Assembly (NCBI RefSeq): GCF_003674065.1
Contig: NZ_RDBE01000010.1
Coordinates: 289,578-353,577, forward strand
DNA from: Nocardioides mangrovicus
Lineage (GTDB): Bacteria > Actinomycetota > Actinomycetes > Propionibacteriales > Nocardioidaceae
Reading direction: 5' to 3'
Length of the DNA stretch: 64,000 bases
The notes beneath the pieces were generated by a model. That model ran no database searches, was not told the origin of the DNA, and saw only the letters and a list, made by a program, of their open reading frames with translations. Numbering within the stretch: the first letter of the stretch is position 1; each line of letters starts with the position of its first letter. A program made the position numbers and the translations under genes. Shown in pieces: positions 1-64,000 of the stretch.

Positions 1-306
1 CTGCCGCTCGGTGAGCGCGGGGTCGGCCAGCACGGCCAGCTCCACCGAGCGGTGCTCGGCGCTCTGGTCGAGGGGCTGAGGGCTGACGATCCCGGCGCGC
101 ACGTAGAGCTGCTCGGCCGAGATCCGCAGCGCCTTCGCCAGCTGCTGCAGCACCTCGGCCGACGGCCGGCGAAGACCGCGCTCGATCTGGCTCAGGTAGG
201 GGTTCGACACCCCGGCCTGCTCCGCCAACTGGCGCAGGGAGAGCTGCGCGCTGACGCGCTGCTCGTGGAGGTAGTCCCCCAGCTTGCCCTTCGCCATGTC
301 CCCCAT
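1..306 (-). CDS. XRE-family transcriptional regulator (C-terminus cut by window edge)
   Basis: The 102 visible codons encode an N-terminal Cro/C1-type helix-turn-helix. Residues about 24-44 (LRQLAEQAGVSNPYLSQIE) are a textbook XRE recognition helix pair, followed by an RRPS turn and a segment predicting further helices. The protein should be a cytoplasmic DNA-binding regulator; its C-terminal part lies outside the window, so its ligand cannot be guessed. I take ATG at 306 as start; an in-frame ATG at 297 (MAKGKL) is equally plausible. The gene lies 74 bases downstream of the asparaginase gene on the same strand. Two CTAGC-spacer-GCTAG dyads lie just upstream, at 311-324 and 391-403, and are likely its own operators. 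The family call is firm; the target is inference. Confidence 0.9.
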   Translation of the reverse strand, partial: MGDMAKGKLGDYLHEQRVSAQLSLRQLAEQAGVSNPYLSQIERGLRRPSAEVLQQLAKALRISAEQLYVRAGIVSPQPLDQSAEHRSVELAVLADPALTERQ

Positions 307-310
307 GGTG

Positions 311-324
311 CTAGCAGCAGCTAG
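311..324. promoter_or_regulatory. CTAGC-N4-GCTAG dyad, candidate XRE operator 1
   Basis: CTAGCAGCAGCTAG is a perfect 5-base inverted repeat with a 4-base spacer, ending 4 bases before the XRE start codon. Its close relative at 391-403 suggests an autoregulatory operator pair. Function is inferred from position and symmetry only. Confidence 0.5.
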
Positions 325-380
325 CAGACTCAACCGCGGCGCGCGTGAAAGACCTCACGATCGGCCTTGTTCACAAAGAC

Positions 381-1343
381 TTAACCTGCGCTAGCGCTGC
401 TAGCAGGGAGAACTGCTCGCAGCTCGCCCACCGGCCGGCCCGCGCCCAGGACGGGCACCTCGCCGGTGCGCTGCACGGCCTCCTCGACCAGTCCGACCTG
501 CGCGAGCAGCGCGGCCATCGTGACCGGCCGCGCCCGCGCTCCGCCGTCGTCGTGCTTGAGCGCGAACGCCCGGCCGTCGGGCAGCGCCACGACGTAGCAG
601 GACTCCGCGCCGGCCTTGCCGATGGCGCCGGGCAGGGCCCGCAGCAGCGCGAGCTCGTCGCGGGTGGTGCCGCTGACGTACTCGGGATGCTGCCGGATGG
701 CCTCGGCCACCCGGCGCTCGGGTCCCTCGGTCGCTGTGGCGAGCCGCGCGAAGGCGCGGGCCAGGCCGCTCAGCGACGTCGACAGCAGCGGCGCACCGCA
801 CCCGTCGACGGCCACCACCTCGACCGCCTCGCCGGTCAGGTCGGCGAAGGTCGCCGCGATCTGCTGCTGCAGCGGGTGCGCCGGGTCGCGGTAGGTCGCG
901 GTGTCCCAGCCGTTGGCCGCGCAGGTGGCCAGCATCGCGGCGTGCTTGCCGGAGCAGTTCATCAGCACCGGCTCCCGGTGACCGCCGTCGCGGATCACCG
1001 TCTCGCGCGCGTCGTCGTCGAGCGGGTAGTCCGGCGGCGTCTGCAGGTCGTTCTCCGCCAGCCCGGCGCCGGCGAGGATCCGGCGGACCCCCTCGACGTG
1101 GAACGGCTCGCCGGAGTGCGACGCGCAGCCGAGCGCCAGCAGCTCGCCGTCCAGCTCCAGACCCGCGCGCAGCATGCCCACGGCCTGCAGCGGCTTGTTG
1201 CACGAGCGTGGCAGCACCTGGCCGGCCACGTCGCCGACGGCGTAGGCGAGGGAGCCGTCGGCGGCCAGCGCGACGGCCGAGCCGTAGTGGTGACCCTCCA
1301 CGAACCCGTTGCGGACGATCTCGACGAGAGCGGGCTGGATCAT
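381..1343 (-). CDS. L-asparaginase, rhizobial asparaginase-II family
   Basis: A 320-residue cytoplasmic enzyme expected to hydrolyse L-asparagine to aspartate and ammonia. It belongs to the asparaginase-II (Rhizobium etli ReAV-like) family rather than the E. coli AnsA/AnsB fold. Visible hallmarks are the Ser47-x-x-Lys50 pair in RSCNKP, the GCASHSGEPFH segment near residue 75, NCSGKHAAM and DGCGAP with the two family cysteines, and a late GKAGAE lysine motif. ATG at 1343 opens MIQPALVEIV, the family's usual N-terminus. Only 12 bases separate it from the divergent cysC-like start, so promoters must overlap the opposing genes. The 3' end contains a candidate operator for the downstream XRE gene. 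The family is clear; substrate preference is not proved by sequence. Confidence 0.9.
   Translation of the reverse strand: MIQPALVEIVRNGFVEGHHYGSAVALAADGSLAYAVGDVAGQVLPRSCNKPLQAVGMLRAGLELDGELLALGCASHSGEPFHVEGVRRILAGAGLAENDLQTPPDYPLDDDARETVIRDGGHREPVLMNCSGKHAAMLATCAANGWDTATYRDPAHPLQQQIAATFADLTGEAVEVVAVDGCGAPLLSTSLSGLARAFARLATATEGPERRVAEAIRQHPEYVSGTTRDELALLRALPGAIGKAGAESCYVVALPDGRAFALKHDDGGARARPVTMAALLAQVGLVEEAVQRTGEVPVLGAGRPVGELRAVLPASSASAG
391..403. promoter_or_regulatory. CTAGC-N3-GCTAG dyad, candidate XRE operator 2
   Basis: CTAGCGCTGCTAG repeats the same 5-base arms with a 3-base spacer, 67 bases from the first copy. It sits inside the last codons of the asparaginase gene, so an operator would overlap coding DNA there. 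Confidence 0.45.
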
Positions 1344-1355
1344 GCACGGAACGTT

Positions 1356-2588
1356 ATGCGGCACGATGGCCGGGTGCCCGCGGTGCCCCAGTACTTCCCG
1401 AGCCAGCGCGAGCTGGACGACCTCGAGCTGCTGCTGACCGGCGCGCTCGCCCCTCGCGTCGGGTTCGACACGACCGGCCCGATCACCCTCGTGCTGCCCG
1501 ACGAGGTCGCCGTCGCCGCCCGGGAGGCCGGCGGCGTCGAGCTGACCGACGCCGAGGGCATGCCGCTGGCCCGCGTCGACACCGACGGCACCGCGCACGC
1601 GCTCGCCGCGCACGTCACCGGCCCGTTCCGCCGGCTCTACCGCGCCCCGCAGCAGGTGCGCCAGGACCACGCCGACGCGCTGTTCGCCGCGCTCGCGGCG
1701 CCACCCTCGGAGGACGACCTGGCCGAGGTGCAGCAGGCGCGCGAGGGCCGCGAGGTCGTGCTGGTCGCGCTCGTCGGCGACGGCACCCCGCGCGGCGTCG
1801 GCCCGGTCGGGCTGCTGCGGGCGGCCCTGATCGCCGCCCGGATCCTCGGCGACGCGCACGTCGTGGCCGTGCCGCTCGCCTCCCACGGCGACGCCGCGCT
1901 CGACGCCCAACTCACCGCCCAGGTGCTCGAGGCCTACGCCGGCGGGCAGCCCCTCCTGCTCACCGGCGAGGGACCGCTCCCGGCCGACGTCGAGGACGTC
2001 GTCGCCCAAGACCACCCGCCCCGCGAGGAGCAGGGGCTGGTCGTGTTCTTCACCGGCCTGTCCGGCAGCGGCAAGTCGACCTTGGCCCGCGAGCTGCACG
2101 ACCTCCTCCTCGAGGACGGCCGACGCACGGTGACGAGCCTCGACGGCGACGTCGTGCGACGCAACCTCAGCGCCGGGCTGGGCTTCTCCCGCGAGGACCG
2201 CGAGACCAACATCCGCCGCATCGGCTGGGTGGCCGCCGAGATCTCGCGGCACCGCGGCGTCGCGATCTGCTCCCCGATCGCGCCGTTCGAGCAGACCCGC
2301 AGCCAGGTGCGCGCCGACGTCGAGCGCGCCGGCGGCGCCTTCTTCCTCGTGCACGTGGCCACGCCGCTGGCCGAGTGCGAGCGCCGCGACAAGAAGGGCC
2401 TCTACGCGAAGGCCCGCGCCGGGCAGATCCCCGAGTTCACCGGCATCTCCTCGCCCTACGAGGAGCCCCACGACGCCGACGTGCGCGTCGACACCACCGG
2501 CCGCTCGGTGGCCGAGGCGCTCGCCGACGTGCTCGGCGCGCTGGCCACCGCCGGCTACCTGGACCTGCGGGAGGACCGCGATGACTGA
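1356..2588 (+). CDS. cysC: Adenylylsulfate kinase with degenerate ATP-sulfurylase-like N-terminal region
   Basis: A 410-residue protein whose C-terminal about 180 residues are APS kinase, phosphorylating APS to PAPS. Evidence is the P-loop GLSGSGKST near residue 234, followed by LDGDVVRRNLSAGLGF and the NIRRIGWVA stretch. The first about 200 residues begin with ELLLTGALAP..GF and PITLVLPDEV, which resembles the PUA-like N-terminal domain of homomeric ATP sulfurylase, but the sulfurylase catalytic motifs are not apparent. Simple CysC is about 200 residues, so the length is unusual. ATG 1356 is the first in-frame start; GTG at 1374 would give a more sensible gap to the divergent asparaginase gene. 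It overlaps the exporter gene by 8 bases, in a sulfate-activation operon with cysDN. The kinase call is strong; the role of the N-terminus is unknown. Confidence 0.9.
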   Translation: MRHDGRVPAVPQYFPSQRELDDLELLLTGALAPRVGFDTTGPITLVLPDEVAVAAREAGGVELTDAEGMPLARVDTDGTAHALAAHVTGPFRRLYRAPQQVRQDHADALFAALAAPPSEDDLAEVQQAREGREVVLVALVGDGTPRGVGPVGLLRAALIAARILGDAHVVAVPLASHGDAALDAQLTAQVLEAYAGGQPLLLTGEGPLPADVEDVVAQDHPPREEQGLVVFFTGLSGSGKSTLARELHDLLLEDGRRTVTSLDGDVVRRNLSAGLGFSREDRETNIRRIGWVAAEISRHRGVAICSPIAPFEQTRSQVRADVERAGGAFFLVHVATPLAECERRDKKGLYAKARAGQIPEFTGISSPYEEPHDADVRVDTTGRSVAEALADVLGALATAGYLDLREDRDD

Positions 2589-3516
2589 CCTGTTCACCAC
2601 CGACGCGCTCTCGGTGCTCGTCGTGAGCTTCGGCGTCGGGATCGTGGTCGGGCTGACCGGCATGGGCGGCGGTGCGCTGATGACGCCGGCCCTGATCTTC
2701 CTGGGCATCAACCCGGCCGCTGCCGTGGCCAACGACCTGGTGGCGGCCTCGGTGAACAAGTCGGTCGGCGCCGCGGTGCACTGGCGCACCGGCACCCCGA
2801 ACCTCCGGCTGGCCGGGCTGCTGATGGTGGGCTCGGTGCCCTTCGCCTTCGCCGGCGGCTTCATCGTCAAGGCCGTCGGCGAGCAGGAGGCGCAGACCAC
2901 CTTCCTCACCTACGCCATCGGCGCGGCGCTGCTGTTCACCGCGGCCACCTACGCGCTGCGGATGTACCTCCAGCTGCGCTACACCACCTCGGGCAACCAG
3001 GTGCCGGCCCAGGAGCCGGCGATCCGGGTGGTCCCCACCATCCTCATCGGCGCCGTCGGCGGCCTGCTGGTCGGCATCACCTCGGTCGGCTCGGGCTCGC
3101 TGATCATGGTGGCGCTGCTGCTGCTCTACCCGACGCTGACGGCCGTGCGGCTGGTCGGCACCGACCTGCTGCAGGCGGTGCCGCTCGTGCTCGCGGCGGC
3201 GGTAGGTCACGTGTTCTCCGAAGGAGTCACCTGGGCGGTGCTGATCCCGCTCGTGCTGGGCGGCACGCCCGGTACCTACCTCGGCTCACGCCTGGCGGCC
3301 TGGGTCTCGCAGTCGGTGATCCGTCGTGGCATCGTGATCGTGCTCACCCTCACCGGCCTGAAGATGCTCGGGGTCCCACCCGGCTGGGTCGGCATCATCG
3401 GCGCCGCGATGCTGCTGCTCGGCCCGCTGGCCTGGGGCTTCGTCCGGCAGCGCCGCGGGCTGCCGGCCTTCGACAACAACCTGGCCGCATGGCGGCTACC
3501 CGACAAGACACCGTGA
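2581..3516 (+). CDS. TauE/SafE (TSUP) family membrane transporter
   Basis: A 311-residue integral membrane protein of the TauE/SafE family, members of which move sulfite, sulfonates or related anions across the membrane. Several hydrophobic segments are visible, and the family's paired Gly-rich signatures are seen as GLTGMGGGALMTP near the N-terminus and GLLVGITSVGSGSLIMV in the middle. Its ATG lies inside the last codons of the APS kinase gene, so translation is probably coupled. Between cysC and cysDN it most likely handles sulfate or sulfite in assimilation, either importing sulfate or exporting excess sulfite; this direction is inference. Confidence 0.85.
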   Translation: MTDLFTTDALSVLVVSFGVGIVVGLTGMGGGALMTPALIFLGINPAAAVANDLVAASVNKSVGAAVHWRTGTPNLRLAGLLMVGSVPFAFAGGFIVKAVGEQEAQTTFLTYAIGAALLFTAATYALRMYLQLRYTTSGNQVPAQEPAIRVVPTILIGAVGGLLVGITSVGSGSLIMVALLLLYPTLTAVRLVGTDLLQAVPLVLAAAVGHVFSEGVTWAVLIPLVLGGTPGTYLGSRLAAWVSQSVIRRGIVIVLTLTGLKMLGVPPGWVGIIGAAMLLLGPLAWGFVRQRRGLPAFDNNLAAWRLPDKTP

Positions 3517-3568
3517 ACACCACCGATACGATGCACATTGGCCCGGACCCCCTTCTCGAGAGTTCCCG

Positions 3569-4483
3569 ATGACGCAGACCCATGCCGACTACCGGCTCAG
3601 CCAGCTCGACCAGCTGGAGGCCGAGTCGATCCACATCTTCCGCGAGGTAGCGGCGGAGTTCGAGAAGCCGGTGCTGATGTTCTCCGGCGGCAAGGACTCC
3701 ATCGTGATGATGCGCCTGGCCGAGAAGGCGTTCTACCCCGCGAAGATCCCGTTCCCGGTGCTGCAGGTCGACACCGGCTACGACTTCCCCGAGGTGCTCG
3801 AGACCCGCGACCACTGGGTCAGCCGGCTCGGCGTGCGGCTGATCGTGGCCAGCGTCGAGCAGGCGATCGCCGACGGTGTCGTCGTCGACGACGGCAAGAC
3901 CAGCCGCAACCGCCTGCAGATCGGCACCCTGCTCAACGCCATCGAGGAGAACGGCTTCACCGCGGCCTTCGGCGGCGGTCGGCGCGACGAGGAGAAGGCC
4001 CGCGCGAAGGAGCGGGTCTACTCCCACCGCGACGACTTCGGCCAGTGGGACCCCAAGAACCAGCGCCCCGAGCTGTGGAGCCTCTACAACGGCCGCATCC
4101 ACGGCGGCGAGCACATGCGGATCTTCCCGCTGTCGAACTGGACCGAGCTCGACATCTGGCACTACCTGGCCCAGGAGCAGGTCGAGATCCCCTCGATCTA
4201 CTTCTCCCACCAGCGCCGGGTGTTCCAGCGCGACGGGATGTGGCTCTCGGAGTCGGAGTTCAACCCCACGCGCGACGGCGAGGAGGTCCAGGAGCGGACG
4301 GTGCGCTTCCGCACCGTCGGCGACCTCACGCTCACCGGCTGCGTCGAGTCCGAGGCCGACACCATCGACAAGATCATCGACGAGATCGCCATCGCGCGCG
4401 TCACCGAACGAGGCGCCACCCGCGGTGACGACCGGTTCTCAGAGGCCGCCATGGAGGACCGGAAGAAGGAGGGCTACTTCTGA
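3569..4483 (+). CDS. cysD: Sulfate adenylyltransferase subunit 2
   Basis: A 304-residue PP-loop enzyme that joins ATP and sulfate to give APS and pyrophosphate, working with the GTPase subunit CysN. The PP-loop SGGKDS is at residues 39-44, followed by VDTGYDFPE, GGGRRDEEKARAKER and NWTELDIWHYL, all characteristic of CysD. Length matches the family (about 300). The start ATG 3569 follows a 52-base gap after the exporter gene. Its TGA shares one base with the cysN start codon, a sign of stoichiometric coupled translation of the heterodimer. Confidence 0.97.
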   Translation: MTQTHADYRLSQLDQLEAESIHIFREVAAEFEKPVLMFSGGKDSIVMMRLAEKAFYPAKIPFPVLQVDTGYDFPEVLETRDHWVSRLGVRLIVASVEQAIADGVVVDDGKTSRNRLQIGTLLNAIEENGFTAAFGGGRRDEEKARAKERVYSHRDDFGQWDPKNQRPELWSLYNGRIHGGEHMRIFPLSNWTELDIWHYLAQEQVEIPSIYFSHQRRVFQRDGMWLSESEFNPTRDGEEVQERTVRFRTVGDLTLTGCVESEADTIDKIIDEIAIARVTERGATRGDDRFSEAAMEDRKKEGYF

Positions 4484-5811
4484 TGGCCACCCCCACCGAC
4501 AGCAGCACCGAGACCGGCGCCGAGACCGGCACCGAGACCGGCGCCGAGGAGCGTCCCTCGATGGACCTGCTGCGCTTCGCGACCGCCGGCTCCGTCGACG
4601 ACGGCAAGTCGACCCTGATCGGCCGGCTGCTGCTGGACTCCAAGTCGATCTTCGAGGACCAGCTCGAGGCCGTGGAGGCCACCAGCCAGTCCAAGGGCTA
4701 CGACTACACCGACCTGGCCCTCCTGACCGACGGTCTGCGCTCCGAGCGCGAGCAGGGCATCACGATCGATGTCGCCTACCGCTACTTCGCCACGCCGTCG
4801 CGCAAGTTCATCATCGCCGACACCCCCGGCCACGTGCAGTACACGCGCAACATGGTCACCGGCGCCTCCACCGCCGACCTGGGTCTGGTGCTGGTCGACG
4901 CCCGCCAGGGTCTGACCGAGCAGTCGCGCCGCCACGCGGTGATCCTCTCGCTGCTGCGGGTGCCGCACCTGGTGCTGGCGGTCAACAAGATGGACCTGAT
5001 CGACTACGACCAGGCCACCTACGACCAGATCCGCCGCGACTTCACCGCGTTCGCGACGAAGCTCAACATCCCCGACCTCGAGGTCATCCCGATCTCGGCG
5101 CTCAAGGGCGACAACGTGGTGAACCGGTCGGAGAACATGCCCTGGTACCAGGGCTCCTCGCTGATGCACCACCTGGAGAACGTCCACGTCGCCTCCGACC
5201 GCGACCTGGTCGACACCCGCTTCCCGGTGCAGTACGTGGTGCGCCCCAAGTCCGATGAGTTCCACGACTACCGCGGCTACGCGGGGCAGGTCGCCGGCGG
5301 CGTCCTCAAGCCGGGCGACGAGGTCGTCGTCCTGCCCAGCGGCATGACCTCGAAGATCGAGGCCATCGACTTATTCGACGAGGAGATCGGCGAGGCCTTC
5401 CCGCCGATGTCGGTGACGGTGCGGCTGGCCGACGACGTCGACGTCAGCCGCGGCGACATGATCGCCCGCGTCAACAACGCACCGAAGCCGGCCCAGGACA
5501 TCGACGCGATGATCTGCTGGATGACCACCGAGCCGCTGCGTCCGCGCCAGAAGCTGGCCATCAAGCACACCACCCGCACCGGCCGGGTGCTGGTCAAGGA
5601 CATCCAGTACCGCCTCGACGTCAACACCCTGCACCGCGACCAGGAGACCAAGGAGCTCGGCCTCAACGAGATCGGCCGTGTCCAGCTGCGCACCACGGTG
5701 CCGTTGCTGGCCGACGCCTACTCCAAGAACCGGACCACCGGGTCGTTCATCCTGATCGACGAGGCGACCGGGGTGACGGTCGGGGCAGGGATGATCAACG
5801 GCACCGCCTGA
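4483..5811 (+). CDS. cysN: Sulfate adenylyltransferase subunit 1 (GTPase)
   Basis: A 442-residue EF-Tu-like GTPase that drives APS synthesis by CysD. G1 is GSVDDGKST (residues 36-44), switch II has DTPGH near 113, and G4 is NKMD near 168; the C-terminal half has the beta-barrel domains of this family. In many actinobacteria and proteobacteria CysN is fused to CysC; here the kinase is a separate gene upstream. The first 25 residues are rich in Thr, Glu and Gly and are probably a flexible leader. It is the last gene of the sulfate-activation operon, followed by a long palindromic non-coding region. Confidence 0.96.
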   Translation: MATPTDSSTETGAETGTETGAEERPSMDLLRFATAGSVDDGKSTLIGRLLLDSKSIFEDQLEAVEATSQSKGYDYTDLALLTDGLRSEREQGITIDVAYRYFATPSRKFIIADTPGHVQYTRNMVTGASTADLGLVLVDARQGLTEQSRRHAVILSLLRVPHLVLAVNKMDLIDYDQATYDQIRRDFTAFATKLNIPDLEVIPISALKGDNVVNRSENMPWYQGSSLMHHLENVHVASDRDLVDTRFPVQYVVRPKSDEFHDYRGYAGQVAGGVLKPGDEVVVLPSGMTSKIEAIDLFDEEIGEAFPPMSVTVRLADDVDVSRGDMIARVNNAPKPAQDIDAMICWMTTEPLRPRQKLAIKHTTRTGRVLVKDIQYRLDVNTLHRDQETKELGLNEIGRVQLRTTVPLLADAYSKNRTTGSFILIDEATGVTVGAGMINGTA

Positions 5812-5840
5812 GCGAGCCCCGGCGAGCGAAGGCGGTAGGA

Positions 5841-5913
5841 GCCGAGCCGTCGCACACCCGTAGGTGCTCCCGCGCGAAGCGCGCTTCCGCCTATGGGTAT
5901 GCGACGGCTCGGC
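5841..5913. repeat. Long hairpin, 24-base arms
   Basis: Arms 5841-5864 and 5890-5913 match at 22 of 24 positions when one is reverse-complemented. The 25-base loop contains its own palindrome, gcgcgaagcgcgc. It lies 29 bases after the cysN stop and could end that transcript, although there is no U-tract. Confidence 0.8.
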
Positions 5914-6126
5914 GAGACCACCGCAACGCGCGAGGAAGCCACCGCGTGCGGTAGGAGCGGGTTGGCTTGCAGCTGGGCACGGGGGTGTTCGTGCCCGGTG
6001 GCTCAGACCGGGGCTGCGTACCCGGCGTTTCAAACCCCGGCTCGTACCCGGGGTGTCAGACCAACTCGCTCCTACCGCACCCCTGCGGGCTCATGACGGC
6101 TGCTGGTGGTCTCGCCGAGTCGTCGC
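5901..6126. repeat. 22-base inverted repeat enclosing 182 bases
   Basis: The arm at 5901-5922 (gcgacggctcggcgagacca plus cc) is complementary to 6105-6126 at 21 of 22 positions. The left arm shares bases with the hairpin at 5841-5913, so the two structures are mutually exclusive foldings. Confidence 0.75.
5946..6080. repeat. 20-base inverted repeat with inner stem-loop
   Basis: Arms 5946-5965 and 6061-6080 are complementary at 19 of 20 positions. Inside lies a shorter perfect stem, gggcacg (5975-5981) with cgtgccc (5990-5996). The whole is nested within the 5901-6126 repeat. Confidence 0.75.
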
Positions 6127-6185
6127 AAAGCGCGGGGTAGGCACGAGCGCGCTTCGCGCGGCGAAGCCGACTCCACCCTTTCCAA

Positions 6186-6350
6186 CGACTCGGCTCCTAG
6201 GCAGACAAGGTCGCTAAGCGACCGTGCCTACCTTCCGTCCTCGATCTGCGACCGAATGATGCGGGCATCGAGCTTCGCGCCGAACAGCCGGATTCACTTT
6301 CCGACGACTCGGCTCCTAGGCAGCCAGGTCGCTACGCGACCGACCTGCCT
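6186..6350. repeat. Two direct copies of a 19-base motif, each followed by a GGTCGC hairpin
   Basis: CGACTCGGCTCCTAGGCAG is present identically at 6186-6204 and 6305-6323. Each copy is followed by a small palindrome: ggtcgctaagcgacc in the first, and in the second ggtcgc (6327-6332) with gcgacc (6336-6341) inside aggcag (6318-6323) with ctgcct (6345-6350). Confidence 0.8.
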
Positions 6351-6397
6351 TCCCACGTCATCGTCTACTGAACGGTCGGCCCCTACGACCTAACTGC

Positions 6398-6769
6398 CTA
6401 CCTGCCGTAGTCGTCCTGCAACCGGACGATGTCGTCCTCGCCCGTGTAGCTGCCCAGCTGCACCTCGACGATGACGAGCTCCTCGTCGTGCTCGTTGGCG
6501 ATGCGGTGCTTGGCGCCGAGGGCGACGTCGACGGAGTGGCCGACGTGCGCCACGACCTCGACGTCGTCGACGAGGCAGGTGGCCGTGCCCTTGACGACCA
6601 CCCAGTGCTCCGAGCGGTGCTCATGGGTCTGGTAGCTCAACCGCGAGTGGGGTTGGACGCGGATCGTCTTCACCTTGAAGCCGTCCTCCACGTCGATCAC
6701 CTGCCACGATCCCCAGGGCCGCTCCTCGGAGTCCAGGGGCGTGGTCGCGTCGCTCGTCGGCTCGCTCAT
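6398..6769 (-). CDS. Cupin protein, mannose-6-phosphate isomerase type II-like
   Basis: A 123-residue single-domain cupin. The sequence RPWGSWQVID, then HSRLSYQTHEHRSEHWVVVKG and the later SVDVALGAKHRI follow the metal-binding cupin pattern seen in the C-terminal domain of bifunctional phosphomannose isomerase/GDP-mannose pyrophosphorylase (ManC/AlgA). Stand-alone versions are often annotated as phosphomannose isomerase, interconverting mannose-6-phosphate and fructose-6-phosphate. I choose ATG 6769 (MSEPTSD); ATG 6778 is in frame just upstream. It stands alone between the palindromic region and ygfZ. Exact substrate is uncertain. Confidence 0.8.
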   Translation of the reverse strand: MSEPTSDATTPLDSEERPWGSWQVIDVEDGFKVKTIRVQPHSRLSYQTHEHRSEHWVVVKGTATCLVDDVEVVAHVGHSVDVALGAKHRIANEHDEELVIVEVQLGSYTGEDDIVRLQDDYGR

Positions 6770-6813
6770 GCACCCCATTCTCGCAAATGCGCGGTCCGCG
6801 GGCCGACCCCGGT

Positions 6814-7782
6814 TCAGCCGCGCAGCCGGGGCCGCACGTGCAGGCCCACCTCGGGGTCGACGACGGCCTCCTGGGCCACCGGCATCTCGCCGCCGTCGGT
6901 GGCCGCGAGCAGGACGGCGTCGAGCGGCACGTTGCGCTTGACCAGCCCCAGGGCGATCGGACCGAGCTCGTAGTGGCGCGCGGAGCTGCCCACGAAGCCG
7001 ACGGCGCGGCCCTCGAGCGTCAGCGGGGTGCCGACGTCGGGTAGGCGGTTCTCGGAGCCGTCGAGGTGCAGCAGCGTCAGCCGGCGCGGCGGGCGGCCCA
7101 GGGTGTGCACCCGGGCCACGGTCTCCTGCCCGCGGTAGCAGCCCTTGTCGAGGTGGACCGCGGCCCAGGGCACGGCCGGGCCGTCGGCCACCCAGCCCAC
7201 CTCGTTGGGGATGGTGCGCACGTCGGTGTCCAGCCCCAGCCGGGGCTCGCCGCGGGCGATGCGCAGCGCCTCGAAGGCCCACAGCCCGCACGCGGGGCCG
7301 GCGGCCTCGGCGAACGCCGCCAGGCGCTCGCGCGGCACGAGCACGTAGCCGGTCGTGGGCCGCCAGGTCACCGCCACCTCGTCGGTGACGTCGGTGACGT
7401 CGACCCGCATCATGAAACGCATCGAGTCCAGCCAGGCCACCAGCGCGGGCGCGGCGCCGGGCTCGACGTGGGCGGTGAACGCCTCACCGTCGTCGCTGCC
7501 CTGCATCGCGTGCTCCACGTGGCCCTGCGGGCTGAGCACCAGCGCGTGCACGGCCACCCCGGGCTGCAGCCCGTCGAAGAACTGGGTGGTCAGCGAGTGC
7601 AGCCAGGCCAGCCGGTCGGGTCCGCTGATGCGGATCACGCCGCGGTGGGAGAGGTCGACGAAGCCCTCGTCGGCCGCGAGCGTGCGCTGCTCGACGTTGA
7701 AGGAGCCGTAGTGCGCGGCGACGACCGCGTCGGTGCCCTCGCCGGCGACGGCCCCCGGGAGGTCCAGCAACGGACTGCTCAT
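6814..7782 (-). CDS. ygfZ: YgfZ/GcvT-like folate-binding Fe-S cluster maintenance protein
   Basis: A 322-residue protein with the family signature KGCYRGQE at residues 213-220, the Cys-containing loop required in E. coli YgfZ, within an overall GcvT-like fold (WLHSLTTQFF, LSPQGHVEHAM early; GFVGSS, GLVKR late). YgfZ proteins bind tetrahydrofolate and support assembly or repair of certain Fe-S enzymes. The start overlaps the stop of the upstream fur-like gene by four bases (ATGA), so the two are co-translated, a frequent actinobacterial pairing of a metal regulator with Fe-S maintenance. Confidence 0.9.
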   Translation of the reverse strand: MSSPLLDLPGAVAGEGTDAVVAAHYGSFNVEQRTLAADEGFVDLSHRGVIRISGPDRLAWLHSLTTQFFDGLQPGVAVHALVLSPQGHVEHAMQGSDDGEAFTAHVEPGAAPALVAWLDSMRFMMRVDVTDVTDEVAVTWRPTTGYVLVPRERLAAFAEAAGPACGLWAFEALRIARGEPRLGLDTDVRTIPNEVGWVADGPAVPWAAVHLDKGCYRGQETVARVHTLGRPPRRLTLLHLDGSENRLPDVGTPLTLEGRAVGFVGSSARHYELGPIALGLVKRNVPLDAVLLAATDGGEMPVAQEAVVDPEVGLHVRPRLRG

Positions 7783-8252
7783 GACGTGCTAGAACCGCCC
7801 TCGGCGTCCGGACATTCCTGGCCCGGAGCTTCTTGGCACGACGCGCAGGTGCCGAAGACGGTGAGATGCCCGACGTCCACGGCGAACCCGTGGTCGGCCG
7901 CGGCCTGGAGCACGAACGGCGCGGCCTGGTCGGCGCCGAGGCTGATCACCTCGCGGCACTGGTGGCAGACCAGGTGGAAGTGCTCGTGGCCGCGGGTGGA
8001 GTGGTAGGTCGGGGTGCGGTCCTCGATGTGGGCGTGGTGGATCAGACCGAGCTCGTCGAGCAGGTCCAAGGTGCGATAGACCGTGGAGAGGTTGACCGCG
8101 GAGGAGTGCCGCCGCACCTCGGCGTGCACCTCCTCGGGCGTCGCGTGGCCCAGCGTCTCGACGGCGGCCAGCACCAGCTCGCGCTGGGCGGTCAGGCGGT
8201 GGCCGGAGGAGCGCAGCCGCTCCTGCCAGTCCTGCTCGGCGGTCTCACTCAT
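7779..8252 (-). CDS. Fur-family metal-dependent regulator
   Basis: A 157-residue regulator with an N-terminal winged helix (GHRLTAQRELVLAAV, then NLSTVYRTLDLLDELGL) and a C-terminal metal-binding part: HEHFHLVCHQC near residue 90-100 and GTCASCQE near the C-terminus supply two CxxC pairs typical of the structural zinc site. It could be a Zur, Fur or other branch; the sequence alone does not settle the metal. It sits between the nitrobindin-like gene and ygfZ, overlapping both, suggesting a haem, iron or Fe-S theme. The extra Cys near the C-terminus (ECPDAEGG) is not a family requirement. Confidence 0.9.
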   Translation of the reverse strand: MSETAEQDWQERLRSSGHRLTAQRELVLAAVETLGHATPEEVHAEVRRHSSAVNLSTVYRTLDLLDELGLIHHAHIEDRTPTYHSTRGHEHFHLVCHQCREVISLGADQAAPFVLQAAADHGFAVDVGHLTVFGTCASCQEAPGQECPDAEGGSSTS

Positions 8253-8751
8253 GGATCCTCACGAGCTGGGCGTGCGTGTGTGACTGCAGGGGTTGGCCCA
8301 TCGCCGCCATGTCGAAGGCGTAGAGCAGGTCGCCGTCGACGTAGCCGTAGAGCCGGGTGCCACCGGTGTACTCCTTGGCGCTGGAGGTGCGCACGACGGC
8401 GTCGGTGGTGATCTCGAAGCGCGGCTGGTCGGGGTGGATCTCGCCGTACCAGATCTCCACGAAACCGGTGTTGTGCGTCAGCAGCAGCTCGATCTGGCGG
8501 TCCGGCAAGCAGCGGATGAAGCCGGTCTCCTGCGCCGCCTGACGGACGGTCTCGCCGGCCTCGTCGACGATCCAGGAATGGCTGAAGTAGTGGATGAACG
8601 GCCGGCCGTCCTGCTGGAAGACCAGCTCCTGGCCGAACTGGAAGGGCTCGATGGTCGGGTACTCGCCGTGCCCGTTGCCCTGCCAGCGACCGATCAGCCA
8701 CGCCAGCGGCGCGACGTCGGGGTGGATGTTCTCCGGGATCTCGAACGGCAT
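8245..8751 (-). CDS. Nitrobindin-like beta-barrel (FABP-like) haem-binding protein
   Basis: A 168-residue protein carrying the nitrobindin/THAP4 motif: GRWQGNGHGEYPTIEPF matches the G-x-W-x-G-x-G-x-G-x-YPTI signature. Nitrobindins are small lipocalin-like barrels that bind ferric haem and handle NO or peroxynitrite. I start at ATG 8751 (MPFEIPENIHPD), the conserved N-terminus, because its A is shared with the stop codon of the microprotein upstream (TGATG). The 3' end overlaps the start of the fur-like gene by 8 bases. Haem binding is known for the family and inferred here. Confidence 0.87.
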   Translation of the reverse strand: MPFEIPENIHPDVAPLAWLIGRWQGNGHGEYPTIEPFQFGQELVFQQDGRPFIHYFSHSWIVDEAGETVRQAAQETGFIRCLPDRQIELLLTHNTGFVEIWYGEIHPDQPRFEITTDAVVRTSSAKEYTGGTRLYGYVDGDLLYAFDMAAMGQPLQSHTHAQLVRIHE

Positions 8752-8846
8752 CAGGGCTTCCTGACCAGCTTGAGGAACGCGGTGGCGCACACCAGCCCGA
8801 CCACCACGACCGTGGCGACGACCGCGACCGCGGTGACCATGTCCAT
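8751..8846 (-). CDS. 31-residue single-pass membrane microprotein
   Basis: A short frame from ATG 8846 encodes a peptide that is almost entirely one hydrophobic helix (residues about 4-25, Val/Ala-rich) ending in KLVRKP, a positive-inside tail. Its TGA overlaps the nitrobindin ATG (TGATG), so translation would be coupled. I know no named family. The hydrophobic, well-formed frame and tight coupling argue for a real gene; the size leaves doubt. Confidence 0.55.
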   Translation of the reverse strand: MDMVTAVAVVATVVVVGLVCATAFLKLVRKP

Positions 8847-8871
8847 GGCGCCAGGTTAACGAGAGGTCGGG

Positions 8872-9696
8872 CTAACGAGAGACGCCGAGGAGCTCGCGGG
8901 CCTGCGCGCCGGTCATGGGCTCGCGCTGCGCGAGACGGCCGATCTCCACCACGCGCTCGACCAGCTGCCGGTTGTGCTCCACCGGCACGCCCTTGGCCAA
9001 GGTGAGCACGTCCTCCATGCCGACGCGCAGGTGCCCGCCCTTGGCCAGCGAGGCCAGCGCGACGGCGAGGGTGGAGCGGCCGATCCCGGTGGCCGACCAG
9101 CTCGTCACCGACGCCGGCAGCGCGGCCACGGCGGCCACCAGCGCGTCGGCGGTGCCGGGCATGCCGCCGGGCACGCCCATCACCAGGTCGACGTGCACGC
9201 GACCGCCCGCGGGCGGGCCGAATCGGTCCAGCAGCCGGTGCAGCGCCGCTACGTGCCCGAGGTCGAACAGCTCGAACTCCGGCACCACGCCGCGGTCCTG
9301 GGTCTGCCGGTAGAGCTCGGTGACGAACGGCCACGGGTTGAGGAAGACGTCGTCGCCGAAGTTGGTGGTGCCCATCGTCAGGCTGCACGCGTCGGGGGCG
9401 GCGTCGAGCACGGTGAGGCGCTTCTCCAGCGGGTCGTGCACCGAGCCACCGGTGGAGAGCTGCACCACCAGGTCGGTCGACTCCCGCAGCGCCGCCACGG
9501 TCTCCTTGAGCCGGCCGGCGTCCAGCGTGGGCTGGTGGTCGGCGTCGCGGATGTGCACGTGCACCATCGCCGCGCCCGCCTGCTCGCACGACGCCGCGGT
9601 CTCGACCAGCTCCTCCAGCGTCGTGGGGAGCGCCGGGCAGTCGGCCTTGCTCGTCTCGGCCCCGGTCGGGGCGACGGTGATCAGCAGCGGGTCCAC
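8872..9696 (-). CDS. BKACE family beta-keto acid cleavage enzyme
   Basis: A 274-residue TIM-barrel enzyme of the former DUF849 family, which uses acetyl-CoA to cleave beta-keto acids such as 3-keto-5-aminohexanoate. Visible hallmarks are TVAPTGAE at the N-terminus, MVHVHIRD with the two metal-binding histidines, [11 protein letters not shown], and [14 protein letters not shown] 9696 ([10 protein letters not shown]) is chosen because it gives the family's standard N-terminus; upstream codons would run into the divergent dtd gene 24 bases away. The natural substrate is not predictable here. Confidence 0.88.
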
Positions 9697-9720
9697 GGGC
9701 CTATGGAACCATCGGCGAGC

Positions 9721-10149
9721 ATGAGAGCCGTGGTCAGCCGCGTGAGGTCGGCGAGCGTCAGCGTCGAGGGTCGGGTGGTCGGCGCGGTCGAGGGTCCCGG
9801 ACTGCTCGTCCTGCTCGGCGTCACGCACGGCGACGGGCCCGAGCAGGCCACCTGGCTGGCGGGCAAGATCGCCACGCTGCGCATCCTGCGCGAGGAGGTC
9901 TCGGTACTCGATGCCGGCGGCGCCGTGCTCGCGATCAGCCAGTTCACGCTCTACGGCCAGACCCGCAAGGGACGCCGGCCGACCTGGGAGGCAGCCGCGC
10001 CCGGGCCCGTGGCCGAGCCGCTGTACGAGGCGTTCTGCGAGGCCCTGGCCGCCACCGGCGTGCGCGTCGAACGGGGCGTCTTCGGCGCCGAGATGGCCGT
10101 GGCCTCGGTCAACGACGGCCCGTTCACCCTCGTCGTGGACTCTGTGTGA
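9721..10149 (+). CDS. dtd: D-aminoacyl-tRNA deacylase
   Basis: A 142-residue proofreading enzyme that removes D-amino acids mischarged on tRNA. It carries both DTD signatures: [15 protein letters not shown] near residue 78 and the C-terminal [19 protein letters not shown] that forms the active-site cross-subunit loop. The length equals that of the family. ATG 9721 starts [13 protein letters not shown], the conserved N-terminus. Divergent from the BKACE gene with a 24-base gap. Confidence 0.96.
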
Positions 10150-10232
10150 GGGGCTCCCGCACGGGACAGGAGTCCTCTACTGTGACGACGTCGGGGGGCC
10201 GGCACGCCCAGGAGCGGACCCAGGAGCAGACG

Positions 10233-11738
10233 ATGTCACGACGACTGCGCGCGACCCTCACGGTGACGACCGCTGTCGTCGTCGGCCTTCTGGTCGCCAC
10301 CCTGGCGACCCTGCTCGCCGGGCGGGCCTGGACCGCCCGGGGCGAGGTGTACTTCGCCCCCTCCGCCACGCTCGACGCCTCCGCACACGCGCGGGTGGCC
10401 TCCTACGCCCAGCTGGTCGACGGCGCCGACGGCGTGCGCGCGCGGGTGCTGCCCGACAGCCTGCTGGTCCGGTTGACCGCGACGTCGGCGTCGGCCGCCT
10501 CGGCCGCGAGCGAGCTGCGCTCGGCCGCCTCGCGCCTCCAGCAGCGCGCGGCCTCGCTGGAGCCGCGCCAGCGAGGACTCACCTCCACCGTCGTCGCCAC
10601 CGGCACGCCCTCGCGCCCGGACGCCCCGTGGGCCCGCAACCTCCTGATCGGGCTCATCGCCGGGCTGTTGGTGGGCCTGGGCCTGGCCCTCGCCCTGCTC
10701 CGCCGGCCGCGCCGGCTGCGCACGCGCACCGACGTCGAGGCAGCGCTGCCGGTCTGGGTCGCCGACCGCGTGCCGGTGGCCGGGCAGGTCTCCGCGCTGG
10801 TGCAGCTGGCCGACCCCGAGGACCGCTACGTCCGCCTCGCCGCCGACTGGCGCTACCTCGACGTCGACACCGCCGACTCCGCGCTCGTCCTCGCCCCGGC
10901 GCACCCGAGCCACGACGCCACGGAGGTGGCGGTACGGCTGGCCGCGCGGCTGGCGGCGGCGGGCGACGACGTGGTGCTGGTCGACGCCGCGTTCACCCGA
11001 CCCGAGGTGGCCGGCCTGCTGGGGCTCGACACCGGACATCACACCGGCCCCGGCCTGGTCGCGGTGCTCGCCGGCGAGGGCACTGCCGACGACGCGCTGG
11101 TGCACCACGGCCCGACCGGCCTCGCCGTCCTGCCGACGGGAGGCTCGGCGCCCGACCCGGCGTCGCTGGCCTCCTCGCGGGCGATGCTGCGCCTGCTCGA
11201 CGAGCTGCGGCGCGACCACGGCACCGTCCTCGTGGTGGCCGATGCCCTCGACGTCTCCGACTCCGCGGCGCACCTGGCCGCCGGAGCCGACGGACTGCTG
11301 GTGGTGCTGCGCGAGCGGACCGGCACCGATCGCGAGCTGCTGCGCCGGACCGAGACGCTCGAGGCCCGCGGCGTCCGGCTGCGCGGGGTGATGCTCACCC
11401 GACTGGCCCCGGCCCACGGGATCGAACGCCCCGTCGCGGCCGAACCGGCCGGCGGCCTGGTCTTCCCCCGGGTCGAGGAGGAGCCGGCAGAGCCCGCCCC
11501 AGCGGTGCCGCGCATCCCCCAGCAGCGAGCGCCCGAGGCTGTGCCCGAGGCCCTACCCGAGGCCCTGCCCGACGCTCTGCCCGCCGATCTGCCCGCCGAT
11601 CTGCCCGAGGAGGTCGACGAGTCTTTGAGCCTGTTCGACGACTTCCTGCGCGGCGACGAGCCGGCGCCGGCCGCCAACTGGGCCGTCGAGGACGACGAGA
11701 CCCCCTCGATGTGGCGCCCGCGCGGTTCAGCGCGGTGA
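10233..11738 (+). CDS. Two-TM membrane protein resembling Wzz/BY-kinase chain-length regulators, without Walker A
   Basis: A 501-residue protein with an N-terminal membrane segment (about residues 11-31), an external stretch of about 100 residues including a possible Ala/Ser/Arg-rich helix (SAASRLQQRAA), a second membrane segment (about 137-157), and a cytoplasmic domain. The order and the RRPRRLRTRTDVEAALP turn after TM2 resemble polysaccharide co-polymerases fused to a tyrosine kinase-like NTPase, and DVVLVDAAFTRPEVAGLLGL resembles the Walker A' strand of those NTPases, but no GKS/T P-loop is visible. The tail has a degenerate ALPEALPDALPADLP repeat. ATG 10233 (MSRRLRAT) is preferred because a purine-rich site precedes it. 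It ends overlapping the convergent gene by 12 bases. Role in surface polysaccharide control is inference. Confidence 0.65.
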   Translation: MSRRLRATLTVTTAVVVGLLVATLATLLAGRAWTARGEVYFAPSATLDASAHARVASYAQLVDGADGVRARVLPDSLLVRLTATSASAASAASELRSAASRLQQRAASLEPRQRGLTSTVVATGTPSRPDAPWARNLLIGLIAGLLVGLGLALALLRRPRRLRTRTDVEAALPVWVADRVPVAGQVSALVQLADPEDRYVRLAADWRYLDVDTADSALVLAPAHPSHDATEVAVRLAARLAAAGDDVVLVDAAFTRPEVAGLLGLDTGHHTGPGLVAVLAGEGTADDALVHHGPTGLAVLPTGGSAPDPASLASSRAMLRLLDELRRDHGTVLVVADALDVSDSAAHLAAGADGLLVVLRERTGTDRELLRRTETLEARGVRLRGVMLTRLAPAHGIERPVAAEPAGGLVFPRVEEEPAEPAPAVPRIPQQRAPEAVPEALPEALPDALPADLPADLPEEVDESLSLFDDFLRGDEPAPAANWAVEDDETPSMWRPRGSAR

Positions 11739-12245
11739 GGTGATCCGCGGCGCCGTGGCGAGGTCGTTGTCGGCGGTGACGCGGCCCAGCACGAAGGCGC
11801 CGGCGATGAGCATCAACGCCAGCGCGAGGAGCACCAGCAGCGGCACCCAGGTCGACCCGGTGCGCGGCACGCCGCGGTGCCGGTGGCGACCGGCCGGCGC
11901 CACCGCCACCTCCACCTCAGGTTCCGGCTCGGCGACAACGGGAACCACGGCAGCTTCGGCCGGGGGCTCGACCACGACCGGGGCGGATTCCCGGACCGGT
12001 ACGCCCGCGCGCCGGGCGCCCCCGCGACGCTGGGAGCGCGGGACCGAGGTGGTCTCCGGCGACGAGCGCTGCCGGGGCACGGCCACCCGGCGACCCCGGC
12101 GCGGCGCGATCGGCAGCGTCGGCGACTCCTGGTCGACGCTCGTCGCGGCGCCGCCCAGACCCTGCTCGTAGGCGCGACGGTAGGCCCGCTCGTACACCTC
12201 GGCGTACTCAGGCGGTACCTCGAAGCGCGGCTCCGGAGTCGGCAA
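11727..12245 (-). CDS. Hypothetical tail-anchored membrane protein
   Basis: A 172-residue protein with a TTG start at 12245; a stop lies three codons upstream in frame, so a larger start is excluded. The N-terminus has a Tyr/Arg-rich helix (PPEYAEVYERAYRRAYEQG), the middle is basic and Pro/Val-rich with low complexity, and residues about 132-152 form one hydrophobic helix near the C-terminus. I do not recognise a family. It overlaps the end of the preceding plus-strand gene by 12 bases. Confidence 0.6.
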   Translation of the reverse strand: MPTPEPRFEVPPEYAEVYERAYRRAYEQGLGGAATSVDQESPTLPIAPRRGRRVAVPRQRSSPETTSVPRSQRRGGARRAGVPVRESAPVVVEPPAEAAVVPVVAEPEPEVEVAVAPAGRHRHRGVPRTGSTWVPLLVLLALALMLIAGAFVLGRVTADNDLATAPRITSPR

Positions 12246-12316
12246 CAGCAGTCACACCCGATGGTCAGTCGCTGGCCCCCGTGGCGCAGACGATCGGTCG
12301 TTTCAGGACAGAGAAA

Positions 12317-12354
12317 AAGCCCGAAAGGGACATTTCCGTATCCCTTCGGGCCTT
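12317..12354 (-). terminator. Intrinsic terminator after the sulfurtransferase operon
   Basis: Stem arms AAGCCCGAAAGGGA (12317-12330) and TCCCTTCGGGCCTT (12341-12354) with one mismatch or bulge, 21 bases past the DUF1416 stop. On the minus strand the stem is followed by CTTTTTCTC, a U-tract in RNA. On the plus strand a weaker T-run also follows, so it may work in both directions. Confidence 0.85.
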
Positions 12355-12374
12355 TGCCCTGACTTCATTGTTGC

Positions 12375-12674
12375 TTATGACAGGGAAACCGTCACCTCAA
12401 CCACGGAACCGATTTCGGCCACGACCTTTTTGTCGATTGTTTCCGATTTGGGGGCCAACGTCCGCAAGGTCCACTCCCCCGGCCCGGCGAAGAACCGGAA
12501 GTGCCCGGTGGCCGACGTCGGCACCTCGGCGGTGAACTCGCCGCTGCGGTCCAGCAGCCGTACGTAGGCGTTCGGCACGGGCTGGTCGCCACGGGTGACG
12601 ACACCCTGCACCACGGCCTCCTTCGCCACGTCGACGCCGTCGAGGGAGAGCCCGCCCTCGGTCGCTCCGCACAT
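12375..12674 (-). CDS. sseC: DUF1416 protein, SseC-like partner of thiosulfate sulfurtransferase
   Basis: A 99-residue protein beginning MCGATEGGLSLDGVD, the conserved start of the actinobacterial DUF1416/SseC family, with a Cna-B/transthyretin-like beta fold (VVQGVVTRGDQPVPNAYVRLLD, ATGHFRFFAGPGEWTLR). In mycobacteria sseC is always next to the thiosulfate sulfurtransferase gene cysA, as here. ATG 12674 shares its A with the sulfurtransferase TGA, which decides the start against the in-frame GTG at 12677. It is probably an accessory in sulfur trafficking; its biochemical role is not established. Confidence 0.9.
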   Translation of the reverse strand: MCGATEGGLSLDGVDVAKEAVVQGVVTRGDQPVPNAYVRLLDRSGEFTAEVPTSATGHFRFFAGPGEWTLRTLAPKSETIDKKVVAEIGSVVEVTVSLS

Positions 12675-13522
12675 CACAGGCTCCCGGGCTCGTCACCCAG
12701 CACGACCGGCACGCCGACCAGCGAGCCGTACTCGGTCCAGGACCCGTCGTAGTTCTTCACGTTGGACTGGTCGAGGAGCTCGTGGAAGACGAACCAGGTG
12801 TGGCTCGAGCGCTCACCGATGCGGCAGTAGGCGATGGTGTCCTTGTCCCAGTCGACACCGGCCTCGGAGTAGATCTGCTTGAGGTCGTCGTCGGACTTGA
12901 AGGTGCCGTCGTCGTTGGCCGCCTTGCTCCACGGCACGTTGGCCGCGGTGGGGATGTGGCCCGCGCGCTGGGCCTGCTCCTGCGGCAGGTGGGCGGGAGC
13001 CAGCAGCCGGCCGGCGAACTCGTCGGGGCTGCGCACGTCGACCAGGTTCTTGGTGCCGATCGCCTCGACGACCTCGTCGCGGAACGCCCGGATCGAGGCG
13101 TCCTGCTCGCTCGCGGTGTAGGAGGTGGCCTCGCGGCCGGGGACCTCATCGATCAGCTCGCGGCTGTCGAGCTCCCACTTCTTGCGGCCGCCGTCGAGCA
13201 GCTTGACGTCGCCGTGGCCGTACAGCTTGAAGTACCAGTACGCGTAGGCGGCAAACCAGTTGTTGTTGCCACCGTAGAGCACGACGGTGTCGTCGTTGGC
13301 GACGCCGCGCTCGGAGAGCAGGGCCTCGAACTGCTGCTTGTTGACGAAGTCGCGGCGGACCTGGTCCTGCAGGTCGGTCGTCCAGTCGAGCTTGATGGCG
13401 CCCTTGATGTGGCCCTTGTCGTAGGCGCTGGTGTCCTCGTCGACCTCGACGAGCACCACCTTCGGGTCGTCGAGGTGCTCCTCGACCCACGCGGCGGTGA
13501 CGAGAGTGTTCTCGCGGCTCAT
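12674..13522 (-). CDS. cysA: Thiosulfate sulfurtransferase (two-domain rhodanese)
   Basis: A 282-residue tandem rhodanese. The first, inactive domain carries GHIKGAIKLDW and VLYGGNNNWFAAYAYW; the second has the catalytic loop CRIGERSSHTWF near residue 232, matching mycobacterial CysA-type enzymes. It transfers sulfane sulfur from thiosulfate to acceptors such as cyanide or thiols. ATG 13522 begins MSRENTLVTAAWVEEHL; a purine-rich RBS (aagagaagaggaaac on the minus strand) precedes it. It lies in one operon with DUF4395 upstream and sseC downstream. The symbol follows mycobacterial usage and is unrelated to the sulfate ABC transporter CysA. Confidence 0.95.
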   Translation of the reverse strand: MSRENTLVTAAWVEEHLDDPKVVLVEVDEDTSAYDKGHIKGAIKLDWTTDLQDQVRRDFVNKQQFEALLSERGVANDDTVVLYGGNNNWFAAYAYWYFKLYGHGDVKLLDGGRKKWELDSRELIDEVPGREATSYTASEQDASIRAFRDEVVEAIGTKNLVDVRSPDEFAGRLLAPAHLPQEQAQRAGHIPTAANVPWSKAANDDGTFKSDDDLKQIYSEAGVDWDKDTIAYCRIGERSSHTWFVFHELLDQSNVKNYDGSWTEYGSLVGVPVVLGDEPGSL

Positions 13523-13553
13523 CAGTTTCCTCTTCTCTTGGTGGTGGTAGGTC

Positions 13554-13988
13554 TCAGCGTGCCGGCGCGAGCCGGCGGATCAGCAGGTACATCTCGCAGC
13601 CCAGGCAGAACCTGAAGACCGCGTTGAGCAGGGCGGCGACCAGCGCCAGTCCGGTGGCCACGGCACCCAGCAGCCCGAGCCCGACGACGTAGCCCACGAG
13701 CCCGACGACGGCGAAGGCCAGGCCGACGCCCTGCGCGAACCGGGGCGGCTCGGGGTCCTCTAGGTGGTCGGGCGGGGCGAGCCGGGGGCGCACCAGGCGC
13801 CGGAAGACCAGCGACCACGGTCCGGCCTGCACGCCGCGGGTGGCCCCGATGGCGAACAGCACGGCCTGCGCGGCGAGCAGTGCGACGCCGACCGGGCGCG
13901 GCGCGGTGAGCAGCACGACGGCGAGCACCAGCGCCGTGACGGCGGCGGTGAACTGCGGCCCTCGTGGGTCGAGGCCGGGGGCTGACAT
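13554..13988 (-). CDS. DUF4395 membrane protein
   Basis: A 144-residue protein with four hydrophobic segments and the family hallmark FRFCLGCEMY near the C-terminus, a membrane-proximal CxxC pair. DUF4395 proteins are common next to thioredoxin and rhodanese genes and are thought to take part in membrane thiol or sulfur chemistry. ATG 13988 (MSAPGLDPRGPQF) follows a good GGAGAGACCC site. It is 31 bases upstream of the sulfurtransferase start. Confidence 0.85.
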   Translation of the reverse strand: MSAPGLDPRGPQFTAAVTALVLAVVLLTAPRPVGVALLAAQAVLFAIGATRGVQAGPWSLVFRRLVRPRLAPPDHLEDPEPPRFAQGVGLAFAVVGLVGYVVGLGLLGAVATGLALVAALLNAVFRFCLGCEMYLLIRRLAPAR

Positions 13989-14022
13989 GGGTCTCTCCTG
14001 GGTCCGGGCGGGCATGGGACGG

Positions 14023-14184
14023 CTACCGGGGACGCGCGAGGACGCGGGCTCCGGTCAGGAGCGCCGACACAGCGAGGAGCGCACGCGGCAGTGGTCCACT
14101 GCGCGCCGCTTCGTCAGCCAGGTCGTCGGCATGTCCACGACAGTAGGCGTAGCCAGCCACCCCTTCGTAGCGATGCGTCCGCAT
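14023..14184 (-). CDS. Candidate 53-residue small protein in the sulfur operon
   Basis: Between the thioredoxin and DUF4395 genes, ATG 14184 opens a 53-residue frame (MRTHRYEGVAGYAYCRG, then ADDLADEAARSG, ending in ALLAVSALLTGARVLARPR). It has one Cys and an amphipathic Ala-rich C-terminal helix. About 70% of its third codon positions are G or C, less than its neighbours, and its RBS is weak. It could be a small accessory or merely a chance frame in a 223-base gap. Confidence 0.3.
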   Translation of the reverse strand: MRTHRYEGVAGYAYCRGHADDLADEAARSGPLPRALLAVSALLTGARVLARPR

Positions 14185-14211
14185 GATGGACAGCCGTCTC
14201 GCGATATGGGA

Positions 14212-14661
14212 TCAGAGGGCGCTGTCCAGGGCTGCCAGCACCTGCTGCTTCGACGGTGCACCGCTGGCCCGGGTGATCTCGTCCCCACGGGCGTCGAGCA
14301 CGATCGTCGTCGGCGTCCGCATCACCTCCAGGCGGCGCACGAGCGCGAGGTGCTGCTCGGCGTCGACCTCGACGTGGGCGACGCCCGGCACGGTCTCGGC
14401 GACGCCCGCGAGGACCTGCCGCGTGGCGCGGCACGGTGCGCAGAACGCAGAGGAGAACTGCAGCAGGGTGGCGCGCTCGCCGAGGCGATCGGCGAACTCC
14501 GTGCCGGCCAGGAGGCCGGCGGGCGCCGGCGCGGGGAGGCCCGGCGCGTCGGAGGGGGCGCCCGGAGCGGACGCGGCGAACCGGCCGTCGGTGAGACGAC
14601 GCCAGACGCCGAAGGCCAGCGCGGCCACCACCGCCACGACGAGCACCACGACACCGGTCAC
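14212..14661 (-). CDS. Membrane-anchored thioredoxin-like protein
   Basis: A 149-residue protein: one N-terminal membrane helix (residues about 2-23), a Pro/Ala-rich linker, then a thioredoxin fold with the active site SAFCAPCRATR and the later cis-Pro motif MRTPTTIV. It should be tethered to the membrane, although in mycobacteria the equivalent neighbour of cysA is ThiX. I choose GTG 14661 because farther upstream the frame runs through a 16-base tandem repeat, whose unit is not a multiple of three and so is unlikely to be coding. The gene lies between the ThiS-like and DUF4395 genes in a sulfur-relay operon. Confidence 0.87.
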   Translation of the reverse strand: MTGVVVLVVAVVAALAFGVWRRLTDGRFAASAPGAPSDAPGLPAPAPAGLLAGTEFADRLGERATLLQFSSAFCAPCRATRQVLAGVAETVPGVAHVEVDAEQHLALVRRLEVMRTPTTIVLDARGDEITRASGAPSKQQVLAALDSAL

Positions 14662-14682
14662 GGCCAGGCCAACGCCGCCGGC

Positions 14683-14746
14683 GAGCCCGGTGTTCCTCGA
14701 GCCCGGTGTTCCTCGAGCCCGTTGTTCCTCGAGACCGGTGTTCCCG
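14683..14746. repeat. 16-base minisatellite, four copies
   Basis: GAGCCCGGTGTTCCTC is repeated head-to-tail at 14683, 14699, 14715 and 14731; the first two copies are identical, the third differs by one base and the fourth by three. It fills the leader between the ThiS-like stop and the thioredoxin start, where copy number could alter spacing or RNA structure. Confidence 0.9.
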
Positions 14747-14753
14747 ATGCCGG

Positions 14754-15056
14754 CTAGCCACCCGCGAAGGGCGGGAGCAGCTCGACCGACTCCCCCGGGC
14801 CGACCATCACCTCCGCCGGATCGCGCTGACCCACCGGCCGCTCGCCCACCAGCACCGAGCACACCCCCACCACCGACTCGAACCGGACGTCGGGGTGCAG
14901 CGTGCGCACCTGCTCGAGCACGTCGGCCAGGCTCACCGGTCCAGACGGGGCGGGCAGCCGATCGAGGGCGGTTCCCGCGGCGGCACGGGCCGCAGCCCAG
15001 TACCGGACGGTGATGTTCGTCCCGTCCTGCGGATCCACGGTGTCACCGGCGCTCAC
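14754..15056 (-). CDS. MoaD/ThiS family sulfur-carrier protein
   Basis: A 100-residue beta-grasp protein ending in PPFAGG; the C-terminal Gly-Gly is the site of adenylation and thiocarboxylation in MoaD, ThiS and CysO. The pattern NITVRYWAAARAAAGT ... LADVLEQVRTLHP ... SVLVGERPV ... VELLPPFAGG is typical. GTG 15056 is the most upstream sensible start. It heads an operon with thioredoxin, DUF4395, sulfurtransferase and SseC, so it may carry sulfur for cysteine, cofactor or tRNA thiolation; the exact acceptor is unknown. It is divergent from glnR. Confidence 0.87.
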   Translation of the reverse strand: MSAGDTVDPQDGTNITVRYWAAARAAAGTALDRLPAPSGPVSLADVLEQVRTLHPDVRFESVVGVCSVLVGERPVGQRDPAEVMVGPGESVELLPPFAGG

Positions 15057-15156
15057 GTTCGTTATTCTTCCCGTCACCCCACGGAAACCGTGAGTCACGT
15101 CCGACGACGAGGTCGGCGCGGCCAGGATTCGCCCCCGCCCCACGAGCGGAGACACC

Positions 15157-15876
15157 ATGAGCACCCTGCTCCTCCTGACCAGCGCCCTGCAGCCCTCGGC
15201 CGAGGTGCTGCCCGGCCTGGCGCTGCTGAACCACCAGGTCAAGATCCTCCCTGCCGAGGGCAGCGCGCTGCTCGAGGCGCCCGAGTGCGACCTGGTCATC
15301 GTCGACGGCCGGCGCGAGCTGGCCCACTCGCGCGACCTGTGCCGGCTGATCCGCACCACCGGCGTCGACCAGCCGGTGCTGCTGCTGGTCACCGAGGGCG
15401 GGCTCGCGGCCGTCTCGGCCGATTGGGGCATGGACGACCTGCTGCTGGTCACCTCCGGCCCCGCCGAGATCGAGGCACGCATCCGGGTCGCGCTGGAGCG
15501 GCTGGCCGCCCGCAAGGACGACGACGACCCCGAGGCCCACGTCATCCGCAGCGGCGAGGTGGCCGTCGACGACGCCACCTACACCGCCAAGCTCGGCAAG
15601 CGCACGCTCGACCTGACCTTCAAGGAGTTCGAGCTGCTCAAGTACCTGGTGCAGCACCCGGGCCGCGTGTTCACCCGCGAGCAGCTGCTCCAGGAGGTGT
15701 GGGGCTACGACTACTTCGGCGGCACCCGCACCGTCGACGTCCACGTGCGCCGGCTGCGCGCCAAGCTGGGCACCGACAACGAGGCGCTCATCGGCACCGT
15801 CCGCAACGTCGGTTACCGCTTCGTGGTGCCGCCGAAGGAGACGCGCGACGCGGTCGAGGAGTCCGTGGCACCCTGA
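15157..15876 (+). CDS. glnR: OmpR-type nitrogen regulator GlnR
   Basis: A 239-residue orphan response regulator. The N-terminus [21 protein letters not shown], the atypical receiver with VDGRREL and [20 protein letters not shown], and the winged helix with [33 protein letters not shown] match actinobacterial GlnR very closely. GlnR activates or represses ammonium assimilation and nitrate genes without a cognate kinase; the usual acidic pocket is incomplete, in line with non-canonical activation. Five bases separate its stop from the mshD start. The same neighbourhood (sulfurtransferase, thioredoxin, glnR, mshD) occurs in mycobacteria. Confidence 0.96.
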
Positions 15877-15881
15877 GCGTC

Positions 15882-16763
15882 GTGCCCCGCCGCATCACCG
15901 CCGACGAGTTCGACTGGTCCGCCTCCACAGGCCCCGCCGCGCAGCTGCGCGCGATCGCGGCCGCGGCCGATGAGCACGACGGCGTCGTCAGCCTCAACGA
16001 GGCCGCGCAGCTGCACCTCAAGCATCGCGGTCTCGACGGCTCGACCCTCGTGCTCGACGAGGGCGGCTTCGCCCTGCTCACCGGCAGCGACCTGGACCTC
16101 GTCGTCGCCCCCGAGGCCCGGAGCCACGGGCTGGGCACGGCGCTGGCCCGCGAGGCGCTGAGCGGCGTCGACCGCGAGATCGACGCGTGGTCGCACAGCG
16201 ACTGCGGCGCGGCCGCGCGCATCGCCGAGCGCCTCGGCCTGCCGCGCGAGCGCGAGCTGTGGGTGATGTCGCGCCCGCTCGACGCGACGCTGCCGGCGGC
16301 CGAGCCGAGCGCCGGCTACACCGTGCGCACCTTCCGCGACGGCGACGAGGAGGGGCTGCTGGAGACGAACGCGCTCGCGTTCTCCCACCACCCCGAGCAG
16401 GGCCACATGAGCCTGGCCGACTTCCGCGAGCGTCAGTCCGAGGACTGGTTCGACCCCGCCGGTCTGTTCCTGGCCGTCGACTCCGAGGAGCAGATCCTCG
16501 GCTTCCACTGGACCAAGGTGCACCGCGAGGAGAACCTGGGCGAGGTCTACGTCGTCGCCGTCAACCCCCGCGCCGCCGGCCGCGGCATCGGCAAGGTGCT
16601 CACCAACGCCGGCCTGCTCCACCTGCGCGACCTCGGCCTGCCCACGGTCATCCTCTACGTCGACGGTGACAACGCCCCGGCCATCGCCGTCTACGACGGC
16701 GCCGGCTTCACCCGGGTCCGGGTCGAGGCGCAGTACCGGGGCGTCCCGGCGCTGGCCGGATAG
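15882..16763 (+). CDS. mshD: Mycothiol synthase
   Basis: A 293-residue tandem GNAT acetyltransferase that completes mycothiol by acetylating Cys-GlcN-inositol with acetyl-CoA. The first GNAT repeat shows SHGLGTAL and the second, catalytic one [16 protein letters not shown] followed by [24 protein letters not shown]. The [15 protein letters not shown] and FHWTKVH segments are specific to MshD. GTG 15882 is the best start, six bases after glnR. It marks the organism as a mycothiol-producing actinomycete. Confidence 0.95.
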
Positions 16764-16776
16764 CGCCGGGCCGGCC

Positions 16777-16812
16777 AGCAGGACGGGTGGCAGGACGGGT
16801 AGCAGGACGGGT
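16777..16812. repeat. 12-base tandem repeat, three copies
   Basis: AGCAGGACGGGT at 16777-16788, a one-base variant at 16789-16800, and the exact unit again at 16801-16812. It lies between mshD and the terminator hairpin that follows at 16812. Confidence 0.85.
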
Positions 16813-16870
16813 AGTCCGTGACGATCGGACCCCGAAAGGCCCCGGAAGAGGGTCCGTTCGTCACGGACTA
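16812..16870. terminator. Bidirectional hairpin between mshD and the convergent esterase gene
   Basis: Arms 16812-16832 and 16850-16870 are complementary at 20 of 21 positions, with a 17-base loop. The right arm ends in the esterase stop codon. There is no clear U-tract. The arm sequence TAGTCCGTGACGA is similar to the hairpins at 27362 and 28544. Confidence 0.7.
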
Positions 16871-17929
16871 GCGGTCCTGGCGGCTACCGGTCCTGGGGGT
16901 GGCCAGCGACCGCGCCACCACCCCGGCGATCTCCTCGGTCGCCGCGCGCGAGCTGGGGGCGACCAGGACGTTGAGGAAGCCGTGGATCTGGCCGTCGAAG
17001 CGGCGGCACTCGACCTCGACGCCGGCGGCGCGCAACTTCGCGGCGTAGGCCTCGCCCTCGTCGCGCAGCGGGTCCAGTGCCGCCGTGGCCACGTACGCCG
17101 GCGCGAGGCCGGCGGGCGGCTCGGCCAGCTGCGGCGAGGCGCGGGGGTCGGCGCGGTCGGCCTCCTCGGGCAGGTAGGAGGCGGTGGCCAGGTCCATGAA
17201 CTCGGTGGTGAGGAACAGGCCGCGGCCGAAGACCTCCCGGCTGTGCGAGGCGGTGACCATGTCCGTGGCCGGGTAGACCAGCAGCTGCAGCGCGCACGGC
17301 AGTCCCTCACGGGCGGCCGTCGCGGCGGTGGTGGCCGAGAGCAGGCCGCCCGCGGAGTCGCCGCCGACGCCGATGCGCGCGGGGTCCGCGTCGAGCGAGG
17401 CGGCGTGCGTCACCGCCCACCGGTACGCCGCGGCCGCGTCGTCGACCGCCGCCGGGAACCGGTGCTCGGGGGCCAACCGGTAGTCCACGGCCAGCACCCG
17501 GACGCCGGCGCGCTCGGCCAGGAACCGGCAGACCGCGTCGTGGGAGTCCAGGCTGCCGTAGATCATGCCGCCGCCGTGGAGGAAGACCAGGAGTCCGGAG
17601 GGCCCGGTGTCGGCCGGCACCAGCGCGCCCGGCACGTAGAGCCGCGCGTCGAGCGGCCCGGCGGCACCGTCGACCTGCAGCACGCGGATCGCGGCGACCG
17701 GCTGCCGGCCGCCCACCAACGCGGCCTGCCGGTCCATCGCCCGCCGGCCGGCCGGGATGGGCAGCGACTCGATGGCGGGTTCGCGGGTCAGCCGCTGCAG
17801 CCGGAGCATCAGCTGGGTGTCGCCGGCCAGCCGTTGGCCGTCGACGTCGACCGCGCGCCCGGCCAGCCGCCGGACCAGCCGGGGCGACGCGCCGAGCAGC
17901 CAGCGCAAGAGCCGACCTCGAGCATCCAC
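16868..17929 (-). CDS. Alpha/beta hydrolase of the hormone-sensitive-lipase family
   Basis: A 353-residue carboxylesterase-like enzyme. It has the HSL oxyanion motif FLHGGGM near residue 118, the nucleophile elbow GDSAGG near 191, and the late acid and base in LDPLRDEG and DGQIHGF. These enzymes hydrolyse short- to medium-chain esters in the cytoplasm; the natural substrate is unknown. ATG 17929 ([13 protein letters not shown]) is 42 bases from the divergent ppk start, and its stop lies inside the terminator hairpin shared with mshD. Confidence 0.9.
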
Positions 17930-17971
17930 GGGGGGAACCTACCGTTCACCGGGGAGTGGGACACTCCAGGT

Positions 17972-20209
17972 GTGACCAACAACCCCTACCCCGGCCGGCA
18001 CGTCAGCGAGGCCGACGAAGGCCCCCTCGACGCGGCGTACGACGGCGGGCTGCGGGTCATCTCCTCGAAGACCTTCGACGTCGAGCCGCCGTACGAGCCG
18101 GAGATCGACGACCTCGACACCGCCGACTTCGACGACCGCTTCTTGGACCGGGAGCTGTCGTGGCTCCACTTCAACGCCCGCGTGCTCGAGCTGGCCGAGG
18201 ACGACACGCTGCCCCTGCTGGAGCGGGTGCGGTTCCTGGCCATCTTCGCCAGCAACCTCGATGAGTTCTTCATGGTGCGAGTGGCCGGCCTCAAGCGCCG
18301 CATCGCGGCCGGCGTGGCGGTACGGGCGGCCTCGAGGCTGATGCCGCGCGAGGTGCTGGACCAGATCTGGACCACCACGGCGGCCCTGACCTCGCGCCAC
18401 GCCGCGCTGTTCCGCGACCGGATCGTGCCCGCGCTGGCCGAGCAGGGCATCGAGCTGGTGCGCTGGTCCGAGCTCGACACCGCTGAGCAGAAGCACTGCA
18501 AGAAGCTGTTCCGCGACCGCATCTTCCCGGTGCTCACCCCGCTGGCGGTCGACCCCGCGCACCCGTTCCCCTACATCTCGGGTCTCTCGCTCAACCTCGC
18601 GGTCATCGTCCGCAACCCCAAGACCGGCAAGGAGCACTTCGCGCGGGTCAAGGTGCCGCAGAACTTCACGCGGTTCGTGCCGCTGCCCGACGACGTCTCC
18701 CACAGCGGCGGCCGGGGCTCCCACCGCTTCGTCCCGGTCGAGGACGTCATCGGCGAGCACCTCAAGCGGCTCTTCCCCGGCATGGAGGTGCTCTCCGCCC
18801 ACACCTTCCGGGTCACCCGCAACGAGGACCTCGAGGTCGAGGAGGACGACGCGGAGAACCTGCTGGCCTCGATGGAGAAGGAGCTGCTGCGCCGCAAGTT
18901 CGGGCCGGCGGTGCGCCTGGAGGTCGAGGAGTCGATCGACGCCCAGATCCTCGACCTGCTGGTCTCCGAGCTCGGGGTGAGCGACTCCGAGGTGTTCCGG
19001 CTGCCCGGCCCGCTCGACCTGCGGGGCCTGCACGACGTCGCCGACCTGGACCGCGACGACCTGAAGTACCCCACGTTCATCCCGGCCACCAACCCGCTGC
19101 TGGCGCCGGTGGAGTCGGCCTCGCCGGTGGACGTCTTCAAGGCGGTCTCGCGCGCTGACGTGCTGCTGCAGCACCCCTACGACTCCTTCGCCACCTCGGT
19201 GCAGCGCTTCATCGAGCAGGCCGCGGCCGACCCGCACGTGCTCGCCATCAAGCAGACCCTCTACCGCACCTCCGGCGACTCCCCCATCATCGACGCCCTC
19301 ATCGACGCCGCCGAGGCCGGCAAGCAGGTGCTGGTGATCGTGGAGATCAAGGCCCGCTTCGACGAGGTGGCCAACATCCGGTGGGCCCGCAAGCTCGAGC
19401 ACGCCGGCTGCCACGTCGTCTACGGGCAGGTGGGCCTGAAGACCCACTGCAAGCTGGCCATGGTGGTGCGCGAGGAGCCCGACGGCATCCGTCGCTACAC
19501 CCACATCGGCACGGGCAACTACAACCCGAAGACCGCGCGCATGTACGAGGACCTCGGGCTCATCACCACCGACGAGGTCATCGGCGAGAACGTCGCGAAC
19601 CTCTTCAACAACCTCAGCGGCTTCTCCCGCAAGCCCTCCTACGACGACCTGCTCGTCGCGCCCGGCTCCGCGCGCACCGGCCTCATCGAGCGGATCCGCG
19701 CGGAGGTGGAGCACCATCGCGCCGGGCGTCCGGCCCGGATCCGGTTCAAGGCCAACTCGATCGTCGACGAGGCGATCATCGACGAGCTCTACCGGGCCTC
19801 GCGCGCCGGCGTCCCGGTCGACCTGCTCGTCCGCGGCATCTGCGCGCTGCGCCCCGGCGTGCCCGGCCTGTCGGAGACCGTGCGCGTGCGGTCGGTGCTG
19901 GGCCGCTTCCTCGAGCACAGCCGCATCTTCTGGTTCGCCGACGGCGGAGCGCCCACGGCCTACATCGGCTCCGCGGACCTGATGCACCGCAACCTGGACC
20001 GCCGCGTCGAGGTGCTGGTGAAGCTGCCGGGCAGTGCCGAGGTCGACCAGGTGGGCGAGATCCTCGACCTGGCCTTCGACCCGCGGACGTCGGCCTGGCA
20101 GCTCGCGGCGGACGGCGAATGGACCCGACCGGCGACCGCTCCCGACGGCGGACCGCTGCAGGACCTGCAGGAGACGCTCATCGAGCAGCACCGCCGCCGC
20201 CAGCGCTGA
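17972..20209 (+). CDS. ppk: Polyphosphate kinase (RNA degradosome polyphosphate kinase type)
   Basis: A 745-residue PPK1 that reversibly polymerises the gamma phosphate of ATP into polyphosphate. The order of domains is intact: [13 protein letters not shown] at the N-terminus, [16 protein letters not shown], and the two phospholipase-D-like catalytic halves with GLKTHCKL (His492) and [11 protein letters not shown] (His511, the likely phosphorylated histidine). The length is slightly above E. coli Ppk, with an acidic N-terminal extension of about 50 residues. GTG 17972 is the only good start after the esterase gene. It is placed near mutT1 and the pst operon, as part of a phosphate-metabolism neighbourhood. 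Confidence 0.95.
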
Positions 20210-20235
20210 TCCGACCCCCGGGTGCGCGGGTGTCG

Positions 20236-21210
20236 CTACTCGGCCCGGCCGAGCAGGAGCTCCCCCAACGCCGTTGTGCGGTGCTCGATCGAGCGACCCT
20301 GTCGGCCGCTGGTCACCAGGCCCGCATCGCGCAGCACGGCCAGGTGCTCGCTCACCGAGGACGCCGGGAGCTCCAAGCGGCTCGCGACCGCTCCGGTGCT
20401 GCTGCCGGAGGAGACCGCAGCGAGCACCGCGGCACGACGGCGGCCCAGCAGCGCCTGCAGCGGACGCCCGGGGCCGCAGGTGGCGCCCACGGCGACGTCG
20501 CGGGCCGCGGGGTAGACCACGGTCGGGCGCCCGGAGGTCTTGGCCGGCGTGACGGCGCGCTGCCAGCAGAAGGTCGAGGGGATCAGCACCAGACCCCGCC
20601 CGCGCAGCTCGACGTCGGCTCCGGGGGCGAGCACGTCGAGCACCGGCGGGTCCCACCGCATGACCTCGGGGTCGAAGCCGTCGAACAGCGCCGCCACCCC
20701 GCGCCGCAGCGCCGAGCGGCGCCGCTGGCTCTCGCGGGCGACCGTCTCGACCAGCTCGCTCTCCAGCGGCTCGATCGCCAGCCGGTAGTACCTGCTCAGC
20801 GACGCCCGAAGCACGCCCGCGGTCGCCCGGGGGTCGCGCCCGAGGTCGCGGAGCCAGGCGGTGCGCGGCCGCCGGCGGCACAGCCGGTCGATCTCCTCGC
20901 GCACCAGCTCCGGAGGCGTCGAGACCACGCGCCGGATCGCCTTGACCGGCGAGAGGTCGGAGATGTCGGGGGTGAGGAAGTCCGGGAAGTAGGAGTCGTT
21001 CGGGTCCAGCTCGCACAGTCGCCGCACCGCCTCGCGCAGCGAGCTCTCGCCCAGGCCGTGCTCGACCGTGCGGCGCCAGACGTCGAACACGTCGGCGCCG
21101 TCGTCGTGCTGGAGCACGTGGAGGCTGAGCACGGTCTCCCACATGACGTGTGGTCGCTCGGCCACGGTGACCCGGTCAAGGTCGCCGTCCGAGAAAACGA
21201 TCCGCGGCAC
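20236..21210 (-). CDS. ArsR-like winged-helix regulator with DUF5937-type N-terminal domain
   Basis: A 324-residue protein. The C-terminal about 75 residues form an ArsR winged helix (RRRAAVLAAVSSGSSTGAVA, then SVSEHLAVLRDAGLV), while the long N-terminal part has VMWETVLSLHVLQ and a DSYFPDFLTP segment typical of actinobacterial regulators of unknown ligand. GTG 21210 is preceded by an excellent GAGGACGAGGAG site. It converges on ppk with 26 bases between stops. A metal or stress ligand cannot be assigned. Confidence 0.82.
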   Translation of the reverse strand: MPRIVFSDGDLDRVTVAERPHVMWETVLSLHVLQHDDGADVFDVWRRTVEHGLGESSLREAVRRLCELDPNDSYFPDFLTPDISDLSPVKAIRRVVSTPPELVREEIDRLCRRRPRTAWLRDLGRDPRATAGVLRASLSRYYRLAIEPLESELVETVARESQRRRSALRRGVAALFDGFDPEVMRWDPPVLDVLAPGADVELRGRGLVLIPSTFCWQRAVTPAKTSGRPTVVYPAARDVAVGATCGPGRPLQALLGRRRAAVLAAVSSGSSTGAVASRLELPASSVSEHLAVLRDAGLVTSGRQGRSIEHRTTALGELLLGRAE

Positions 21211-21260
21211 CTCCTCGTCCTCCCCCGAGCAGCGCGCGTCAAACCTGCGCGACCCGCTGC

Positions 21261-22319
21261 TCAGCACGTCGCGAAGAGCACCGGCCCGTCGTCGACCTGG
21301 CTGAGCACGAACCCGTCCTTGGCCCGCGGCTTCGCGGTGAGCAGGACGGCGTCGCCGTCGGTGCGGCTGCGGGTCAGGCGGAAGTCGTCGGCGTAGGAGC
21401 CGGCCCGGCCGACCGCGGGACCCACGAACAGCCGCGCCCGCGAGCGCAGGTTGTCCTTGGCCTGCTGGTCGTTCTCGAAGCCCAGGGTGACGTCGAGGCC
21501 GCGGTCGGCGCGCATCCCCATGACGACGCCGTCCAGGGAGTCCACGCCGCCGGCCCGGCGGACGAGCCGGTCGGCGGTGCGCTGGTCGCTGGCGTCGGCC
21601 TGGCTCATCGAGAGGTCCTCGCAGGCGAAGCCGCCGCGCCACAGGTAGGCCGCCGCCGGTTCGGGCGACCTGCCCGCCAGCGACGGCAGGCTCGAGCCGG
21701 ACAGCGAGTCGGCATCGCCGCTCAGCACTCGTGCCGAGCGCCCGGCGTACCCGGCGTTGTCGCTGGTGAGCACCAGGTGCTTCGCGGCGTCGACGACCAC
21801 GTACTGCAGCTCCGGTGAGATCGTCGGGTCGATGGAGGCGACCAGGTCCACGCCGCCCTTCCACACCCCCAGGTCGCTGCCGGGCCGGGTGTAGCCCAGG
21901 GTCTCGAGGTGGTCCTGCACCGCGTCCATGTCGGTGTCGGAGGGCAGCTGCAGCACCATGACGGCTCCGCTGCGCGACTGCGCGTACGCCTCCCACTCGG
22001 CGTTGGCCGGTGAGAAGCCGTAGTGCTGGTCCAGGGCGGCCGCCGACTCGTCGATGCTCGAGGCAGCGCTCAGGTCGGTGCGGTAGCCGCGGTCCATGAA
22101 GGCCTGCACCCGCGCCTTGGTGCCCAGCTTCGGATGCAGCTCCTCGCGCACCAGAGCCCAGTCGGTGAACGCGATCCGCAGCGAGGAGGCGGGCAGCAGC
22201 GCCAGCGCCCGCTGCAGCGGCGAGCGGTCGTGGCGGCGCACCTCGACGACGACCGCGGCCACCGCGACGACCAGGACCAGGACCAACCCGACGACCAGGA
22301 GGTTCCGCCGGCGCCGCAC
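21261..22319 (-). CDS. Exported or membrane-anchored protein of unknown function
   Basis: A 352-residue protein with an N-terminal signal anchor (RRRRNLL followed by about 20 hydrophobic residues) and a long extracytoplasmic domain. Features such as LLPASSLRIAFTDWALVREEL, YTRPGSDLGVWKG and GRSPEPAAAYLWRGGFACEDLSM suggest a globular domain with two Cys (the second at the very C-terminus, LFATC) that may pair outside the cell. I do not recognise a function. GTG 22319 lies 18 bases from the divergent NUDIX gene. Confidence 0.75.
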   Translation of the reverse strand: MRRRRNLLVVGLVLVLVVAVAAVVVEVRRHDRSPLQRALALLPASSLRIAFTDWALVREELHPKLGTKARVQAFMDRGYRTDLSAASSIDESAAALDQHYGFSPANAEWEAYAQSRSGAVMVLQLPSDTDMDAVQDHLETLGYTRPGSDLGVWKGGVDLVASIDPTISPELQYVVVDAAKHLVLTSDNAGYAGRSARVLSGDADSLSGSSLPSLAGRSPEPAAAYLWRGGFACEDLSMSQADASDQRTADRLVRRAGGVDSLDGVVMGMRADRGLDVTLGFENDQQAKDNLRSRARLFVGPAVGRAGSYADDFRLTRSRTDGDAVLLTAKPRAKDGFVLSQVDDGPVLFATC

Positions 22320-22337
22320 GGTGGAACACTACTGAGT

Positions 22338-23201
22338 GTGGCCGAGGAGCCGGTGGTCGCTGCGGGAACGGTCGTCCTCCGCGACGGGGGCGTGCTGCTG
22401 CTGCACCGACCCAAGTACGACGACTGGTCCTTCCCCAAGGGCAAGCAGGAGCCCGACGAGCACGTCGTCACCACCGCCGTCCGGGAGACGCTGGAGGAGA
22501 CCGGGCTCGCGGTGCGGCTGGGACGACCACTGCCGACCCAGACCTACGTCCAGCGCGACGGCCGCAGCAAGCTGGTCCACTACTGGCGGGCCGAAGTCGT
22601 CGGCGACCCCGGCGTCTCCGGCTACGAGCCGAACGACGAGGTCGACCAGGTGGCATGGGTGCCGATCGAGGAGGCCGCCGCGCGGCTGACCTACTCCCGC
22701 GACGTCGCGGTACTCGGCGACGCCGTGAAGCACCCCAAGCCGACGACGCCGCTCGTCCTGCTGCGCCACACCAAGGCACTGGGCCGCAAGTCCTGGGACG
22801 ACGACGACCGGCTGCGTCCGCTCACCGAGCAGGGGCGGGCCCAGGCGCTGGCCCTGGTCCCGGTGCTGGCGGCCTACGGCATCACCCGGGTGGTGAGCTC
22901 CACGAGCACCCGCTGCGAGCAGACCGTGAGCCCGTTCGCCGCTGAGCAGGGGCTCAGCCTGACCGCGACCCCGGTGCTCGCCGAGGAGCACGAGCCCAAC
23001 CCGCAGGACGCCTGCGCGCTGCTCGACGAGCTGCTGGCCGACCCCGAGCCGACGGTGGTCTGCACGCACCGTCCGCTGCTGCCGGGGCTGCTGGACCACC
23101 TGGGCATCGACGTCCCGACGCTCAGCCCGGGCGATCTGGTCGTCGCGCACCACCGCCGGCAGCGGCTGCGAGCGGCCGAGCTGCACGAGACCGACGTCTG
23201 A
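22338..23201 (+). CDS. mutT1: NUDIX hydrolase fused to a histidine phosphatase domain (MutT1-like)
   Basis: A 287-residue two-domain protein. Residues about 5-130 are a NUDIX fold with the box GKQEPDEHVVTTAVRETLEETGL split as G-x5-E and RETLEETGL; from about 138 a histidine phosphatase (phosphoglycerate-mutase-like) domain starts at VLLRHTKALGRKSW. Mycobacterial MutT1 has the same fusion and hydrolyses 8-oxo-GTP, 8-oxo-dGTP and diadenosine polyphosphates, and its gene is likewise next to ppk. GTG 22338 is chosen as the start giving VAEEPVVAAG. Function by family and synteny. Confidence 0.88.
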   Translation: MAEEPVVAAGTVVLRDGGVLLLHRPKYDDWSFPKGKQEPDEHVVTTAVRETLEETGLAVRLGRPLPTQTYVQRDGRSKLVHYWRAEVVGDPGVSGYEPNDEVDQVAWVPIEEAAARLTYSRDVAVLGDAVKHPKPTTPLVLLRHTKALGRKSWDDDDRLRPLTEQGRAQALALVPVLAAYGITRVVSSTSTRCEQTVSPFAAEQGLSLTATPVLAEEHEPNPQDACALLDELLADPEPTVVCTHRPLLPGLLDHLGIDVPTLSPGDLVVAHHRRQRLRAAELHETDV

Positions 23202-23314
23202 TCGGGCGTCCCAGCAGCGGCGGCGACGACGGTTGAGCCGGCAACCACTGGTCGCCTGTTGTTCACCGAATGCCCCGATGTGCGCTGGGACACGGCGCCA
23301 AAGCCTCGGGCTGC

Positions 23315-23332
23315 GTTCACCGGCCGTTCATG
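23315..23332 (+). promoter_or_regulatory. PHO box upstream of pstS
   Basis: GTTCACC (23315-23321), four bases, then GTTCATG (23326-23332) form two direct repeats with an 11-base period, the PhoP-binding architecture known from Streptomyces (GTTCACC repeats). A further lone GTTCACC is at 23261-23267. Its place 76 bases before pstS fits induction by phosphate starvation. Confidence 0.75.
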
Positions 23333-23407
23333 CGGCTCCCCGGGTCACGTCACCTGTCGTCCCTACGTTCACTCCCGATACGTCATCGACGACTGTAGGA
23401 GAACCAC

Positions 23408-24511
23408 GTGAAGTCCAGCACCTCTCGCCGGCTGATGGTGCCCGGCGTCGCCGCCCTCGCCCTCGGCTTCGCCCTGACCGGCTGCGGCGCAGGCAACGAG
23501 GGTGGCAGCAGCAGCTCCTCCGACTCGTCCCTGTCCGGGACCCTGAGCGGGTCCGGCTCCAGCGCCCAGCAGACCGCCATGCAGAGCTGGCGCAGCGCCT
23601 TCCAGACCAAGAACTCCAAGGTCACCGTGAACTACGACCCGGCCGGTTCCGGCGCGGGCGTGGAGAAGTTCAACGGCGGCGGCGTCGACTTCGCCGCGTC
23701 GGACTCCCCGCTGAACGCCGACGCCGGCGAGATCGACGCCGCGAAGAAGCGGTGCGGCGGCGACGCCATCGAGGTGCCCGACTACATCAGCCCGATCGCG
23801 GTGATCTACAACCTCAAGGGCGTCGACAAGCTGCAGCTCGACCCCAAGACGGTCGCCGGCATCTTCGAGGGCAAGATCACCACCTGGGACGACGCCGCGA
23901 TCAAGGCCGACAACCCCGGCGTCTCGCTGCCCTCGACGAAGATCACGCCGGTGCACCGCTCCGACGACTCCGGCACCACCGACAACTTCACCGACTACCT
24001 CTCCCAGGCCGGCGGCGGCGCGTGGACCTCGCCGCACAGCAAGACCTGGCCGCTCAAGAGCGGTGAGGCCGGAGCGCAGAGCTCTGGCATGGTGGCTGCC
24101 GTGACCAATGCGGAGGGCTCGATCGGCTACGTCGACGACAGCGCCGCCGGCTCGCTGTCCAAGGCCTCGATCAAGGTCGGCGACGCTTACGTCGCCCCCT
24201 CGGCCGACGCCGCCGGCAAGGCGCTGGCCGCCTCGCCGCTGGACGACAGCCGCCCGGAGAACGACATCGCGGTCAAGGTCGACCGCACCACCACCGAGTC
24301 CGGCGCCTACCCGCTGATCCTGGCCTCGTACCTGATCGCCTGCCCGACCTACAAGGACAGCGGCAAGGCCGACGCGGTCAAGGCGTTCATGGCCTACATC
24401 GTCTCCGACGACGGCCAGCAGGCCGCCGCCAAGGCCGCCGGCTCGGCCCCGCTCCCCTCGGAGCTGGCGAAGAAGGCCCAGGACGCGGTCGACACGATCA
24501 AGGCCGGCTGA
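23408..24511 (+). CDS. pstS: Phosphate ABC transporter, phosphate-binding lipoprotein
   Basis: A 367-residue high-affinity phosphate receptor. The signal peptide ends in a lipobox LTGC with the acylated Cys26, followed by a Ser/Gly-rich tether. The phosphate-binding residues lie in SGSGSSAQQTAMQSW, PAGSGAGVEKF, DFAASDSPL and HRSDDSGTTDNF. It would be anchored on the outer face of the membrane and deliver phosphate to PstCA. ATG 23408 follows TAGGAGAACC, a clear RBS. First gene of pstSCAB, downstream of a PHO box. Confidence 0.97.
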   Translation: MKSSTSRRLMVPGVAALALGFALTGCGAGNEGGSSSSSDSSLSGTLSGSGSSAQQTAMQSWRSAFQTKNSKVTVNYDPAGSGAGVEKFNGGGVDFAASDSPLNADAGEIDAAKKRCGGDAIEVPDYISPIAVIYNLKGVDKLQLDPKTVAGIFEGKITTWDDAAIKADNPGVSLPSTKITPVHRSDDSGTTDNFTDYLSQAGGGAWTSPHSKTWPLKSGEAGAQSSGMVAAVTNAEGSIGYVDDSAAGSLSKASIKVGDAYVAPSADAAGKALAASPLDDSRPENDIAVKVDRTTTESGAYPLILASYLIACPTYKDSGKADAVKAFMAYIVSDDGQQAAAKAAGSAPLPSELAKKAQDAVDTIKAG

Positions 24512-24520
24512 CCAGCAGCC

Positions 24521-25456
24521 TTGTCCACCACCGCTCCGAAGACCAGGTCACCCCGGCGCCGCCTGGGTGACCTGGTCTTCTCCGGAACCACCTCCGGCGC
24601 CGCGCTGATCATCTTGCTGGCGCTCGCCGGGGTCGCGATCTTCCTGACCGCGAAGGGCGTCCCGGCCCTCAAGGCCACCGGCGACGACCTGTCCGGCGCG
24701 AAGAACATCGTCAGCTACACCGCGCCGCTGGTCTTCGGCACGCTGTGGGCGGCGCTGCTGGCGCTGCTCATCGCGACGCCCCTCTCGATCGGGGTGGCGC
24801 TGGCGGTCTCGCACTACGCGCCCCGCCGCATCGCCACGGTGCTGGGCTACCTCATCGACCTGCTGGCCGCCGTGCCCAGCGTCGTCTACGGCCTGTGGGG
24901 CAGCCTGTTCCTGGCGCCGCGGCTGGTGCCGAGCTACTCCTGGCTGGGCGACCACGCGCACTGGCTGCCGCTGTTCAGCGACAACTCCTCGGCCACCGGG
25001 CGCACCATCTTCACCGCCGCCATCGTGCTGGCGATCATGGTGCTGCCGATCATCACCGCGATCTCGCGGGAGATCTTCGCCCAGACGCCGCGGCTCAACG
25101 AGGAGGCCGCGCTGGCCCTGGGGGCCACGCGGTGGGAGATGGTGCGGCTCTCGGTGTTCCCCTACGCCCGCTCGGGCATCGTCTCGGCGGTCATGCTCGG
25201 CCTGGGCCGCGCGATGGGCGAGACGATGGCCGTGGCCATGGTGCTCAGCGCCAGCGGCGTCGTCACCTTCGACCTCAACTCCTCGACCAACCCCTCGACG
25301 ATCGCGGCCAACATCGCCTTGAAGTTCGCCGACGCCACCGGGCTGCGCGTCAACGCGCTGATCTTCACCGGGCTCGTGCTGTTCGTCATCACCTTCGTGG
25401 TCAACTTCATCGCCCGGGCGATCGTCTCCCGCGCCGACCGGAGGCTCGCGGCATGA
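24521..25456 (+). CDS. pstC: Phosphate ABC transporter permease PstC
   Basis: A 311-residue polytopic membrane protein with about six helices. It shows the PstC sequences AAVPSVVYGLWG, the EAA-loop EEAALALGATRWEM, and GLGRAMGETMAVAM with the conserved Glu/Arg. The only start between the pstS stop and the frame is TTG 24521. Its stop overlaps the pstA ATG (ATGA), implying coupled translation. Confidence 0.95.
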   Translation: MSTTAPKTRSPRRRLGDLVFSGTTSGAALIILLALAGVAIFLTAKGVPALKATGDDLSGAKNIVSYTAPLVFGTLWAALLALLIATPLSIGVALAVSHYAPRRIATVLGYLIDLLAAVPSVVYGLWGSLFLAPRLVPSYSWLGDHAHWLPLFSDNSSATGRTIFTAAIVLAIMVLPIITAISREIFAQTPRLNEEAALALGATRWEMVRLSVFPYARSGIVSAVMLGLGRAMGETMAVAMVLSASGVVTFDLNSSTNPSTIAANIALKFADATGLRVNALIFTGLVLFVITFVVNFIARAIVSRADRRLAA

Positions 25457-26523
25457 GCGCCACCCAGCAGAGCGTCCAGGAGCACATCCCGCTGCGTCAC
25501 CCGCGGCTGCCCCGGTGGGCGCCGGTCCTGGTCGGCGTCGCCTCCCTGGCCCTGTCGGGCATCCTCTCGCTGGCGCTGGGCTGGCACGTGGTGCCGTGGG
25601 TGATCGTGGCGCTGCTGCTCTACGTGCTGATCCTGCCGGGCTGGTCGCGGGTGGTGGAGAACCCGCGCGCCGCCAAGGACCGGCTGATGACCAGCCTGGT
25701 CTGGGCCTCGCTCGGTATCGCCCTCGTGCCGCTGGTCTCGCTGCTCTACAAGGTGGTGGCCAAGGGGCTGCCGCAGATCGACGGCAACTTCATGACCTAC
25801 TCGATGCGCAACATCGTGGGTCCCGGCGGCGGCGTCTACCACGCGATCATCGGCACGCTGCTCATCACCCTGGCCGCCACGATCGTCTCGGTCCCGATCG
25901 GCCTGCTCACCTCCATCTACCTCGTCGAGTACGGCTCCCGCTCGCGCATCGCGTCGTGGATCCGGTTCCTGGTCGACGTCATGACCGGCATCCCCTCGAT
26001 CGTCGCCGGCCTGTTCGCCTACGCGCTGTTCGTCCTCATCACCGGCACCGAGGGCATCCACCTCGGGTTCGGCGGGTCCATCGCGCTCTCCCTGCTGATG
26101 GTGCCGATCGTCGTGCGCTCGGCCGAGGAGATGCTGAAGCTGGTGCCCGGCGACCTGCGGGAGGCCTCGTACGCGCTGGGCGTGCCGAAGTGGCTCACCA
26201 TCGTGCGCGTCGTGCTCCCGACGGCGCTGCCCGGCATCGTCACCGGCGTCACGCTGGCCATCGCCCGCGTCATCGGCGAGACCGCGCCGCTGCTGATCAT
26301 CGCCGGCTTCACCGACTCGGTGAACACCAACCTGTTCGGCAACGCCCCGATGGAGACGCTGCCGGTCTTCATCTACTACAGCTACACCCAGCCCGGCGTG
26401 GACGCCTCGGTCGGGCAGAACTACGCCTGGGGCGCCGCGCTGGTCCTCATCGTCATCGTCATGGTGCTCAACGTGGGCGCCCGGCTGCTCGGGCGGCTGT
26501 TCTCCCCCAAGTCGGGTCACTGA
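25453..26523 (+). CDS. pstA: Phosphate ABC transporter permease PstA
   Basis: A 356-residue permease, longer than typical PstA (about 280-300) because of two extra N-terminal helices (residues about 22-65) before the core. The core has VDVMTGIPSIVAGLFAY, the EAA motif EASYALGVPKWLTI, and ARVIGETAPLL. It pairs with PstC. ATG 25453 lies within the last codon of pstC. Confidence 0.95.
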   Translation: MSATQQSVQEHIPLRHPRLPRWAPVLVGVASLALSGILSLALGWHVVPWVIVALLLYVLILPGWSRVVENPRAAKDRLMTSLVWASLGIALVPLVSLLYKVVAKGLPQIDGNFMTYSMRNIVGPGGGVYHAIIGTLLITLAATIVSVPIGLLTSIYLVEYGSRSRIASWIRFLVDVMTGIPSIVAGLFAYALFVLITGTEGIHLGFGGSIALSLLMVPIVVRSAEEMLKLVPGDLREASYALGVPKWLTIVRVVLPTALPGIVTGVTLAIARVIGETAPLLIIAGFTDSVNTNLFGNAPMETLPVFIYYSYTQPGVDASVGQNYAWGAALVLIVIVMVLNVGARLLGRLFSPKSGH

Positions 26524-26571
26524 CCGCGCCGTCCCTCGACGCAGCGCCCCCGGAAAGGAAGACTTCCCCTC

Positions 26572-27351
26572 ATGGCCAAGAGCATCGACGTCTCTGACCT
26601 GAACATCTACTACGGCGACTTCCTCGCCGTGGAGGGCGTCAACATGACCATCCCGGCGCGGTCGGTGACCGCGCTGATCGGCCCGTCGGGCTGCGGCAAG
26701 TCGACCTTCCTGCGTTCGCTCAACCGGATGCACGAGGTGATCCCCGGCGCCCGCGTCGAGGGCAAGGTCGTCGTCGACGGCCAGTCCATGTACGACCCGG
26801 CCGTCGACCCGGTCGAGGTGCGCCGCCAGATCGGCATGGTCTTCCAGCGTCCGAACCCCTTCCCGACGATGTCGATCCGCGACAACGTGCTGGCCGGGCT
26901 GCGGCTGAACAACAAGAAGCTGAAGAAGGCCGACGCCGACGACGTCGTCGAGCGGTCGCTGCAGGGCGCCAACCTGTGGAACGAGGTCAAGGACCGGCTG
27001 GGCAAGCCCGGCATGGGCCTCTCCGGCGGCCAGCAGCAGCGGCTGTGCATCGCCCGCGCGATCGCCGTCCAGCCCCAGGTGCTGCTGATGGACGAGCCCT
27101 GCTCGGCCCTCGACCCGATCTCGACCTCGGCCGTGGAGGACCTCATCCACGAGCTGAAGACCGACTACACGATCGTCATCGTCACCCACAACATGCAGCA
27201 GGCGGCCCGCGTCTCGGAGGACACCGCCTTCTTCAACCTCGCCGGCGCCGGCAAGCCCGGCCGGCTGGTCGAGATGAACCCCACCAAGAAGATCTTCTCC
27301 GTCCCCGACCAGGAGGCCACCGAGGCCTACATCTCGGGGCGGTTCGGGTAG
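26572..27351 (+). CDS. pstB: Phosphate ABC transporter ATPase
   Basis: A 259-residue ABC ATPase with Walker [10 protein letters not shown] (37-45), Q-loop [11 protein letters not shown] specific to PstB, signature [14 protein letters not shown], Walker [14 protein letters not shown] and H-loop VTHNMQQA. It energises phosphate import by PstCA. An RBS (GGAAAGGAAG) precedes ATG 26572. A 30-base-arm hairpin begins 11 bases after its stop. Confidence 0.97.
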
Positions 27352-27361
27352 GTCGCCCGCT

Positions 27362-27434
27362 GGCGGGATAGTCAGAGACGAAATGGCTGTCGGATCGGTG
27401 ATCTGACAGCCATTTCGTCTCTGACTATCCCGCC
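27362..27434. repeat. 73-base hairpin repeat, left copy
   Basis: Perfect 30-base arms (27362-27391 and 27405-27434) around a 13-base loop. The right copy at 28544-28615 is its near-identical reverse complement, differing mainly in five bases beside the loop. It lies between the pstB stop and the nuclease-fold gene. Confidence 0.95.
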
Positions 27435-27439
27435 TGTGG

Positions 27440-28534
27440 ATGACCGAAGCGAGGGCGGCCAGTTCTGGGCAGGATGCGCCCGTGCTGGAGCCCGCGTACC
27501 GACCGACCCGGAGCGACGTCGTCGCCCCGGTCATGGTCGACCCCTCGGGGCAGCGCGGGCCGACGCGCGCTCGAGCCCGCGGGCCGCAGTGGCGTCGCAC
27601 CAGCCATGGTTTCTACGTCCCGGCGGACGTCGACGGCGACGCTCCGCTCCAGCGCATCGCCGAGGCAAGTGTCGCGATCCCCGAGATCGGCGGGCTGACC
27701 GGCTGGGCGGCCCTTCGCTGGCTCGGTGCCACGTGGTTCGACGGGACGGCCGATGGCGGCCGACGCCAGCGGCCGGTCACTCTGGCGACCTGCTACATGG
27801 ACGTGCGCACCCAACCGGGCATCGAGATCTGCCAGGAACGTCTCGCCCCCACCGAGCTGGTGATCCATGAGGGCATCCCGGTGACCGAACCTGCTCGGTC
27901 GGTCTGCTTCGAGGCCCGCTACGCCAGGTCGAAGCTGGACGCTTTGGTCACCATCGAGATGGCGGCGTTCCACGATCTCGTGAGTGCCGCGGAGTACGCC
28001 GACTTCACACTCGAGCGCCGCGGCTGGACCGGAGTCCCGCAAGCGCGCGAGCTCATCGACCTCATCGACGAGAACAGCTGGTCACCGATGGAGACGCGCC
28101 TGCGCATGCGGTGGTGCCTGCACCTGGGGCTTCCTCCACCGCTGGCCAACCGGCCGTTGTTCGACCTGCAGGGCCGGCACATCGGAACCCCGGACCTCTT
28201 CGACCCGTCCCGGGCGCTGGCGGTCGAGTACGACAGCCATCTGCACCTCACCACATCGCGACGCGCCGTGGACCGCGACCGCGAGACACTCTTCCGCGAC
28301 CATGGCGTCGAGGTGGCCACCATCTTGACCGCCGACGGCGCCCACAGCGGGGCTCTGGCCAAGCGTCTGGGAGAGGCCGTCGACCGGGCCGAGCGGACCC
28401 TGCCCTCCCGCACCGCCCGCTGGACCCTCCAGCAACCCGCCTGGTGGCTGCCGTCGCAGACCGTCGAACAGCGCCGTGCTCTCGCCGCCCGCGGCCTGTT
28501 CCGCTACCTGCCCAGTCACCGACATGCCGCGTAA
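27440..28534 (+). CDS. AbiEi/DUF559-like protein with nuclease-fold C-terminus
   Basis: A 364-residue protein lying precisely between two inverted hairpin repeats. The N-terminal half (WRRTSHGFYVPADV, then GGLTGWAALRWLGA) resembles the winged-helix part of AbiEi-type proteins. The C-terminal part (SPMETRLRMRWCL, GTPDLFDPSRALAVEYDS, then RDRETLFRDHGVEVATI) follows the DUF559/Vsr-like endonuclease layout, with Asp and Glu-Tyr-Asp in place of the usual VDLxxP...VEYDG motif. Such genes are abundant, scattered and often orphan in actinomycetes. ATG 27440 is five bases after the hairpin. Codon use is a little less GC-biased than in pst. Nuclease activity is unproven. Confidence 0.7.
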   Translation: MTEARAASSGQDAPVLEPAYRPTRSDVVAPVMVDPSGQRGPTRARARGPQWRRTSHGFYVPADVDGDAPLQRIAEASVAIPEIGGLTGWAALRWLGATWFDGTADGGRRQRPVTLATCYMDVRTQPGIEICQERLAPTELVIHEGIPVTEPARSVCFEARYARSKLDALVTIEMAAFHDLVSAAEYADFTLERRGWTGVPQARELIDLIDENSWSPMETRLRMRWCLHLGLPPPLANRPLFDLQGRHIGTPDLFDPSRALAVEYDSHLHLTTSRRAVDRDRETLFRDHGVEVATILTADGAHSGALAKRLGEAVDRAERTLPSRTARWTLQQPAWWLPSQTVEQRRALAARGLFRYLPSHRHAA

Positions 28535-28543
28535 CCCCGCGGT

Positions 28544-28615
28544 GGCGGGATAGTCAGAGACGAAATGGTCGGCAGATCACCGATCCGACAGCCATTTCGT
28601 CTCTGACTATCCCGC
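28544..28615. repeat. 72-base hairpin repeat, right copy
   Basis: Perfect 24-base arms (28545-28568 and 28592-28615). The whole unit is the reverse complement of the left copy at 27362-27434 apart from a five-base patch and one missing end base, so the pair makes long terminal inverted repeats 1.25 kb apart. It ends 10 bases before the pit stop codon. Confidence 0.95.
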
Positions 28616-28625
28616 TACGCCGGGC

Positions 28626-29630
28626 CTACGGCAGCTGGAGCACGTACCTCAAGACGGCATAGACGGCGGCGGCGGCAAGTCCGGCGGCGGGGAAGGTGAG
28701 GATCCAGCCGCCGACGATGGTGCCGGCCATGCCCCAGCGGACGGCGGAGAGGCGCTTGGTGGCCCCGGCGCCCATGATGGCCGAGGTGATGGTGTGGGTG
28801 GTCGAGACCGGGGCGTGGGCGAGCAGGGCCATGCCGTAGAGGACGGCGGCGCCGGTGATCTCGGCCGAGAAGCCGCGGGCGGGGTCGAGGTGGATGATCC
28901 GGCGGCCCAGGGTCCGCATGATGCGCCAGCCGCCAGAGTAGGTGCCCAGCGAGATCGCGCCGGCGGCGCTGATGACGATCCACAGCGGCAGGTCGGTCTG
29001 CTGCGGGGAGTAGTAGCCGGCGGTGACGACGGCCAGGAAGATCACGCCCATCGTCTTCTGGGCGTCCTGCAGGCCGTGGCCCAGCGCCAGGGCGGACGCG
29101 GAGACGGTCTGCAGCAGCCGGAACCCGCGTTGCACCCGGTGCGGGTTGCGCCGCCGGAAGATCCACATGATCGCCAGCATCACCACGAACGCCGCCGCGA
29201 AGCCGATCAGCGGGGAGAGCACCATCGGGATGAGGACCTTGTCGATGATCGTCGACCAGTGGATCTCGGTGCCCGAGGCCAGCGCCGCGCCGACCAGGCC
29301 GCCGATCAGCGCGTGGGAGGACGAGGAGGGCAGGCCGTAGTACCAGGTCACCAGGTTCCAGGCGATGGCGCCGAGCAGGCCGCCCAGCACGATCGAGAGG
29401 CCGTGGTTGCCGCCCGGCGGCGCGATCACGTCCTTGACGGTGTTGGCGACCTCCTGGCCCAGCAGGGCGCCGACGAAGTTCATCACCGCCGCCAGCCCGA
29501 GCGCGATCCGCGGGGTGAGCGCGCGGGTCGAGACCGAGGTGGCGATCGCGTTGGCGGCGTCGTGGAAACCGTTGGTGTAGTCGAAGGCGAGGGCGACGAC
29601 CACCACCGCGACCACGATCGCGAGATCCAC
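28626..29630 (-). CDS. pit: Low-affinity inorganic phosphate transporter, PiT family
   Basis: A 334-residue PiT permease with two homologous halves: [25 protein letters not shown] at the N-terminus and [12 protein letters not shown] in the middle, followed by [16 protein letters not shown] near the C-terminus; [14 protein letters not shown] is also typical. It imports metal-phosphate by proton symport. GTG 29630 is five bases after the stop of the DUF47 gene, as in the common pit accessory pair. It converges on the nuclease-fold gene across the right hairpin. Confidence 0.94.
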
Positions 29631-29635
29631 CGGGG

Positions 29636-30253
29636 CTACGACTCCTTGACGTGGATCTGCTCGACGATGTTCGCGACGCGCTCGAAGGCGTCGATGGCCT
29701 TCTCCAGGGAGTCGACGATGTCCTTGAGCTTGAGCACCTCGAGCGCCTCGTAGGCGCCGCTGAACAGGGTCGCGAGCGTCCGTCGGTAGCTCTTGTCGCC
29801 GAGGTTCTCCAGCCGGTTGACCTCGATCCAGTACTCGTCGAGGTCCTTGAGCGACTGCAGCCGCGGCATCGACTCGGCGGTGAGCACCGCACACCGCTGG
29901 ATCACCTCGACCAGGGCGGTCAGCTCCTCGGGCAGCGAGGTGACCTCGTAGAGGGAGACGAGGTCGACCGCCTCCTCCATGTAGTCCATGACGTCGTCGA
30001 GGCCGGAGGCGAGCGCGTAGATGTCCTCGCGGTCGAACGGGGTGACGAACGTGGAGTTCACCCGCCGCACGATCTCGTGGGTGATCTCGTCGCAGGCGTG
30101 CTCGGCCTCGCGCATGCGCTGCGCGACCGCGGCACGGTCGGCGTCGCGCGCGAGCAGCTCGGCGAGCAGCTCGGCACCGCCGACGAGGGCGGTCGCAGAG
30201 CGGGTGAACAGCTCGTAGAACGTGCTGTCGACCGGGCGCAGTCGCAAGGCCAC
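29636..30253 (-). CDS. DUF47 PhoU-like accessory protein of Pit
   Basis: A 205-residue all-helical protein with the PhoU-like features [49 protein letters not shown] and [13 protein letters not shown]; the acidic clusters bind metals in PhoU relatives. It probably regulates the adjacent Pit transporter. GTG 30253 is preceded by AGGAG at a reasonable distance. The upstream 110 bases hold the divergent csoR promoter. Confidence 0.9.
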
Positions 30254-30332
30254 GGTGATGAACTCCTGATGAGCAGCGGATGGCCCGACGAGCGTAACCA
30301 CCTCCTCGGCTCGACGCATCGTCGCCACCGGT

Positions 30333-30366
30333 TGAATACCCCGGGGGGGTATGTAGTATCGAGGGG
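30333..30366 (+). promoter_or_regulatory. csoR promoter with CsoR operator, probably leaderless
   Basis: ATACCCC (30336-30342), GGG, GGGGTAT (30346-30352) is a perfect 7-base inverted repeat of the CsoR operator type. It is framed by a -35-like TTGAAT (30333-30338) and a -10-like TAGTAT (30354-30359). The -10 lies 6 bases before GTG 30366, so transcription would start at the start codon itself. Confidence 0.8.
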
Positions 30367-30677
30367 TGACGACCACTCCGGGCTACACCGACACCAAGGC
30401 CGCGTACCTGCGTCGGCTGCGCCGCATCGAGGGCCAGGTCCGCGGCCTGCAGCGCATGGTCGAGGACGACACGTACTGCATCGACGTGCTCACGCAGGTC
30501 TCCGCGGTCAACCGCGCGCTGCAGGGAGTGGCCGTCGGGCTGGTGCAGGACCACCTCGCGCACTGCGTGAGCGACGCCGTGGGGCGCGCGGCCGACGGAT
30601 CCAGCGAGGGCCGCGCCGAGGCCGACGCGAAGGTCGCCGAGGCCGGCGCCGCCATCGCCCGACTGCTCAAGAGCTAG
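30366..30677 (+). CDS. csoR: Copper-sensing repressor CsoR
   Basis: A 103-residue all-helical repressor with the Cu(I) ligand triad Cys38, His63 and Cys67, in the same spacing as the mycobacterial protein (C-x24-H-x3-C). [15 protein letters not shown] is the family N-terminal helix. Copper binding releases it from GC-rich operators such as the one overlapping its promoter. No RBS precedes GTG 30366, in keeping with a leaderless transcript. It is followed 11 bases later by copA. Confidence 0.95.
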
Positions 30678-30688
30678 GAGCACACCAC

Positions 30689-32827
30689 ATGAGCGAGACC
30701 CGGGAACGAAGCCACGTCGACCTGCGCGTGGAGGGCATGACGTGCGCCTCGTGCGTCAGCCACGTCGAGAACAAGCTGAACGGCCTGCCGGGCGTCCAGG
30801 CGAGCGTCAACCTGGCCACGGCCTCGGCCTCGGTCGACTACGACCCGACGCACGCCGACCCCGATGCGCTCATCGCGGCCGTCGACGAGACCGGCTACCG
30901 CGCCTCGGTACCGGCAGCCGACGCCCGCGGCGAGGACCTCGAGGCCGCCAACGGCACCCAGCTGCTGCGCCGGCTGCTCGTCGCGGCGCCGGCCACCGTC
31001 GTGGTCGTCGCGCTGACGATGACCCCCCTGGGTGACCACGCCTGGGCGCAGTGGACGGCGCTGGTGCTCACGCTGCCGGTGGTGCTCGGCGCCGGCTGGA
31101 TCTTCCACCGCGCCGCGCTGGTCAACGCCCGGCACGGCACCTCGACGATGGACACGCTCGTCTCGCTGGGCACCCTGGCCGCGTTGGGGTGGTCGGTCGT
31201 CTCGCTGCTGCGCGGCGAGGGCCACCTCTACCTGGAGGTCGCGGCCACCGTGACCACCTTCCTGCTGCTCGGGCACTGGCTGGAGGCACGCGCGAAGTCC
31301 AGTGCCGGGGCCGCGCTGCGCGAGCTGCTCAGCCTCGGCGCGCGCGACGCCGTCGTCGTGGCGCCCGACGGCAGCGAGCACCACGTGCCGGTCGACCGGC
31401 TCGACGTCGGCGCGACCGTCCTGGTGCGCCCCGGCGAGCAGGTGCCGGCCGACGGCGTCGTGGTCGAGGGCAGCTCGGCGGTCGATGAGTCCCTGGTCAC
31501 CGGTGAGAGCCTGCCGGTCGACAAGGCCGTCGGCGACGAGGTCGTCGGCAGCACGGTCAACGCCGACGGCCGCCTGGTCGTCCGCGTGACGCGGGTCGGC
31601 GCCGACACCGTGCTCGCCCGCATCGCCTCGGTGGTCGAGCGCGCCCAAGCCGGGAAGGCCCCCGTGCAGCGGCTGGCCGACCGGGTCTCGGCCGTCTTCG
31701 TACCCGTCGTCCTGGCGATCGCGGTGCTCACCTTGGCCGGGTGGCTGCTGACCGGTCAGCCCGTCGACGACGCCTTCACCGCCGCTGTCGCCGTGCTGGT
31801 CATCGCCTGCCCCTGCGCCCTCGGACTCGCCACGCCCACGGCACTGCTGGTCGGCACCGGACGCGCCGCACGGCTCGGCATCGTCATCCGCCGGGCCGAG
31901 GTGCTCGAGACCGCCCGGCGCATCGATACCGTCCTGCTCGACAAGACGGGCACCTTGACCACCGGCGAGATGACCGTGCACGACGTCACCGCCCTCGACG
32001 ACGACGCGCTGCGGCTCGCCGCGGCCCTGGAGGCGTCCAGCGAGCACCCGCTCGCCCGCGCCGTGGCCTCCTACACCGATCCGGCCGGCGCCCGGGTCGA
32101 GGGCTTCGCCAACCAGCCGGGGTTCGGCGTCACGGGTCGCGTCGAGGGCCACGCGGTCACCGTCACCCGCACCGACGGCGACCTCCCCGACCCGCTGGCG
32201 CAGGCCGTCGAGCACGCGTCGCGGTCGGGACGGACCGCGGTCCTGGTCAGGGTCGACGACGTCCCGCAGGCGGTGCTCGAGATCGGCGACGCGCTGCGGG
32301 AGGAGTCCGCCGCCGCCGTCGCGGACCTGCGGGAGCTGGGACTCCAGGTGCGGCTGCTCACCGGCGACCACGCGGCGGTCGCCCAACAGGTCGCCGCGGC
32401 GACCGGGATCGACGAGGTCGTCGCCGGGGTCCGCCCCGAGGGCAAGCTCGAGGAGGTGCAGCGGCTACAGCAGCAGGGCCACGTGGTGGCCATGGTCGGC
32501 GACGGCGTGAACGACGCGGCCGCGCTGGCCGCGGCCGACCTCGCGGTGGCCATGGGCTCGGGATCGGCGGTGGCCATCGAGACCGCCGACATCACGCTGG
32601 TCCGCGGCTCGGTGGCGCAGCTGGGCCAGGCGCTACGGCTCTCGCGGCGCACCCTGCGGGTGATCCGACAGAACCTGGGCTGGGCCTTCGGCTACAACGT
32701 CCTGGGCATCCCGCTCGCGGCGGCGGGCCTGCTGAACCCGATGGTCGCCGGCGCGGCGATGGCGGCCTCCAGCGTCTGCGTGGTGGCGAACTCGCTGCGA
32801 CTGCGCAGGCACGCCGCCCGGCCGTGA
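30689..32827 (+). CDS. copA: Copper-exporting P1B-type ATPase
   Basis: A 712-residue P-type ATPase. It has an N-terminal heavy-metal domain with MTCASC (17-22), the transmembrane metal site ACPCALG near residue 372, the phosphorylation motif DKTGT near 418, SSEHPLARA near 450, and [21 protein letters not shown]-terminal membrane residues YN and MAASS agree with the Cu(I) subclass. It exports Cu(I) to the outside, derepressed through CsoR. ATG 30689 follows GAGCACACC with GGAG upstream. Confidence 0.96.
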
Positions 32828-32874
32828 GCGGCGGGGTGGTCGGAGGAGCGAGGGGCTGATCCGGGTGGGGGCCC

Positions 32875-33072
32875 TCAGTGGCGCACGGTGTCGGGCCGGT
32901 CATTCACCGTGCGCTGACGAGGGAGCTCCGGTCTGACCCCGAGGACCTCGTCGATCTCCTGCTGGCTCAGCGGCCGATCGGCCCGGTTGGCGGCGACCAT
33001 CAGGTTCGCGGTCAGCTCCACCTCGTCCAGCATCTCGTCGTCCTCGAGGGACACGTCGAACTGATCGTCCAT
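32875..33072 (-). CDS. Conserved small acidic hypothetical protein
   Basis: A 65-residue protein starting MDDQFDVSLEDDEM, with an acidic N-terminus and a helical second half (LTANLMVAANRADRPLSQQEIDEVLGV) ending in basic residues. A strong GGGAGGGACGG site precedes ATG 33072, which decides the start over upstream codons. I recall similar short actinobacterial proteins of unknown role but cannot name a family. Confidence 0.7.
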   Translation of the reverse strand: MDDQFDVSLEDDEMLDEVELTANLMVAANRADRPLSQQEIDEVLGVRPELPRQRTVNDRPDTVRH

Positions 33073-33202
33073 CCGTCCCTCCCACTCCTGCGACCCTTGA
33101 CTTCCTGATTCCCCGCCGCAGACCGGGCAAAACACCCAACCGCTCGACAAGATCAACCGGTCCAGACACTACAAAGGTTCCCTGGGCGGGGAGAAAACGG
33201 CA

Positions 33203-33238
33203 ACGGACCTCGCCCCGGGGGTCCGGGGCGAGGTCCGT
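33203..33238 (-). terminator. Terminator of the cold-shock gene
   Basis: Perfect 16-base arms ACGGACCTCGCCCCGG (33203-33218) and its complement (33223-33238), 18 bases after the csp stop. On the minus strand it is followed by TGCCGTTTTCTCC, a modest U-run. Confidence 0.8.
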
Positions 33239-33255
33239 GACCTCAGCGGTTCCGA

Positions 33256-33459
33256 CTAGAGCGGGCGGACGTTCTCCGCCTGCGGGCCCTTGGGGCCCTG
33301 GGTGACGTCGAACTCGACCTTCTGGTTCTCGTCCAGCGACTTGTATCCCTGCGTCTGGATCGCCGAGTAGTGGACGAAGACGTCGTCGCCACCGTTCTCC
33401 TGGGCGATGAAGCCGAAGCCCTTCTCGGCGTTGAACCACTTGACCGTGCCTTGAGCCAT
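33256..33459 (-). CDS. csp: Cold-shock protein (CspA family)
   Basis: A 67-residue single OB-fold with the RNP1 motif KGFGFI and RNP2-like VFVHYSAI. It binds single-stranded nucleic acids and melts RNA structure. ATG 33459 starts [10 protein letters not shown], the universal N-terminus; an AAGGAGTACAACC RBS precedes it. The long structured leader upstream is typical of regulated csp genes. Confidence 0.97.
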
Positions 33460-33803
33460 GCTGGTTGTACTCCTTGTTTCATGTGAGGCGCGAGGCGGAC
33501 CCGGGTCGGGTCGCCCCCGCAGAAGCGGTGCACGCCGTCCCGCCTCGCAAAGCAAAGAGAAACGCCGTTGGCCGACAAAACCCCAACTGGCGTTGATGTA
33601 ACCGCTGGAACTTGCCTCTTCTGCACCTCCCAGCCTAGCAAGAGACCGGCCCAGATCACCCCCCACAGGGGTGCGCGCAGTCATGAAGAACAGGTGAACG
33701 CCCACGAATCGCCTGCTCGCGATGGTGGGTTCGTTCTGCGATCCTGTGGTGGATGAGACAGGATGGACCTGTCTGGTCACATCGGAGTCAGAAAGGTGGG
33801 CGC
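33460..33803. promoter_or_regulatory. Divergent region with structured csp leader
   Basis: No gene is seen here. The csp-proximal part forms two stems: GCGAGGCGG (33490-33498) with its perfect complement at 33540-33548, and AACGCCGTTGG (33561-33571) with 33583-33594, one bulge. These would lie in the csp 5' leader and may regulate its translation or stability. No clear promoter could be fixed for either flanking gene. Confidence 0.55.
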
Positions 33804-36344
33804 GTGACGTCCGAGGGTCCCCGCACCCCGCCGTCGCCCCGCGAGGGCGGCAACGGGAGTACCGGCGCGCGTCCGGCCGCCGCCGCAGACCTGCTGCAGA
33901 TGTGGGTCGGAGGCGGCGCCAGCACGTCCACCGAGCAGACGCCCGAGCAGACGGCGCAGGAGCCCGAGCCGACCTCGGAGCAGACGACGGAGACCGCCGC
34001 CGCGAGCGATCCGACGCTGTGGCCCGAGACCGAGGACGCCCCCGAGACGGGCGAGGCCGAGTGGTGGCCCTACGACGAGCGGGCGGTCACGCAGGCCGTC
34101 GGACAGGTCGCGGAACCCGAGCCCACCCCCGAGCTCGCACCCGAGCTCGCCCCCGAGCCCACCCCAGAGCCCACTCCCGCACCTGCCCCTCCCGTCGAGG
34201 CTCCGGCGGCCTTGCAGGACGAGAGCCTGCTCGACGAGCCGTGGGACGAGTCGATCGAGTCCGAGTGGACCGACGTCCAGCCCGAGACCGACCCACAGCT
34301 CGAGACCGACTCCCCGGTGGCGACCGAGCCGCTGACCGACTCCTCGGAGATCTCGGACGCCGACGAGACCCGCGAACGCGGCTGGGCCTCCTTCGGTGCC
34401 GCCCAGACCGCGGAGGACGTGCTCGACCAGCTGGGACGCGAGGACGGCTGGTCGCAGAGTCCGGCCGCCGCGGCCCCCGCCGACGAGCCGGTCGAGGAAC
34501 CCGCCGAGGAGCCGGCCACCGAGCCGGTCGCCGAGGAGGAGTCGCCGGTCGAGGAGCCGACACCGCTGCGGCCCCGCCAGGGACTGGACCTCAGCGCCAC
34601 GACGCACTGGAGCCTGGACGACTTCGAGTCCTACATCCGAGCCCAGGGCAGCAACGAGCTGGCCGGGTGGATGTCCGAGCCCGAGCCCGAGCCGGTTGCG
34701 GTCGAGCCCGAACCCGAGCCGGTCGCGGTCGAGCCCGAGCCCGAGCCGGTTGCGGTCGAGCTCGAACCCGAGCCGGTCGCGGTCGAGCCGGAGCCCGAGC
34801 CGACCCCCGAGCCGGAGCCGACCCCGGAGCCCGAGGCGGCCTCGTTCGCCGAGCCCGCTCCGGTCGACGTCGAGCCGCCCGGCGAGCAGACGGTGGCCTG
34901 GAGCCCGGCACCGGTTCCCACCACCGACGAGACCAGCGCCGACACCACCGACACCACCCCCGAGACCGATCAGGCCAGCGACGAGGACGCCGCCCCCCGC
35001 AAGCGGGGCCTGCTGGCCAAGATGGGCCTGACCCGCGACAGCGAGCCGGAGCCCGAGCCGATCGAGTCTGATCTGGCCCAGTCTGATCTGGTGGAGCACG
35101 ACGTGGCCTGGGAGGCCGAGGAGCCGGCCACCGAAGCGCCGTCGTTGTTCTCGGTGCCCGACCCCGCTCCCACCCAGCCCGGCGGCGCTGTCGAGCCCGC
35201 CTGGGACCCCGACGCCACCCAGTACTTCGACTGGACCCTGTACGACGTCGAGGAGAGCGGGGCGCCCTCCGAGCCGGAGCCGCAGGCGGCAACGCCGGAA
35301 CCGCAGCGCGAGCCCGAACCCGAACCTGAGCCCGAGGACCACGACTACCAGGAGTGGTACGACGACCAGGGGCTGCGCTGGGTCTCCCGCGACGGCGGCT
35401 ACACCTGGTTCTCCGACGACGGCCAGGGCTGGGACGCCGAGGTCGGCGAGCCCATCGACGTCCCCGCCGACACCGCCCCGGCGCCGGCAGCAGTGGCCGC
35501 ACCGGTGGTGACCGAGGCGCCGGCATGGTCGGCCCCGGCGGCACCGGTCGCGCAGACGCCCGAGGAGGCTGAGGAGGTCTGGCCGACGGGCACCCAGCCG
35601 GCGGTCGACCCGGCCGACGACCACACCAGCGCCGAGGACCAGACGGGCGACCAGACGGGCGACCAGACGGGCGACCAGACCAGCGACGACGGCTGGCCCG
35701 CACCCGAGGCCGACACCACCGCTTCGGCCGCGGACCCGTACGCCTCGCTCTACGCCGAGCCCGCTGCCGCCCCGAGCCCGGCCGCCGACCCCGACGTCAC
35801 CACCACGCAGCCGGCGGTCGCGGAACCGACCGCACCGGGCGCACCGGGCGCACCGGCCGCATCGGCGTCGGCCGCGGCGGAACGGCCCGGCAGCCCCGAG
35901 ATCCCGCCGTTCGTGGAGTACAAGCCTCGCGGCGCCTACCGACCCATCCTCGGTGTGCTGTTCGTGGCGGCGGCGATCCTCGCCGTCGTGGCGATCTTCT
36001 GGGCCGTCTCCAAGGGTAGCCAGGCCGCTACGGGCATCGCGGCCGGTGTCACCGGATTCGCCCTGGCCTTCTGGTGGGGCCTGCTGAGCTGGACCCCGAC
36101 GGTGGTCTCGCTGAGCGGGTCGGTGCTGGAGGTCTCCCGCGGCTCCGACGGCGAGCGCTTCGACCTGCGCAGCCCGAAGCTGGTGATCGAGGTCGACGAC
36201 GACATCGACTCCCGCAACTGGCGCACCACCATCACCCGGCCCAACGGCACCGAGCTGGTCATCCCGGCCTCGGCGGTCGACCCCGAGGAGTTCAGCCGGA
36301 TCGTGCGCCACTACCGCGCCGAGGTCACCGCAGCGGGCCGGTGA
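33804..36344 (+). CDS. 846-residue repeat-rich acidic protein with C-terminal membrane hairpin
   Basis: About 700 N-terminal residues are disordered, dominated by Glu, Pro, Ala and Thr, with short conserved-looking islands ([63 protein letters not shown] and [20 protein letters not shown]). Residues 292-327 are four EPEPEPVAV-type repeats and 612-627 four DQTG repeats. Two membrane helices follow (about 712-735 and 745-767), then an about 75-residue C-terminal domain with a beta pattern ([15 protein letters not shown]) resembling bacterial PH-like domains. GTG 33804 is preceded by GAAAGGTGGG. The IclR start overlaps its stop (GTGA). No function known; a scaffold at the membrane is plausible. 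Confidence 0.75.
34677..34784 (+). repeat. Four 27-base coding repeats (EPEPEPVAV)
   Basis: Four consecutive 27-base units encode EPEPEPVAV with one Leu substitution in the fourth unit. Their codons vary, so they are not a fresh slippage product. Units 5 and beyond decay to EPTPEP. Confidence 0.9.
35637..35684 (+). repeat. 12-base coding repeats (DQTG)
   Basis: GACCAGACGGGC occurs three times identically from 35637, followed by a variant encoding DQTS. The sequence identity suggests recent expansion and possible length variation between strains. Confidence 0.9.
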
Positions 36345-37120
36345 ACCAGCCCGCCCGGTCGGTGATCGGCCGGGTGCTCGACGTCGTCGAGGCCTTCGAG
36401 CACGCCGAGTGGCAGGTGAGCCTGGCCGAGCTGACGCGCCGCACGGGGCTGCCCAAGGCGACGGTGCACCGCATCGCCGGCGACCTCGTCGAGCACGGCG
36501 TGCTCGAGCGCTGCGAGAACGGCTACCGCCTCGGGATGCGACTGTTCGTCCTCGGCGAGCGGGTGCCGCACCAGTTCAGCCTGCGGGCCATGGCGGTGCC
36601 CTACCTGGAGGACCTGTACGAGGCCACGCACGAGAACGTCAACCTGGGCGTCCTGCACGGCCGTGAGGTGCTCTACCTCGCCCGCGTGCAGGGCCACCGC
36701 TCCTCCGACGTGGTGCTGCGGGTCGGCGACACGCTGCCGGCCCACAGCACGTCGATCGGCAAGGCGATCTTGGCCCACGCCGCACCCGAGGTGGTGCACG
36801 ACGTGCTCCAGGCCGGGCTGACCCGGCTGACGCCGCGCACGGTCACCATGCCCGGGATGTTCCTGCAGCAGCTGCGAGGGGCCGCCGAGCGCGGCTACGC
36901 GGTCAACGACGAGGAGACCCACGTCGGCGTCGTCTCCGTGGCGGCGCCGGTGCTCGACGCACGGGGCGCCGCCATCGCCGCGATCTCGGTGACCGGCCGC
37001 GCCGGCCGGGTCGACCCGCACCGGCTGGCCCCGGCCATCCGCACCGCGACGCTGAGCCTGGGCCGCCGGCTGGCCAGCAGCGGCGCGCCCTACGACGAGG
37101 CCGGCGCCGGCCCCTCGTAG
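36341..37120 (+). CDS. IclR-family transcriptional regulator
   Basis: A 259-residue regulator with an N-terminal winged helix (VSLAELTRRTGLPKATVHRIAGDLVEHGVLE) and the IclR effector domain (LHGREVLYLARVQG, LPAHSTSIGKAILA, GYAVNDEETHVGVVSVAAPV). Such proteins commonly control aromatic or carboxylate catabolism and bind small acids. It begins with GTG overlapping the previous stop and ends overlapping the convergent ThDP-enzyme gene by 31 bases. It probably controls the adjoining catabolic cluster. Confidence 0.93.
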   Translation: MNQPARSVIGRVLDVVEAFEHAEWQVSLAELTRRTGLPKATVHRIAGDLVEHGVLERCENGYRLGMRLFVLGERVPHQFSLRAMAVPYLEDLYEATHENVNLGVLHGREVLYLARVQGHRSSDVVLRVGDTLPAHSTSIGKAILAHAAPEVVHDVLQAGLTRLTPRTVTMPGMFLQQLRGAAERGYAVNDEETHVGVVSVAAPVLDARGAAIAAISVTGRAGRVDPHRLAPAIRTATLSLGRRLASSGAPYDEAGAGPS

Positions 37121-38691
37121 GGCGTCACGGGCACCTCGATCAACAGCGGACCGTCACCGTGCCCGGCCCGGCCGACCAGCGCGGTCAGGTGGTCGGTGCT
37201 CTCGGCCACGACCCCGGGGACACCGAGGGCGGCGGACAGGTCGGTCCAGGCGACCCGGGGCGGCTCGAGGTCCATGCCCACGAACTTCTCCTGCTCTCCC
37301 CCACGCATCGTGGTGAGGGTCTGCTTGAGCGTGCGGTACTCGCCGTTGGCGAACACCACGAAGGTGGTCGACGTCCCCTCCCTGGCGGCGGTCCACAGCC
37401 CCTGCAGACCGAACATGGCGCAGCCATCGCCCAGCGCCGCCACCACCGGTCGGTCGGGACGTCCCAACGCCACCCCCACGGCGGCACCGATCCCCCACCC
37501 CAGGCCGCCCCCGACGGTGTGCTGGAACGACCCGGGCTCGCGCAGCCGCAGCCGTTCGCGCAGCAGTAGTCCGGTGGTGATCGACTCCTCCACGAGCACC
37601 GCGCCCTCGGGCAGGCCGGCGGCGAGCGCGCCCGCGGCCGCCCGGGGGCTCAGACGCCCGGTCTCGGACGCCAGCGGTGCCGGCGGGACGGGTGCGTACT
37701 CCCGCGAGGTCGCCGAGAACGCTTCCGCGAGGCCGGCCAGCACCGGTCCCACCGCGCCGACCAGACCGACCTCGACCGGGTAGGTGCGCCCGACGGTGGC
37801 CGGATCCTCGTCGATCTGCAGCAACCGGGTGCCCGGTCCCACGGCGGGCGGATCGGAGTAGTGGTGGGGCACGAAGGCGCGCAGGCCGGCCAGCAGCACG
37901 ACGTCGTGGCGGTCCAGGACGGCGCGGATGCGCTCGTTCTCGGGCACCAGCATGCCGGCGTAGGCGGGGTGGTCGAGCGGGAAGTCCAGCTGGTCGTACA
38001 TCGGGGCGCCGTAGACCACCGCGCCGAGCGACTCGACCAGCCGTACCGCAGCGTCGACGCCGCCCGACCGGCCGATGCCGTCACCGGCGACGATCGCCGG
38101 GCGCTGCGCCTCGCGCAGCAGCTGCACGGCGCGGTCGAGGTCGAGCGCCGGCTCTCCGGGCTCGAGCACCGACCCGGGTGGGATCCCCTCGACGTCCTCC
38201 TCCATCAGGTCCATAGGCACCGACACGAACACCGGCCCGCACGGCGGGGTGGCGGCCGCCCGGAACGCGCGACGCAGCATCGTCGGGACGTCCTGCGCGC
38301 GGCGGGCCTCCTCGGCGTGCTTGCAGGCGGCCGCGGCGAGACCGACCAGGTCGCCGGCGAGCATCGGCTCCTGCACCAGGTGCCGGCTGTCCTGCTGCCC
38401 GGCGACGACGACCAGCGGGATGCGCGAACGCATCGCGTTCAGCATCCCGATCAGACCGTTGGCGGTGCCGGCGGCGACGTGCAGGTTGACGAACGACGTG
38501 CGTCGAGTGGCCCGGGCGTAGCCGTCGGCCATCGCCACCAGCGGGCCCTCGTGGACGCCGAGCGTGTAGGGCAGCGCGTCGGCGCCCACCAGGCTGTCGA
38601 CCAGCGGCAGCTCGGTCGTGCCGGGGTTGCCGAAGACCCGGTCGACACCCTCGTCGCGGAGCACCTCCACGACCACCTCGGAGAGTCTCAT
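37090..38691 (-). CDS. ThDP-dependent decarboxylase, benzoylformate decarboxylase-like
   Basis: A 533-residue thiamine diphosphate enzyme, the size of Pseudomonas benzoylformate decarboxylase (about 528). ThDP motifs: catalytic Glu48 in GVHEGPLVA and the Mg/ThDP motif GDGCAMFGLQ...FANGEY. The benzoylformate decarboxylase His70 has a clear counterpart, His71 in NLHVAAGTANG; NPGTTELP replaces NPGSNELP, so the Ser26 position is Thr here; FVPHHYSDPP may supply the second active-site His. It should decarboxylate an aromatic or branched 2-oxo acid to an aldehyde. The aldehyde dehydrogenase in the same cluster fits. Substrate is inferred. Confidence 0.85.
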   Translation of the reverse strand: MRLSEVVVEVLRDEGVDRVFGNPGTTELPLVDSLVGADALPYTLGVHEGPLVAMADGYARATRRTSFVNLHVAAGTANGLIGMLNAMRSRIPLVVVAGQQDSRHLVQEPMLAGDLVGLAAAACKHAEEARRAQDVPTMLRRAFRAAATPPCGPVFVSVPMDLMEEDVEGIPPGSVLEPGEPALDLDRAVQLLREAQRPAIVAGDGIGRSGGVDAAVRLVESLGAVVYGAPMYDQLDFPLDHPAYAGMLVPENERIRAVLDRHDVVLLAGLRAFVPHHYSDPPAVGPGTRLLQIDEDPATVGRTYPVEVGLVGAVGPVLAGLAEAFSATSREYAPVPPAPLASETGRLSPRAAAGALAAGLPEGAVLVEESITTGLLLRERLRLREPGSFQHTVGGGLGWGIGAAVGVALGRPDRPVVAALGDGCAMFGLQGLWTAAREGTSTTFVVFANGEYRTLKQTLTTMRGGEQEKFVGMDLEPPRVAWTDLSAALGVPGVVAESTDHLTALVGRAGHGDGPLLIEVPVTPYEGPAPASS

Positions 38692-38762
38692 CGTCCTCCT
38701 CCGTTCCGCTGTCCGGAACGCGTGGCCGTCGGCTCCGCACGGCGCCGACCACACTGGGCCGG

Positions 38763-39497
38763 GTGAACGGGATCGCAGGACGAACGGCCGTCGTGACGGG
38801 AGCAGCCGGTGGTCTGGGGCACGCCTTCTGCGTGGGCCTGGCCGAGGCGGGAGCAACGACGGTGGTGGGCGTCGACCTCGCCGACCAGTCCCGGGTGCAG
38901 GCGGCGGTGCAGACCACCGGCGCCCACTACGTCGCGGTGAGAGCCGACGTCACCTCGGAGGCCGACTGCGCGGCGCTGGCCGCGCAGGTGGGCCAGGTCG
39001 ACATCGTGGTGAACAACGCCGGGATCTTCCCCTCGATCCCGTTCCTCGAGACCAGCCTCGAGGAGTGGCGCCGGATCCACCGGCTCAACGTCGAGGGCAC
39101 GTTCCTCATCACGCGTGCCCTGCTCCCGGGCATGATCGAGGCCGGCTACGGCCGGGTGGTGATGGTGGCCAGCGCGGTGGTCTGGCTGGGCCCACCCGGC
39201 ATGGTCGCCTACACCGCGTCCAAGGGCGCCCTGGTCGCCATGGTGCGCAGCCTGGCCACCGAGGTCGGCCACACCGGCGTCACGGTGAACGCCATGACGC
39301 CCGGGCTCACGCGCACCGAGACCGCGCTGAGCAGCGCGGTCAACGAGGACTTCCCCCGCGTGGTCGGCAACCAGGCCGTGCCGCGGGCCGAGGAGCCCGA
39401 GGACCTCGTCTCCACCCTGCTGTTCCTCTGCGACGAGGGCAGCGGCTTCGTGACCGGCCAGGCCATCAACGTCGACGGCGGGTTCGCCAAGCACTGA
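38763..39497 (+). CDS. Short-chain dehydrogenase/reductase
   Basis: A 244-residue classical SDR of the FabG/alcohol dehydrogenase type. It has the cofactor motif TGAAGGLGHAF, the NNAG motif, and the catalytic YTASK with preceding SAVVW serine; Asp in VGVDLAD after beta-2 suggests NAD(H) preference. GTG 38763 is 71 bases from the divergent decarboxylase start. It probably oxidises an alcohol or reduces an aldehyde of the pathway; substrate unknown. Confidence 0.9.
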   Translation: MNGIAGRTAVVTGAAGGLGHAFCVGLAEAGATTVVGVDLADQSRVQAAVQTTGAHYVAVRADVTSEADCAALAAQVGQVDIVVNNAGIFPSIPFLETSLEEWRRIHRLNVEGTFLITRALLPGMIEAGYGRVVMVASAVVWLGPPGMVAYTASKGALVAMVRSLATEVGHTGVTVNAMTPGLTRTETALSSAVNEDFPRVVGNQAVPRAEEPEDLVSTLLFLCDEGSGFVTGQAINVDGGFAKH

Positions 39498-39526
39498 GGT
39501 GCGCCGGGCGTCGCTCGGGTGGGCGT

Positions 39527-41014
39527 TCACGACACCACCCCCGCGACGAAGCCGGCGTTCATCGCTCGGCTCAGGCCCAGCTGCTCGAGGTCGGCTCCGC
39601 CCAGCTCGGCGACGATGCGGCCTCGCTGCAGCACTGCCACACGGTCGCACAGCTCGCAGAGCTCGGCGAGATCGGAGGAGGCGAGCAGCACCGCGCGGCC
39701 GCGAGCCGCGAGCCGCCGGATGACGTCGTGCATCTCCGCCCGGGCGCCGATGTCGACGCCGCGCGTGGGGTCGTCGAGCACCATCACGGCCGGATCGGTC
39801 TCCAGCCACTTGGCGAAGACGACCTTCTGCTGGTTGCCCCCGGAGAGCTCCTGCGTGGGCGCGTCGAGGTCGCCTCGGAAACCGAGCGAGCCCAGCACCT
39901 CCACAGCCCGTGCGCGCTCGGCCGAGCGTCGCAACCACGGGCCGCCCCGGCCGATCCCGAGCCACCGCGCCGCCGCGACGTTCTCCCACGCCGACCGGTC
40001 GAGCATCAGGCCCACGCCCTTGCGGTCGCTGGGGACCAGGCCGACGCCGTGGCACAGCGCGTCGCGCAGGCTCCGCGGCTGACGTCCGCCCGGCAGCCGC
40101 ACCCGCCCGGCACTGGGCCGGACCTGCCCGCACACCGCCCGCAGGACGTCGACGTGACCCGCGCCCTGTAGCCCGGCGACCCCGACGATCTCGCCGGGCG
40201 CCACCTCCAGCGACACCCCGTGCAACCGGCCGGGCACCTCGACGTCGACCAGCCGCAGCCGGCGGTCGTCGGCCTCACGCATCTCGGCCGGCGCCGGCCG
40301 GGCCGCCTCTCCCGTCGGCTGCTCGCCGATCATGGCGACGACCAGCCGGTCGAGGTCGACCTCGGGCCGCGCGACGTCGTCGAGCACCGTGCGGCCGTCG
40401 CGGAGCACGGTCACCCGGTCGGCGAGGCTCAGCACCTCCTCGAGGAAGTGGGAGATGTAGAGCAGCGCCATGCCGTCGTCGGCCAGTCCACGCAGCACCC
40501 CGACCAGCCGCTCGACGCTGTCGCGGCCCTGGGCCGACGTCGGCTCGTCGAGCACCAGGACGCGCGGGTCGCTCAGCATCGCGCGGCCGATCTCCAGCAG
40601 CTGGCGGTCGGCCAGGTCGAGGTCGCCGACAGCGCCGGCGGGGTCGACGCCGAGTCCGAGCCGCTCCAGCACGGGCGCAGCGCGGCGGTCGAGGGCCTTG
40701 CGGTCGACCAGCCCCAGACGGCGCTCGGGGCTGAGCGGGAAGAGGTTGTCGCGCACCGAGAGGTCCGGGAACAGGCTGAGCTCCTGGGCCACGAAGCCGA
40801 TGCCGTGCGCGGTCGCCTCGCGCGGGTTGGCCAGGCTGAGCCGGGCCCCGTCGAGGGTGACCTCACCGGCGTCGCTGGGCGTGATGCCGCACAGCACCTT
40901 GACGAACGTCGACTTGCCCGCACCGTTCTCGCCCACCAGCGCGTGGATCTCACCCTCGCGCAGCGTGATCCGGCCCTCCCGCAGCGCGGCCACCCCGCCG
41001 TAGGACTTGGCCAC
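39527..41014 (-). CDS. Sugar-type ABC transporter ATPase (RbsA/XylG-like)
   Basis: A tandem ABC ATPase of 495 residues. The first domain has Walker A GENGAGKST (28-36) and Walker B VLVLDEPTSA; the second has LSGGNQQKVVFAKWL and VMVLDDPTRGVDIGA but, as usual in this family, a degenerate Walker A (GLQGAGHVDV). I list GTG 41014, yet homology to relatives suggests about 11 more N-terminal residues, starting at a CTG (41047) that overlaps the stop of the binding-protein gene (CTGA). It powers the permease encoded upstream. Confidence 0.92.
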   Translation of the reverse strand: MAKSYGGVAALREGRITLREGEIHALVGENGAGKSTFVKVLCGITPSDAGEVTLDGARLSLANPREATAHGIGFVAQELSLFPDLSVRDNLFPLSPERRLGLVDRKALDRRAAPVLERLGLGVDPAGAVGDLDLADRQLLEIGRAMLSDPRVLVLDEPTSAQGRDSVERLVGVLRGLADDGMALLYISHFLEEVLSLADRVTVLRDGRTVLDDVARPEVDLDRLVVAMIGEQPTGEAARPAPAEMREADDRRLRLVDVEVPGRLHGVSLEVAPGEIVGVAGLQGAGHVDVLRAVCGQVRPSAGRVRLPGGRQPRSLRDALCHGVGLVPSDRKGVGLMLDRSAWENVAAARWLGIGRGGPWLRRSAERARAVEVLGSLGFRGDLDAPTQELSGGNQQKVVFAKWLETDPAVMVLDDPTRGVDIGARAEMHDVIRRLAARGRAVLLASSDLAELCELCDRVAVLQRGRIVAELGGADLEQLGLSRAMNAGFVAGVVS

Positions 41015-41043
41015 GCCGCGGGCGAGAAGGACCTCCCGGGCGG

Positions 41044-42105
41044 TCAGCGCGCGTCCTTCAGCGGCTTGAGGTTGGCCTTCTCGTCGCCCAGCATCGAGTC
41101 GATCTGCTTCTCGTAGAAGTCGTAGGCGGCCGTCGGCGACTTCTGCCGGGCGATGATCGAGTCGACGTTGGCGGAGTTCACCACCAACCCCGTCGTCTTG
41201 AACCAGCCCGTCGGCATCTTCTTGCCGCGGTTGCCGTCGATGAGCAGCTTCATCGCGATGTAGCCCTTGAGGAAGTGCTCGGGGTCCAGGGTGCAGAACA
41301 GCACGCCCTGCTTGACGTACTCCAACGTCTTGGCGTCGACGTCGAAGCCGGCCACGAGGTACTTCCCACCCTGCTGCTGCTTGATCTTGGCCAGGTCGTA
41401 GCTGTCGGCGTCGCCGACACCGAGGTAGGCCAGCGCGCCGGAGTGGGCGTTGACCAGCGACTGCCAGGCGCCGAAGTTCTGGCTGGGGTCGGAGTAGGTC
41501 TGGTAGGGGCCGAGCACCTTGATGTTCGGCGCCTTCGCTTCCAGCTCGTCCTTGATGCCCTTCGCACGGCTGTCCAGCACCGGGGTGCCGGGGTTGGGCA
41601 CGCCGACGACGACGGTGCCGCTGGTGTTGGAGCCCAGGTTCTTCAGGGTCTCATCGGCCAGCATCTGGCCCAGCTCGTAGTTGTCGTTGCCGACGTAGAG
41701 GTCGACCTTGCTGCCGTCGGTGGGCGAGGTGTCGAGCGCGACCACCTTCACCCCGCTCTGCACGGCCTGCGCGGCGGGCCGGGTGAAGATCGGCGGGTCG
41801 AGGTTCTCCAGCACGACGCCGTCGGTGGCGGTCTTCACCAGGGAGGAGAACAGCGCCTGCTCGGCCGGGCCGTCGGTGTTGGGCGGACCCACCACCTTGA
41901 GGTCGACGTTCTTCGAGTGCGCGGCGGCCTGCTTGGCGCCGTCGGCCATGGAGGAGGCGAAGTTGAGGCTGATGTTGGCCACCGCCATGCCCAGCTCGAG
42001 CTTCTTGTCCGACGACGACCCCGAGCCGCCGCTGCTCCCGCACGCGCTCAGGCCGAGCGCCATGACGCCGGCGACGCAGCCGGCGCGCAGCAGGTTCTTC
42101 TTCAT
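41044..42105 (-). CDS. Sugar-type substrate-binding lipoprotein
   Basis: A 353-residue periplasmic-binding-protein-like (RbsB type) lipoprotein. The signal peptide ends in LSAC followed by a Gly/Ser linker. The core shows SLNFASSMADGAKQAA, LVKTATDGVVLENLDP, GVKVVALDTSP, NYELGQMLADETL and GVGDADSYDLAKI. It is the receptor of the adjoining ABC transporter. ATG 42105 overlaps the permease stop (ATGA). The ligand could be a sugar, or an aromatic or related compound of the cluster. Confidence 0.93.
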   Translation of the reverse strand: MKKNLLRAGCVAGVMALGLSACGSSGGSGSSSDKKLELGMAVANISLNFASSMADGAKQAAAHSKNVDLKVVGPPNTDGPAEQALFSSLVKTATDGVVLENLDPPIFTRPAAQAVQSGVKVVALDTSPTDGSKVDLYVGNDNYELGQMLADETLKNLGSNTSGTVVVGVPNPGTPVLDSRAKGIKDELEAKAPNIKVLGPYQTYSDPSQNFGAWQSLVNAHSGALAYLGVGDADSYDLAKIKQQQGGKYLVAGFDVDAKTLEYVKQGVLFCTLDPEHFLKGYIAMKLLIDGNRGKKMPTGWFKTTGLVVNSANVDSIIARQKSPTAAYDFYEKQIDSMLGDEKANLKPLKDAR

Positions 42106-43187
42106 CGGTTCTCCTCGGTGGACGTGACGGGGGCAGGGGTCGAGGTGGAGGTCGAGGTCGCGGTAGCGCGGCCGCGGGAGCGGCGCAGGCCCGCGTCGAG
42201 CGCGACGGCGAGCAGGATGACGGCGCCGGTGGCGAAGGTCGTGAAGTTGATCGGCACGTGGAAGAACACCAGGCCGGTGGCCACCACCGAGAGGATCAGC
42301 GAGCCCATGAGGGCGCCCGGCACGGAGCCCTTGCCGCCCATCAGCGGGGTGCCGCCGATGATGCAGGCGGCGATGGCGCTGAGCTCGTAGCCCTGACCGA
42401 TCGTGGGGTCGCCGGCGATGAAGAACGCCAGCCCGAGCGCCGCTGCGACGCCGGCGGCGAGGCCGGAGACGGTCAGCGCGAGCACCCGGACCCGGGCGAT
42501 CGGCAGCCCCGTGTAGACCGCTGCTGCCGGGTTGGACCCGACGGCGCGCACCTGGGCGCCGAAGCGGGTCATCGTGAACACGACGCTCAGCACGACCGCG
42601 AACACCACCAGCACCCATACCGACGTCGGCACCCCGGCGACGTCGCCGCCGACCACGTCGAAGAAGGAGCTGCCGGCCGGCAGGTCGGCGATCTGCTTGC
42701 CGTTCGCGAGCGCCAGCGCGCCGCCGCGGAACAGCAGCGACGAGGCCAGCGTCACGATGAACGACGGCGCACCGATGAGGGTGGTGACGATGCCGTTCAG
42801 CGCGCCGAGCAACGCGCAGGCGACGACCAGCGCCACGGCCGCGAGCCACGGCGTCCAGCCGTGCTGCATGAGGACCGCCCCGAGCACGACCCCGAAGGCG
42901 TAGTTGCCGCCGACGGAGAGGTCGACCTCGCGCATGGCCAGCGGGAACACCATCCCGCAGGCCATGAGCCCCACGTAGGACGAGCTCTGCGCGGTCGAGA
43001 GCAGGTTGCCGGTGCCCAGGAAGGCGGGGCGGACGATGCCGACCGCCACCACCAGCAGCGCCAGGACGACCACCACGCCGAGCTCGTCACGCAGCAGCCG
43101 GCGCCCCCAGGTCCGGCTCGAGCGACTCCGGCGCGACGGCGTGCTCGCCGTCGCGCCGGGTCGGGTGTGCGTGTCGGTGCGGGTCAC
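42102..43187 (-). CDS. Sugar-type ABC transporter permease (RbsC-like)
   Basis: A 361-residue polytopic permease of the branched-chain/ribose family with about nine or ten helices. Recognisable are SYVGLMACGMVFPLAMREVDLSVGGNYAF, GIVTTLIGAPSFIVTLASSLLFRG, RAVGSNPAAAVYTGL and GGTPLMGGKGSVPGALMGS. Ser/Thr-rich, partly repetitive termini. GTG 43187 starts the gene; it is first in the permease-receptor-ATPase operon. Confidence 0.94.
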   Translation of the reverse strand: MTRTDTHTRPGATASTPSRRSRSSRTWGRRLLRDELGVVVVLALLVVAVGIVRPAFLGTGNLLSTAQSSSYVGLMACGMVFPLAMREVDLSVGGNYAFGVVLGAVLMQHGWTPWLAAVALVVACALLGALNGIVTTLIGAPSFIVTLASSLLFRGGALALANGKQIADLPAGSSFFDVVGGDVAGVPTSVWVLVVFAVVLSVVFTMTRFGAQVRAVGSNPAAAVYTGLPIARVRVLALTVSGLAAGVAAALGLAFFIAGDPTIGQGYELSAIAACIIGGTPLMGGKGSVPGALMGSLILSVVATGLVFFHVPINFTTFATGAVILLAVALDAGLRRSRGRATATSTSTSTPAPVTSTEENR

Positions 43188-43278
43188 CCACGCAGCCTGG
43201 AGTGACTCCCGTCACGCGGAGAACGGTGGCGTTCCACTCAACGGAACGCCGCCGCCGCGCCTCTCGAGGTCGAGGCCC

Positions 43279-44739
43279 CTAGAACGGGTACTGTGCCGGC
43301 TCACCGCGCACGGTGATCCACCGGGTCTCGGTGAAGGCCTCGATGTTGGCCTCCGCCCCGCCGAACCGGCCGATGCCCGACGCCCCGACGCCGCCGAAGG
43401 GCGCGTTCGCCTCGTCGTTGACCGTCTGGTCGTTGATGTGGACGATGCCGGTCGGGATCTGCTCGGCCACCGCCAGGCCGTGCATGACGTCGCGGGTGAC
43501 GATGCCCAGCGACAGCCCGTACTCGCTCGACGAGGCGAGCCGGATGGCGTCCTCGACCCCGGAGACCTTCGTGACCGGAGCGACGGGGCCGAAGATCTCC
43601 TCGGTGAAGACCGGAGAGGTCAGCGGGACGTCGGCGAGCACGGTGGGGCGGTAGAACAGCCGGTCGTACTCGCCGCCCGTGGCCAGGCGGGCGCCCTGGT
43701 CGACGCTCGCGGTGACCAGGCCGTGGATCTTGTCGCGCGAGCGCTCGTCGATGACGGGGCCCATGACGACCTGCTCGGTCGACGGGTCGCCGACCGGCAG
43801 GTGGCCGGCCTTGGCGGTGATCGCCTCGACGAAGTCGTCGTAGAGCGGCTCGGCCACGAAGTAGCGGCCGGTCGTCATGCAGATCTGGCCCTGGTTGAGG
43901 AACGAGGCCCAACCGGCCAGGCCGACCGCCTGCTCCACGTCGGCGTCGTCGAGCACCAGCAGGGCGGAGTTGCCGCCCAGCTCGAGGTGGGCGCGCTTGA
44001 GGTGCTTGCCGGCCAGCTCGCCGATGCTGCGGCCCACCGCGGTGGAGCCGGTGAAGGAGATGACCCGCACGTGGGGGTCGGTCACCAGCGCCTCGCCGAC
44101 GTCGGCGCCACCGGGCAGCATCTGCAGCACGCCGTCGGGCAGCCCGGCCTCCTGGAAGATCCGCGCCATCAGCGTGCCGCCGGTGACCGCGGTGCGCGGG
44201 TCGGGCTTGAGCAGGACGGCGTTGCCCAGGGCCAGAGCCGGCGCCACCGAGCGGATGCCGAGGATGATCGGCACGTTGAAGGGCGAGATGACCGTGACGA
44301 CGCCGGCCGGCATGCGCTTGGCCATCGACAGCCGGGGCTGCTCGCTCGCGAGCAGCTGGCCGATCGGGTGGCTGGGCAGCGCCGCCGCCTCGTAGCACTC
44401 CTGGCCGGCCGTGTGGATGGCGAACTCGGCCATCGGCGGGATCGAGCCGACCTCGCGGACGTTCCAGTCCCGGATCTCCTCGGCGTGCTCGGCCCACAGG
44501 TCGCCGGCACGACGCAGCACGGCCGCGCGGGCCGGGTGCGGCAGCGCCGCCCACTCCCGCTGCGCCTCGGCGGCGGACTCGGCCGCCGCCGCGACGTCGG
44601 CGACGCTGACCTGCCCCATCCGGCCCAGCTCCTCGCCGGTCGACGGCGAGACGACGGCGTAGTCGCCCCCGCCTCCGGCGCGCCACTGCCCGCCGGTGAA
44701 GACGTTGCCCTCCCAGGCGATGCCGTCCAGCAGTCCCAT
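43279..44739 (-). CDS. Aldehyde dehydrogenase, benzaldehyde dehydrogenase-like
   Basis: A 486-residue NAD(P)-dependent aldehyde dehydrogenase. It has the cofactor region ISPFNVPIIL, SFTGSTAVGR, the general base in HLELGGNSALLV and the nucleophile Cys in NQGQICMTTGRY; the length and the VGSIPPMAEF segment resemble benzaldehyde/vanillin dehydrogenases. It would oxidise the aldehyde released by the neighbouring decarboxylase to an acid. ATG 44739 shares its A with the stop of the MetE-like gene (TGATG), so the pair is co-translated. Confidence 0.9.
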   Translation of the reverse strand: MGLLDGIAWEGNVFTGGQWRAGGGGDYAVVSPSTGEELGRMGQVSVADVAAAAESAAEAQREWAALPHPARAAVLRRAGDLWAEHAEEIRDWNVREVGSIPPMAEFAIHTAGQECYEAAALPSHPIGQLLASEQPRLSMAKRMPAGVVTVISPFNVPIILGIRSVAPALALGNAVLLKPDPRTAVTGGTLMARIFQEAGLPDGVLQMLPGGADVGEALVTDPHVRVISFTGSTAVGRSIGELAGKHLKRAHLELGGNSALLVLDDADVEQAVGLAGWASFLNQGQICMTTGRYFVAEPLYDDFVEAITAKAGHLPVGDPSTEQVVMGPVIDERSRDKIHGLVTASVDQGARLATGGEYDRLFYRPTVLADVPLTSPVFTEEIFGPVAPVTKVSGVEDAIRLASSSEYGLSLGIVTRDVMHGLAVAEQIPTGIVHINDQTVNDEANAPFGGVGASGIGRFGGAEANIEAFTETRWITVRGEPAQYPF

Positions 44740-45866
44740 CACTGACCTCCCCAGACCTCATCGGCGATCTCCACGATGAGCGCGAGCTTCGCCTTCTCCT
44801 CCTCGACGCTGAGCACGTTGCCCTCCACGGTGGAGGAGAAGCCGCACTGCGGCGAGAGGCACAGCTGCTCGAGCGGCACGTACTGCGCCGCCTCGTCGAT
44901 GCGCTTCTTGACCGCGTCCTTGTCCTCCAGCTCACCGCTCTTGGTGGTGATGAGCCCCAGCACCACCTGCTTGCCCTCCGGCACGAACCGCAGCGGCTCG
45001 AAGCCGCCCGAGCGCTCGTCGTCGTACTCCAGGAAGAACCCGTCGACGTCGAGCTGGCTGAAGAGCACCTCGGCGACGAAGTCGTAGCCACCCTCGGCCG
45101 CCCACGAGGAGCGGAAGTTGCCGCGGCACATGTGCGTGGTCACCTGCATGCCCTCGGGGCGCCCCGCGATGGCGGCGTTGACGTTCGCGACGTACTGCTC
45201 GTGCAGGTGGTCGGGGTCGCCGCCCTGCGCGGAGACCATCGCCCGCTGCTCGGGGTCGTTGAGGTAGGCCAGGCTGGTGTCGTCGAGCTGCAGGTAGGTG
45301 CAGCCGAGGTCGCCCAGCCGCCGCACCTCCTCGGCGTACGCAGCGGTGAGGTCGGCCCAGAACGGCTGGAGGTCGGGGTAGACCTTCTCGTCGATCGCAG
45401 CGCGACCGCCGCGGTAGTGGACCATGTTGGGCGAGGGGATGGTCAGCTTCGGCGTCTGGCCCTCGGCCACGACGCCCTGCAGGAACCCGAACGCGTCGCC
45501 GAAGATCGTGTCGGTCAACGAGACCTTGTCGTGCACGCTCAGCGCGGCAGACTCGAAGTCGAGGTCGCCCCCGGCGTTCTTGAAGTGCACGGCCAGCTTC
45601 TCGTCGGTGCTGTCGATGCCACCGAGCTGGTAGATGAAGTCCATGTGCCAGGAGGTCCGGCGGAACTCCCCGTCGGTGGCCGTCCGGATGCCCGAGGCCG
45701 CCTGCAGCGCGACGACGTCGCGGATGGCGGCGTCCTCGACCTCGCGCAGCGCCTCGGCGTCGATCTCGCCGGAGGCGCGTCGGGAGCGGGCGTCGAGCAG
45801 GTCCGGCGGGCGGAGCAGGCTGCCGACGTGGTCGGCGCGGAAGGGTGGAGCTGTGCGAAGCGTCAT
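44739..45866 (-). CDS. MetE-like methyltransferase (cobalamin-independent methionine synthase C-domain family)
   Basis: A 375-residue TIM-barrel protein of the short MetE-related (YxjG/YxjH) family. It starts PFRADHVGSLLRP, with TDGEFRRTSWH, YLQLDDTSLAYL, the metal-binding THMCRGN motif and the late SPQCGFSS cysteine, giving the His-Cys-Cys zinc site. Full MetE has 750 residues and an extra N-terminal domain absent here. Relatives transfer methyl groups to thiols such as homocysteine. Co-translated with an aromatic-aldehyde dehydrogenase, it might salvage methyl groups from methoxylated aromatics; that link is inference. Confidence 0.88.
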   Translation of the reverse strand: MTLRTAPPFRADHVGSLLRPPDLLDARSRRASGEIDAEALREVEDAAIRDVVALQAASGIRTATDGEFRRTSWHMDFIYQLGGIDSTDEKLAVHFKNAGGDLDFESAALSVHDKVSLTDTIFGDAFGFLQGVVAEGQTPKLTIPSPNMVHYRGGRAAIDEKVYPDLQPFWADLTAAYAEEVRRLGDLGCTYLQLDDTSLAYLNDPEQRAMVSAQGGDPDHLHEQYVANVNAAIAGRPEGMQVTTHMCRGNFRSSWAAEGGYDFVAEVLFSQLDVDGFFLEYDDERSGGFEPLRFVPEGKQVVLGLITTKSGELEDKDAVKKRIDEAAQYVPLEQLCLSPQCGFSSTVEGNVLSVEEEKAKLALIVEIADEVWGGQ

Positions 45867-45988
45867 AGGGGCAACCTAGCCATGCCGCCCAGCGCACCGG
45901 TGAGGCCTCTTCCGCTGAGCGGGAGCGTCGGCTTGGCGCGATGATGTGACCGCTGTCACGGTGTCGGTTTCCGCTCGAGGAGGACCCC

Positions 45989-47218
45989 GTGACCGACGCC
46001 GACCCTCTGTCCGACACCGGATCACGGGCCTCCGCCACGAGCTGGCCGATCGTGCTGTGCTGGCTCGCCGTGGCCCTCGAGGGGTTCGACCTCGTGGTGC
46101 TGGGCGCCACGATCCCGACGCTGTCGCGCACCGACGCACTCGGATTCACCGACGCCTCGCTGACGACCGCCTCGACCGTGGGACTGGTCGGCGTCGGGAT
46201 CGGTGCCGCCTCGATCGGCCCGGTCACCGACCGCTTCGGCCGGCGGCGCACCCTCCTCGCCTGCGTCGCGTGGTTCTCGCTGCTCACCATCGCCACCGCG
46301 GTCGCGCCCACCAAGGAGGCGTTCGTGCTGATCCGTTTCGTCGCCGGTCTCGCGCTCGGCGCGGTGCTGCCGATCGCACTGACCTACATGAGCGAGCACG
46401 CTCCGCGTGGCGGGAACGCCCGCGCGGTCACGCGCACCATGACCGGTTACCACGTGGGGGCGGTCCTCACCGCGCTCCTCGGGCTGCTGCTGCTCGAGCC
46501 GCTCGGCTGGCGCGCGATGTTCTGGGTGGGCGGCCTGGCCGGGCTGCTGGTGCTGCCGCTGATGTGGGCCCGGCTGCCCGAGTCGCAGGCGTACCTGCGC
46601 GCCGACCACGACGAGCGGACCCGCACCTCCGACGTCGTGCGCGGCCGGCTGCTCTGGGTCAGCGTCGGGCTGTGGGTCGCCTCGTTCATGGGCCTGTTGC
46701 TGGTCTACGGGCTCAACACCTGGCTGCCCAAGATCATGGGCGAGGCTGGCTACTCCATCGAGGCCGGCACGGCGCTGCTGCTGGTGCTCAACGTCGGCGC
46801 GGTGCTCGGCCTGCTGCTGGCCGGCGTCGTCTCCGATGCGCGGGGCAACAAGCCCACCCTGCTGGTCTGGTTCGCGCTCGCCGCGGTGTTCCTCTCGCTG
46901 TTGTCCATCAAGCTGCAGGCAACCCCGCTGGTCTACGTGGCGGTGCTGCTCACCGGCATCTTCGTGTTCAGCGCCCAGGTGCTGGTCTATGCGTTCGTGG
47001 GGCAGCTCTACCCGCCGCAGATCCGCGGCACCGCGCTCGGGCTGTCCTCGGGCGTCGGGCGGCTCGGCGCCATCAGCGGACCGTTCCTCGGGGGTGTCCT
47101 CGTCACCGCCGGGATCTCCTACCCGTGGGGCTTCTACGCCTTCGCCCTCGCGGCCGCCCTGGCCGTGGTGGCGCTGGTGCTGGTGCCCGCGCGGACGGAG
47201 CCGGCCACCGCCGGCTGA
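45989..47218 (+). CDS. MFS transporter, aromatic acid:H+ symporter type
   Basis: A 409-residue 12-helix transporter. ALEGFDLVVLGATIP in TM1 is the DGFD-like signature of the AAHS subfamily (BenK, PcaK), DRFGRRRTLLA is the MFS loop 2-3 motif, and LGWRAMFWVGG ends the fourth helix region. It would import an aromatic or related carboxylate by proton symport. GTG 45989 is preceded by GAGGAGGACCCC, a strong RBS. Divergent from the MetE-like gene, part of the catabolic cluster. Confidence 0.9.
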   Translation: MTDADPLSDTGSRASATSWPIVLCWLAVALEGFDLVVLGATIPTLSRTDALGFTDASLTTASTVGLVGVGIGAASIGPVTDRFGRRRTLLACVAWFSLLTIATAVAPTKEAFVLIRFVAGLALGAVLPIALTYMSEHAPRGGNARAVTRTMTGYHVGAVLTALLGLLLLEPLGWRAMFWVGGLAGLLVLPLMWARLPESQAYLRADHDERTRTSDVVRGRLLWVSVGLWVASFMGLLLVYGLNTWLPKIMGEAGYSIEAGTALLLVLNVGAVLGLLLAGVVSDARGNKPTLLVWFALAAVFLSLLSIKLQATPLVYVAVLLTGIFVFSAQVLVYAFVGQLYPPQIRGTALGLSSGVGRLGAISGPFLGGVLVTAGISYPWGFYAFALAAALAVVALVLVPARTEPATAG

Positions 47219-47236
47219 GCCCACTCGGGCGTGCGG

Positions 47237-47986
47237 TCAGCCCTCGTCGCCGAAGCCCGCCGCCGCCAGCGCCTGCAGCTGGGCGAGGGCCTCGGCCGCG
47301 CCCGGGCCGGACGCGTCGACCCTGACCTCGTGCCCGTGCTCGGCGCCCAGCGTGCTCACCCACATCATGCTGTCGCCGGGCACCGGCCCGGCGCCGGTGG
47401 TGAGGTTCCTGAGCGTGACGGTGGCGCCCAGCCCGGCCACCGCCTCGACCAACCTGGCCGCCGGGCGGGCGTGCAGGCCGTGGGCGTTGCCGACCGTGAA
47501 CGTGCCGGTGACCTCGGCGTCCTTCCCGGCCGACGGCTTGGGCTCCGGCTCGGGCTCCGGCTCTGGCGCAGCGACGTCGCCGAGCTGGGAGGTCTTGCCC
47601 AGCAGGCCCTGCGCGGCCTCGGCCGCCACCTCGTCTCGGGTGGCGCCGCCGGCGGCCGCGACGACGGCCGCCACCAGGCCCTCCACCAGCGGCGCCGGCG
47701 AGAGCAGCACCCGCTCGCGCGCCGCGTCGTCCTCGAGCAGCTCCAGGGCCATCTCGGCGCTGAGCACCGCACTGCCCAGATCCATCAGCACGACGACGCC
47801 GCTGGGATCGTCTGCCTCCTCGATCGCGTCCTTCACCGCCACCGCGTCGGTGCCGAAGGTCGTCTCGTCCAGGCCGGCGGCCACGCCGATCGCGACCTCG
47901 CGCCCGTTCAGCATCTCCTCGGCCAGCGCCACGGCTGCCGTCGCGAGCGCCCGACTGTGGGAGACGACGACGATCCCGACGCTCAC
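47237..47986 (-). CDS. dhaM: PTS-dependent dihydroxyacetone kinase phosphotransferase subunit DhaM
   Basis: A 249-residue fusion of a mannose-type EIIA domain (IVVVSHSRALA with the active His near residue 10, VVVLMDLGSAVLSAEMALEL) and an HPr domain (VGNAHGLHARPAARLV with the active His), joined by an acidic [10 protein letters not shown] linker. The enzyme-I-like third domain of E. coli DhaM is absent. It passes phosphate from the PTS to DhaL-ADP. Its GTG overlaps the dhaL stop. Confidence 0.93.
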   Translation of the reverse strand: MSVGIVVVSHSRALATAAVALAEEMLNGREVAIGVAAGLDETTFGTDAVAVKDAIEEADDPSGVVVLMDLGSAVLSAEMALELLEDDAARERVLLSPAPLVEGLVAAVVAAAGGATRDEVAAEAAQGLLGKTSQLGDVAAPEPEPEPEPKPSAGKDAEVTGTFTVGNAHGLHARPAARLVEAVAGLGATVTLRNLTTGAGPVPGDSMMWVSTLGAEHGHEVRVDASGPGAAEALAQLQALAAAGFGDEG

Positions 47987-48603
47987 AGCGTCTGCGCCGC
48001 TGCCGCCACGAGCAGCGCGACGCTCGTCGCGCCGGGGTCCTGGTGGCCGGCACTGCGTTCGCCGAGGTAGCTGGCGCGACCCTTGCGGGCGACCAGCGGC
48101 TCGGTGGCGTCGCGCCCGGCGTCGGCGGCGGTGCTGGCCCGGCCCAGCGCCTCGCTCAGCGACGCTCCCTCGGCCAGCACCGCGTCGAGCTCGTCGACGG
48201 CCGGGGTGAGGGCGTCCAGCAGCGTCTTGTCGCCCACCTCGGCCTTGCCGCGGGCGGCGACGCCCACGAGGCCGGCACGCAGCGCGGCCGCGAAGGCCGG
48301 GCCGTCGACGTCGGTGGCCTCGCCCAGCGATGCGCCCATGCGCAGGAACAGCGTGCCGTAGAGCGGTCCGCTGGCACCGCCGACCGTGGAGACCAGCGTC
48401 ATCCCGACCTTCTTGAGCAGCTCGCCCGGAGCGGCGTCGCCGAGCTCGCCGGCCGCTGCGGCCGCCGCCTTCATGCCGCGGTCGAGGTTGGAGCCGTGGT
48501 CGGCGTCGCCGACGGCCGCGTCGAGCTCGGTGAGCCGGTCGCGCTCGGCGTGCACCAGCTCGGCGAACCGGTCGATCCAGCTGCGTACGTCGGGCACGCT
48601 CAC
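47983..48603 (-). CDS. dhaL: Dihydroxyacetone kinase ADP-binding subunit DhaL
   Basis: A 206-residue helical subunit holding ADP and magnesium. The Mg-binding AVGDADHGSNLDRGM and STVGGASGPLYGTLF motifs are clear, as is KTLLDALTP. It phosphorylates dihydroxyacetone bound to DhaK and is recharged by DhaM. GTG 48603 overlaps the dhaK stop (GTGA). Confidence 0.95.
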   Translation of the reverse strand: MSVPDVRSWIDRFAELVHAERDRLTELDAAVGDADHGSNLDRGMKAAAAAAGELGDAAPGELLKKVGMTLVSTVGGASGPLYGTLFLRMGASLGEATDVDGPAFAAALRAGLVGVAARGKAEVGDKTLLDALTPAVDELDAVLAEGASLSEALGRASTAADAGRDATEPLVARKGRASYLGERSAGHQDPGATSVALLVAAAAQTL

Positions 48604-49601
48604 GCCCCCCACCGCAGCCCGGGGGTGCTCACCGGTGCGTCCCAGAGCCCGACCAGCTCGTCGTCGGCCTTGAGCAGCGTCACGGAGGCGCCTGCCATGT
48701 CGAGGGAGGTGATGTAGTTGCCCACCAGCGAGCGGGCGACGCCGATGCCGTGCTGGTCCAAGATCGACCGCACCTCGTGGTAGAGCACGTAGAGCTCCAG
48801 CAGCGGGGTGCCGCCGAGACCGTTGACGAAGGCGATGACGCCGTCGCCGCTGCCGAACGGCAGGTCGGCCAGCACCGGCTCGACCAGCAGCTGCGCCATC
48901 TCCTTCGCGCTCGCCATCGGCACGCGCTCGCGCCCGGGCTCGCCGTGGATGCCGACGCCGAGCTCCATCTCGTCCTCGCCGATCTCGAAGGTCGGCTTCC
49001 CGGCGGCCGGCACCGTGCACGAGGTCAGCGCGAGCCCCATGCTGCGGCCGTTGCCGTTGACCTTGCGCGCCAGCTCCGCGACCGCGGCCAGGTCGCGCCC
49101 CTCCTCGGCCGCGGCGCCGACGATCTTCTCCAGCAGCACCGTGACGCCGACCCCGCGCCGGCCCGCCGTGAACGTCGAGTCCTGCACGGCGACGTCGTCG
49201 TCGGTGACCACCGAGACCACCTCCACGCCGGTCTCGGCTGCGGCCATCTCGGCGGCCATCTCGAAGTTCATGACGTCGCCGGTGTAGTTCTTCACGATCT
49301 GCAGCACCCCGGCGCCGTCGTCGACCAGCTTCGTGGCCGCGATCATCTGGTCCGGCACCGGCGAGGTGAAGACCTCGCCCGCGCAGGCGGCGTCGAGCAT
49401 GCCCAGCCCGACGAAGCCCCCGTGCAGCGGTTCGTGCCCCGACCCGCCGCCGGAGACCAGTCCCACCTTGCCCGGTCGTCGCTCGTCACCGCGGTAGACG
49501 ACCTTGTTCTCGTGGTCCACCCGCAGCTGGGGGTAGGCCTCCTCGATGCCGAGCAGGGCGTCCGCGACGACGGTGTCGGGGTCGTTGATGATCTTCTTCA
49601 T
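48600..49601 (-). CDS. dhaK: Dihydroxyacetone kinase substrate-binding subunit DhaK
   Basis: A 333-residue subunit binding dihydroxyacetone covalently through a histidine. Motifs SGGGSGHEPLHGGFVG, VKNYTGDVMNFEMA, and ELGVGIHGEPG with the covalent His are intact. It begins the dhaKLM operon, which turns dihydroxyacetone into DHAP for glycolysis. ATG 49601 starts MKKIINDPDTVV. Confidence 0.96.
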   Translation of the reverse strand: MKKIINDPDTVVADALLGIEEAYPQLRVDHENKVVYRGDERRPGKVGLVSGGGSGHEPLHGGFVGLGMLDAACAGEVFTSPVPDQMIAATKLVDDGAGVLQIVKNYTGDVMNFEMAAEMAAAETGVEVVSVVTDDDVAVQDSTFTAGRRGVGVTVLLEKIVGAAAEEGRDLAAVAELARKVNGNGRSMGLALTSCTVPAAGKPTFEIGEDEMELGVGIHGEPGRERVPMASAKEMAQLLVEPVLADLPFGSGDGVIAFVNGLGGTPLLELYVLYHEVRSILDQHGIGVARSLVGNYITSLDMAGASVTLLKADDELVGLWDAPVSTPGLRWGA

Positions 49602-49645
49602 GGGCCCCAGCGTGGCCCGCCGGGCCCCGACACGCTAGGTGCGCG

Positions 49646-49987
49646 CTAGCCGCGCTTCGGCAGGTTCTCGCGAGCCCACTGGCCCAGTGACTGCAGCGAG
49701 GGCAGCAGGGCCACCCCGGCGTCGGTGAGCCCATAGGTCACCGCCACCGGCGGACCCGGCTCGACGGTGCGCTCGACCAGGCCGAGCCGCGTGAGCTCCG
49801 AGAGCCGGTCGGAGAGCACCGAGTCGCTGACCCCCAGGCTGCGCGCGATGGCCGAGAAGCCCGCCGGGCCCTGGCCCAGCACGCTGAGCAGCATGCCGTT
49901 CCAGCGCTTGCCCAGCACCTCGAAGACCGCCGACAACGCGGCGTCGCAGACCCGGGGCTCGTGCTCCACCGCGGGCTGCGCCTTCAT
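49646..49987 (-). CDS. HxlR-family regulator
   Basis: A 113-residue winged-helix regulator of the HxlR/DUF24 family. It carries VCDAALSAVFEVLGKRWNGMLLSVL, with a conserved N-terminal Cys that in relatives senses reactive carbonyls, diamide or quinones, then FSAIARSLGVSDSVLSDRLSELTRLGLVER. ATG 49987 (MKAQPAVEH) is preferred to an upstream GTG. It is divergent from a nitroreductase gene with a shared operator region and probably represses it. Confidence 0.92.
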   Translation of the reverse strand: MKAQPAVEHEPRVCDAALSAVFEVLGKRWNGMLLSVLGQGPAGFSAIARSLGVSDSVLSDRLSELTRLGLVERTVEPGPPVAVTYGLTDAGVALLPSLQSLGQWARENLPKRG

Positions 49988-50014
49988 GTGACCCACGGTA
50001 CAACCACTTCTGTC

Positions 50015-50042
50015 TTGACACCTACTTTGTTTTTAGTAGTAA
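50015..50042 (+). promoter_or_regulatory. Nitroreductase promoter with HxlR-type operator
   Basis: TTGACA (50015-50020), 16 bases, TAGTAA (50037-50042) makes a strong sigma-70-type promoter, unusual in its AT-richness here. CTACT (50022-50026) and AGTAG (50035-50039) form an inverted repeat that covers the spacer and the -10 box, resembling TACT-N-AGTA sites of DUF24 regulators such as YodB. Confidence 0.75.
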
Positions 50043-50082
50043 CCTCGTGATCAAGAGCAACCCGCCGATCAGGAGTGATCCC

Positions 50083-50694
50083 ATGAGTCTCACCGCCACC
50101 GAGCCGCTCGACGACACCGGCCGCGCGCTGCTGTTCACCGAGGCCCGCACCGCCAACGCGTTCTCCGACGAGCCCGTGACCGACGAGGAGCTGCAGGGCA
50201 TCTGGGAGCTCACCCGCTTCGCCCCCACCATGGCCAACAGCCAGCCGCTGCGGGTGCTCTTCGTCCGCACCGAGGGGGGCAAGCAGCGACTGATCCCCCA
50301 CCTGGCCGAGGGCAACCGCGCCAAGGCCCTGTCCGCCCCGGCGGTGGCCGTGCTCGCCTACGACGCCGACTTCCACGAGCACTTCCCCACCACCTTCCCG
50401 GCGCGCGGCGACGCGATGCGCGAGCAGTTCGGCTCGATGCCCGGCGACGCCCGCTCCCACGTCGCCACCTACAGCGCCGCCCTGGCCTCGGGCGTCTTCT
50501 TCCTCGCCGCACGCGCGCACGGCCTCGCCGTGGGCCCGATGGGCGGCTTCGACCGCGAGGGCGTCGACGCGGAGTTCTTCGCCGGCACCACCTGGCGCAG
50601 CCACCTGGTGGTCAACATCGGCCACCCCGGCACCGACCCCTGGTTCGACCGGCTCCCCCGCGTCGCCCTCGACGACGCCGTCAGCTGGGCCTAG
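50083..50694 (+). CDS. Nitroreductase family protein, RutE/HadB-like malonic semialdehyde reductase type
   Basis: A 203-residue flavoprotein of the nitroreductase fold: LLFTEARTANAFSDEPVTDEEL, FAPTMANSQPLRV for FMN contacts, and the late LAVGPMGGFD and GHPGTDPWFDRLPRV typical of RutE-type enzymes. It may reduce malonic semialdehyde, quinones or nitro compounds with NAD(P)H. ATG 50083 follows AGGAGTGATCCC. The HxlR partner suggests induction by electrophiles. Confidence 0.88.
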   Translation: MSLTATEPLDDTGRALLFTEARTANAFSDEPVTDEELQGIWELTRFAPTMANSQPLRVLFVRTEGGKQRLIPHLAEGNRAKALSAPAVAVLAYDADFHEHFPTTFPARGDAMREQFGSMPGDARSHVATYSAALASGVFFLAARAHGLAVGPMGGFDREGVDAEFFAGTTWRSHLVVNIGHPGTDPWFDRLPRVALDDAVSWA

Positions 50695-50773
50695 GGTCAG
50701 GTCCGGCCCCGACCTCCTAGCCCCGCGCTGGCTTAGACTCGCCCGGACGCGGGGCACGTACACCGCAGGTCGC

Positions 50774-50846
50774 GGGCCTCTAGCTCAACCGGCAGAGCAG
50801 CGGACTTTTAATCCGCGGGTTCAGGGTTCGATCCCCTGGGGGCCCA
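50774..50846 (+). tRNA. tRNA-Lys (anticodon TTT)
   Basis: A complete 73-base cloverleaf: acceptor GGGCCTC with GGGGCCC (50839-50845), D-arm TAGCTCAACCGGCAGAGCA, anticodon stem GCGGA/TCCGC with loop CTTTTAA, five-base variable region and T-arm CAGGG-TTCGATC-CCCTG. The discriminator base is A at 50846; CCA is not encoded. The integrase gene runs into it from the right, so it is the probable attachment site. Confidence 0.97.
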
Positions 50847-52165
50847 CCCACTTGGGATCCGTCATCGGCGCTGGTCAGGCCTACGTCGTCGCGGTCAGGC
50901 GCGATCATCGCGCCATCGTCCGAGGGGTGACTGGTCACCGATTGGTCACAGCTTTCTCGTGAGACGAGCCCGTCGATGAGCTCAGCGGCCTCCCGTCCGG
51001 CGCCTGGGAGCAGGTGTCCGTAGATGTCGGAGGTGATGGCCAGGGTGGAGTGGCCCAGCATCTTCGACACCTTGGCGATGTCCATGCCTGAGCCGAGGGC
51101 GAGCGCGGCCCATCCGTGTCGTAGGTCGTGAAACCTAACCCGGCGCACTCCGGCCGCCTCGACCGCTCGGGTGAAGCTCTTGGTGATGAACTCAGGCCGG
51201 AGGGGGTCACCGTTCCCGCGGCAGAAGACCAGATCGTGGTCGCGGTAGGCCCGAACGAGCGCCCCCTGCTCGGACTCCTGGCGAGCTCGGACGCCGACTA
51301 GGCGTTCGACCATCCGCCTACTGACCTCGACCCGACGCGCCTCCCCGCACCTGGTCTTGGGTGGTCCGAAGACCAGACCTCTATGCCGAGCACCACAGAC
51401 CGCGCACGGCGCGGGTTCGTCATCGACCTGGACGATCTGCTGCCGCACGACGATCAGACCGGTCCAGAGGTCGATGTCCTTCCATCGGAGTCCGACGACC
51501 TCTCCCCTGCGCATGCCGGTCATCGCGGCGATCTCGAAGACGGGACCCAGAGGCGTGCCGTTGACGTGGTCCAAGAAGCGCCCCAGCTCGCTGGGGCTCC
51601 ACGGCTCGATCAGCGGTCTGCTTGCTGACGGGAGAGAGACGTTCGTGGCGGGATTGCTGCGCACCAGTCCGAGTCGGACCGCGTCATGCATCGCACTGCG
51701 CAACGTCGCATGTATCCGGCGGAGATTGGCCGGGGACATCGAGCGGCGGTGGCGCAGGTCGTCGTAGGCGCGCTGGATCGTGAAGGTGTCGAGGTCCGAG
51801 AGCCATTCGTCGCCCAGCATGGGGATGAGGTAGGAGGAGACGTGTCGCCGGTACTCGCGCATGGTCGTGCCGCGGACCTCCGCCGACTTGCGATCCAACC
51901 AGTCCTGCAGGTACGCGCCAAGAACCTGCCTTGCATCCGATCCAGAGCTGCGATAAGCGCCGGCCGCCATCGCCTCGACGAGGGCCGCCTCCGCGGCCGA
52001 CCGGGTCGGGAACCCGCCCCTCTTGATCTGTTCGCGTGCTTCACCGCGACGCGCGGACCTGTCGAAGACGAAGTACCACGAGCCGTGGTCCTTTCGGCAG
52101 GTAGATCCCGCGCCCTCCTTATCCCGGGTGAGACAGGGGCACCTCTTGAACACTGAGCCCCTCAT
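50780..52165 (-). CDS. int: Tyrosine-recombinase integrase
   Basis: A 461-residue phage-type integrase. The N-terminus has an unusual Cys-containing AP2-like arm-binding region (KRCPCLTRDKEGAGSTC), followed by an SAM-like core-binding domain (VLGAYLQDWLDRK) and the catalytic domain with Arg in TGMRRGEVVGLRW, HDLRHGW, and the final H...Y in LGHSTLAITSDIYGHLL. CGARHRG with two preceding Cys in the middle suggests an inserted zinc loop. The last about 22 codons read the tRNA-Lys antisense, so the C-terminus differs before and after excision. ATG 52165 overlaps the repressor stop (ATGA). Confidence 0.93.
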   Translation of the reverse strand: MRGSVFKRCPCLTRDKEGAGSTCRKDHGSWYFVFDRSARRGEAREQIKRGGFPTRSAAEAALVEAMAAGAYRSSGSDARQVLGAYLQDWLDRKSAEVRGTTMREYRRHVSSYLIPMLGDEWLSDLDTFTIQRAYDDLRHRRSMSPANLRRIHATLRSAMHDAVRLGLVRSNPATNVSLPSASRPLIEPWSPSELGRFLDHVNGTPLGPVFEIAAMTGMRRGEVVGLRWKDIDLWTGLIVVRQQIVQVDDEPAPCAVCGARHRGLVFGPPKTRCGEARRVEVSRRMVERLVGVRARQESEQGALVRAYRDHDLVFCRGNGDPLRPEFITKSFTRAVEAAGVRRVRFHDLRHGWAALALGSGMDIAKVSKMLGHSTLAITSDIYGHLLPGAGREAAELIDGLVSRESCDQSVTSHPSDDGAMIAPDRDDVGLTSADDGSQVGGPPGDRTLNPRIKSPLLCRLS

Positions 52166-52776
52166 GCCTGGTCCTCTGCGTGATCGGCGATCGCTTTGAT
52201 CTTCACCAGAAGCTCGATGAGCTTCTCGACATCCTCACCGCTCAGCGCGGCCACAGCTTTCGCGACCCGACCAGCGCCGTCCTCGAGGGAGGCGAGGCGG
52301 TCGTCCCAGACCTGATCGGTAGCGCCCAGCGCGGTCGCGATCCAATAGAGCTGGTCGCCACCGATGGCAGCCGATGCGTGGCCCGGATCAGCCCGCCCCA
52401 GGGTCACCTGGACGTCATTCGGATTCCTGGCGGTGCCAGGAGCGGTCGGATCGGGCGGGAGGAAGAACCAGGGCAGCGGGACCCGAAGCGCCAGCGCGAA
52501 GGACAACAGCTCCTCGGCGTCGAACGCTCGCGGTCGAGGGGCGTCGGCGCTCCACGTACCCTCGGCAGCGCTGACCGCGGCGTTGGTCCATGTTCGACCT
52601 GTCTGCTCCTGCAGCCTCTGGGCCAACTCCCCCTGGTTCCAGCCCCGCTGCTTCCGGGCACGCCGCACGTTCCAAGCCACCACCTGACGGATGTTGACCG
52701 TTCGCGGCCTCTCCGATCCCAGCGAAATCGGGGGATGCGAGAAGTACACCGAGCGGTGCTCCGGGGGCTTGCGCAT
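52162..52776 (-). CDS. XRE/CI-like repressor of the element
   Basis: A 204-residue protein with an N-terminal helix-turn-helix (RRARKQRGWNQGELAQRLQEQTG, then WTNAAVSAAE) and a C-terminal domain without recognisable peptidase residues. It resembles regulators of actinomycete integrative elements. I prefer ATG 52776 because the AAGGAGG site is five bases from it; ATG 52779 is two bases away. It is divergent from the excisionase-like gene with two dyads between them, and co-translated with int, so it probably controls the integration/excision decision. Confidence 0.82.
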   Translation of the reverse strand: MRKPPEHRSVYFSHPPISLGSERPRTVNIRQVVAWNVRRARKQRGWNQGELAQRLQEQTGRTWTNAAVSAAEGTWSADAPRPRAFDAEELLSFALALRVPLPWFFLPPDPTAPGTARNPNDVQVTLGRADPGHASAAIGGDQLYWIATALGATDQVWDDRLASLEDGAGRVAKAVAALSGEDVEKLIELLVKIKAIADHAEDQA

Positions 52777-52799
52777 CATTGCCTCCTTATGCTTACCCT

Positions 52800-52839
52800 G
52801 TTGATGCGATCGCGAATCAACTTCGCATCTGTCAGAAGT
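52800..52839. promoter_or_regulatory. Candidate repressor operators between divergent repressor and excisionase genes
   Basis: GTTGAT (52800-52805) with ATCAAC (52816-52821) flanks the palindrome GCGATCGC, and ACTTC (52820-52824) pairs with GAAGT (52835-52839), each with a 10-base spacer. They occupy the 77-base gap between the two starts, where a CI/Cro-type switch is expected. Confidence 0.5.
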
Positions 52840-52853
52840 ACCTTAGGAGAGCA

Positions 52854-53069
52854 GTGGCCAGATCACAAGCATGGACGCCTGAGTCGGTGCGGGCGCTAGG
52901 GGTCCAGACCGACCTGCCGACCGCCGCGTCGGTGCTAGGCGTCGGTCGCACCACGGCGTACGAGCTCAACCGCCGAGGGCAGTTCCCAGTGCCCGTCATC
53001 CAGCTGGGCCGCAGGTTCATCGTTCCGACGGCGCCCCTCCTGCAGCTCCTTGCGGCAGCCGAGGCCTAG
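52854..53069 (+). CDS. xis: Excisionase-like MerR/AlpA helix-turn-helix protein
   Basis: A 71-residue DNA-binding protein: TDLPTAASVLGVGRTTAYELNRRG is the winged HTH of excisionases and AlpA regulators, ending in FPVPVIQLGRRFIVPTAPLLQLL. It probably directs excision by Int. GTG 52854 follows TAGGAGAGCA, a strong RBS, and decides the start against upstream codons. Confidence 0.85.
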   Translation: MARSQAWTPESVRALGVQTDLPTAASVLGVGRTTAYELNRRGQFPVPVIQLGRRFIVPTAPLLQLLAAAEA

Positions 53070-53199
53070 CCGGAGCTGATCAACGCGCTCGTTCCACGCC
53101 AGCGGCGGCCGCCGTTGATGGGGTCATCGAGTTATGCCCAACCGACCAATCGGACACCATCAAGACGATCGCCACATCGGCGGTTAGAGAGGTACAAAC

Positions 53200-53751
53200 A
53201 TGGAGCTTTCATCGACCCTCCAGATCAGTCGTGATCCCCTGCTCGCTGCGCTGCAGTTCGTGCGACAGGGGCTGACGGTGCGTGCCCTTGAACCTGGACG
53301 TACGCGCCTGCTTCAAAGCAGCTCGGTCGACCCTTCATCCATCACTACCGAGGAACAGGTCCGGGAGGCATGGGGCACCGAGCGCACCCCCAACCTCGGG
53401 CTGTGGACAGGTGAGGCCAGCTGGGACAGGGTGACCGTGGAGTTCTGGCACCCGGCGTTCCGCCGCTGGCACGAGATCCTTCAGGCCGCCGGCGTGTTCC
53501 GCAGCGCCTGCGCGGTCGTTGCGGTCGGAGATCGCCGGGTGGACTACTGGTTCCGAGGCACGAGCCGCGGGTGCGTCTCCTACGGTGGCGACTTCATCCG
53601 GATCGTCGGAGCGCGCGGCACCCTGATCGCGCCTCCGTCGCGCAGGGCGACGTTCGGCTGGACCTTCACCAAGCAACCCGGTCCAGGCAACGTCGCGCCG
53701 CGGGCGGAGATCAAGAAGATCGTCAGCTCGCTCGAGGCCCTCGAGCGGTGA
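53200..53751 (+). CDS. Prim-pol-like protein, apparently degenerate
   Basis: A 183-residue protein with the layout of bifunctional DNA primase/polymerase N-terminal domains: LLAALQFVRQGLTVRALEPG, EEQVREAWGTERTPNLGLWTG, and late YGGDFIRIVGARGTLIAPPS. Where active enzymes have VLDVDxRxGG the sequence reads VTVEFWHPAF, and the SGG-x-H motif is replaced by VGDRRVDYWF, so catalytic Asp and His seem lost. It overlaps the following intact prim-pol gene by four bases (GTGA). It may be a paralogue turned into a structural or regulatory partner. ATG 53200 is preceded by AGAGAGGTACAAAC. Confidence 0.65.
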   Translation: MELSSTLQISRDPLLAALQFVRQGLTVRALEPGRTRLLQSSSVDPSSITTEEQVREAWGTERTPNLGLWTGEASWDRVTVEFWHPAFRRWHEILQAAGVFRSACAVVAVGDRRVDYWFRGTSRGCVSYGGDFIRIVGARGTLIAPPSRRATFGWTFTKQPGPGNVAPRAEIKKIVSSLEALER

Positions 53752-54602
53752 AGGGCGTGGTCGACAGCTGGAACAGCACCAGAGCGCGCGACGGCACGTA
53801 TGCCGAGGCCCTGCACCTGGAGCTGCTGGCGGGTGCCCTGCGTCTGGCCCGCCTGGGTTTCCGGGTTCACCCGTGCGCCCCGGGCGGCAAGGCCCCGATG
53901 CTCCGCGACTGGCCGCGCCGCGCCAGTAGCGACGCCTATACCATCACGGCCTGGTGGGACCGCTACCGGATGGCCAACGTCGCCGTGGTGACAGGTGCGC
54001 CTGGGCCGGACGTCCTCGACGTCGATGTGAGGCCGGGCGGTAACGGCTTCGACGCCCTGGAGGTCCTGCGCTCGCACGGACTCCTCGCCGGGGCCACCGC
54101 TGTCGTCGACACACCCTCGGGCGGTCAGCACCTCTACTTCGCCGGCACCGGACGGCGGACGTCGTCACCGGCGGGCCGCTTCCTCGACTACAAGGCGACC
54201 GGCGGCTACGTCCTCGTGCCGCCATCGCAGATCTGGTCGGGTGACGACCTTGTCGGGGGCTACCGATTTCGCGCGGAGCTCACCGGACTCGACACAGCTC
54301 TTGACTGGCCCGCCGCCCTGGACCTGCTGCGTCCCCCGCCGCAGCCACGTCCGGCAGCAAAGCCGGGCACCCGGTCGTTCGGTCGACGAGTATCCCTGTG
54401 GCAGCTGGCGGCGTCGGTGCGATCAGCACGCGCAGGGGAGAGGAACAATATCCTCTTCCGCGCCGGATGCGCGGCACGTCGCCACGGTCTCGACCTCGAG
54501 ACACTAAGGGAGCCTGCACGGGAGGCCGGGCTGTCCGAGGCAGAGATCGACCAGACCCTCGACAGCGCCAAGCGAATGGTGGACCGTGAGCGAGGCGCCT
54601 GA
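53748..54602 (+). CDS. Bifunctional DNA primase/polymerase (archaeo-eukaryotic primase type)
   Basis: A 284-residue prim-pol: LARLGFRVHPCAPGGKAPM, WWDRYRMANVAVVTG, the catalytic DVLDVDVRPGGNG, TPSGGQHLYFAG, and FLDYKATGGYVLVPPS. The C-terminal helical part (VRSARAGERNNILFRAGCAARRHGL) resembles the PriCT domain. It should prime or copy the element during replication, together with the RepA-like ATPase. Starts with GTG overlapping the previous stop; overlaps the next gene by 17 bases. Confidence 0.9.
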   Translation: MKGVVDSWNSTRARDGTYAEALHLELLAGALRLARLGFRVHPCAPGGKAPMLRDWPRRASSDAYTITAWWDRYRMANVAVVTGAPGPDVLDVDVRPGGNGFDALEVLRSHGLLAGATAVVDTPSGGQHLYFAGTGRRTSSPAGRFLDYKATGGYVLVPPSQIWSGDDLVGGYRFRAELTGLDTALDWPAALDLLRPPPQPRPAAKPGTRSFGRRVSLWQLAASVRSARAGERNNILFRAGCAARRHGLDLETLREPAREAGLSEAEIDQTLDSAKRMVDRERGA

Positions 54603-55767
54603 CAGCGGAACCGGGCCGCATCGTGCCGCGGCAGAGCGAGCAGACGAGAGTTCGCCGCATGGCGGGACCGAGGTCGCCCGGGACCTTGGCCGCGCCTGGA
54701 ACACCGCCGACGTGCGTCTGTACCTACGAGGGGACCTGCCCGGTATCCGGCCGACGGTCGGTCGGCGCAGCGATGGGCAGTGCCTGCTCTATCCGGGTTC
54801 CACCCATTCCCTGGCCAGTGAGCCGGAGGCCGGGAAGTCGTGGCTCGCGCTCGCGATCTGCGTGCAGGAGATCAAGGCCGGCCGGCCCGTCGTGTACCTG
54901 GACTACGAGGACGGACCGGTCGGCATCTCACAGCGCTTGGTCGCGCTCGGGGCAACCGCGGAGGACCTAGCCGGGTTCACTCTCATCCACCCACAGGACG
55001 GTGCGTCCGGTGATGACGTGACCCGACTGTGCGAGGCGGTCACCGCGCACCACGTCAGTCTTGTCGTTCTCGACGGCATCACGGAGGCGTTCACCCTCCA
55101 AGGGCTCTCGAACGAGAACAACCAGGACGCCGCATCGTTCTTCGGTTTCCTCCCCAACCGGCTGGCCCAGGCCGGGGCAGCGGTCCTCCTCCTAGATCAC
55201 GAGGTGAAGCGGTCCAACGACCGAGGGCGCTTCGCGCTCGGCGCCGGGCACAAGCTGGCCGCCATCCGAGGGGCGGCCTTCAAGCTGCGTTCGCGGGAGC
55301 GGTTCAGCATCGGACGATCGGGCAGCTCGGAGCTCTACGTCGTGAAGGACCGGCCGGGTGCGGTGCGCCGCCTCGGGACACAGATCGGCCGCGACGACGT
55401 CCTTGTCGCCACACTGAACGTGCGAAGCGGAGGCCCTGACATGGTTGAGGTCTCTATCGACCCTCCGGACCTCGACCTCCACTTCCGCGAGGAGGAGTCG
55501 AACAAGGACCGCATCAAGAAGGAGATGGCCCTGGCCCTGCAGGAGTCCCAGGACGACCAGGAGGGAGGCTTCGAGAAGAAGAGCGACGTCTATGGCCTCA
55601 TCCAGGGCCGGACGCAGGACAAGAGCGACGCCCTGCGCGAACTCATCGAGGACGACTTCGTGAGTCCGAAGCCATACCGCCTGCTCAGGCCTTATCCCAT
55701 TGACGGGGATGACCGGGATGAGGATCGCGTCAAGGACCTGCCAGCAGAGCCCGGTCGGGCTTCCTGA
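54586..55767 (+). CDS. RepA-like RecA-fold ATPase
   Basis: A 393-residue replication ATPase of the AAA_25/RepA type. Walker A is in SEPEAGKSWLAL (near residue 86), the next strand has VVYLDYEDGP, and Walker B is SLVVLDGITEAF; DHEVKRSNDRGRFALGAGHK precedes the C-terminal part. The tail (from about 300) is charged and helical with a short winged-helix-like segment (DKSDALRELIEDDFVSPKPYRLL). It is presumably the element's replicative helicase acting with the prim-pol. GTG 54586 lies inside the prim-pol gene. Confidence 0.86.
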   Translation: MSEAPDSGTGPHRAAAERADESSPHGGTEVARDLGRAWNTADVRLYLRGDLPGIRPTVGRRSDGQCLLYPGSTHSLASEPEAGKSWLALAICVQEIKAGRPVVYLDYEDGPVGISQRLVALGATAEDLAGFTLIHPQDGASGDDVTRLCEAVTAHHVSLVVLDGITEAFTLQGLSNENNQDAASFFGFLPNRLAQAGAAVLLLDHEVKRSNDRGRFALGAGHKLAAIRGAAFKLRSRERFSIGRSGSSELYVVKDRPGAVRRLGTQIGRDDVLVATLNVRSGGPDMVEVSIDPPDLDLHFREEESNKDRIKKEMALALQESQDDQEGGFEKKSDVYGLIQGRTQDKSDALRELIEDDFVSPKPYRLLRPYPIDGDDRDEDRVKDLPAEPGRAS

Positions 55768-55788
55768 TCCTCTTCATCGGTGCTGTTC

Positions 55789-55808
55789 CCCCTATCCCGC
55801 CATAGGGG
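55789..55808 (+). terminator. Stem-loop after the RepA-like gene
   Basis: CCCCTAT (55789-55795) and ATAGGGG (55802-55808) form a perfect seven-pair stem with a six-base loop, 21 bases after the stop. No U-tract follows, so termination strength is uncertain. Confidence 0.5.
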
Positions 55809-55872
55809 CGGGGGAAAGGGGAGAACACGGCGCACCCTGCCCCTCCACGGGGCGCAGGAACGTTCCGGAAAG

Positions 55873-55912
55873 ACTCGGCACACGGCCGAGTGATCGGATG
55901 CGATCTCCGATC
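55873..55912. repeat. Two abutting stem-loops
   Basis: ACTCGG (55873-55878) with CCGAGT (55886-55891), directly followed by GATCGGA (55892-55898) with TCCGATC (55906-55912). Both stems are perfect with seven-base loops, and no base separates them. Confidence 0.75.
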
Positions 55913-56139
55913 GCCCCGAGGGGAAGGCCAGAATCACGACAAACGCTCAGCGTTGTCGAGTCGCAGAAGACGTTCGCCCGAGCAAGCCGCGCCCGGTAGT
56001 CCACGCAAACAGCCGGGCCCAACTGTGGGGCGGGTGCCTCTCGAACTCAATCGAGCCCGAGGAACCGCAGCGTGGTTGCAGTCCTGCCGCAGTTGCCTGC
56101 AGGCGCCCTTTGCGTCTCGTGGGCTGAACGTCGACAGTG

Positions 56140-56241
56140 CTACTTGCAGCCGCCGTACGACGAGCAGGCTCCGTGCCTTCCCTGCTTGCAGTGAAGGCAC
56201 TTGTTGCCAGCACCGCGGTCCTTCTCACAAGCACAAGCCAT
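56140..56241 (-). CDS. 33-residue cysteine-rich microprotein
   Basis: A short frame from ATG 56241 to TAG 56140 encodes a peptide with six Cys (3, 5, 15, 18, 26, 32) and two His (17, 23): MACACEKDRG, then NKCLHCKQGRHGACSS and a Gly-Gly-Cys-Lys end. The spacing CxC...CxHC...H..C...C suggests a zinc-binding or disulfide-rich mini-domain. A GAGGAAGGGACC RBS precedes it, just after a leader hairpin. I know no matching family. It is transcribed against both neighbours as a stand-alone unit. Confidence 0.65.
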   Translation of the reverse strand: MACACEKDRGAGNKCLHCKQGRHGACSSYGGCK

Positions 56242-56253
56242 GATCGGTCCCTT

Positions 56254-56279
56254 CCTCGGCGGGGCCCTACGCCCCGAGG
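56254..56279 (-). promoter_or_regulatory. Leader hairpin of the Cys-rich microprotein
   Basis: CCTCGGCGGGGC (56254-56265) pairs with GCCCCGAGG (56271-56279) with a small bulge. In the minus-strand RNA the stem ends at the GAGG that begins the ribosome-binding site, so folding could limit translation. Confidence 0.5.
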
Positions 56280-56379
56280 TGGAGTCATCGTCAACTGGCG
56301 AGCGGTGGCGAGCAAGGGCTGCATAGACAAGGTCGGTCCAGGACTCAGTCCGACGTCGATCCTGCCTTAACCTCCTGCC

Positions 56380-57123
56380 GTGCCGCTGTTCTCACGCCGA
56401 CCCCGGAACCTCGTCCCGCAGGAGATCGTCGAGCAGCTCAACTCGTTCGGTAACGCGTCCTGGGAGGCGAAGCTGAACTCAGAGACCCTCGTCGACGACC
56501 GCTTCAACTGGCCTAACTTCTTCGCCAGGTTCCTGCCGGCCTATCAGACTGATCTCGCTCGGTCGATCGCTGAGCTGCATGCGGCGGCCGGAGCGGACGG
56601 GCTCGCCCGCTACGGCGGCTACCGCTTGGTGGCGGAGTTCGATGCCGCCTGCGAGGACCCCAATTACCTCGAGATGATGGACGCGGCCCTGGACCTCATG
56701 TACGAGCACGACTTGTCGAGCATCCATCTCACGGGCTATGAGCGAGATCGGTGGATGACTACGCGCGGCGACGTGAAAACGACGTTCGACCGCATCGTGG
56801 AGGTCGAACTCGACCCGAGGCTGGTGTCCGGGCTTGAGATCGAGCCGGGGCAGAGGATCATGCTCGCATTGATGGGTCCGAAGCCTCTAGACAACCAGTT
56901 CTGGATCGAACGGCGCGAAGACTCGATGTACGAAGGCTTCTCGATGCGTCAGTGGGACTCGGACGCGGGCGTGTTGACGCGATGCGAGGAGAAGGAGATC
57001 GGTTCCTCGGCGACGGTGGAGGAAGCGCTCGCGAGCCTTGGTCGCTACCTCCGTCGAGCCCCGTACTGGGCGCATTCCGCACTCGATCCGTTCTTCCCTG
57101 AGAAAAGGGAGACCTCAGGCTGA
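56380..57123 (+). CDS. Hypothetical protein of the element
   Basis: A 247-residue soluble protein from GTG 56380 (MPLFSRRPRNLVPQEIVEQL). It has no signal peptide or membrane segment, is acidic overall, and alternates helices with several Trp (ASWEAKLN, RFNWPNFFARFLPAYQ, RDRWMTTRGD). I recognise no family. Its N-terminal M-x-LF-x-R pattern resembles that of the Sel1 protein at 62522 (MGLFNRAK), and both flank the FtsK/WXG operon, so it may be functionally linked to it. Codon use is less GC-biased than in the chromosome part. Confidence 0.7.
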   Translation: MPLFSRRPRNLVPQEIVEQLNSFGNASWEAKLNSETLVDDRFNWPNFFARFLPAYQTDLARSIAELHAAAGADGLARYGGYRLVAEFDAACEDPNYLEMMDAALDLMYEHDLSSIHLTGYERDRWMTTRGDVKTTFDRIVEVELDPRLVSGLEIEPGQRIMLALMGPKPLDNQFWIERREDSMYEGFSMRQWDSDAGVLTRCEEKEIGSSATVEEALASLGRYLRRAPYWAHSALDPFFPEKRETSG

Positions 57124-57237
57124 TGTCCGGCGAGCTCGTTGACGTCGAACCGATCCTCGCTGTGACGTTCCACGAATCGTTGTTGCGGCCGATATCGCTT
57201 GCTCGTTTAAGGTCAACAAAGTGCCCCGGGTGCTGCG

Positions 57238-57444
57238 CTACCTCAGAAGTTTGCTCGCGGCTTCGCATTGCTGGGATGCCTTGGCGAGCGCCTGCAGCAA
57301 TGTAGCTGCGGAGTTGCCCAGTGGCAGCAGCCGCTGCTTGTCGAACTGGTGGCGTTGAGGGTCCGACCAGGCGCTAGCAGCCTGGCTGGCGTTAGCGAGC
57401 TCGGCCCTCGCGCTCTCGACGCGACGCGTGGCTTCGTCAAGCAC
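57238..57444 (-). CDS. Short WXG-like helical-hairpin protein
   Basis: A 68-residue protein from GTG 57444, which shares its G with the stop of the coiled-coil gene (TAGTG). It is all helical with a central turn SAWSDPQRHQF. The W-x-D-x-x-K/R-x-Q-F pattern is shared with the WXG100-like protein of the same operon (ANWHDSRKQQF), with Trp and Phe eight residues apart in both. It looks like a shortened WXG-fold partner. Last gene of the operon. Confidence 0.7.
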   Translation of the reverse strand: MLDEATRRVESARAELANASQAASAWSDPQRHQFDKQRLLPLGNSAATLLQALAKASQQCEAASKLLR

Positions 57445-58148
57445 TAGTCGCCCCCCTGCAGGTCGCCCCAAAGTCGCTCACTTTCGGCCTTTCTGGTCTC
57501 GTCCAGCACGTAGTGCCGATTGGTCTCGTTCTGACGCTCGACCAGATCAGCGATACTGGCGTCCCCGCCAGACGTGCTGATGTCAAAGGCATGCGCCGCG
57601 TTCGAGAGATCCATCGCTGCTCCGTGACCGGCACCGAATATCTCGGCGCCTACCACTAGTCCGGTTCCGGCGCTGCGGAGATGCTGTTCGAACGTACCGC
57701 GCAGGGTGGCGATCTTGGCATCGAGATCCGCGAGAGCCGAGGATGCCAGTGAGGAATGTTCAGCCACCTTGCTCTCGATGCCGCGCATGACACCGCCTAG
57801 ATCATGATCGGCCTGCGCGATCAACTGAACCGCTCGGCGACTCTTGTCGAGCTGTTGTTTGCACTCCGCTGTGCGCGCGGTCAGAGCTGAGACCCGGGCT
57901 CGCAGCGGACCACAGTTGTCCCGGCACTGCGATAACGCCGACTTTGCGTTCTGGAGTTCTCGTTCAGCCCGCTGCAACTGGCTACGCCGCGACTCCACAG
58001 ACTGCTCGGCGCTACGGCGCTGCGCTGCCAAGTCCTTGCGGGCGAGCGCCATCGCCTCGCGCATGGTTTCCGCGAATCGTGTTACGCCGGTCCTCAGACT
58101 CTTGACGGCCGGGCGCTCGTTCTTGACCTGATCAGTCAATGCCGTCAC
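57444..58148 (-). CDS. Coiled-coil protein in FtsK/WXG operon
   Basis: A 234-residue protein dominated by a long coiled coil (residues about 30-130, with ESRRSQLQRAERELQNAKSA and RTAECKQQLDKSRRAVQL). A Gly/Ala-rich segment follows (GTGLVVGAEIFGAGHGAAM, about 173-191) that could be amphipathic or membrane-active. No family known to me. Its GTG overlaps the stop of the WXG100-like gene (GTGA) and its stop overlaps the next start, so all three are made together. It may be the effector or scaffold of the module. Confidence 0.75.
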   Translation of the reverse strand: MTALTDQVKNERPAVKSLRTGVTRFAETMREAMALARKDLAAQRRSAEQSVESRRSQLQRAERELQNAKSALSQCRDNCGPLRARVSALTARTAECKQQLDKSRRAVQLIAQADHDLGGVMRGIESKVAEHSSLASSALADLDAKIATLRGTFEQHLRSAGTGLVVGAEIFGAGHGAAMDLSNAAHAFDISTSGGDASIADLVERQNETNRHYVLDETRKAESERLWGDLQGGD

Positions 58149-58420
58149 ATCCTGACGTTTCGGATATCTTCAAGCTTGCTGGCGAGCTGCTTCAATCCCT
58201 TAGCCATCTGATCGACGTCACTGGACATGAAACTGTCGATCTTCTTCTGCAGGTCGCGATACTTGCCCTCGAACTGTTGCTTGCGCGAGTCGTGCCAGTT
58301 GGCTTGGGCGAGGGCTCCCTGCACCTTCTTTGAGGCCTTAGTCACCTCATCCCTGTAGGCAGCCAACGCGCCCGCCAGCTTCCGGATGTCTTGCGGGCTT
58401 GCATTGACCATGTCACTCAT
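58145..58420 (-). CDS. WXG100-like protein
   Basis: A 91-residue helix-turn-helix hairpin, the right length for WXG100 (about 100). The turn is ANWHDSRKQQF with Trp42; His-Asp replaces x-Gly, a known variation. WXG100 proteins dimerise and are usually secreted by type VII systems whose motor is an FtsK-like EccC/EssC ATPase, and here an FtsK-like gene lies immediately upstream. A TAGGAGTTCTTA RBS precedes ATG 58420. Confidence 0.82.
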   Translation of the reverse strand: MSDMVNASPQDIRKLAGALAAYRDEVTKASKKVQGALAQANWHDSRKQQFEGKYRDLQKKIDSFMSSDVDQMAKGLKQLASKLEDIRNVRM

Positions 58421-58474
58421 TAAGAACTCCTACCGTTGTGGTGGTCGCCGCCGAGAGTCGGCCGTTGATCAATG

Positions 58475-61400
58475 TCATTGTGTTGCGCGCGCTGGCGAGT
58501 TGCTCGGACGCTTGTCCCCTCTCAAGAGGGGGCGGTACCCGCGGACCCGCTTGGCCGTGCCTTTCAGACGGTCGCCGATCAGGAGCTGTCCGTATCGCAG
58601 CGGTGGCACATCGCCGTAGTCGCCGCTCACCAGCAAGAGATCTCGTTCGCCTACGGAGCTTCCGGCTATGCGCAGGGTTAACTCGTTGATGAGCTCGGGG
58701 CCGAGGCGCATCTCTACAGACCGCGCTCGGTCAGCGGCGACCACCACATGGATGCCAACCTCGGGACCGTTGATAAGAATGCGGGCGAGGTGGATCGCAG
58801 GGCCAGAACTATCCTCGGCTGCGTCATAAGGGTCGAACGGTGTGAGGGCCAGAGCTCGTTGCACCCCGCATAGGACGAGGAGTCTCCCTGGCGCTCCGAA
58901 CTCCTCGGCGGTCTGCCTGGCGTTTACGGCGTCGCGGAGGTCGCGCAGGGTGGCCTCCATCGCTCTCGACCTGAGGTAGCGCGCACTTGTCAGTTGAGCG
59001 ATTTCAGCGACACGTAGGTCGTCTTCAGCAGGGTCTTCACCAAGGAAGTCGATCAGGGTGACTTCGACCTCGCGCTGTCGAGCAGCTAGCAGCACGGAGT
59101 GGAGTGCTCCGCGTATAGCGGGATCGGTGGACTCTTCGTCGACGTTGTCGCCTAACAGGAGCAGGTTGGATCCCTGCATTCGTGAGAGAACGATGGATTC
59201 GGTGTCGGCGAGACTGAAGGGCTCGCCGATGTCGATCGTGAATCGCCCTCCCACGATCGGATCCATCCGCGGCGAAGGTCGCGAGACAGCGGCGTCCCCA
59301 TCGAAGACCCGCGGACGGCGTGTCCACCCGAAGGCCGCGGCTTTGGACGCGAGGTCTCTGAGGATGGCGCTGCGGTCGGCGGTCGGCACGTAGAGCCCTT
59401 GGAACGGCTGGTTCCTCGACTCCTCACCTCGAGAGGGGTTGAATAACCCCTCTCCTGTCTTAGTAAGCAGTCGTGTTGCCTTGTTGCTCTCACCCATGAC
59501 GATCTCCGCGTCGTACTCGTTGCACATGAATGCCACGCGCTGGGGGAGCAAGGTCAACGTCGGGCGGTCCATTGCTGGCATGTTGGAGAGAGTCTGGGAA
59601 GCCACGACGACATGCGCACCCGAGAACGGGCCCATCCTGACGATGTTGCTGAATGCCGCGAAAGCTGCAAGACCGATATCGTCGGCTTCCTCGAAGAGCT
59701 CGTGAAACTCGTCGACAATCACGACGATCCGCGCGAGCTTCTCGCCGGTCGTCGCGCGGTACTCGGTGATGTTCGCTATGCCTGTGCCATGGTGCTTCAT
59801 GAGTTGTGCGCGGCGTTGAATCTCCCGCTCGATGCCGACGAGGACTGCAAGCGAGAACTCACGTTCTGAGCGGATAGAGACCATGCGCGCGTGAGGAAGG
59901 TTCTCGTACACCTTGAACTCGACGCCGTGCTTGGCGTCGATGAGATATAGCTCGAGCTCCTCTGGCGAGTAAAGCATCGCCAAGGTGAGGATCATGGAGT
60001 GAAGCGAGGTGGTCTTGCCCGAGCGAGGCAGGCCGACCATGATCGCACCGCCCGCGACCTCGGTCGACGAGAAATACATCGAGGTCACCCCCTGCGCACC
60101 GGAGCGGCCGATGGGTGCGACGGCGTTATTGACGGTGGACCCCTGCCACCAAGAGTCTGGATCGGTGGACAACGCCGGCCTCGCTTGGTCGAGGTCGGGG
60201 AGGATCCCCACGCGCGCTCGGTTGAAGACGGGCAACAAGGAGTCCAGGGTGACCGCGGCAGGGTTCGCCTGAACCTCTCGAACCGCTGCGCCGATGCGGG
60301 TAAGGAGTCGCGCAAAGCCCGTCTCGGGGTTGCCATCGGCATCGAACACGAGTGGCGCCGGGGGGTCGGGGCGGAGATATAGAGCCACCTTGCCGACGGG
60401 CGCGCCAAGTTCGAGCCGCGCAACTGCGCCTCTCGCCGGGTCCACAAGAGGCGGCGCCCGCAGGATAACTGGCTTCAGGTTCAGCAGTCCGTCCTGGTTG
60501 CCGCCGGTGACCTCGACGGTCAACTTCTGCCCGGCGCTGAGACCATTCGGCCAGCGACCCGGGCTGAGGGCCTGAAGCTCGGACAAGTCGATCGTGCCGC
60601 GCTCGCCGTCGGGAAGCGAGAGGACGGCGTGCGTGGAGGTCGAGCTGACGACCGTCCCTGAATATTTGGCTCGGGGAGCGGATTCAAACGGTTCACGGAC
60701 CGGTTGCAAGGTGTGCCCGAAGTCGACCTTTTGCATGCTGCGAATCAGACGGTTGATCTCGATGTCGTCGTATGGCTTGGCCCTCTCCACTTCCTTGTTG
60801 TACTGCAGGACCGTGTAGACGCCGCAACGCGGACCGTTCTCAATCAGACTCAGAAGCTGTTTCGCCGCCTTGGTCGAGAAGCCGGTCGGGTAATCGAAGA
60901 TGGCGATTAGGCGATAGGGCTGCGCAACCTCGCCAGCGTGCTCGTTGTAGTCGTCGATCGACTCGAACTGTCCTCGGAGATACTTGGAGATAACGACCTC
61001 GAGGTGGTCGGAAAGATCGTCCATAAGTCGTTCGATATCCCGCTCGGTGGTCCAAGTCTTCTCATCGACCAGTTGCCCGTCGTAGTCCGCCAAATGGCGA
61101 AACCCGGCGACCGACTGACCGAGAGCGACCGGGTCAACAGCCTTGACATGAAGGGCACCCGGTGGGACAGCGGCGAAGAGGCGGAGCAGGAGAGATTTCA
61201 CCAGGTCGATTGCCTGCTCCCGATCGCCGACGTCGGCTCCTACCGACAATCCGGCCTCGAACGGGAACGAAATGAGTGCAGGGATGGGGAGGACGCTGAG
61301 AGCCTCAGGCAGTTCGGGGACCAGTTCGCCGAGCCGGATCAGTCGCTGGACCTCGTCGACTGTCGATGGTGAGTCCCAGCGGGGATCGGACCAGCCTGCA

Positions 61401-62056
61401 CCGGAAAGGTTCAGGCTCACCTCCACGTCACTGATGGTCTTGTTCAAATCGTCTGTAAGTTCGCGCTGGCGCGCCCGTTGCTTCTCGCGCTCCGCCTGCA
61501 GGAGTACATCGACCGACGCAGACACTTCGCTGACCCGCTCAGAGATCCAGTGCTGGGTCAGAGACGGGATCGCACGGTGAATCAGGTCCAAGCGATCGAG
61601 GTCCTGCCACACTGCGTCGGGGACTTGGGGACAACTTGAAGCTCTCTTGAACACTTTCGCGCTCCACGCCTTGTGCTCAGCCTGGAACTTGCCAGCGGTG
61701 TCGTTGACCCGCGAGAAGATTGCCTTCCACTGCTCGACTGCTTCCCACAGAGTGGAAGGCAGGTCTCCGGGCGGCATGTGCTTGATGCGTACGCCCTCAT
61801 AGGAGCCGAACTTTGCACGCAGGATTGAGCCGTAGGAGCGAGCAGCGCCAAGTTCCGGTGCTGCCTCGACAGCACGGCTCGCCTGTTCGCGCGCGTCGGC
61901 CTCGGCGCTCGCCATGCCCGTCCGGCGGCTCATGCCCAGTGCCTCGATCGCTGCGCAATCATCGCGGTAGGAGCCTTGAAGCCGAACAGTTTCGTTCAGC
62001 ATGCGGCGCATGAGTTGGTCCGCGCTGACTCGCGGGCCGGCGTCTGGGTCACTCAC
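58475..62056 (-). CDS. Large FtsK/EccC-like ATPase with S1/OB-like insertion, no membrane segments
   Basis: A 1193-residue protein. Residues about 1-240 are helical, with a charged coil near 185-210. A first FtsK-like domain (about 255-450) lacks a P-loop. About 460-525 (GTVVSSTSTHAVLSLPDGERG, then LSAGQKLTVEV) looks like an S1/OB fold. The central domain (about 560-900) is an intact FtsK ATPase: Walker A GLPRSGKTTSL near 673, DAKHGVEFKVYENLPH, Walker B IVVIVDEFHELFEE near 775. The C-terminal domain (about 975-1190) is ATPase-like with a degenerate LLLLGDNVDEES loop. EccC/EssC also has serial ATPase domains but starts with membrane helices, absent here. GTG 62056 follows GAGGGCAGCCC. Confidence 0.85.
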   Translation of the reverse strand: MSDPDAGPRVSADQLMRRMLNETVRLQGSYRDDCAAIEALGMSRRTGMASAEADAREQASRAVEAAPELGAARSYGSILRAKFGSYEGVRIKHMPPGDLPSTLWEAVEQWKAIFSRVNDTAGKFQAEHKAWSAKVFKRASSCPQVPDAVWQDLDRLDLIHRAIPSLTQHWISERVSEVSASVDVLLQAEREKQRARQRELTDDLNKTISDVEVSLNLSGAGWSDPRWDSPSTVDEVQRLIRLGELVPELPEALSVLPIPALISFPFEAGLSVGADVGDREQAIDLVKSLLLRLFAAVPPGALHVKAVDPVALGQSVAGFRHLADYDGQLVDEKTWTTERDIERLMDDLSDHLEVVISKYLRGQFESIDDYNEHAGEVAQPYRLIAIFDYPTGFSTKAAKQLLSLIENGPRCGVYTVLQYNKEVERAKPYDDIEINRLIRSMQKVDFGHTLQPVREPFESAPRAKYSGTVVSSTSTHAVLSLPDGERGTIDLSELQALSPGRWPNGLSAGQKLTVEVTGGNQDGLLNLKPVILRAPPLVDPARGAVARLELGAPVGKVALYLRPDPPAPLVFDADGNPETGFARLLTRIGAAVREVQANPAAVTLDSLLPVFNRARVGILPDLDQARPALSTDPDSWWQGSTVNNAVAPIGRSGAQGVTSMYFSSTEVAGGAIMVGLPRSGKTTSLHSMILTLAMLYSPEELELYLIDAKHGVEFKVYENLPHARMVSIRSEREFSLAVLVGIEREIQRRAQLMKHHGTGIANITEYRATTGEKLARIVVIVDEFHELFEEADDIGLAAFAAFSNIVRMGPFSGAHVVVASQTLSNMPAMDRPTLTLLPQRVAFMCNEYDAEIVMGESNKATRLLTKTGEGLFNPSRGEESRNQPFQGLYVPTADRSAILRDLASKAAAFGWTRRPRVFDGDAAVSRPSPRMDPIVGGRFTIDIGEPFSLADTESIVLSRMQGSNLLLLGDNVDEESTDPAIRGALHSVLLAARQREVEVTLIDFLGEDPAEDDLRVAEIAQLTSARYLRSRAMEATLRDLRDAVNARQTAEEFGAPGRLLVLCGVQRALALTPFDPYDAAEDSSGPAIHLARILINGPEVGIHVVVAADRARSVEMRLGPELINELTLRIAGSSVGERDLLLVSGDYGDVPPLRYGQLLIGDRLKGTAKRVRGYRPLLRGDKRPSNSPARATQ

Positions 62057-62521
62057 GGGCTGCCCTCGGATCTTCGCGGTTCGCTTCTACAGGATTTGGG
62101 CCGCGCGGAACACTCGGCGCCGGCTGGCACGCTACGTCTTCCCGGTGCTGACAATCCGTGTTTTGGCGGTTCTGATTCTGCCTGCTCTTCGCGGCCACAG
62201 GTCGCGTTCCATCGACTCGACTGGGCGAGGGGGCGCCGACTACGCGATGCATTTGACTGGATGCTCCAGCAGAGCCCTTGCACGTCGTCTAGGCCAGCCA
62301 GATGGATAAATCGGTCGTAGCGCACCACGGTTGGGCATCTGCAGCCAAGCTCTGGACGGCCGTGTAATCGTGCGCAGGACTCGCTCCATTGTCTGCGCAT
62401 CATGGGTCGCTGAATGGATGACCCGGCGCACTCAGCGGTGCGCGTGCCCGCAACAGGAACCCACGACCGCAACCGGATCACCCATCGGTGGTCCTCGGTG
62501 CCGACTTGGAAGGTCACGAAG
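62057..62521. other. Divergent intergenic region between FtsK-like and Sel1 genes
   Basis: These 465 bases hold no frame I would call a gene; the longer open frames lack good starts, RBS and recognisable features. It presumably contains the promoters of the two divergent units. No clear -35/-10 pair or operator dyad stood out. Confidence 0.5.
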
Positions 62522-63799
62522 ATGGGATTATTCAACCGCGCCAAGGCGCAGGAGTCCGTCGCCAGATCAGCAGGACACCCGCGACCCCCGGCGGTGGACT
62601 GGGCTGACATCGACAGCGTCCGAGCCGAGTGGCCGCGCGCCGAACTCGAACCCAGCCGCGACCTGCAGCAGTGGCAACGTGCCGTTGCAATATATGAGGC
62701 GCGCGACGATTACTCGTCGATGATGCAGTGCGCGACGATGCTCGGCAACGCACTCGCGCATTCGCTGTACGGAACGGGGATTCTGAGGGGCAGCGATCTC
62801 CCCGAGACAGCACACAAGGTCCTCTACTGCTCTCTATGCCCGCCACCCGACGGCCAGACCTTCGCCGACAGCGCTCAGCGAGCAGCGCGACTCGCCCTGA
62901 CGGTCATCCGCGAGAACGGTTGGCGTCCTCCATCGATGGGCGGGACCGAGGGCTACTTCGAGGCCCTGATCATGGACCGCGGCAATCGCATGCTCCTAAG
63001 TTCAGCCATCGGACCCGCGGACGCGCCTTGGAGCGGGGATCTAAGGGCGTTCTTCGAGGTCCCCCCACAGCCGATGGTGGGCGAACTTCCGCCCCACGGC
63101 CAGCCGGCTGGCGAGGTCGTCGCACGGATTGCGGAAACGCTCCGACAGGCCGAGGACGGCGACCAAGGCAGCACCCTCTACGCAGACGCTATGGCTCGCC
63201 ATGCCGCGGGCGATCCGCACGGTGCGCTCGAGCTCTACGGGCAAGCGGGGCGCCTAGGCTCGGTGGAGGCCATGGCAGCAGCGGGTGACCTTGCGAGCGA
63301 CCTGGGTCGGACCGAGGAGTCCGATTTCTGGTACGAGACTGCAGCCAGTGCTGGCCACACTGTCTCAATGTTCAACACGGGCGCAGCAGCCTATCGCCGG
63401 CAGGATCTGGCGACCGCAATGCAATGGTTTCAGCGGTCCGCCGAAGCCGGCAACGTGGAGGGCTATGCGGCGCTGACACAGCTGTCGAGCGAGGCCGGTG
63501 ATGAACGATCCGAGGCATATTGGGCCCGGCTCGGAGCTGAGGCAGGCCATACCTTCTGCATGGGCCGCCACGGGCTCCTTCTGGCGCGCGAGGCAGACGG
63601 TGACGTCCCGACACTTCGTCGTGCTCGAGATGTCGTGGAGCAGGCTGCCGATCGGGGTGACATCCAGGCTGCCACGTTGGCGGTCGATCTCAACCACCAA
63701 CTTAGCGACGCGCCCCGCGCGCAGCGGTTTGTGACAATGGTCGTGCAGAACGGCGATGCCGAGGCGAACGATCGCCTGCGGCGATTCGGCTACCTCTGA
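62522..63799 (+). CDS. Sel1-like repeat protein
   Basis: A 425-residue soluble protein. The C-terminal half (about 215-410) is a run of Sel1-like helical repeats, seen as AAGDPHGALELYGQAGRLGSVEAMAAAGD, then EESDFWYETAASAGHTVSMFN, LATAMQWFQRSAEAGNVEGYA and SEAYWARLGAEAGHTFCMG. Such repeats make protein-binding solenoids. The N-terminal 200 residues (MGLFNRAKAQES, VLYCSLCPPPDG) are of unknown fold. ATG 62522 is chosen for the LFNR start and an upstream GGAAGG. Divergent from the FtsK/WXG operon, it may regulate or adapt it. Confidence 0.75.
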   Translation: MGLFNRAKAQESVARSAGHPRPPAVDWADIDSVRAEWPRAELEPSRDLQQWQRAVAIYEARDDYSSMMQCATMLGNALAHSLYGTGILRGSDLPETAHKVLYCSLCPPPDGQTFADSAQRAARLALTVIRENGWRPPSMGGTEGYFEALIMDRGNRMLLSSAIGPADAPWSGDLRAFFEVPPQPMVGELPPHGQPAGEVVARIAETLRQAEDGDQGSTLYADAMARHAAGDPHGALELYGQAGRLGSVEAMAAAGDLASDLGRTEESDFWYETAASAGHTVSMFNTGAAAYRRQDLATAMQWFQRSAEAGNVEGYAALTQLSSEAGDERSEAYWARLGAEAGHTFCMGRHGLLLAREADGDVPTLRRARDVVEQAADRGDIQAATLAVDLNHQLSDAPRAQRFVTMVVQNGDAEANDRLRRFGYL

Positions 63800-64000
63800 T
63801 TCTCGGCCAGAAACGGACCCAACTGAGAGCCGGCGTTCCGCGGGGTTTGTATCGCTGACAAGGGCTGGTCGCCCGGGTCCGGCGCCGGAGCTGCGGGCCG
63901 GTCTCGTCCGTAGAGGTCGGGCTCGAACATTGATAACGCATACCGGCCGTGCACGGACGGGCTCCAGCTCATTCGAGCGAGCTTGTGAGCAATCCGGGGC
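63790..64000 (-). CDS. C-terminal end of an unidentified gene (cut by window edge)
   Basis: A minus-strand frame is open from the window end to TAG at 63790 (70 codons). It contains RIAHKLARMSW, RYALSMFEPDLYGRDRP and a Pro/Ala-rich tail. It overlaps the end of the Sel1 gene by 10 bases, as convergent genes often do. It could alternatively start at the internal ATG 63972. No family is recognisable from the tail. Confidence 0.45.
   Translation of the reverse strand, partial: PRIAHKLARMSWSPSVHGRYALSMFEPDLYGRDRPAAPAPDPGDQPLSAIQTPRNAGSQLGPFLAENQR

Follow-up and report, generated by a model that had tools for sequence, protein, structure and literature searches.

Gene X of Nocardioides mangrovicus and the palindromes that frame it belong together: the gene is constantly paired with palindromes, each gene has its own cognate type, the palindromes have dispersed into sites that are empty in relatives, and they keep a fixed geometry. 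We infer that X binds, cuts and spreads its sites. The explanation that we favour, and consider probable, is that X is a sequence-specific endonuclease which, kept between two of its targets, has spread further cognate palindromes and keeps them intact.

X lies on the forward strand at 27440..28534 of the window (the whole stretch of 64,000 nucleotides that was analysed) and encodes 364 amino acids, with a weak AbiEi-like match in the N-terminal region and a C-terminal Vsr/EDxHD-like nuclease domain. Its start codon is uncertain; the ATG at 27440 lies 5 nt past the left palindrome. The left neighbour is pstB (26572..27351, forward strand) and the right neighbour is a pit-like phosphate transporter gene (28626..29630, reverse strand, 5' end approximate), and both adjacencies are kept in relatives. 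As the initial annotation had described, X is the sole gene between two framing repeats (27363-27434 and 28544-28615), which are 96% reverse-complementary across 72 nt, with the mismatches confined to one short patch. Each repeat folds on itself, the left one with a stem score of 32 and a 3-nt loop, the right one with a score of 24 and an imperfect 23-nt loop, and neither is assigned to a strand. The left palindrome contains a 59-bp bipartite core, TAGTC...GACTA, at 27369-27427, made of half-sites at 27369-27386 (+) and 27410-27427 (-) around a 23-nt spacer (27387-27409). Likewise, the right core (28551-28609) consists of half-sites at 28551-28568 (+) and 28592-28609 (-) with a spacer of 23 nt. 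The half-site GGGATAGTCAGAGACGAAATGG occurs 4 times in the window, versus 0 expected from shuffles.

The nuclease domain of X covers residues 196-332 (28025..28435, forward strand). Four residues in it, E218 (28091-28093), D252 (28193-28195), H269 (28244-28246) and D278 (28271-28273), are kept in essentially all intact X homologues, and residue 263 (E in X) is variable, being Q, M, L or D in homologues. Judged by residue order, the E-D-x-H-D arrangement appears to fit the active-site pattern of Vsr/EDxHD enzymes; we take E-D-x-H-D to be the pattern that gives the EDxHD family its name. Vsr repairs T:G mismatches. A structure model of full-length X has a pLDDT of 87, and a model of the C-terminal domain alone one of 90.5. 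The domain model matches the EDxHD homing endonuclease I-Bth0305I (PDB 3r3p; Foldseek probability 0.95, TMt 0.69) and Vsr (PDB 1cw0; probability 0.94), with E-values that are weak (0.05-0.2) despite these probabilities. Among viral predicted structures, VSR, DUF559 and homing endonucleases match the domain with probability 1.00, the viral VSR at E 1.3e-4. The models thus support a Vsr-like core fold for the C-terminal domain, and they back the Vsr-like nuclease layout that had been read from the sequence. They make X a predicted Vsr/EDxHD-type endonuclease.

The AbiEi/DUF559-like label first given to X fared unevenly: its nuclease part stood, and its AbiEi part did not go beyond a short match, in which PADLOC AbiEi profiles hit X weakly (E 1e-4, ~65 aa). 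Searches of Pfam, NCBIfam and PHROGs gave no significant match to this X; some of its relatives match DUF559 and REase_MTES_1575 (Pfam) weakly. An AbiE toxin-antitoxin system was rejected, as X stands alone between pstB and pit and has beside it no gene for a partner toxin or AbiEii nucleotidyltransferase. Pairwise dN/dS among X orthologues is ~0.3-0.5 with dS near 1, and X is under constraint yet fast-evolving.

A collection-wide scan, made by protein only, found 79 X homologue loci in Nocardioides, Marmoricola and relatives. The gene occupies the pstB/pit position at 37 of the 79, and the remaining 42 were not recognised as pstB/pit; this common position indicates that X is an old resident and not a recent insertion. 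X was found at the pstB-pit position in six congeners and in one genome from a different genus; none of these seven loci lacks a flanking palindrome, nearly all have one on both sides, and the sequence is private to each. We surveyed loci with at least 300 nt of flank on each side, accepting palindromes that scored at least 13. Among 75 loci, palindromes were found on both sides at 51 and on one side at 17, and none was detectable at 7. Their density is 2.71/kb less than 300 nt from X, 0.03/kb at more than 600 nt and 0.014 within the gene itself, so that palindromes are ~90-fold denser beside X than elsewhere. The similarity of arms is 0.80 within a locus versus 0.22 between loci (maximum of 2000 permutations, 0.306), and the similarity of palindromes tracks the identity of the proteins (Mantel r 0.49; permutation maximum 0.16). 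These data show that the palindromes co-diverge with the X protein. Six loci of more distant homologues, outside the family but within the phylum, have private pairs (L066, L067, L070, L211, L212 and L230), and many others have none. In one genus of another family of the class (g24; L207-L210), genomes hold up to ~10 distant homologues each, mostly with no detectable flanking palindromes.

The initial annotation had proposed a genome search for the repeat, and this search found it dispersed: the 4.1-Mb genome holds 14 copies of the X-type palindrome, 12 of them away from X, and the best BLAST match beyond these 14 copies is at chance level. A search with the half-site TAGTCMGAGACGANATGG, allowing up to 2 mismatches, returned exactly 28 matches, all of them perfect and all in 14 inverted pairs with a spacer of 23 nt (24 once). 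The genome contains no X-type half-sites with 1 or 2 mismatches and no single half-sites, a result that is independent of the motif's having been derived from the same copies. The 28 arms show zero substitutions at the fixed core positions; their spacers have diverged. By the gene context obtained with a simple codon-usage gene caller, 10 of the 12 dispersed copies are intergenic (4 between convergent, 5 between co-directional and 1 between divergent genes) and 2 lie inside reading frames. Both intragenic copies are translated in the same frame (...IVRDEMA...QPSRLGL...), and by our own reading the interrupted genes appear to be an xdhC-like and a VWA/CoxE-like gene, unrelated to each other. 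Adjacent genes sometimes terminate at a TAG within a palindrome arm.

We searched the joined flanks of the 12 dispersed copies across the genus, and six sites were aligned with relatives. At all six, the palindrome is missing in the relatives. No target-site duplication is visible at these six sites, where the relatives are ~70-85% identical and the junctions cannot be placed exactly. One relative (G015) has palindromes of other families at two of the six sites, in xdhC (L171, G015:C172) and at the L040 site (L182, G015:C22), and these shared positions suggest insertion hot spots. Another sequence (L181, G001:C2:661150-661950) has, where the L040 palindrome sits, a 121-nt insert with TTTCGAGGCTCGCTGCGCTCGCACCTCAACCACC that resembles another repeat family.

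The main rival explanation takes X to be a site-specific DNA-binding protein or nuclease that is useful to the host, as a regulator, a chromosome organiser or a defence or repair factor, and the dispersed palindromes to be functional binding sites of X under host selection, their spread not being driven by X. Frozen arms with drifting spacers do resemble purifying selection, and most dispersed copies are intergenic. Likewise, X is vertically kept at pstB-pit, and a search for it in plasmid (72,556) and phage (50,697) records gave no match. However, the dispersed sites are species-specific, are empty in relatives and in two cases interrupt reading frames, a pattern that one would not expect of conserved regulatory sites, and gene and site specificity both shift quickly between species. 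We consider host selection an unlikely account of the whole, though one to be taken seriously.

A selfish cassette, in which X and its two ends move together and the solo palindromes are scars left by deletion of X, seems to us quite improbable. The homologue loci not recognised as pstB/pit are in its favour, as they imply that X changes place over time, and recombination between palindromic ends could remove X, with a solo site left behind. Yet the genome has one X of this type against 12 solo sites, and no remnants of X were found beside any of them. The ends also turn over while the locus stays fixed: among pstB-pit orthologues the similarity of palindromes is 0.27 between species and 0.79 within a locus. 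Moreover, their orientation is random. The pair is inverted at 19 scorable homologue loci, direct at 19 and undecided at 11, so inverted orientation is not characteristic of X loci and the palindromes do not qualify as the terminal inverted repeats that a cassette would have. The small cassette with hairpin ends that the initial annotation had offered as one reading is thus at odds with a gene whose pstB-pit position is shared by many species, with random orientation and with the dispersal of the palindrome only; its other reading, the capture of a gene between copies of such a repeat, overlooks the fact that every gene comes with a cognate palindrome type of its own. An IS element, a composite transposon and a MITE were also considered and rejected, since orientation is random, only the palindrome disperses and no duplication is visible at the six sites, where resolution is limited.

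Every palindrome family that we tested is also scattered through its own genome. The N. silvaticus-type palindrome occupies 16 places in the N. silvaticus genome; genomes whose X has a similar type hold it at several places, and most of those with another type have few copies or none. Paralogues within one genome bear different palindromes: X2, a paralogue in the present genome that is 40% identical to X, is framed by a different palindrome with ~14 dispersed relatives. In the 24 genomes of the genus that were compared, TAGTC-N44-54-GACTA matches are more numerous the closer the best match to X (Spearman 0.79, p 5e-6); the count is a crude one, which presumes that sites end in TAGTC and takes in a few chance matches that are not palindromic. 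A reversed-pattern control of this census is of little use, being also palindromic and of different base composition, and the rank correlation was used instead. Two families may also be neighbours, as where a palindrome of another family lies ~27 nt from an X-type palindrome (L259, G000:C19:192026-192084). A strong 73-nt inverted repeat at 5841-5913 of the window (GCCGAGCCGTCGCACACCCGTAGG...) possibly represents a further dispersed family.

One family has no recognised X partner, and it gives some weight to the idea that another enzyme mobilises the palindromes and that X, a passenger, either tolerates them or profits from them. This third family (TAGTCCGTGACG...) has 6 sites in the genome; a 59-bp member, not assigned to a strand, lies in the window at 16812..16870 (TAGTCCGTGACGAWCGGACC), and no cognate X was identified for it in this genome. 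Against this idea, the partnerless family has decayed and the X family has not (3 of 12 versus 0 of 28 half-sites; Fisher p 0.02 in a small sample), as would be predicted from an X that maintains the palindromes of its own family. In six genomes, furthermore, the only two copies of the palindrome within ~3 kb of each other are the pair, ~1.2 kb apart, that frames X. The Y1 transposase (PF01797), which was detected in E. coli and other controls, is absent from 24 of 24 genomes of the genus, and so is a RAYT. We give a separate mobilising enzyme little credence.

Palindromes of different sequence share their dimensions. The outer TAG-to-CTA span is 59 bp in 64 of the 88 scored palindromes and 57-60 bp in 84 of them. 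The N. silvaticus family shows 3 substitutions in 32 arms of 21 nt, around a spacer that is constantly 17 nt long and 49% alike. The X2 family has a fixed outer arm and a variable inner one, and the spacers of these two families are 40-49% alike. The arms are symmetric, and each includes the TAG within the palindrome. The two arms of one copy differ at 0-5 positions, indicating that pairing is not the conserved property. On sequence grounds, the fixed span and the frozen arms look more like the binding site of a symmetric protein than like an RNA hairpin. That the palindromes are ordinary transcription terminators, alike by chance, is scarcely credible: all are strong inverted repeats and 4 of the 12 dispersed copies lie between convergent genes, but copies stand both upstream and downstream of X and twice inside reading frames, the arms are free to mispair, the span stays at ~59 bp whatever the sequence, and the palindrome type follows the X gene. 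Rfam gave no match. The initial annotation had foreseen that its proposal would fall if the repeat turned out to be a common terminator unconnected with the nuclease gene; the repeat is indeed dispersed, but the link is real and general.

We return to X as an endonuclease that spreads and maintains its own sites. Its target would be its own cognate 59-bp bipartite palindrome, with inverted arms of ~18-21 nt at a fixed spacing. The most likely step is that X nicks or cuts at or near the palindrome, after which host repair would copy the palindrome sequence into the break. Further copies would then be small non-autonomous elements, spread by X elsewhere in the chromosome. Such an action would be like that of a RAYT/REPIN pair, carried out by an unrelated hydrolytic nuclease.

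The closest known kind of system is indeed the RAYT (TnpA-REP) with its REP/REPIN sequences, the 'REPtron', of which E. coli yafM is an example (PMC8266576, PMC8049555). In both, the gene of the enzyme is flanked by palindromes, many cognate solo copies are dispersed and specificity is cognate; likewise, X is a vertically inherited, single-copy-like gene that is not on plasmids, as its pstB-pit synteny and the plasmid search indicate. The two differ in that X has a Vsr/EDxHD-type fold, unrelated to the HUH/Y1 transposase, and in that its site is a symmetric 59-bp bipartite one lacking the unpaired GTAG tag that REPs carry at one end. The X-type arms in this genome are, moreover, undecayed, and families number ~3-20 copies versus hundreds. 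A hydrolytic nuclease implies a chemistry different from that of the REPtron, and hence a system that is new in enzyme and in site. The X system functions like a REPtron but is outside that family; it would be a new variant only, if all partnerships of an enzyme with dispersed palindromes are counted as one kind. Our search of the open-access literature turned up no previous report of a Vsr/DUF559-type gene that has cognate palindromes.

Outside the groups that bear RAYTs, we know of no dedicated enzyme for dispersed bacterial palindromes, and to our knowledge the sequences of CGTC-tagged REPs and of Rickettsia palindromic elements are unrelated to the palindromes described here. CGTC-tagged REPs, reported as repeats that have no dedicated transposase (PMC3733652), and Rickettsia palindromic elements, which insert in frame inside genes like two of the copies here (PMC10969869), are dispersed palindromes without a RAYT, as in the present case. 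Unlike both, for which no dedicated enzyme is known, the families here are paired with a gene. The C-terminal fold of X and its E-D-x-H-D order are shared with Vsr/EDxHD enzymes (I-Bth0305I, 3r3p; Vsr, 1cw0/1vsr), DUF559 and REase_MTES_1575. Unlike Vsr/EDxHD enzymes, X stands alone as a chromosomal gene and is tied to palindromes, and its N-terminal half is different; the name EDxHD has been used for an intron-borne nuclease domain, and the known EDxHD endonucleases serve introns (PMC12350094). With AbiE, a type IV toxin-antitoxin system, X shares the short weak AbiEi match, but unlike AbiE its C-terminal half is a nuclease domain.

The different signal at the X gene of each relative suggests a partnership of a nuclease with small spreading DNA elements in actinobacteria. 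We lean, if only slightly, towards the view that actinobacteria carry a second, independently evolved REPtron, in which a Vsr/EDxHD-type endonuclease recognises, maintains and disperses 59-bp palindromes, and in which gene and site co-evolve fast, with a private sequence in nearly every species and paralogue. A gene family whose best annotation so far is DUF559/AbiEi-like thereby gains a specific DNA partner, which makes a long-standing question testable. In the genomes of actinobacteria, the X system accounts for a class of insertions that stay in frame and of repeats specific to a strain, and its hundreds of natural gene-site pairs would allow the recognition code to be read and would yield orthogonal site-specific nucleases.

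Follow-up and report, generated by a model that had tools for sequence, protein, structure and literature searches.

A four-gene operon assigned by sequence to the mobile T7SS class, with a soluble EccC-like ATPase, on an integrative element of Nocardioides mangrovicus

In the window, a stretch of 64,000 nucleotides from Nocardioides mangrovicus, four tightly linked minus-strand genes at positions 57238-62056 form an operon which, on sequence grounds, is a stand-alone member of the class described as 'mobile T7SS' and lies in a defence-loaded element. A sequence-only reading had suggested that a minimal module resembling type VII systems is carried on mobile DNA. This is borne out, and it is not a new idea, because comparable units have been called mobile or minimal T7SS in earlier comparative genomics (PMC3482391, PMC4978471, PMC11090510). 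The class is known mainly from sequences and the crystal structure of one WXG partner, and no functional test of it was found in titles and abstracts of the open-licence literature. Here, the compact four-gene version, having no kinase, phosphatase or CARF gene in the operon, represents a convenient object for studying the role of the membrane-less motor and for deciding if the WXG proteins serve as adaptors or are themselves the cargo.

The ORF coordinates confirm the four linked genes for an ATPase, a WXG100-like protein, a coiled-coil protein and a 68-residue WXG-like protein (Table 1), as well as the start-to-stop overlap of the last three, which amounts to 4 nt (GTGA) between the WXG and the coiled-coil gene and to 1 nt (TAGTG) between the latter and the small WXG-like gene. 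The ATPase gene is followed by the WXG gene after a gap of 54 nt. The small WXG-like protein would comprise 77 aa if an upstream TTG is taken as start. All four frames are open and the third codon positions of the operon are coding-like.

Table 1. Coordinates of the operon, of the domains of its ATPase and of features of the element and the host (window positions unless a contig or locus is given).
Feature	Position	Strand	Description	Basis
FtsK/EccC-like ATPase gene	62056-58475	-	1193 aa, soluble, EssC/EccC-like	Pfam, hydropathy, motif scan
N-terminal degenerate FtsK-type domain, res 235-430	60767..61354	-	no Walker A	hhalign to EccC ATPase domains, E 6e-8, 1e-7
Candidate OB/S1-fold insert, res ~455-535	60452..60694	-		gap in 20 aligned relatives; weak S1 matches
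Active middle ATPase domain (predicted), res 600-905	59342..60259	-	best match EccC D1	hhalign, E 1e-36
Walker A, res 675-682	60011..60034	-	GLPRSGKT, the only one	motif scan
Walker B, res 778-784	59705..59725	-	VVIVDEF	motif scan
C-terminal degenerate FtsK-type domain, res 915-1175	58532..59314	-	no Walker A	hhalign, motif scan
WXG100/HP0062-like hairpin protein gene	58420-58145	-	91 aa, motif WHDSRKQQF	
Coiled-coil protein gene	58148-57444	-	234 aa, no enzymatic domain recognised	
Small WXG-like protein gene	57444-57238	-	68 aa from GTG, motif WSDPQRHQF	
Left attachment repeat	50801..50851	+	in 3' part of tRNA-Lys(ttt)	near-identical copy at C19:378619-378669
Tyrosine integrase	50780..52165	-	beside left end of element	Pfam
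M(G/P)(L/I)F(S/N)-start protein	56380-57123	+		
M(G/P)(L/I)F(S/N)-start protein	62414-63799	+	internal start	
M(G/P)(L/I)F(S/N)-start protein	C19:354258-354686		= L002:1258-1686	
M(G/P)(L/I)F(S/N)-start protein	C19:355205-355720		= L002:2205-2720	
EccC/EssC-like gene with membrane helices	L112:5158-10223 (C19:535157-540222)		WXG100 gene adjacent	

The sole strong Pfam match in the operon is that of the ATPase to FtsK_SpoIIIE (E 1.3e-23). Both regions flanking the active domain are FtsK-type domains as well (HHalign, E about 1e-7), and the single Walker A lies in the middle one of the three, so that one domain is predicted to be active. By motif scan, the window ATPase has exactly one Walker A, as do 29 of 32 relatives, L067, L100 and L111 being those in which the pattern missed it, while nine EccC-type proteins have three (6 proteins), two (2 proteins) or one (the host's own). 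L100 and L111 are family-like ATPases in which no Walker A motif at all is recognised. That the ATPase has no membrane helices, as had been read from the sequence, is supported by a maximum 19-residue hydropathy of 1.53 (relatives 1.34-1.99) versus 2.05-2.72 in the nine EccC-type proteins.

A profile built from 14 ATPase relatives matches EccC at 2.9e-65 versus 1.2e-28 for the FtsK translocase. A tree of the active domain sets the nine EccC-type rows apart as one clade (100/100) and groups the window ATPase with L070 (100/100). In contrast to the FtsK/SpoIIIE DNA translocases, the window ATPase has neither N-terminal membrane helices nor a gamma (winged-helix) domain, the latter not being reported by Pfam. 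A DNA-translocating function, which had been offered as one option, is poorly supported, because the family is nearer to EccC than to FtsK and Pfam detects no gamma domain. A reading as a DNA-handling module for capture or restriction would have the FtsK-like ring move invader DNA and draw its nucleases from the restriction genes nearby. The restriction genes on the element, the CoCoNuT association (PMC11090510) and the HerA/FtsK capture systems of the literature as well as matches of the ATPase domain to SspH and mad8 speak for this rather improbable reading; however, the ATPase is nearer to EccC than to FtsK or HerA, Pfam finds no gamma/winged-helix domain in its C-terminal part and a nuclease is missing from the four genes.

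The main peculiarity of the ATPase is an insert ahead of the active domain, which is probably lineage-specific and likely of OB/S1 fold. Residues about 455-535 are missing from all 20 aligned relatives, and the codon positions of this segment have a coding look. It matches the S1 domain of PNPase weakly (E 0.014). A single-sequence AF2 model, of low confidence (mean pLDDT 47.7), displays an OB-like strand order, and Foldseek returned mostly OB folds of S1, CSD, IF1 and PAN for it, none of them at E <= 0.001. On a speculative reading, which we consider quite improbable, such an insert ahead of the active ring would convert the soluble motor derived from T7SS into an unfoldase that senses RNA or gates its substrates in a PAN-like manner; a secretion ATPase would then have given up secretion and been rebuilt for defence.

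The sequence-only reading had further noticed that both WXG-like proteins share the motif W-x-D-x-x-(K/R)-x-Q-F, and this is confirmed in the two versions given in Table 1. For the 91-aa protein, the Pfam WXG100 match (7.4e-5) lies under the Pfam cut-off, and the best solved match of the WXG profile is Helicobacter HP0062 (2.3e-13), followed by EsxB (1.3e-6). The crystal structure of HP0062 of Helicobacter pylori has been determined (PMC3397514). The likeness to HP0062/HP0066 extends to a W-x-D hairpin gene clustered with an FtsK gene, HP0066 being likened by gene clustering alone (PMC3397514, PMC4978471). No alignment was obtained between the small 68-aa protein and the 73-aa gene of L065.

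Among 72,556 plasmids, just two matches to the 91-aa protein were obtained at E <= 0.01, and this pairing exceeds chance since both fall on the plasmids that carry the two best ATPase relatives. In the 32 relative loci, with crude gene calls around the ATPases, W-x-D/G hairpin ORFs on the same strand account for 16/319 ORFs near the ATPase versus 4/1264 elsewhere (Fisher p 1.2e-8, an optimistic value because some of the loci had been viewed before the motif was picked and related ones are not independent of each other). Such ORFs are found near the ATPase in 14 of the 32 loci, at least one of which (L069) looks like chance.

The 234-aa protein owes its coiled-coil label to matches to coiled-coil-type families and to one long helix in a single-sequence AF2 model. 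A genome search gave weak coiled-coil matches only and no demonstrated homologue. In L065 and L072 its position is taken by longer proteins, to neither of which pairwise homology was found and whose extra C-terminal region it does not have. A ParB/Srx-like character of this region, seen by eye in L065 and L072, was unsupported by Pfam and was dropped. This shorter form, together with the absence of the operon from congeners, would fit a decaying or non-functional cassette, which is nevertheless very doubtful given the open frames, the kept overlaps, the intact catalytic motifs and the coding-like third positions.

Among the known systems, the 'mobile T7SS' of Zhang et al. (2012) comes with a solo WXG protein and a YueA-like ATPase of three FtsK/HerA domains, only the middle one of which is active (PMC3482391, table note 6). 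The window operon shares the three FtsK-type domains with a predicted active middle, the solo WXG protein and the location on mobile DNA. In contrast, its host is an actinobacterium, a phylum that this note does not list for the variant, and it adds a coiled-coil protein, a second WXG-like protein and the OB-like insert. Similarly, CoCoNuT loci with a soluble EssC-like ATPase, two WXG100 proteins and a coiled coil have been reported by Bell et al. (2024). With their Type III-A extension the operon has in common the soluble EssC homologue, whose central domain alone is predicted to be active, two WXG100-type proteins and a coiled-coil protein. However, Pfam recognised no vWA/TerY, kinase, phosphatase, CARF or McrBC in the ORFs neighbouring the window unit, no nuclease domain is recognised in its coiled-coil protein, and the N-terminal coiled coil of the ATPase is not demonstrated in the window protein (PMC11090510). 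T7SSa EccC and T7SSb EssC have homologous ATPase domains and a WXG100 partner, but differ from the window ATPase by their membrane helices and by (mostly) three Walker A motifs instead of one.

The operon is carried on mobile DNA, as is evident from a direct repeat at a tRNA-Lys gene, an integrase and the absence of the operon from 23 further genomes in the genus. The tRNA-Lys(ttt) was located at 50774-50848 by ARAGORN, the repeat matches over 34 bp, one mismatch and 16 bp, and 38.24 kb lie between its copies. A joined-flank search for the empty site in the same 23 genomes yielded only matches to the tRNA or to parts of a single flank. To the right of the window, the element encodes an Eco57I-type methylase with a helicase/T5orf172 protein, a REase-ARP protein and an OGG-like, a GmrSD-type and a DUF4062 protein. 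The genes around the operon include four whose products, otherwise unlike each other, have an N-terminal M(G/P)(L/I)F(S/N) start in common, which occurs in 4/33 element genes versus 0/80 sampled host genes and 2/480 genes in relative loci; this serves as a lead only, because the pattern was chosen post hoc.

The partners EccB/D/E or EssA/B of the canonical T7SSa and T7SSb, already noted as lacking by the sequence-only reading, were not recognised beyond position 64000 either, among those ORFs that were scanned up to the right end of the element. About 184 kb from the operon, on its own contig, an EccC/EssC-like ATPase with membrane helices adjoins a WXG100 gene, probably as a type VII-like locus of the host itself. 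The soluble ATPase could be a secretion accessory, handing the WXG proteins and the coiled-coil cargo to a host membrane type VII machine encoded elsewhere. This locus would fit, as would the description of the class in the literature as a secretion system of mobile or minimal type (PMC3482391, PMC4978471). The proposal is nonetheless unlikely, considering that the class is also reported from lineages beyond those that usually have a T7SS, e.g., Helicobacter (PMC3482391; the 2016 Helicobacter pan-genome paper, PMC4978471), that a Pfam search with weak controls did not find EccD in the host, and that a C-terminal YxxxD/E was not seen in either WXG-like protein.

ATPase relatives are patchy in Actinomycetota, where 13 of 397 sampled genomes, the window's own included, have one at E <= 1e-60, and are also present on Caballeronia and Deinococcus plasmids. 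A scan of genome contigs gave one weak locus, and three scans of viral contigs yielded no relative, so that the ATPase does not seem to be an ordinary phage gene. On a Rhodococcus plasmid (L065), TerD is fused to the N-terminus of the ATPase (L065:7579-8100, PF02342, 1.6e-21), with further TerD genes nearby, and on the Caballeronia plasmid vWA, WXG100, a Card1-like CARF nuclease, PP2C and a kinase are neighbours. From this context, namely the restriction genes and relatives beside TerD, CARF/kinase and E1-JAB genes, the earlier suggestion of a conflict system is plausible, the evidence being one of association.

EsxB is known to bind an EccC ATPase domain. By analogy to EccC and FtsK, the middle domain of the window ATPase may mediate assembly of a hexamer in the cytosol, and the degenerate outer domains might be docking platforms for the WXG hairpins. 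The motor would then pull on or remodel a client, either the coiled-coil protein or another one associated with WXG proteins. The unit would be a machine for handling proteins in conflict with phages or under stress, and not a DNA pump. The positions of relatives next to HSP70/DnaJ/GrpE, ThiF/JAB, Sel1 and kinase genes are counted for this favoured reading, in which the WXG proteins are adaptors of a soluble motor, and we would give it an even chance.

The closest relative of the ATPase (L070:6929-9493, 45% over the middle domain) stops before D3, has no recognised WXG neighbour and is flanked by tandem paralogues of unknown function. The ATPases of L109 (L109:3055-5628), L107 and L110 adjoin ThiF (E1-like), JAB and Sel1-repeat genes, and a possible E2-like gene was noticed there by eye. 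In L068, L083, L084, L103 and L106, the ATPase lies in several cases beside DnaK/DnaJ/GrpE-type (HSP70) genes and is accompanied by small hairpin-like ORFs, about 86 aa long, with few or no W residues.
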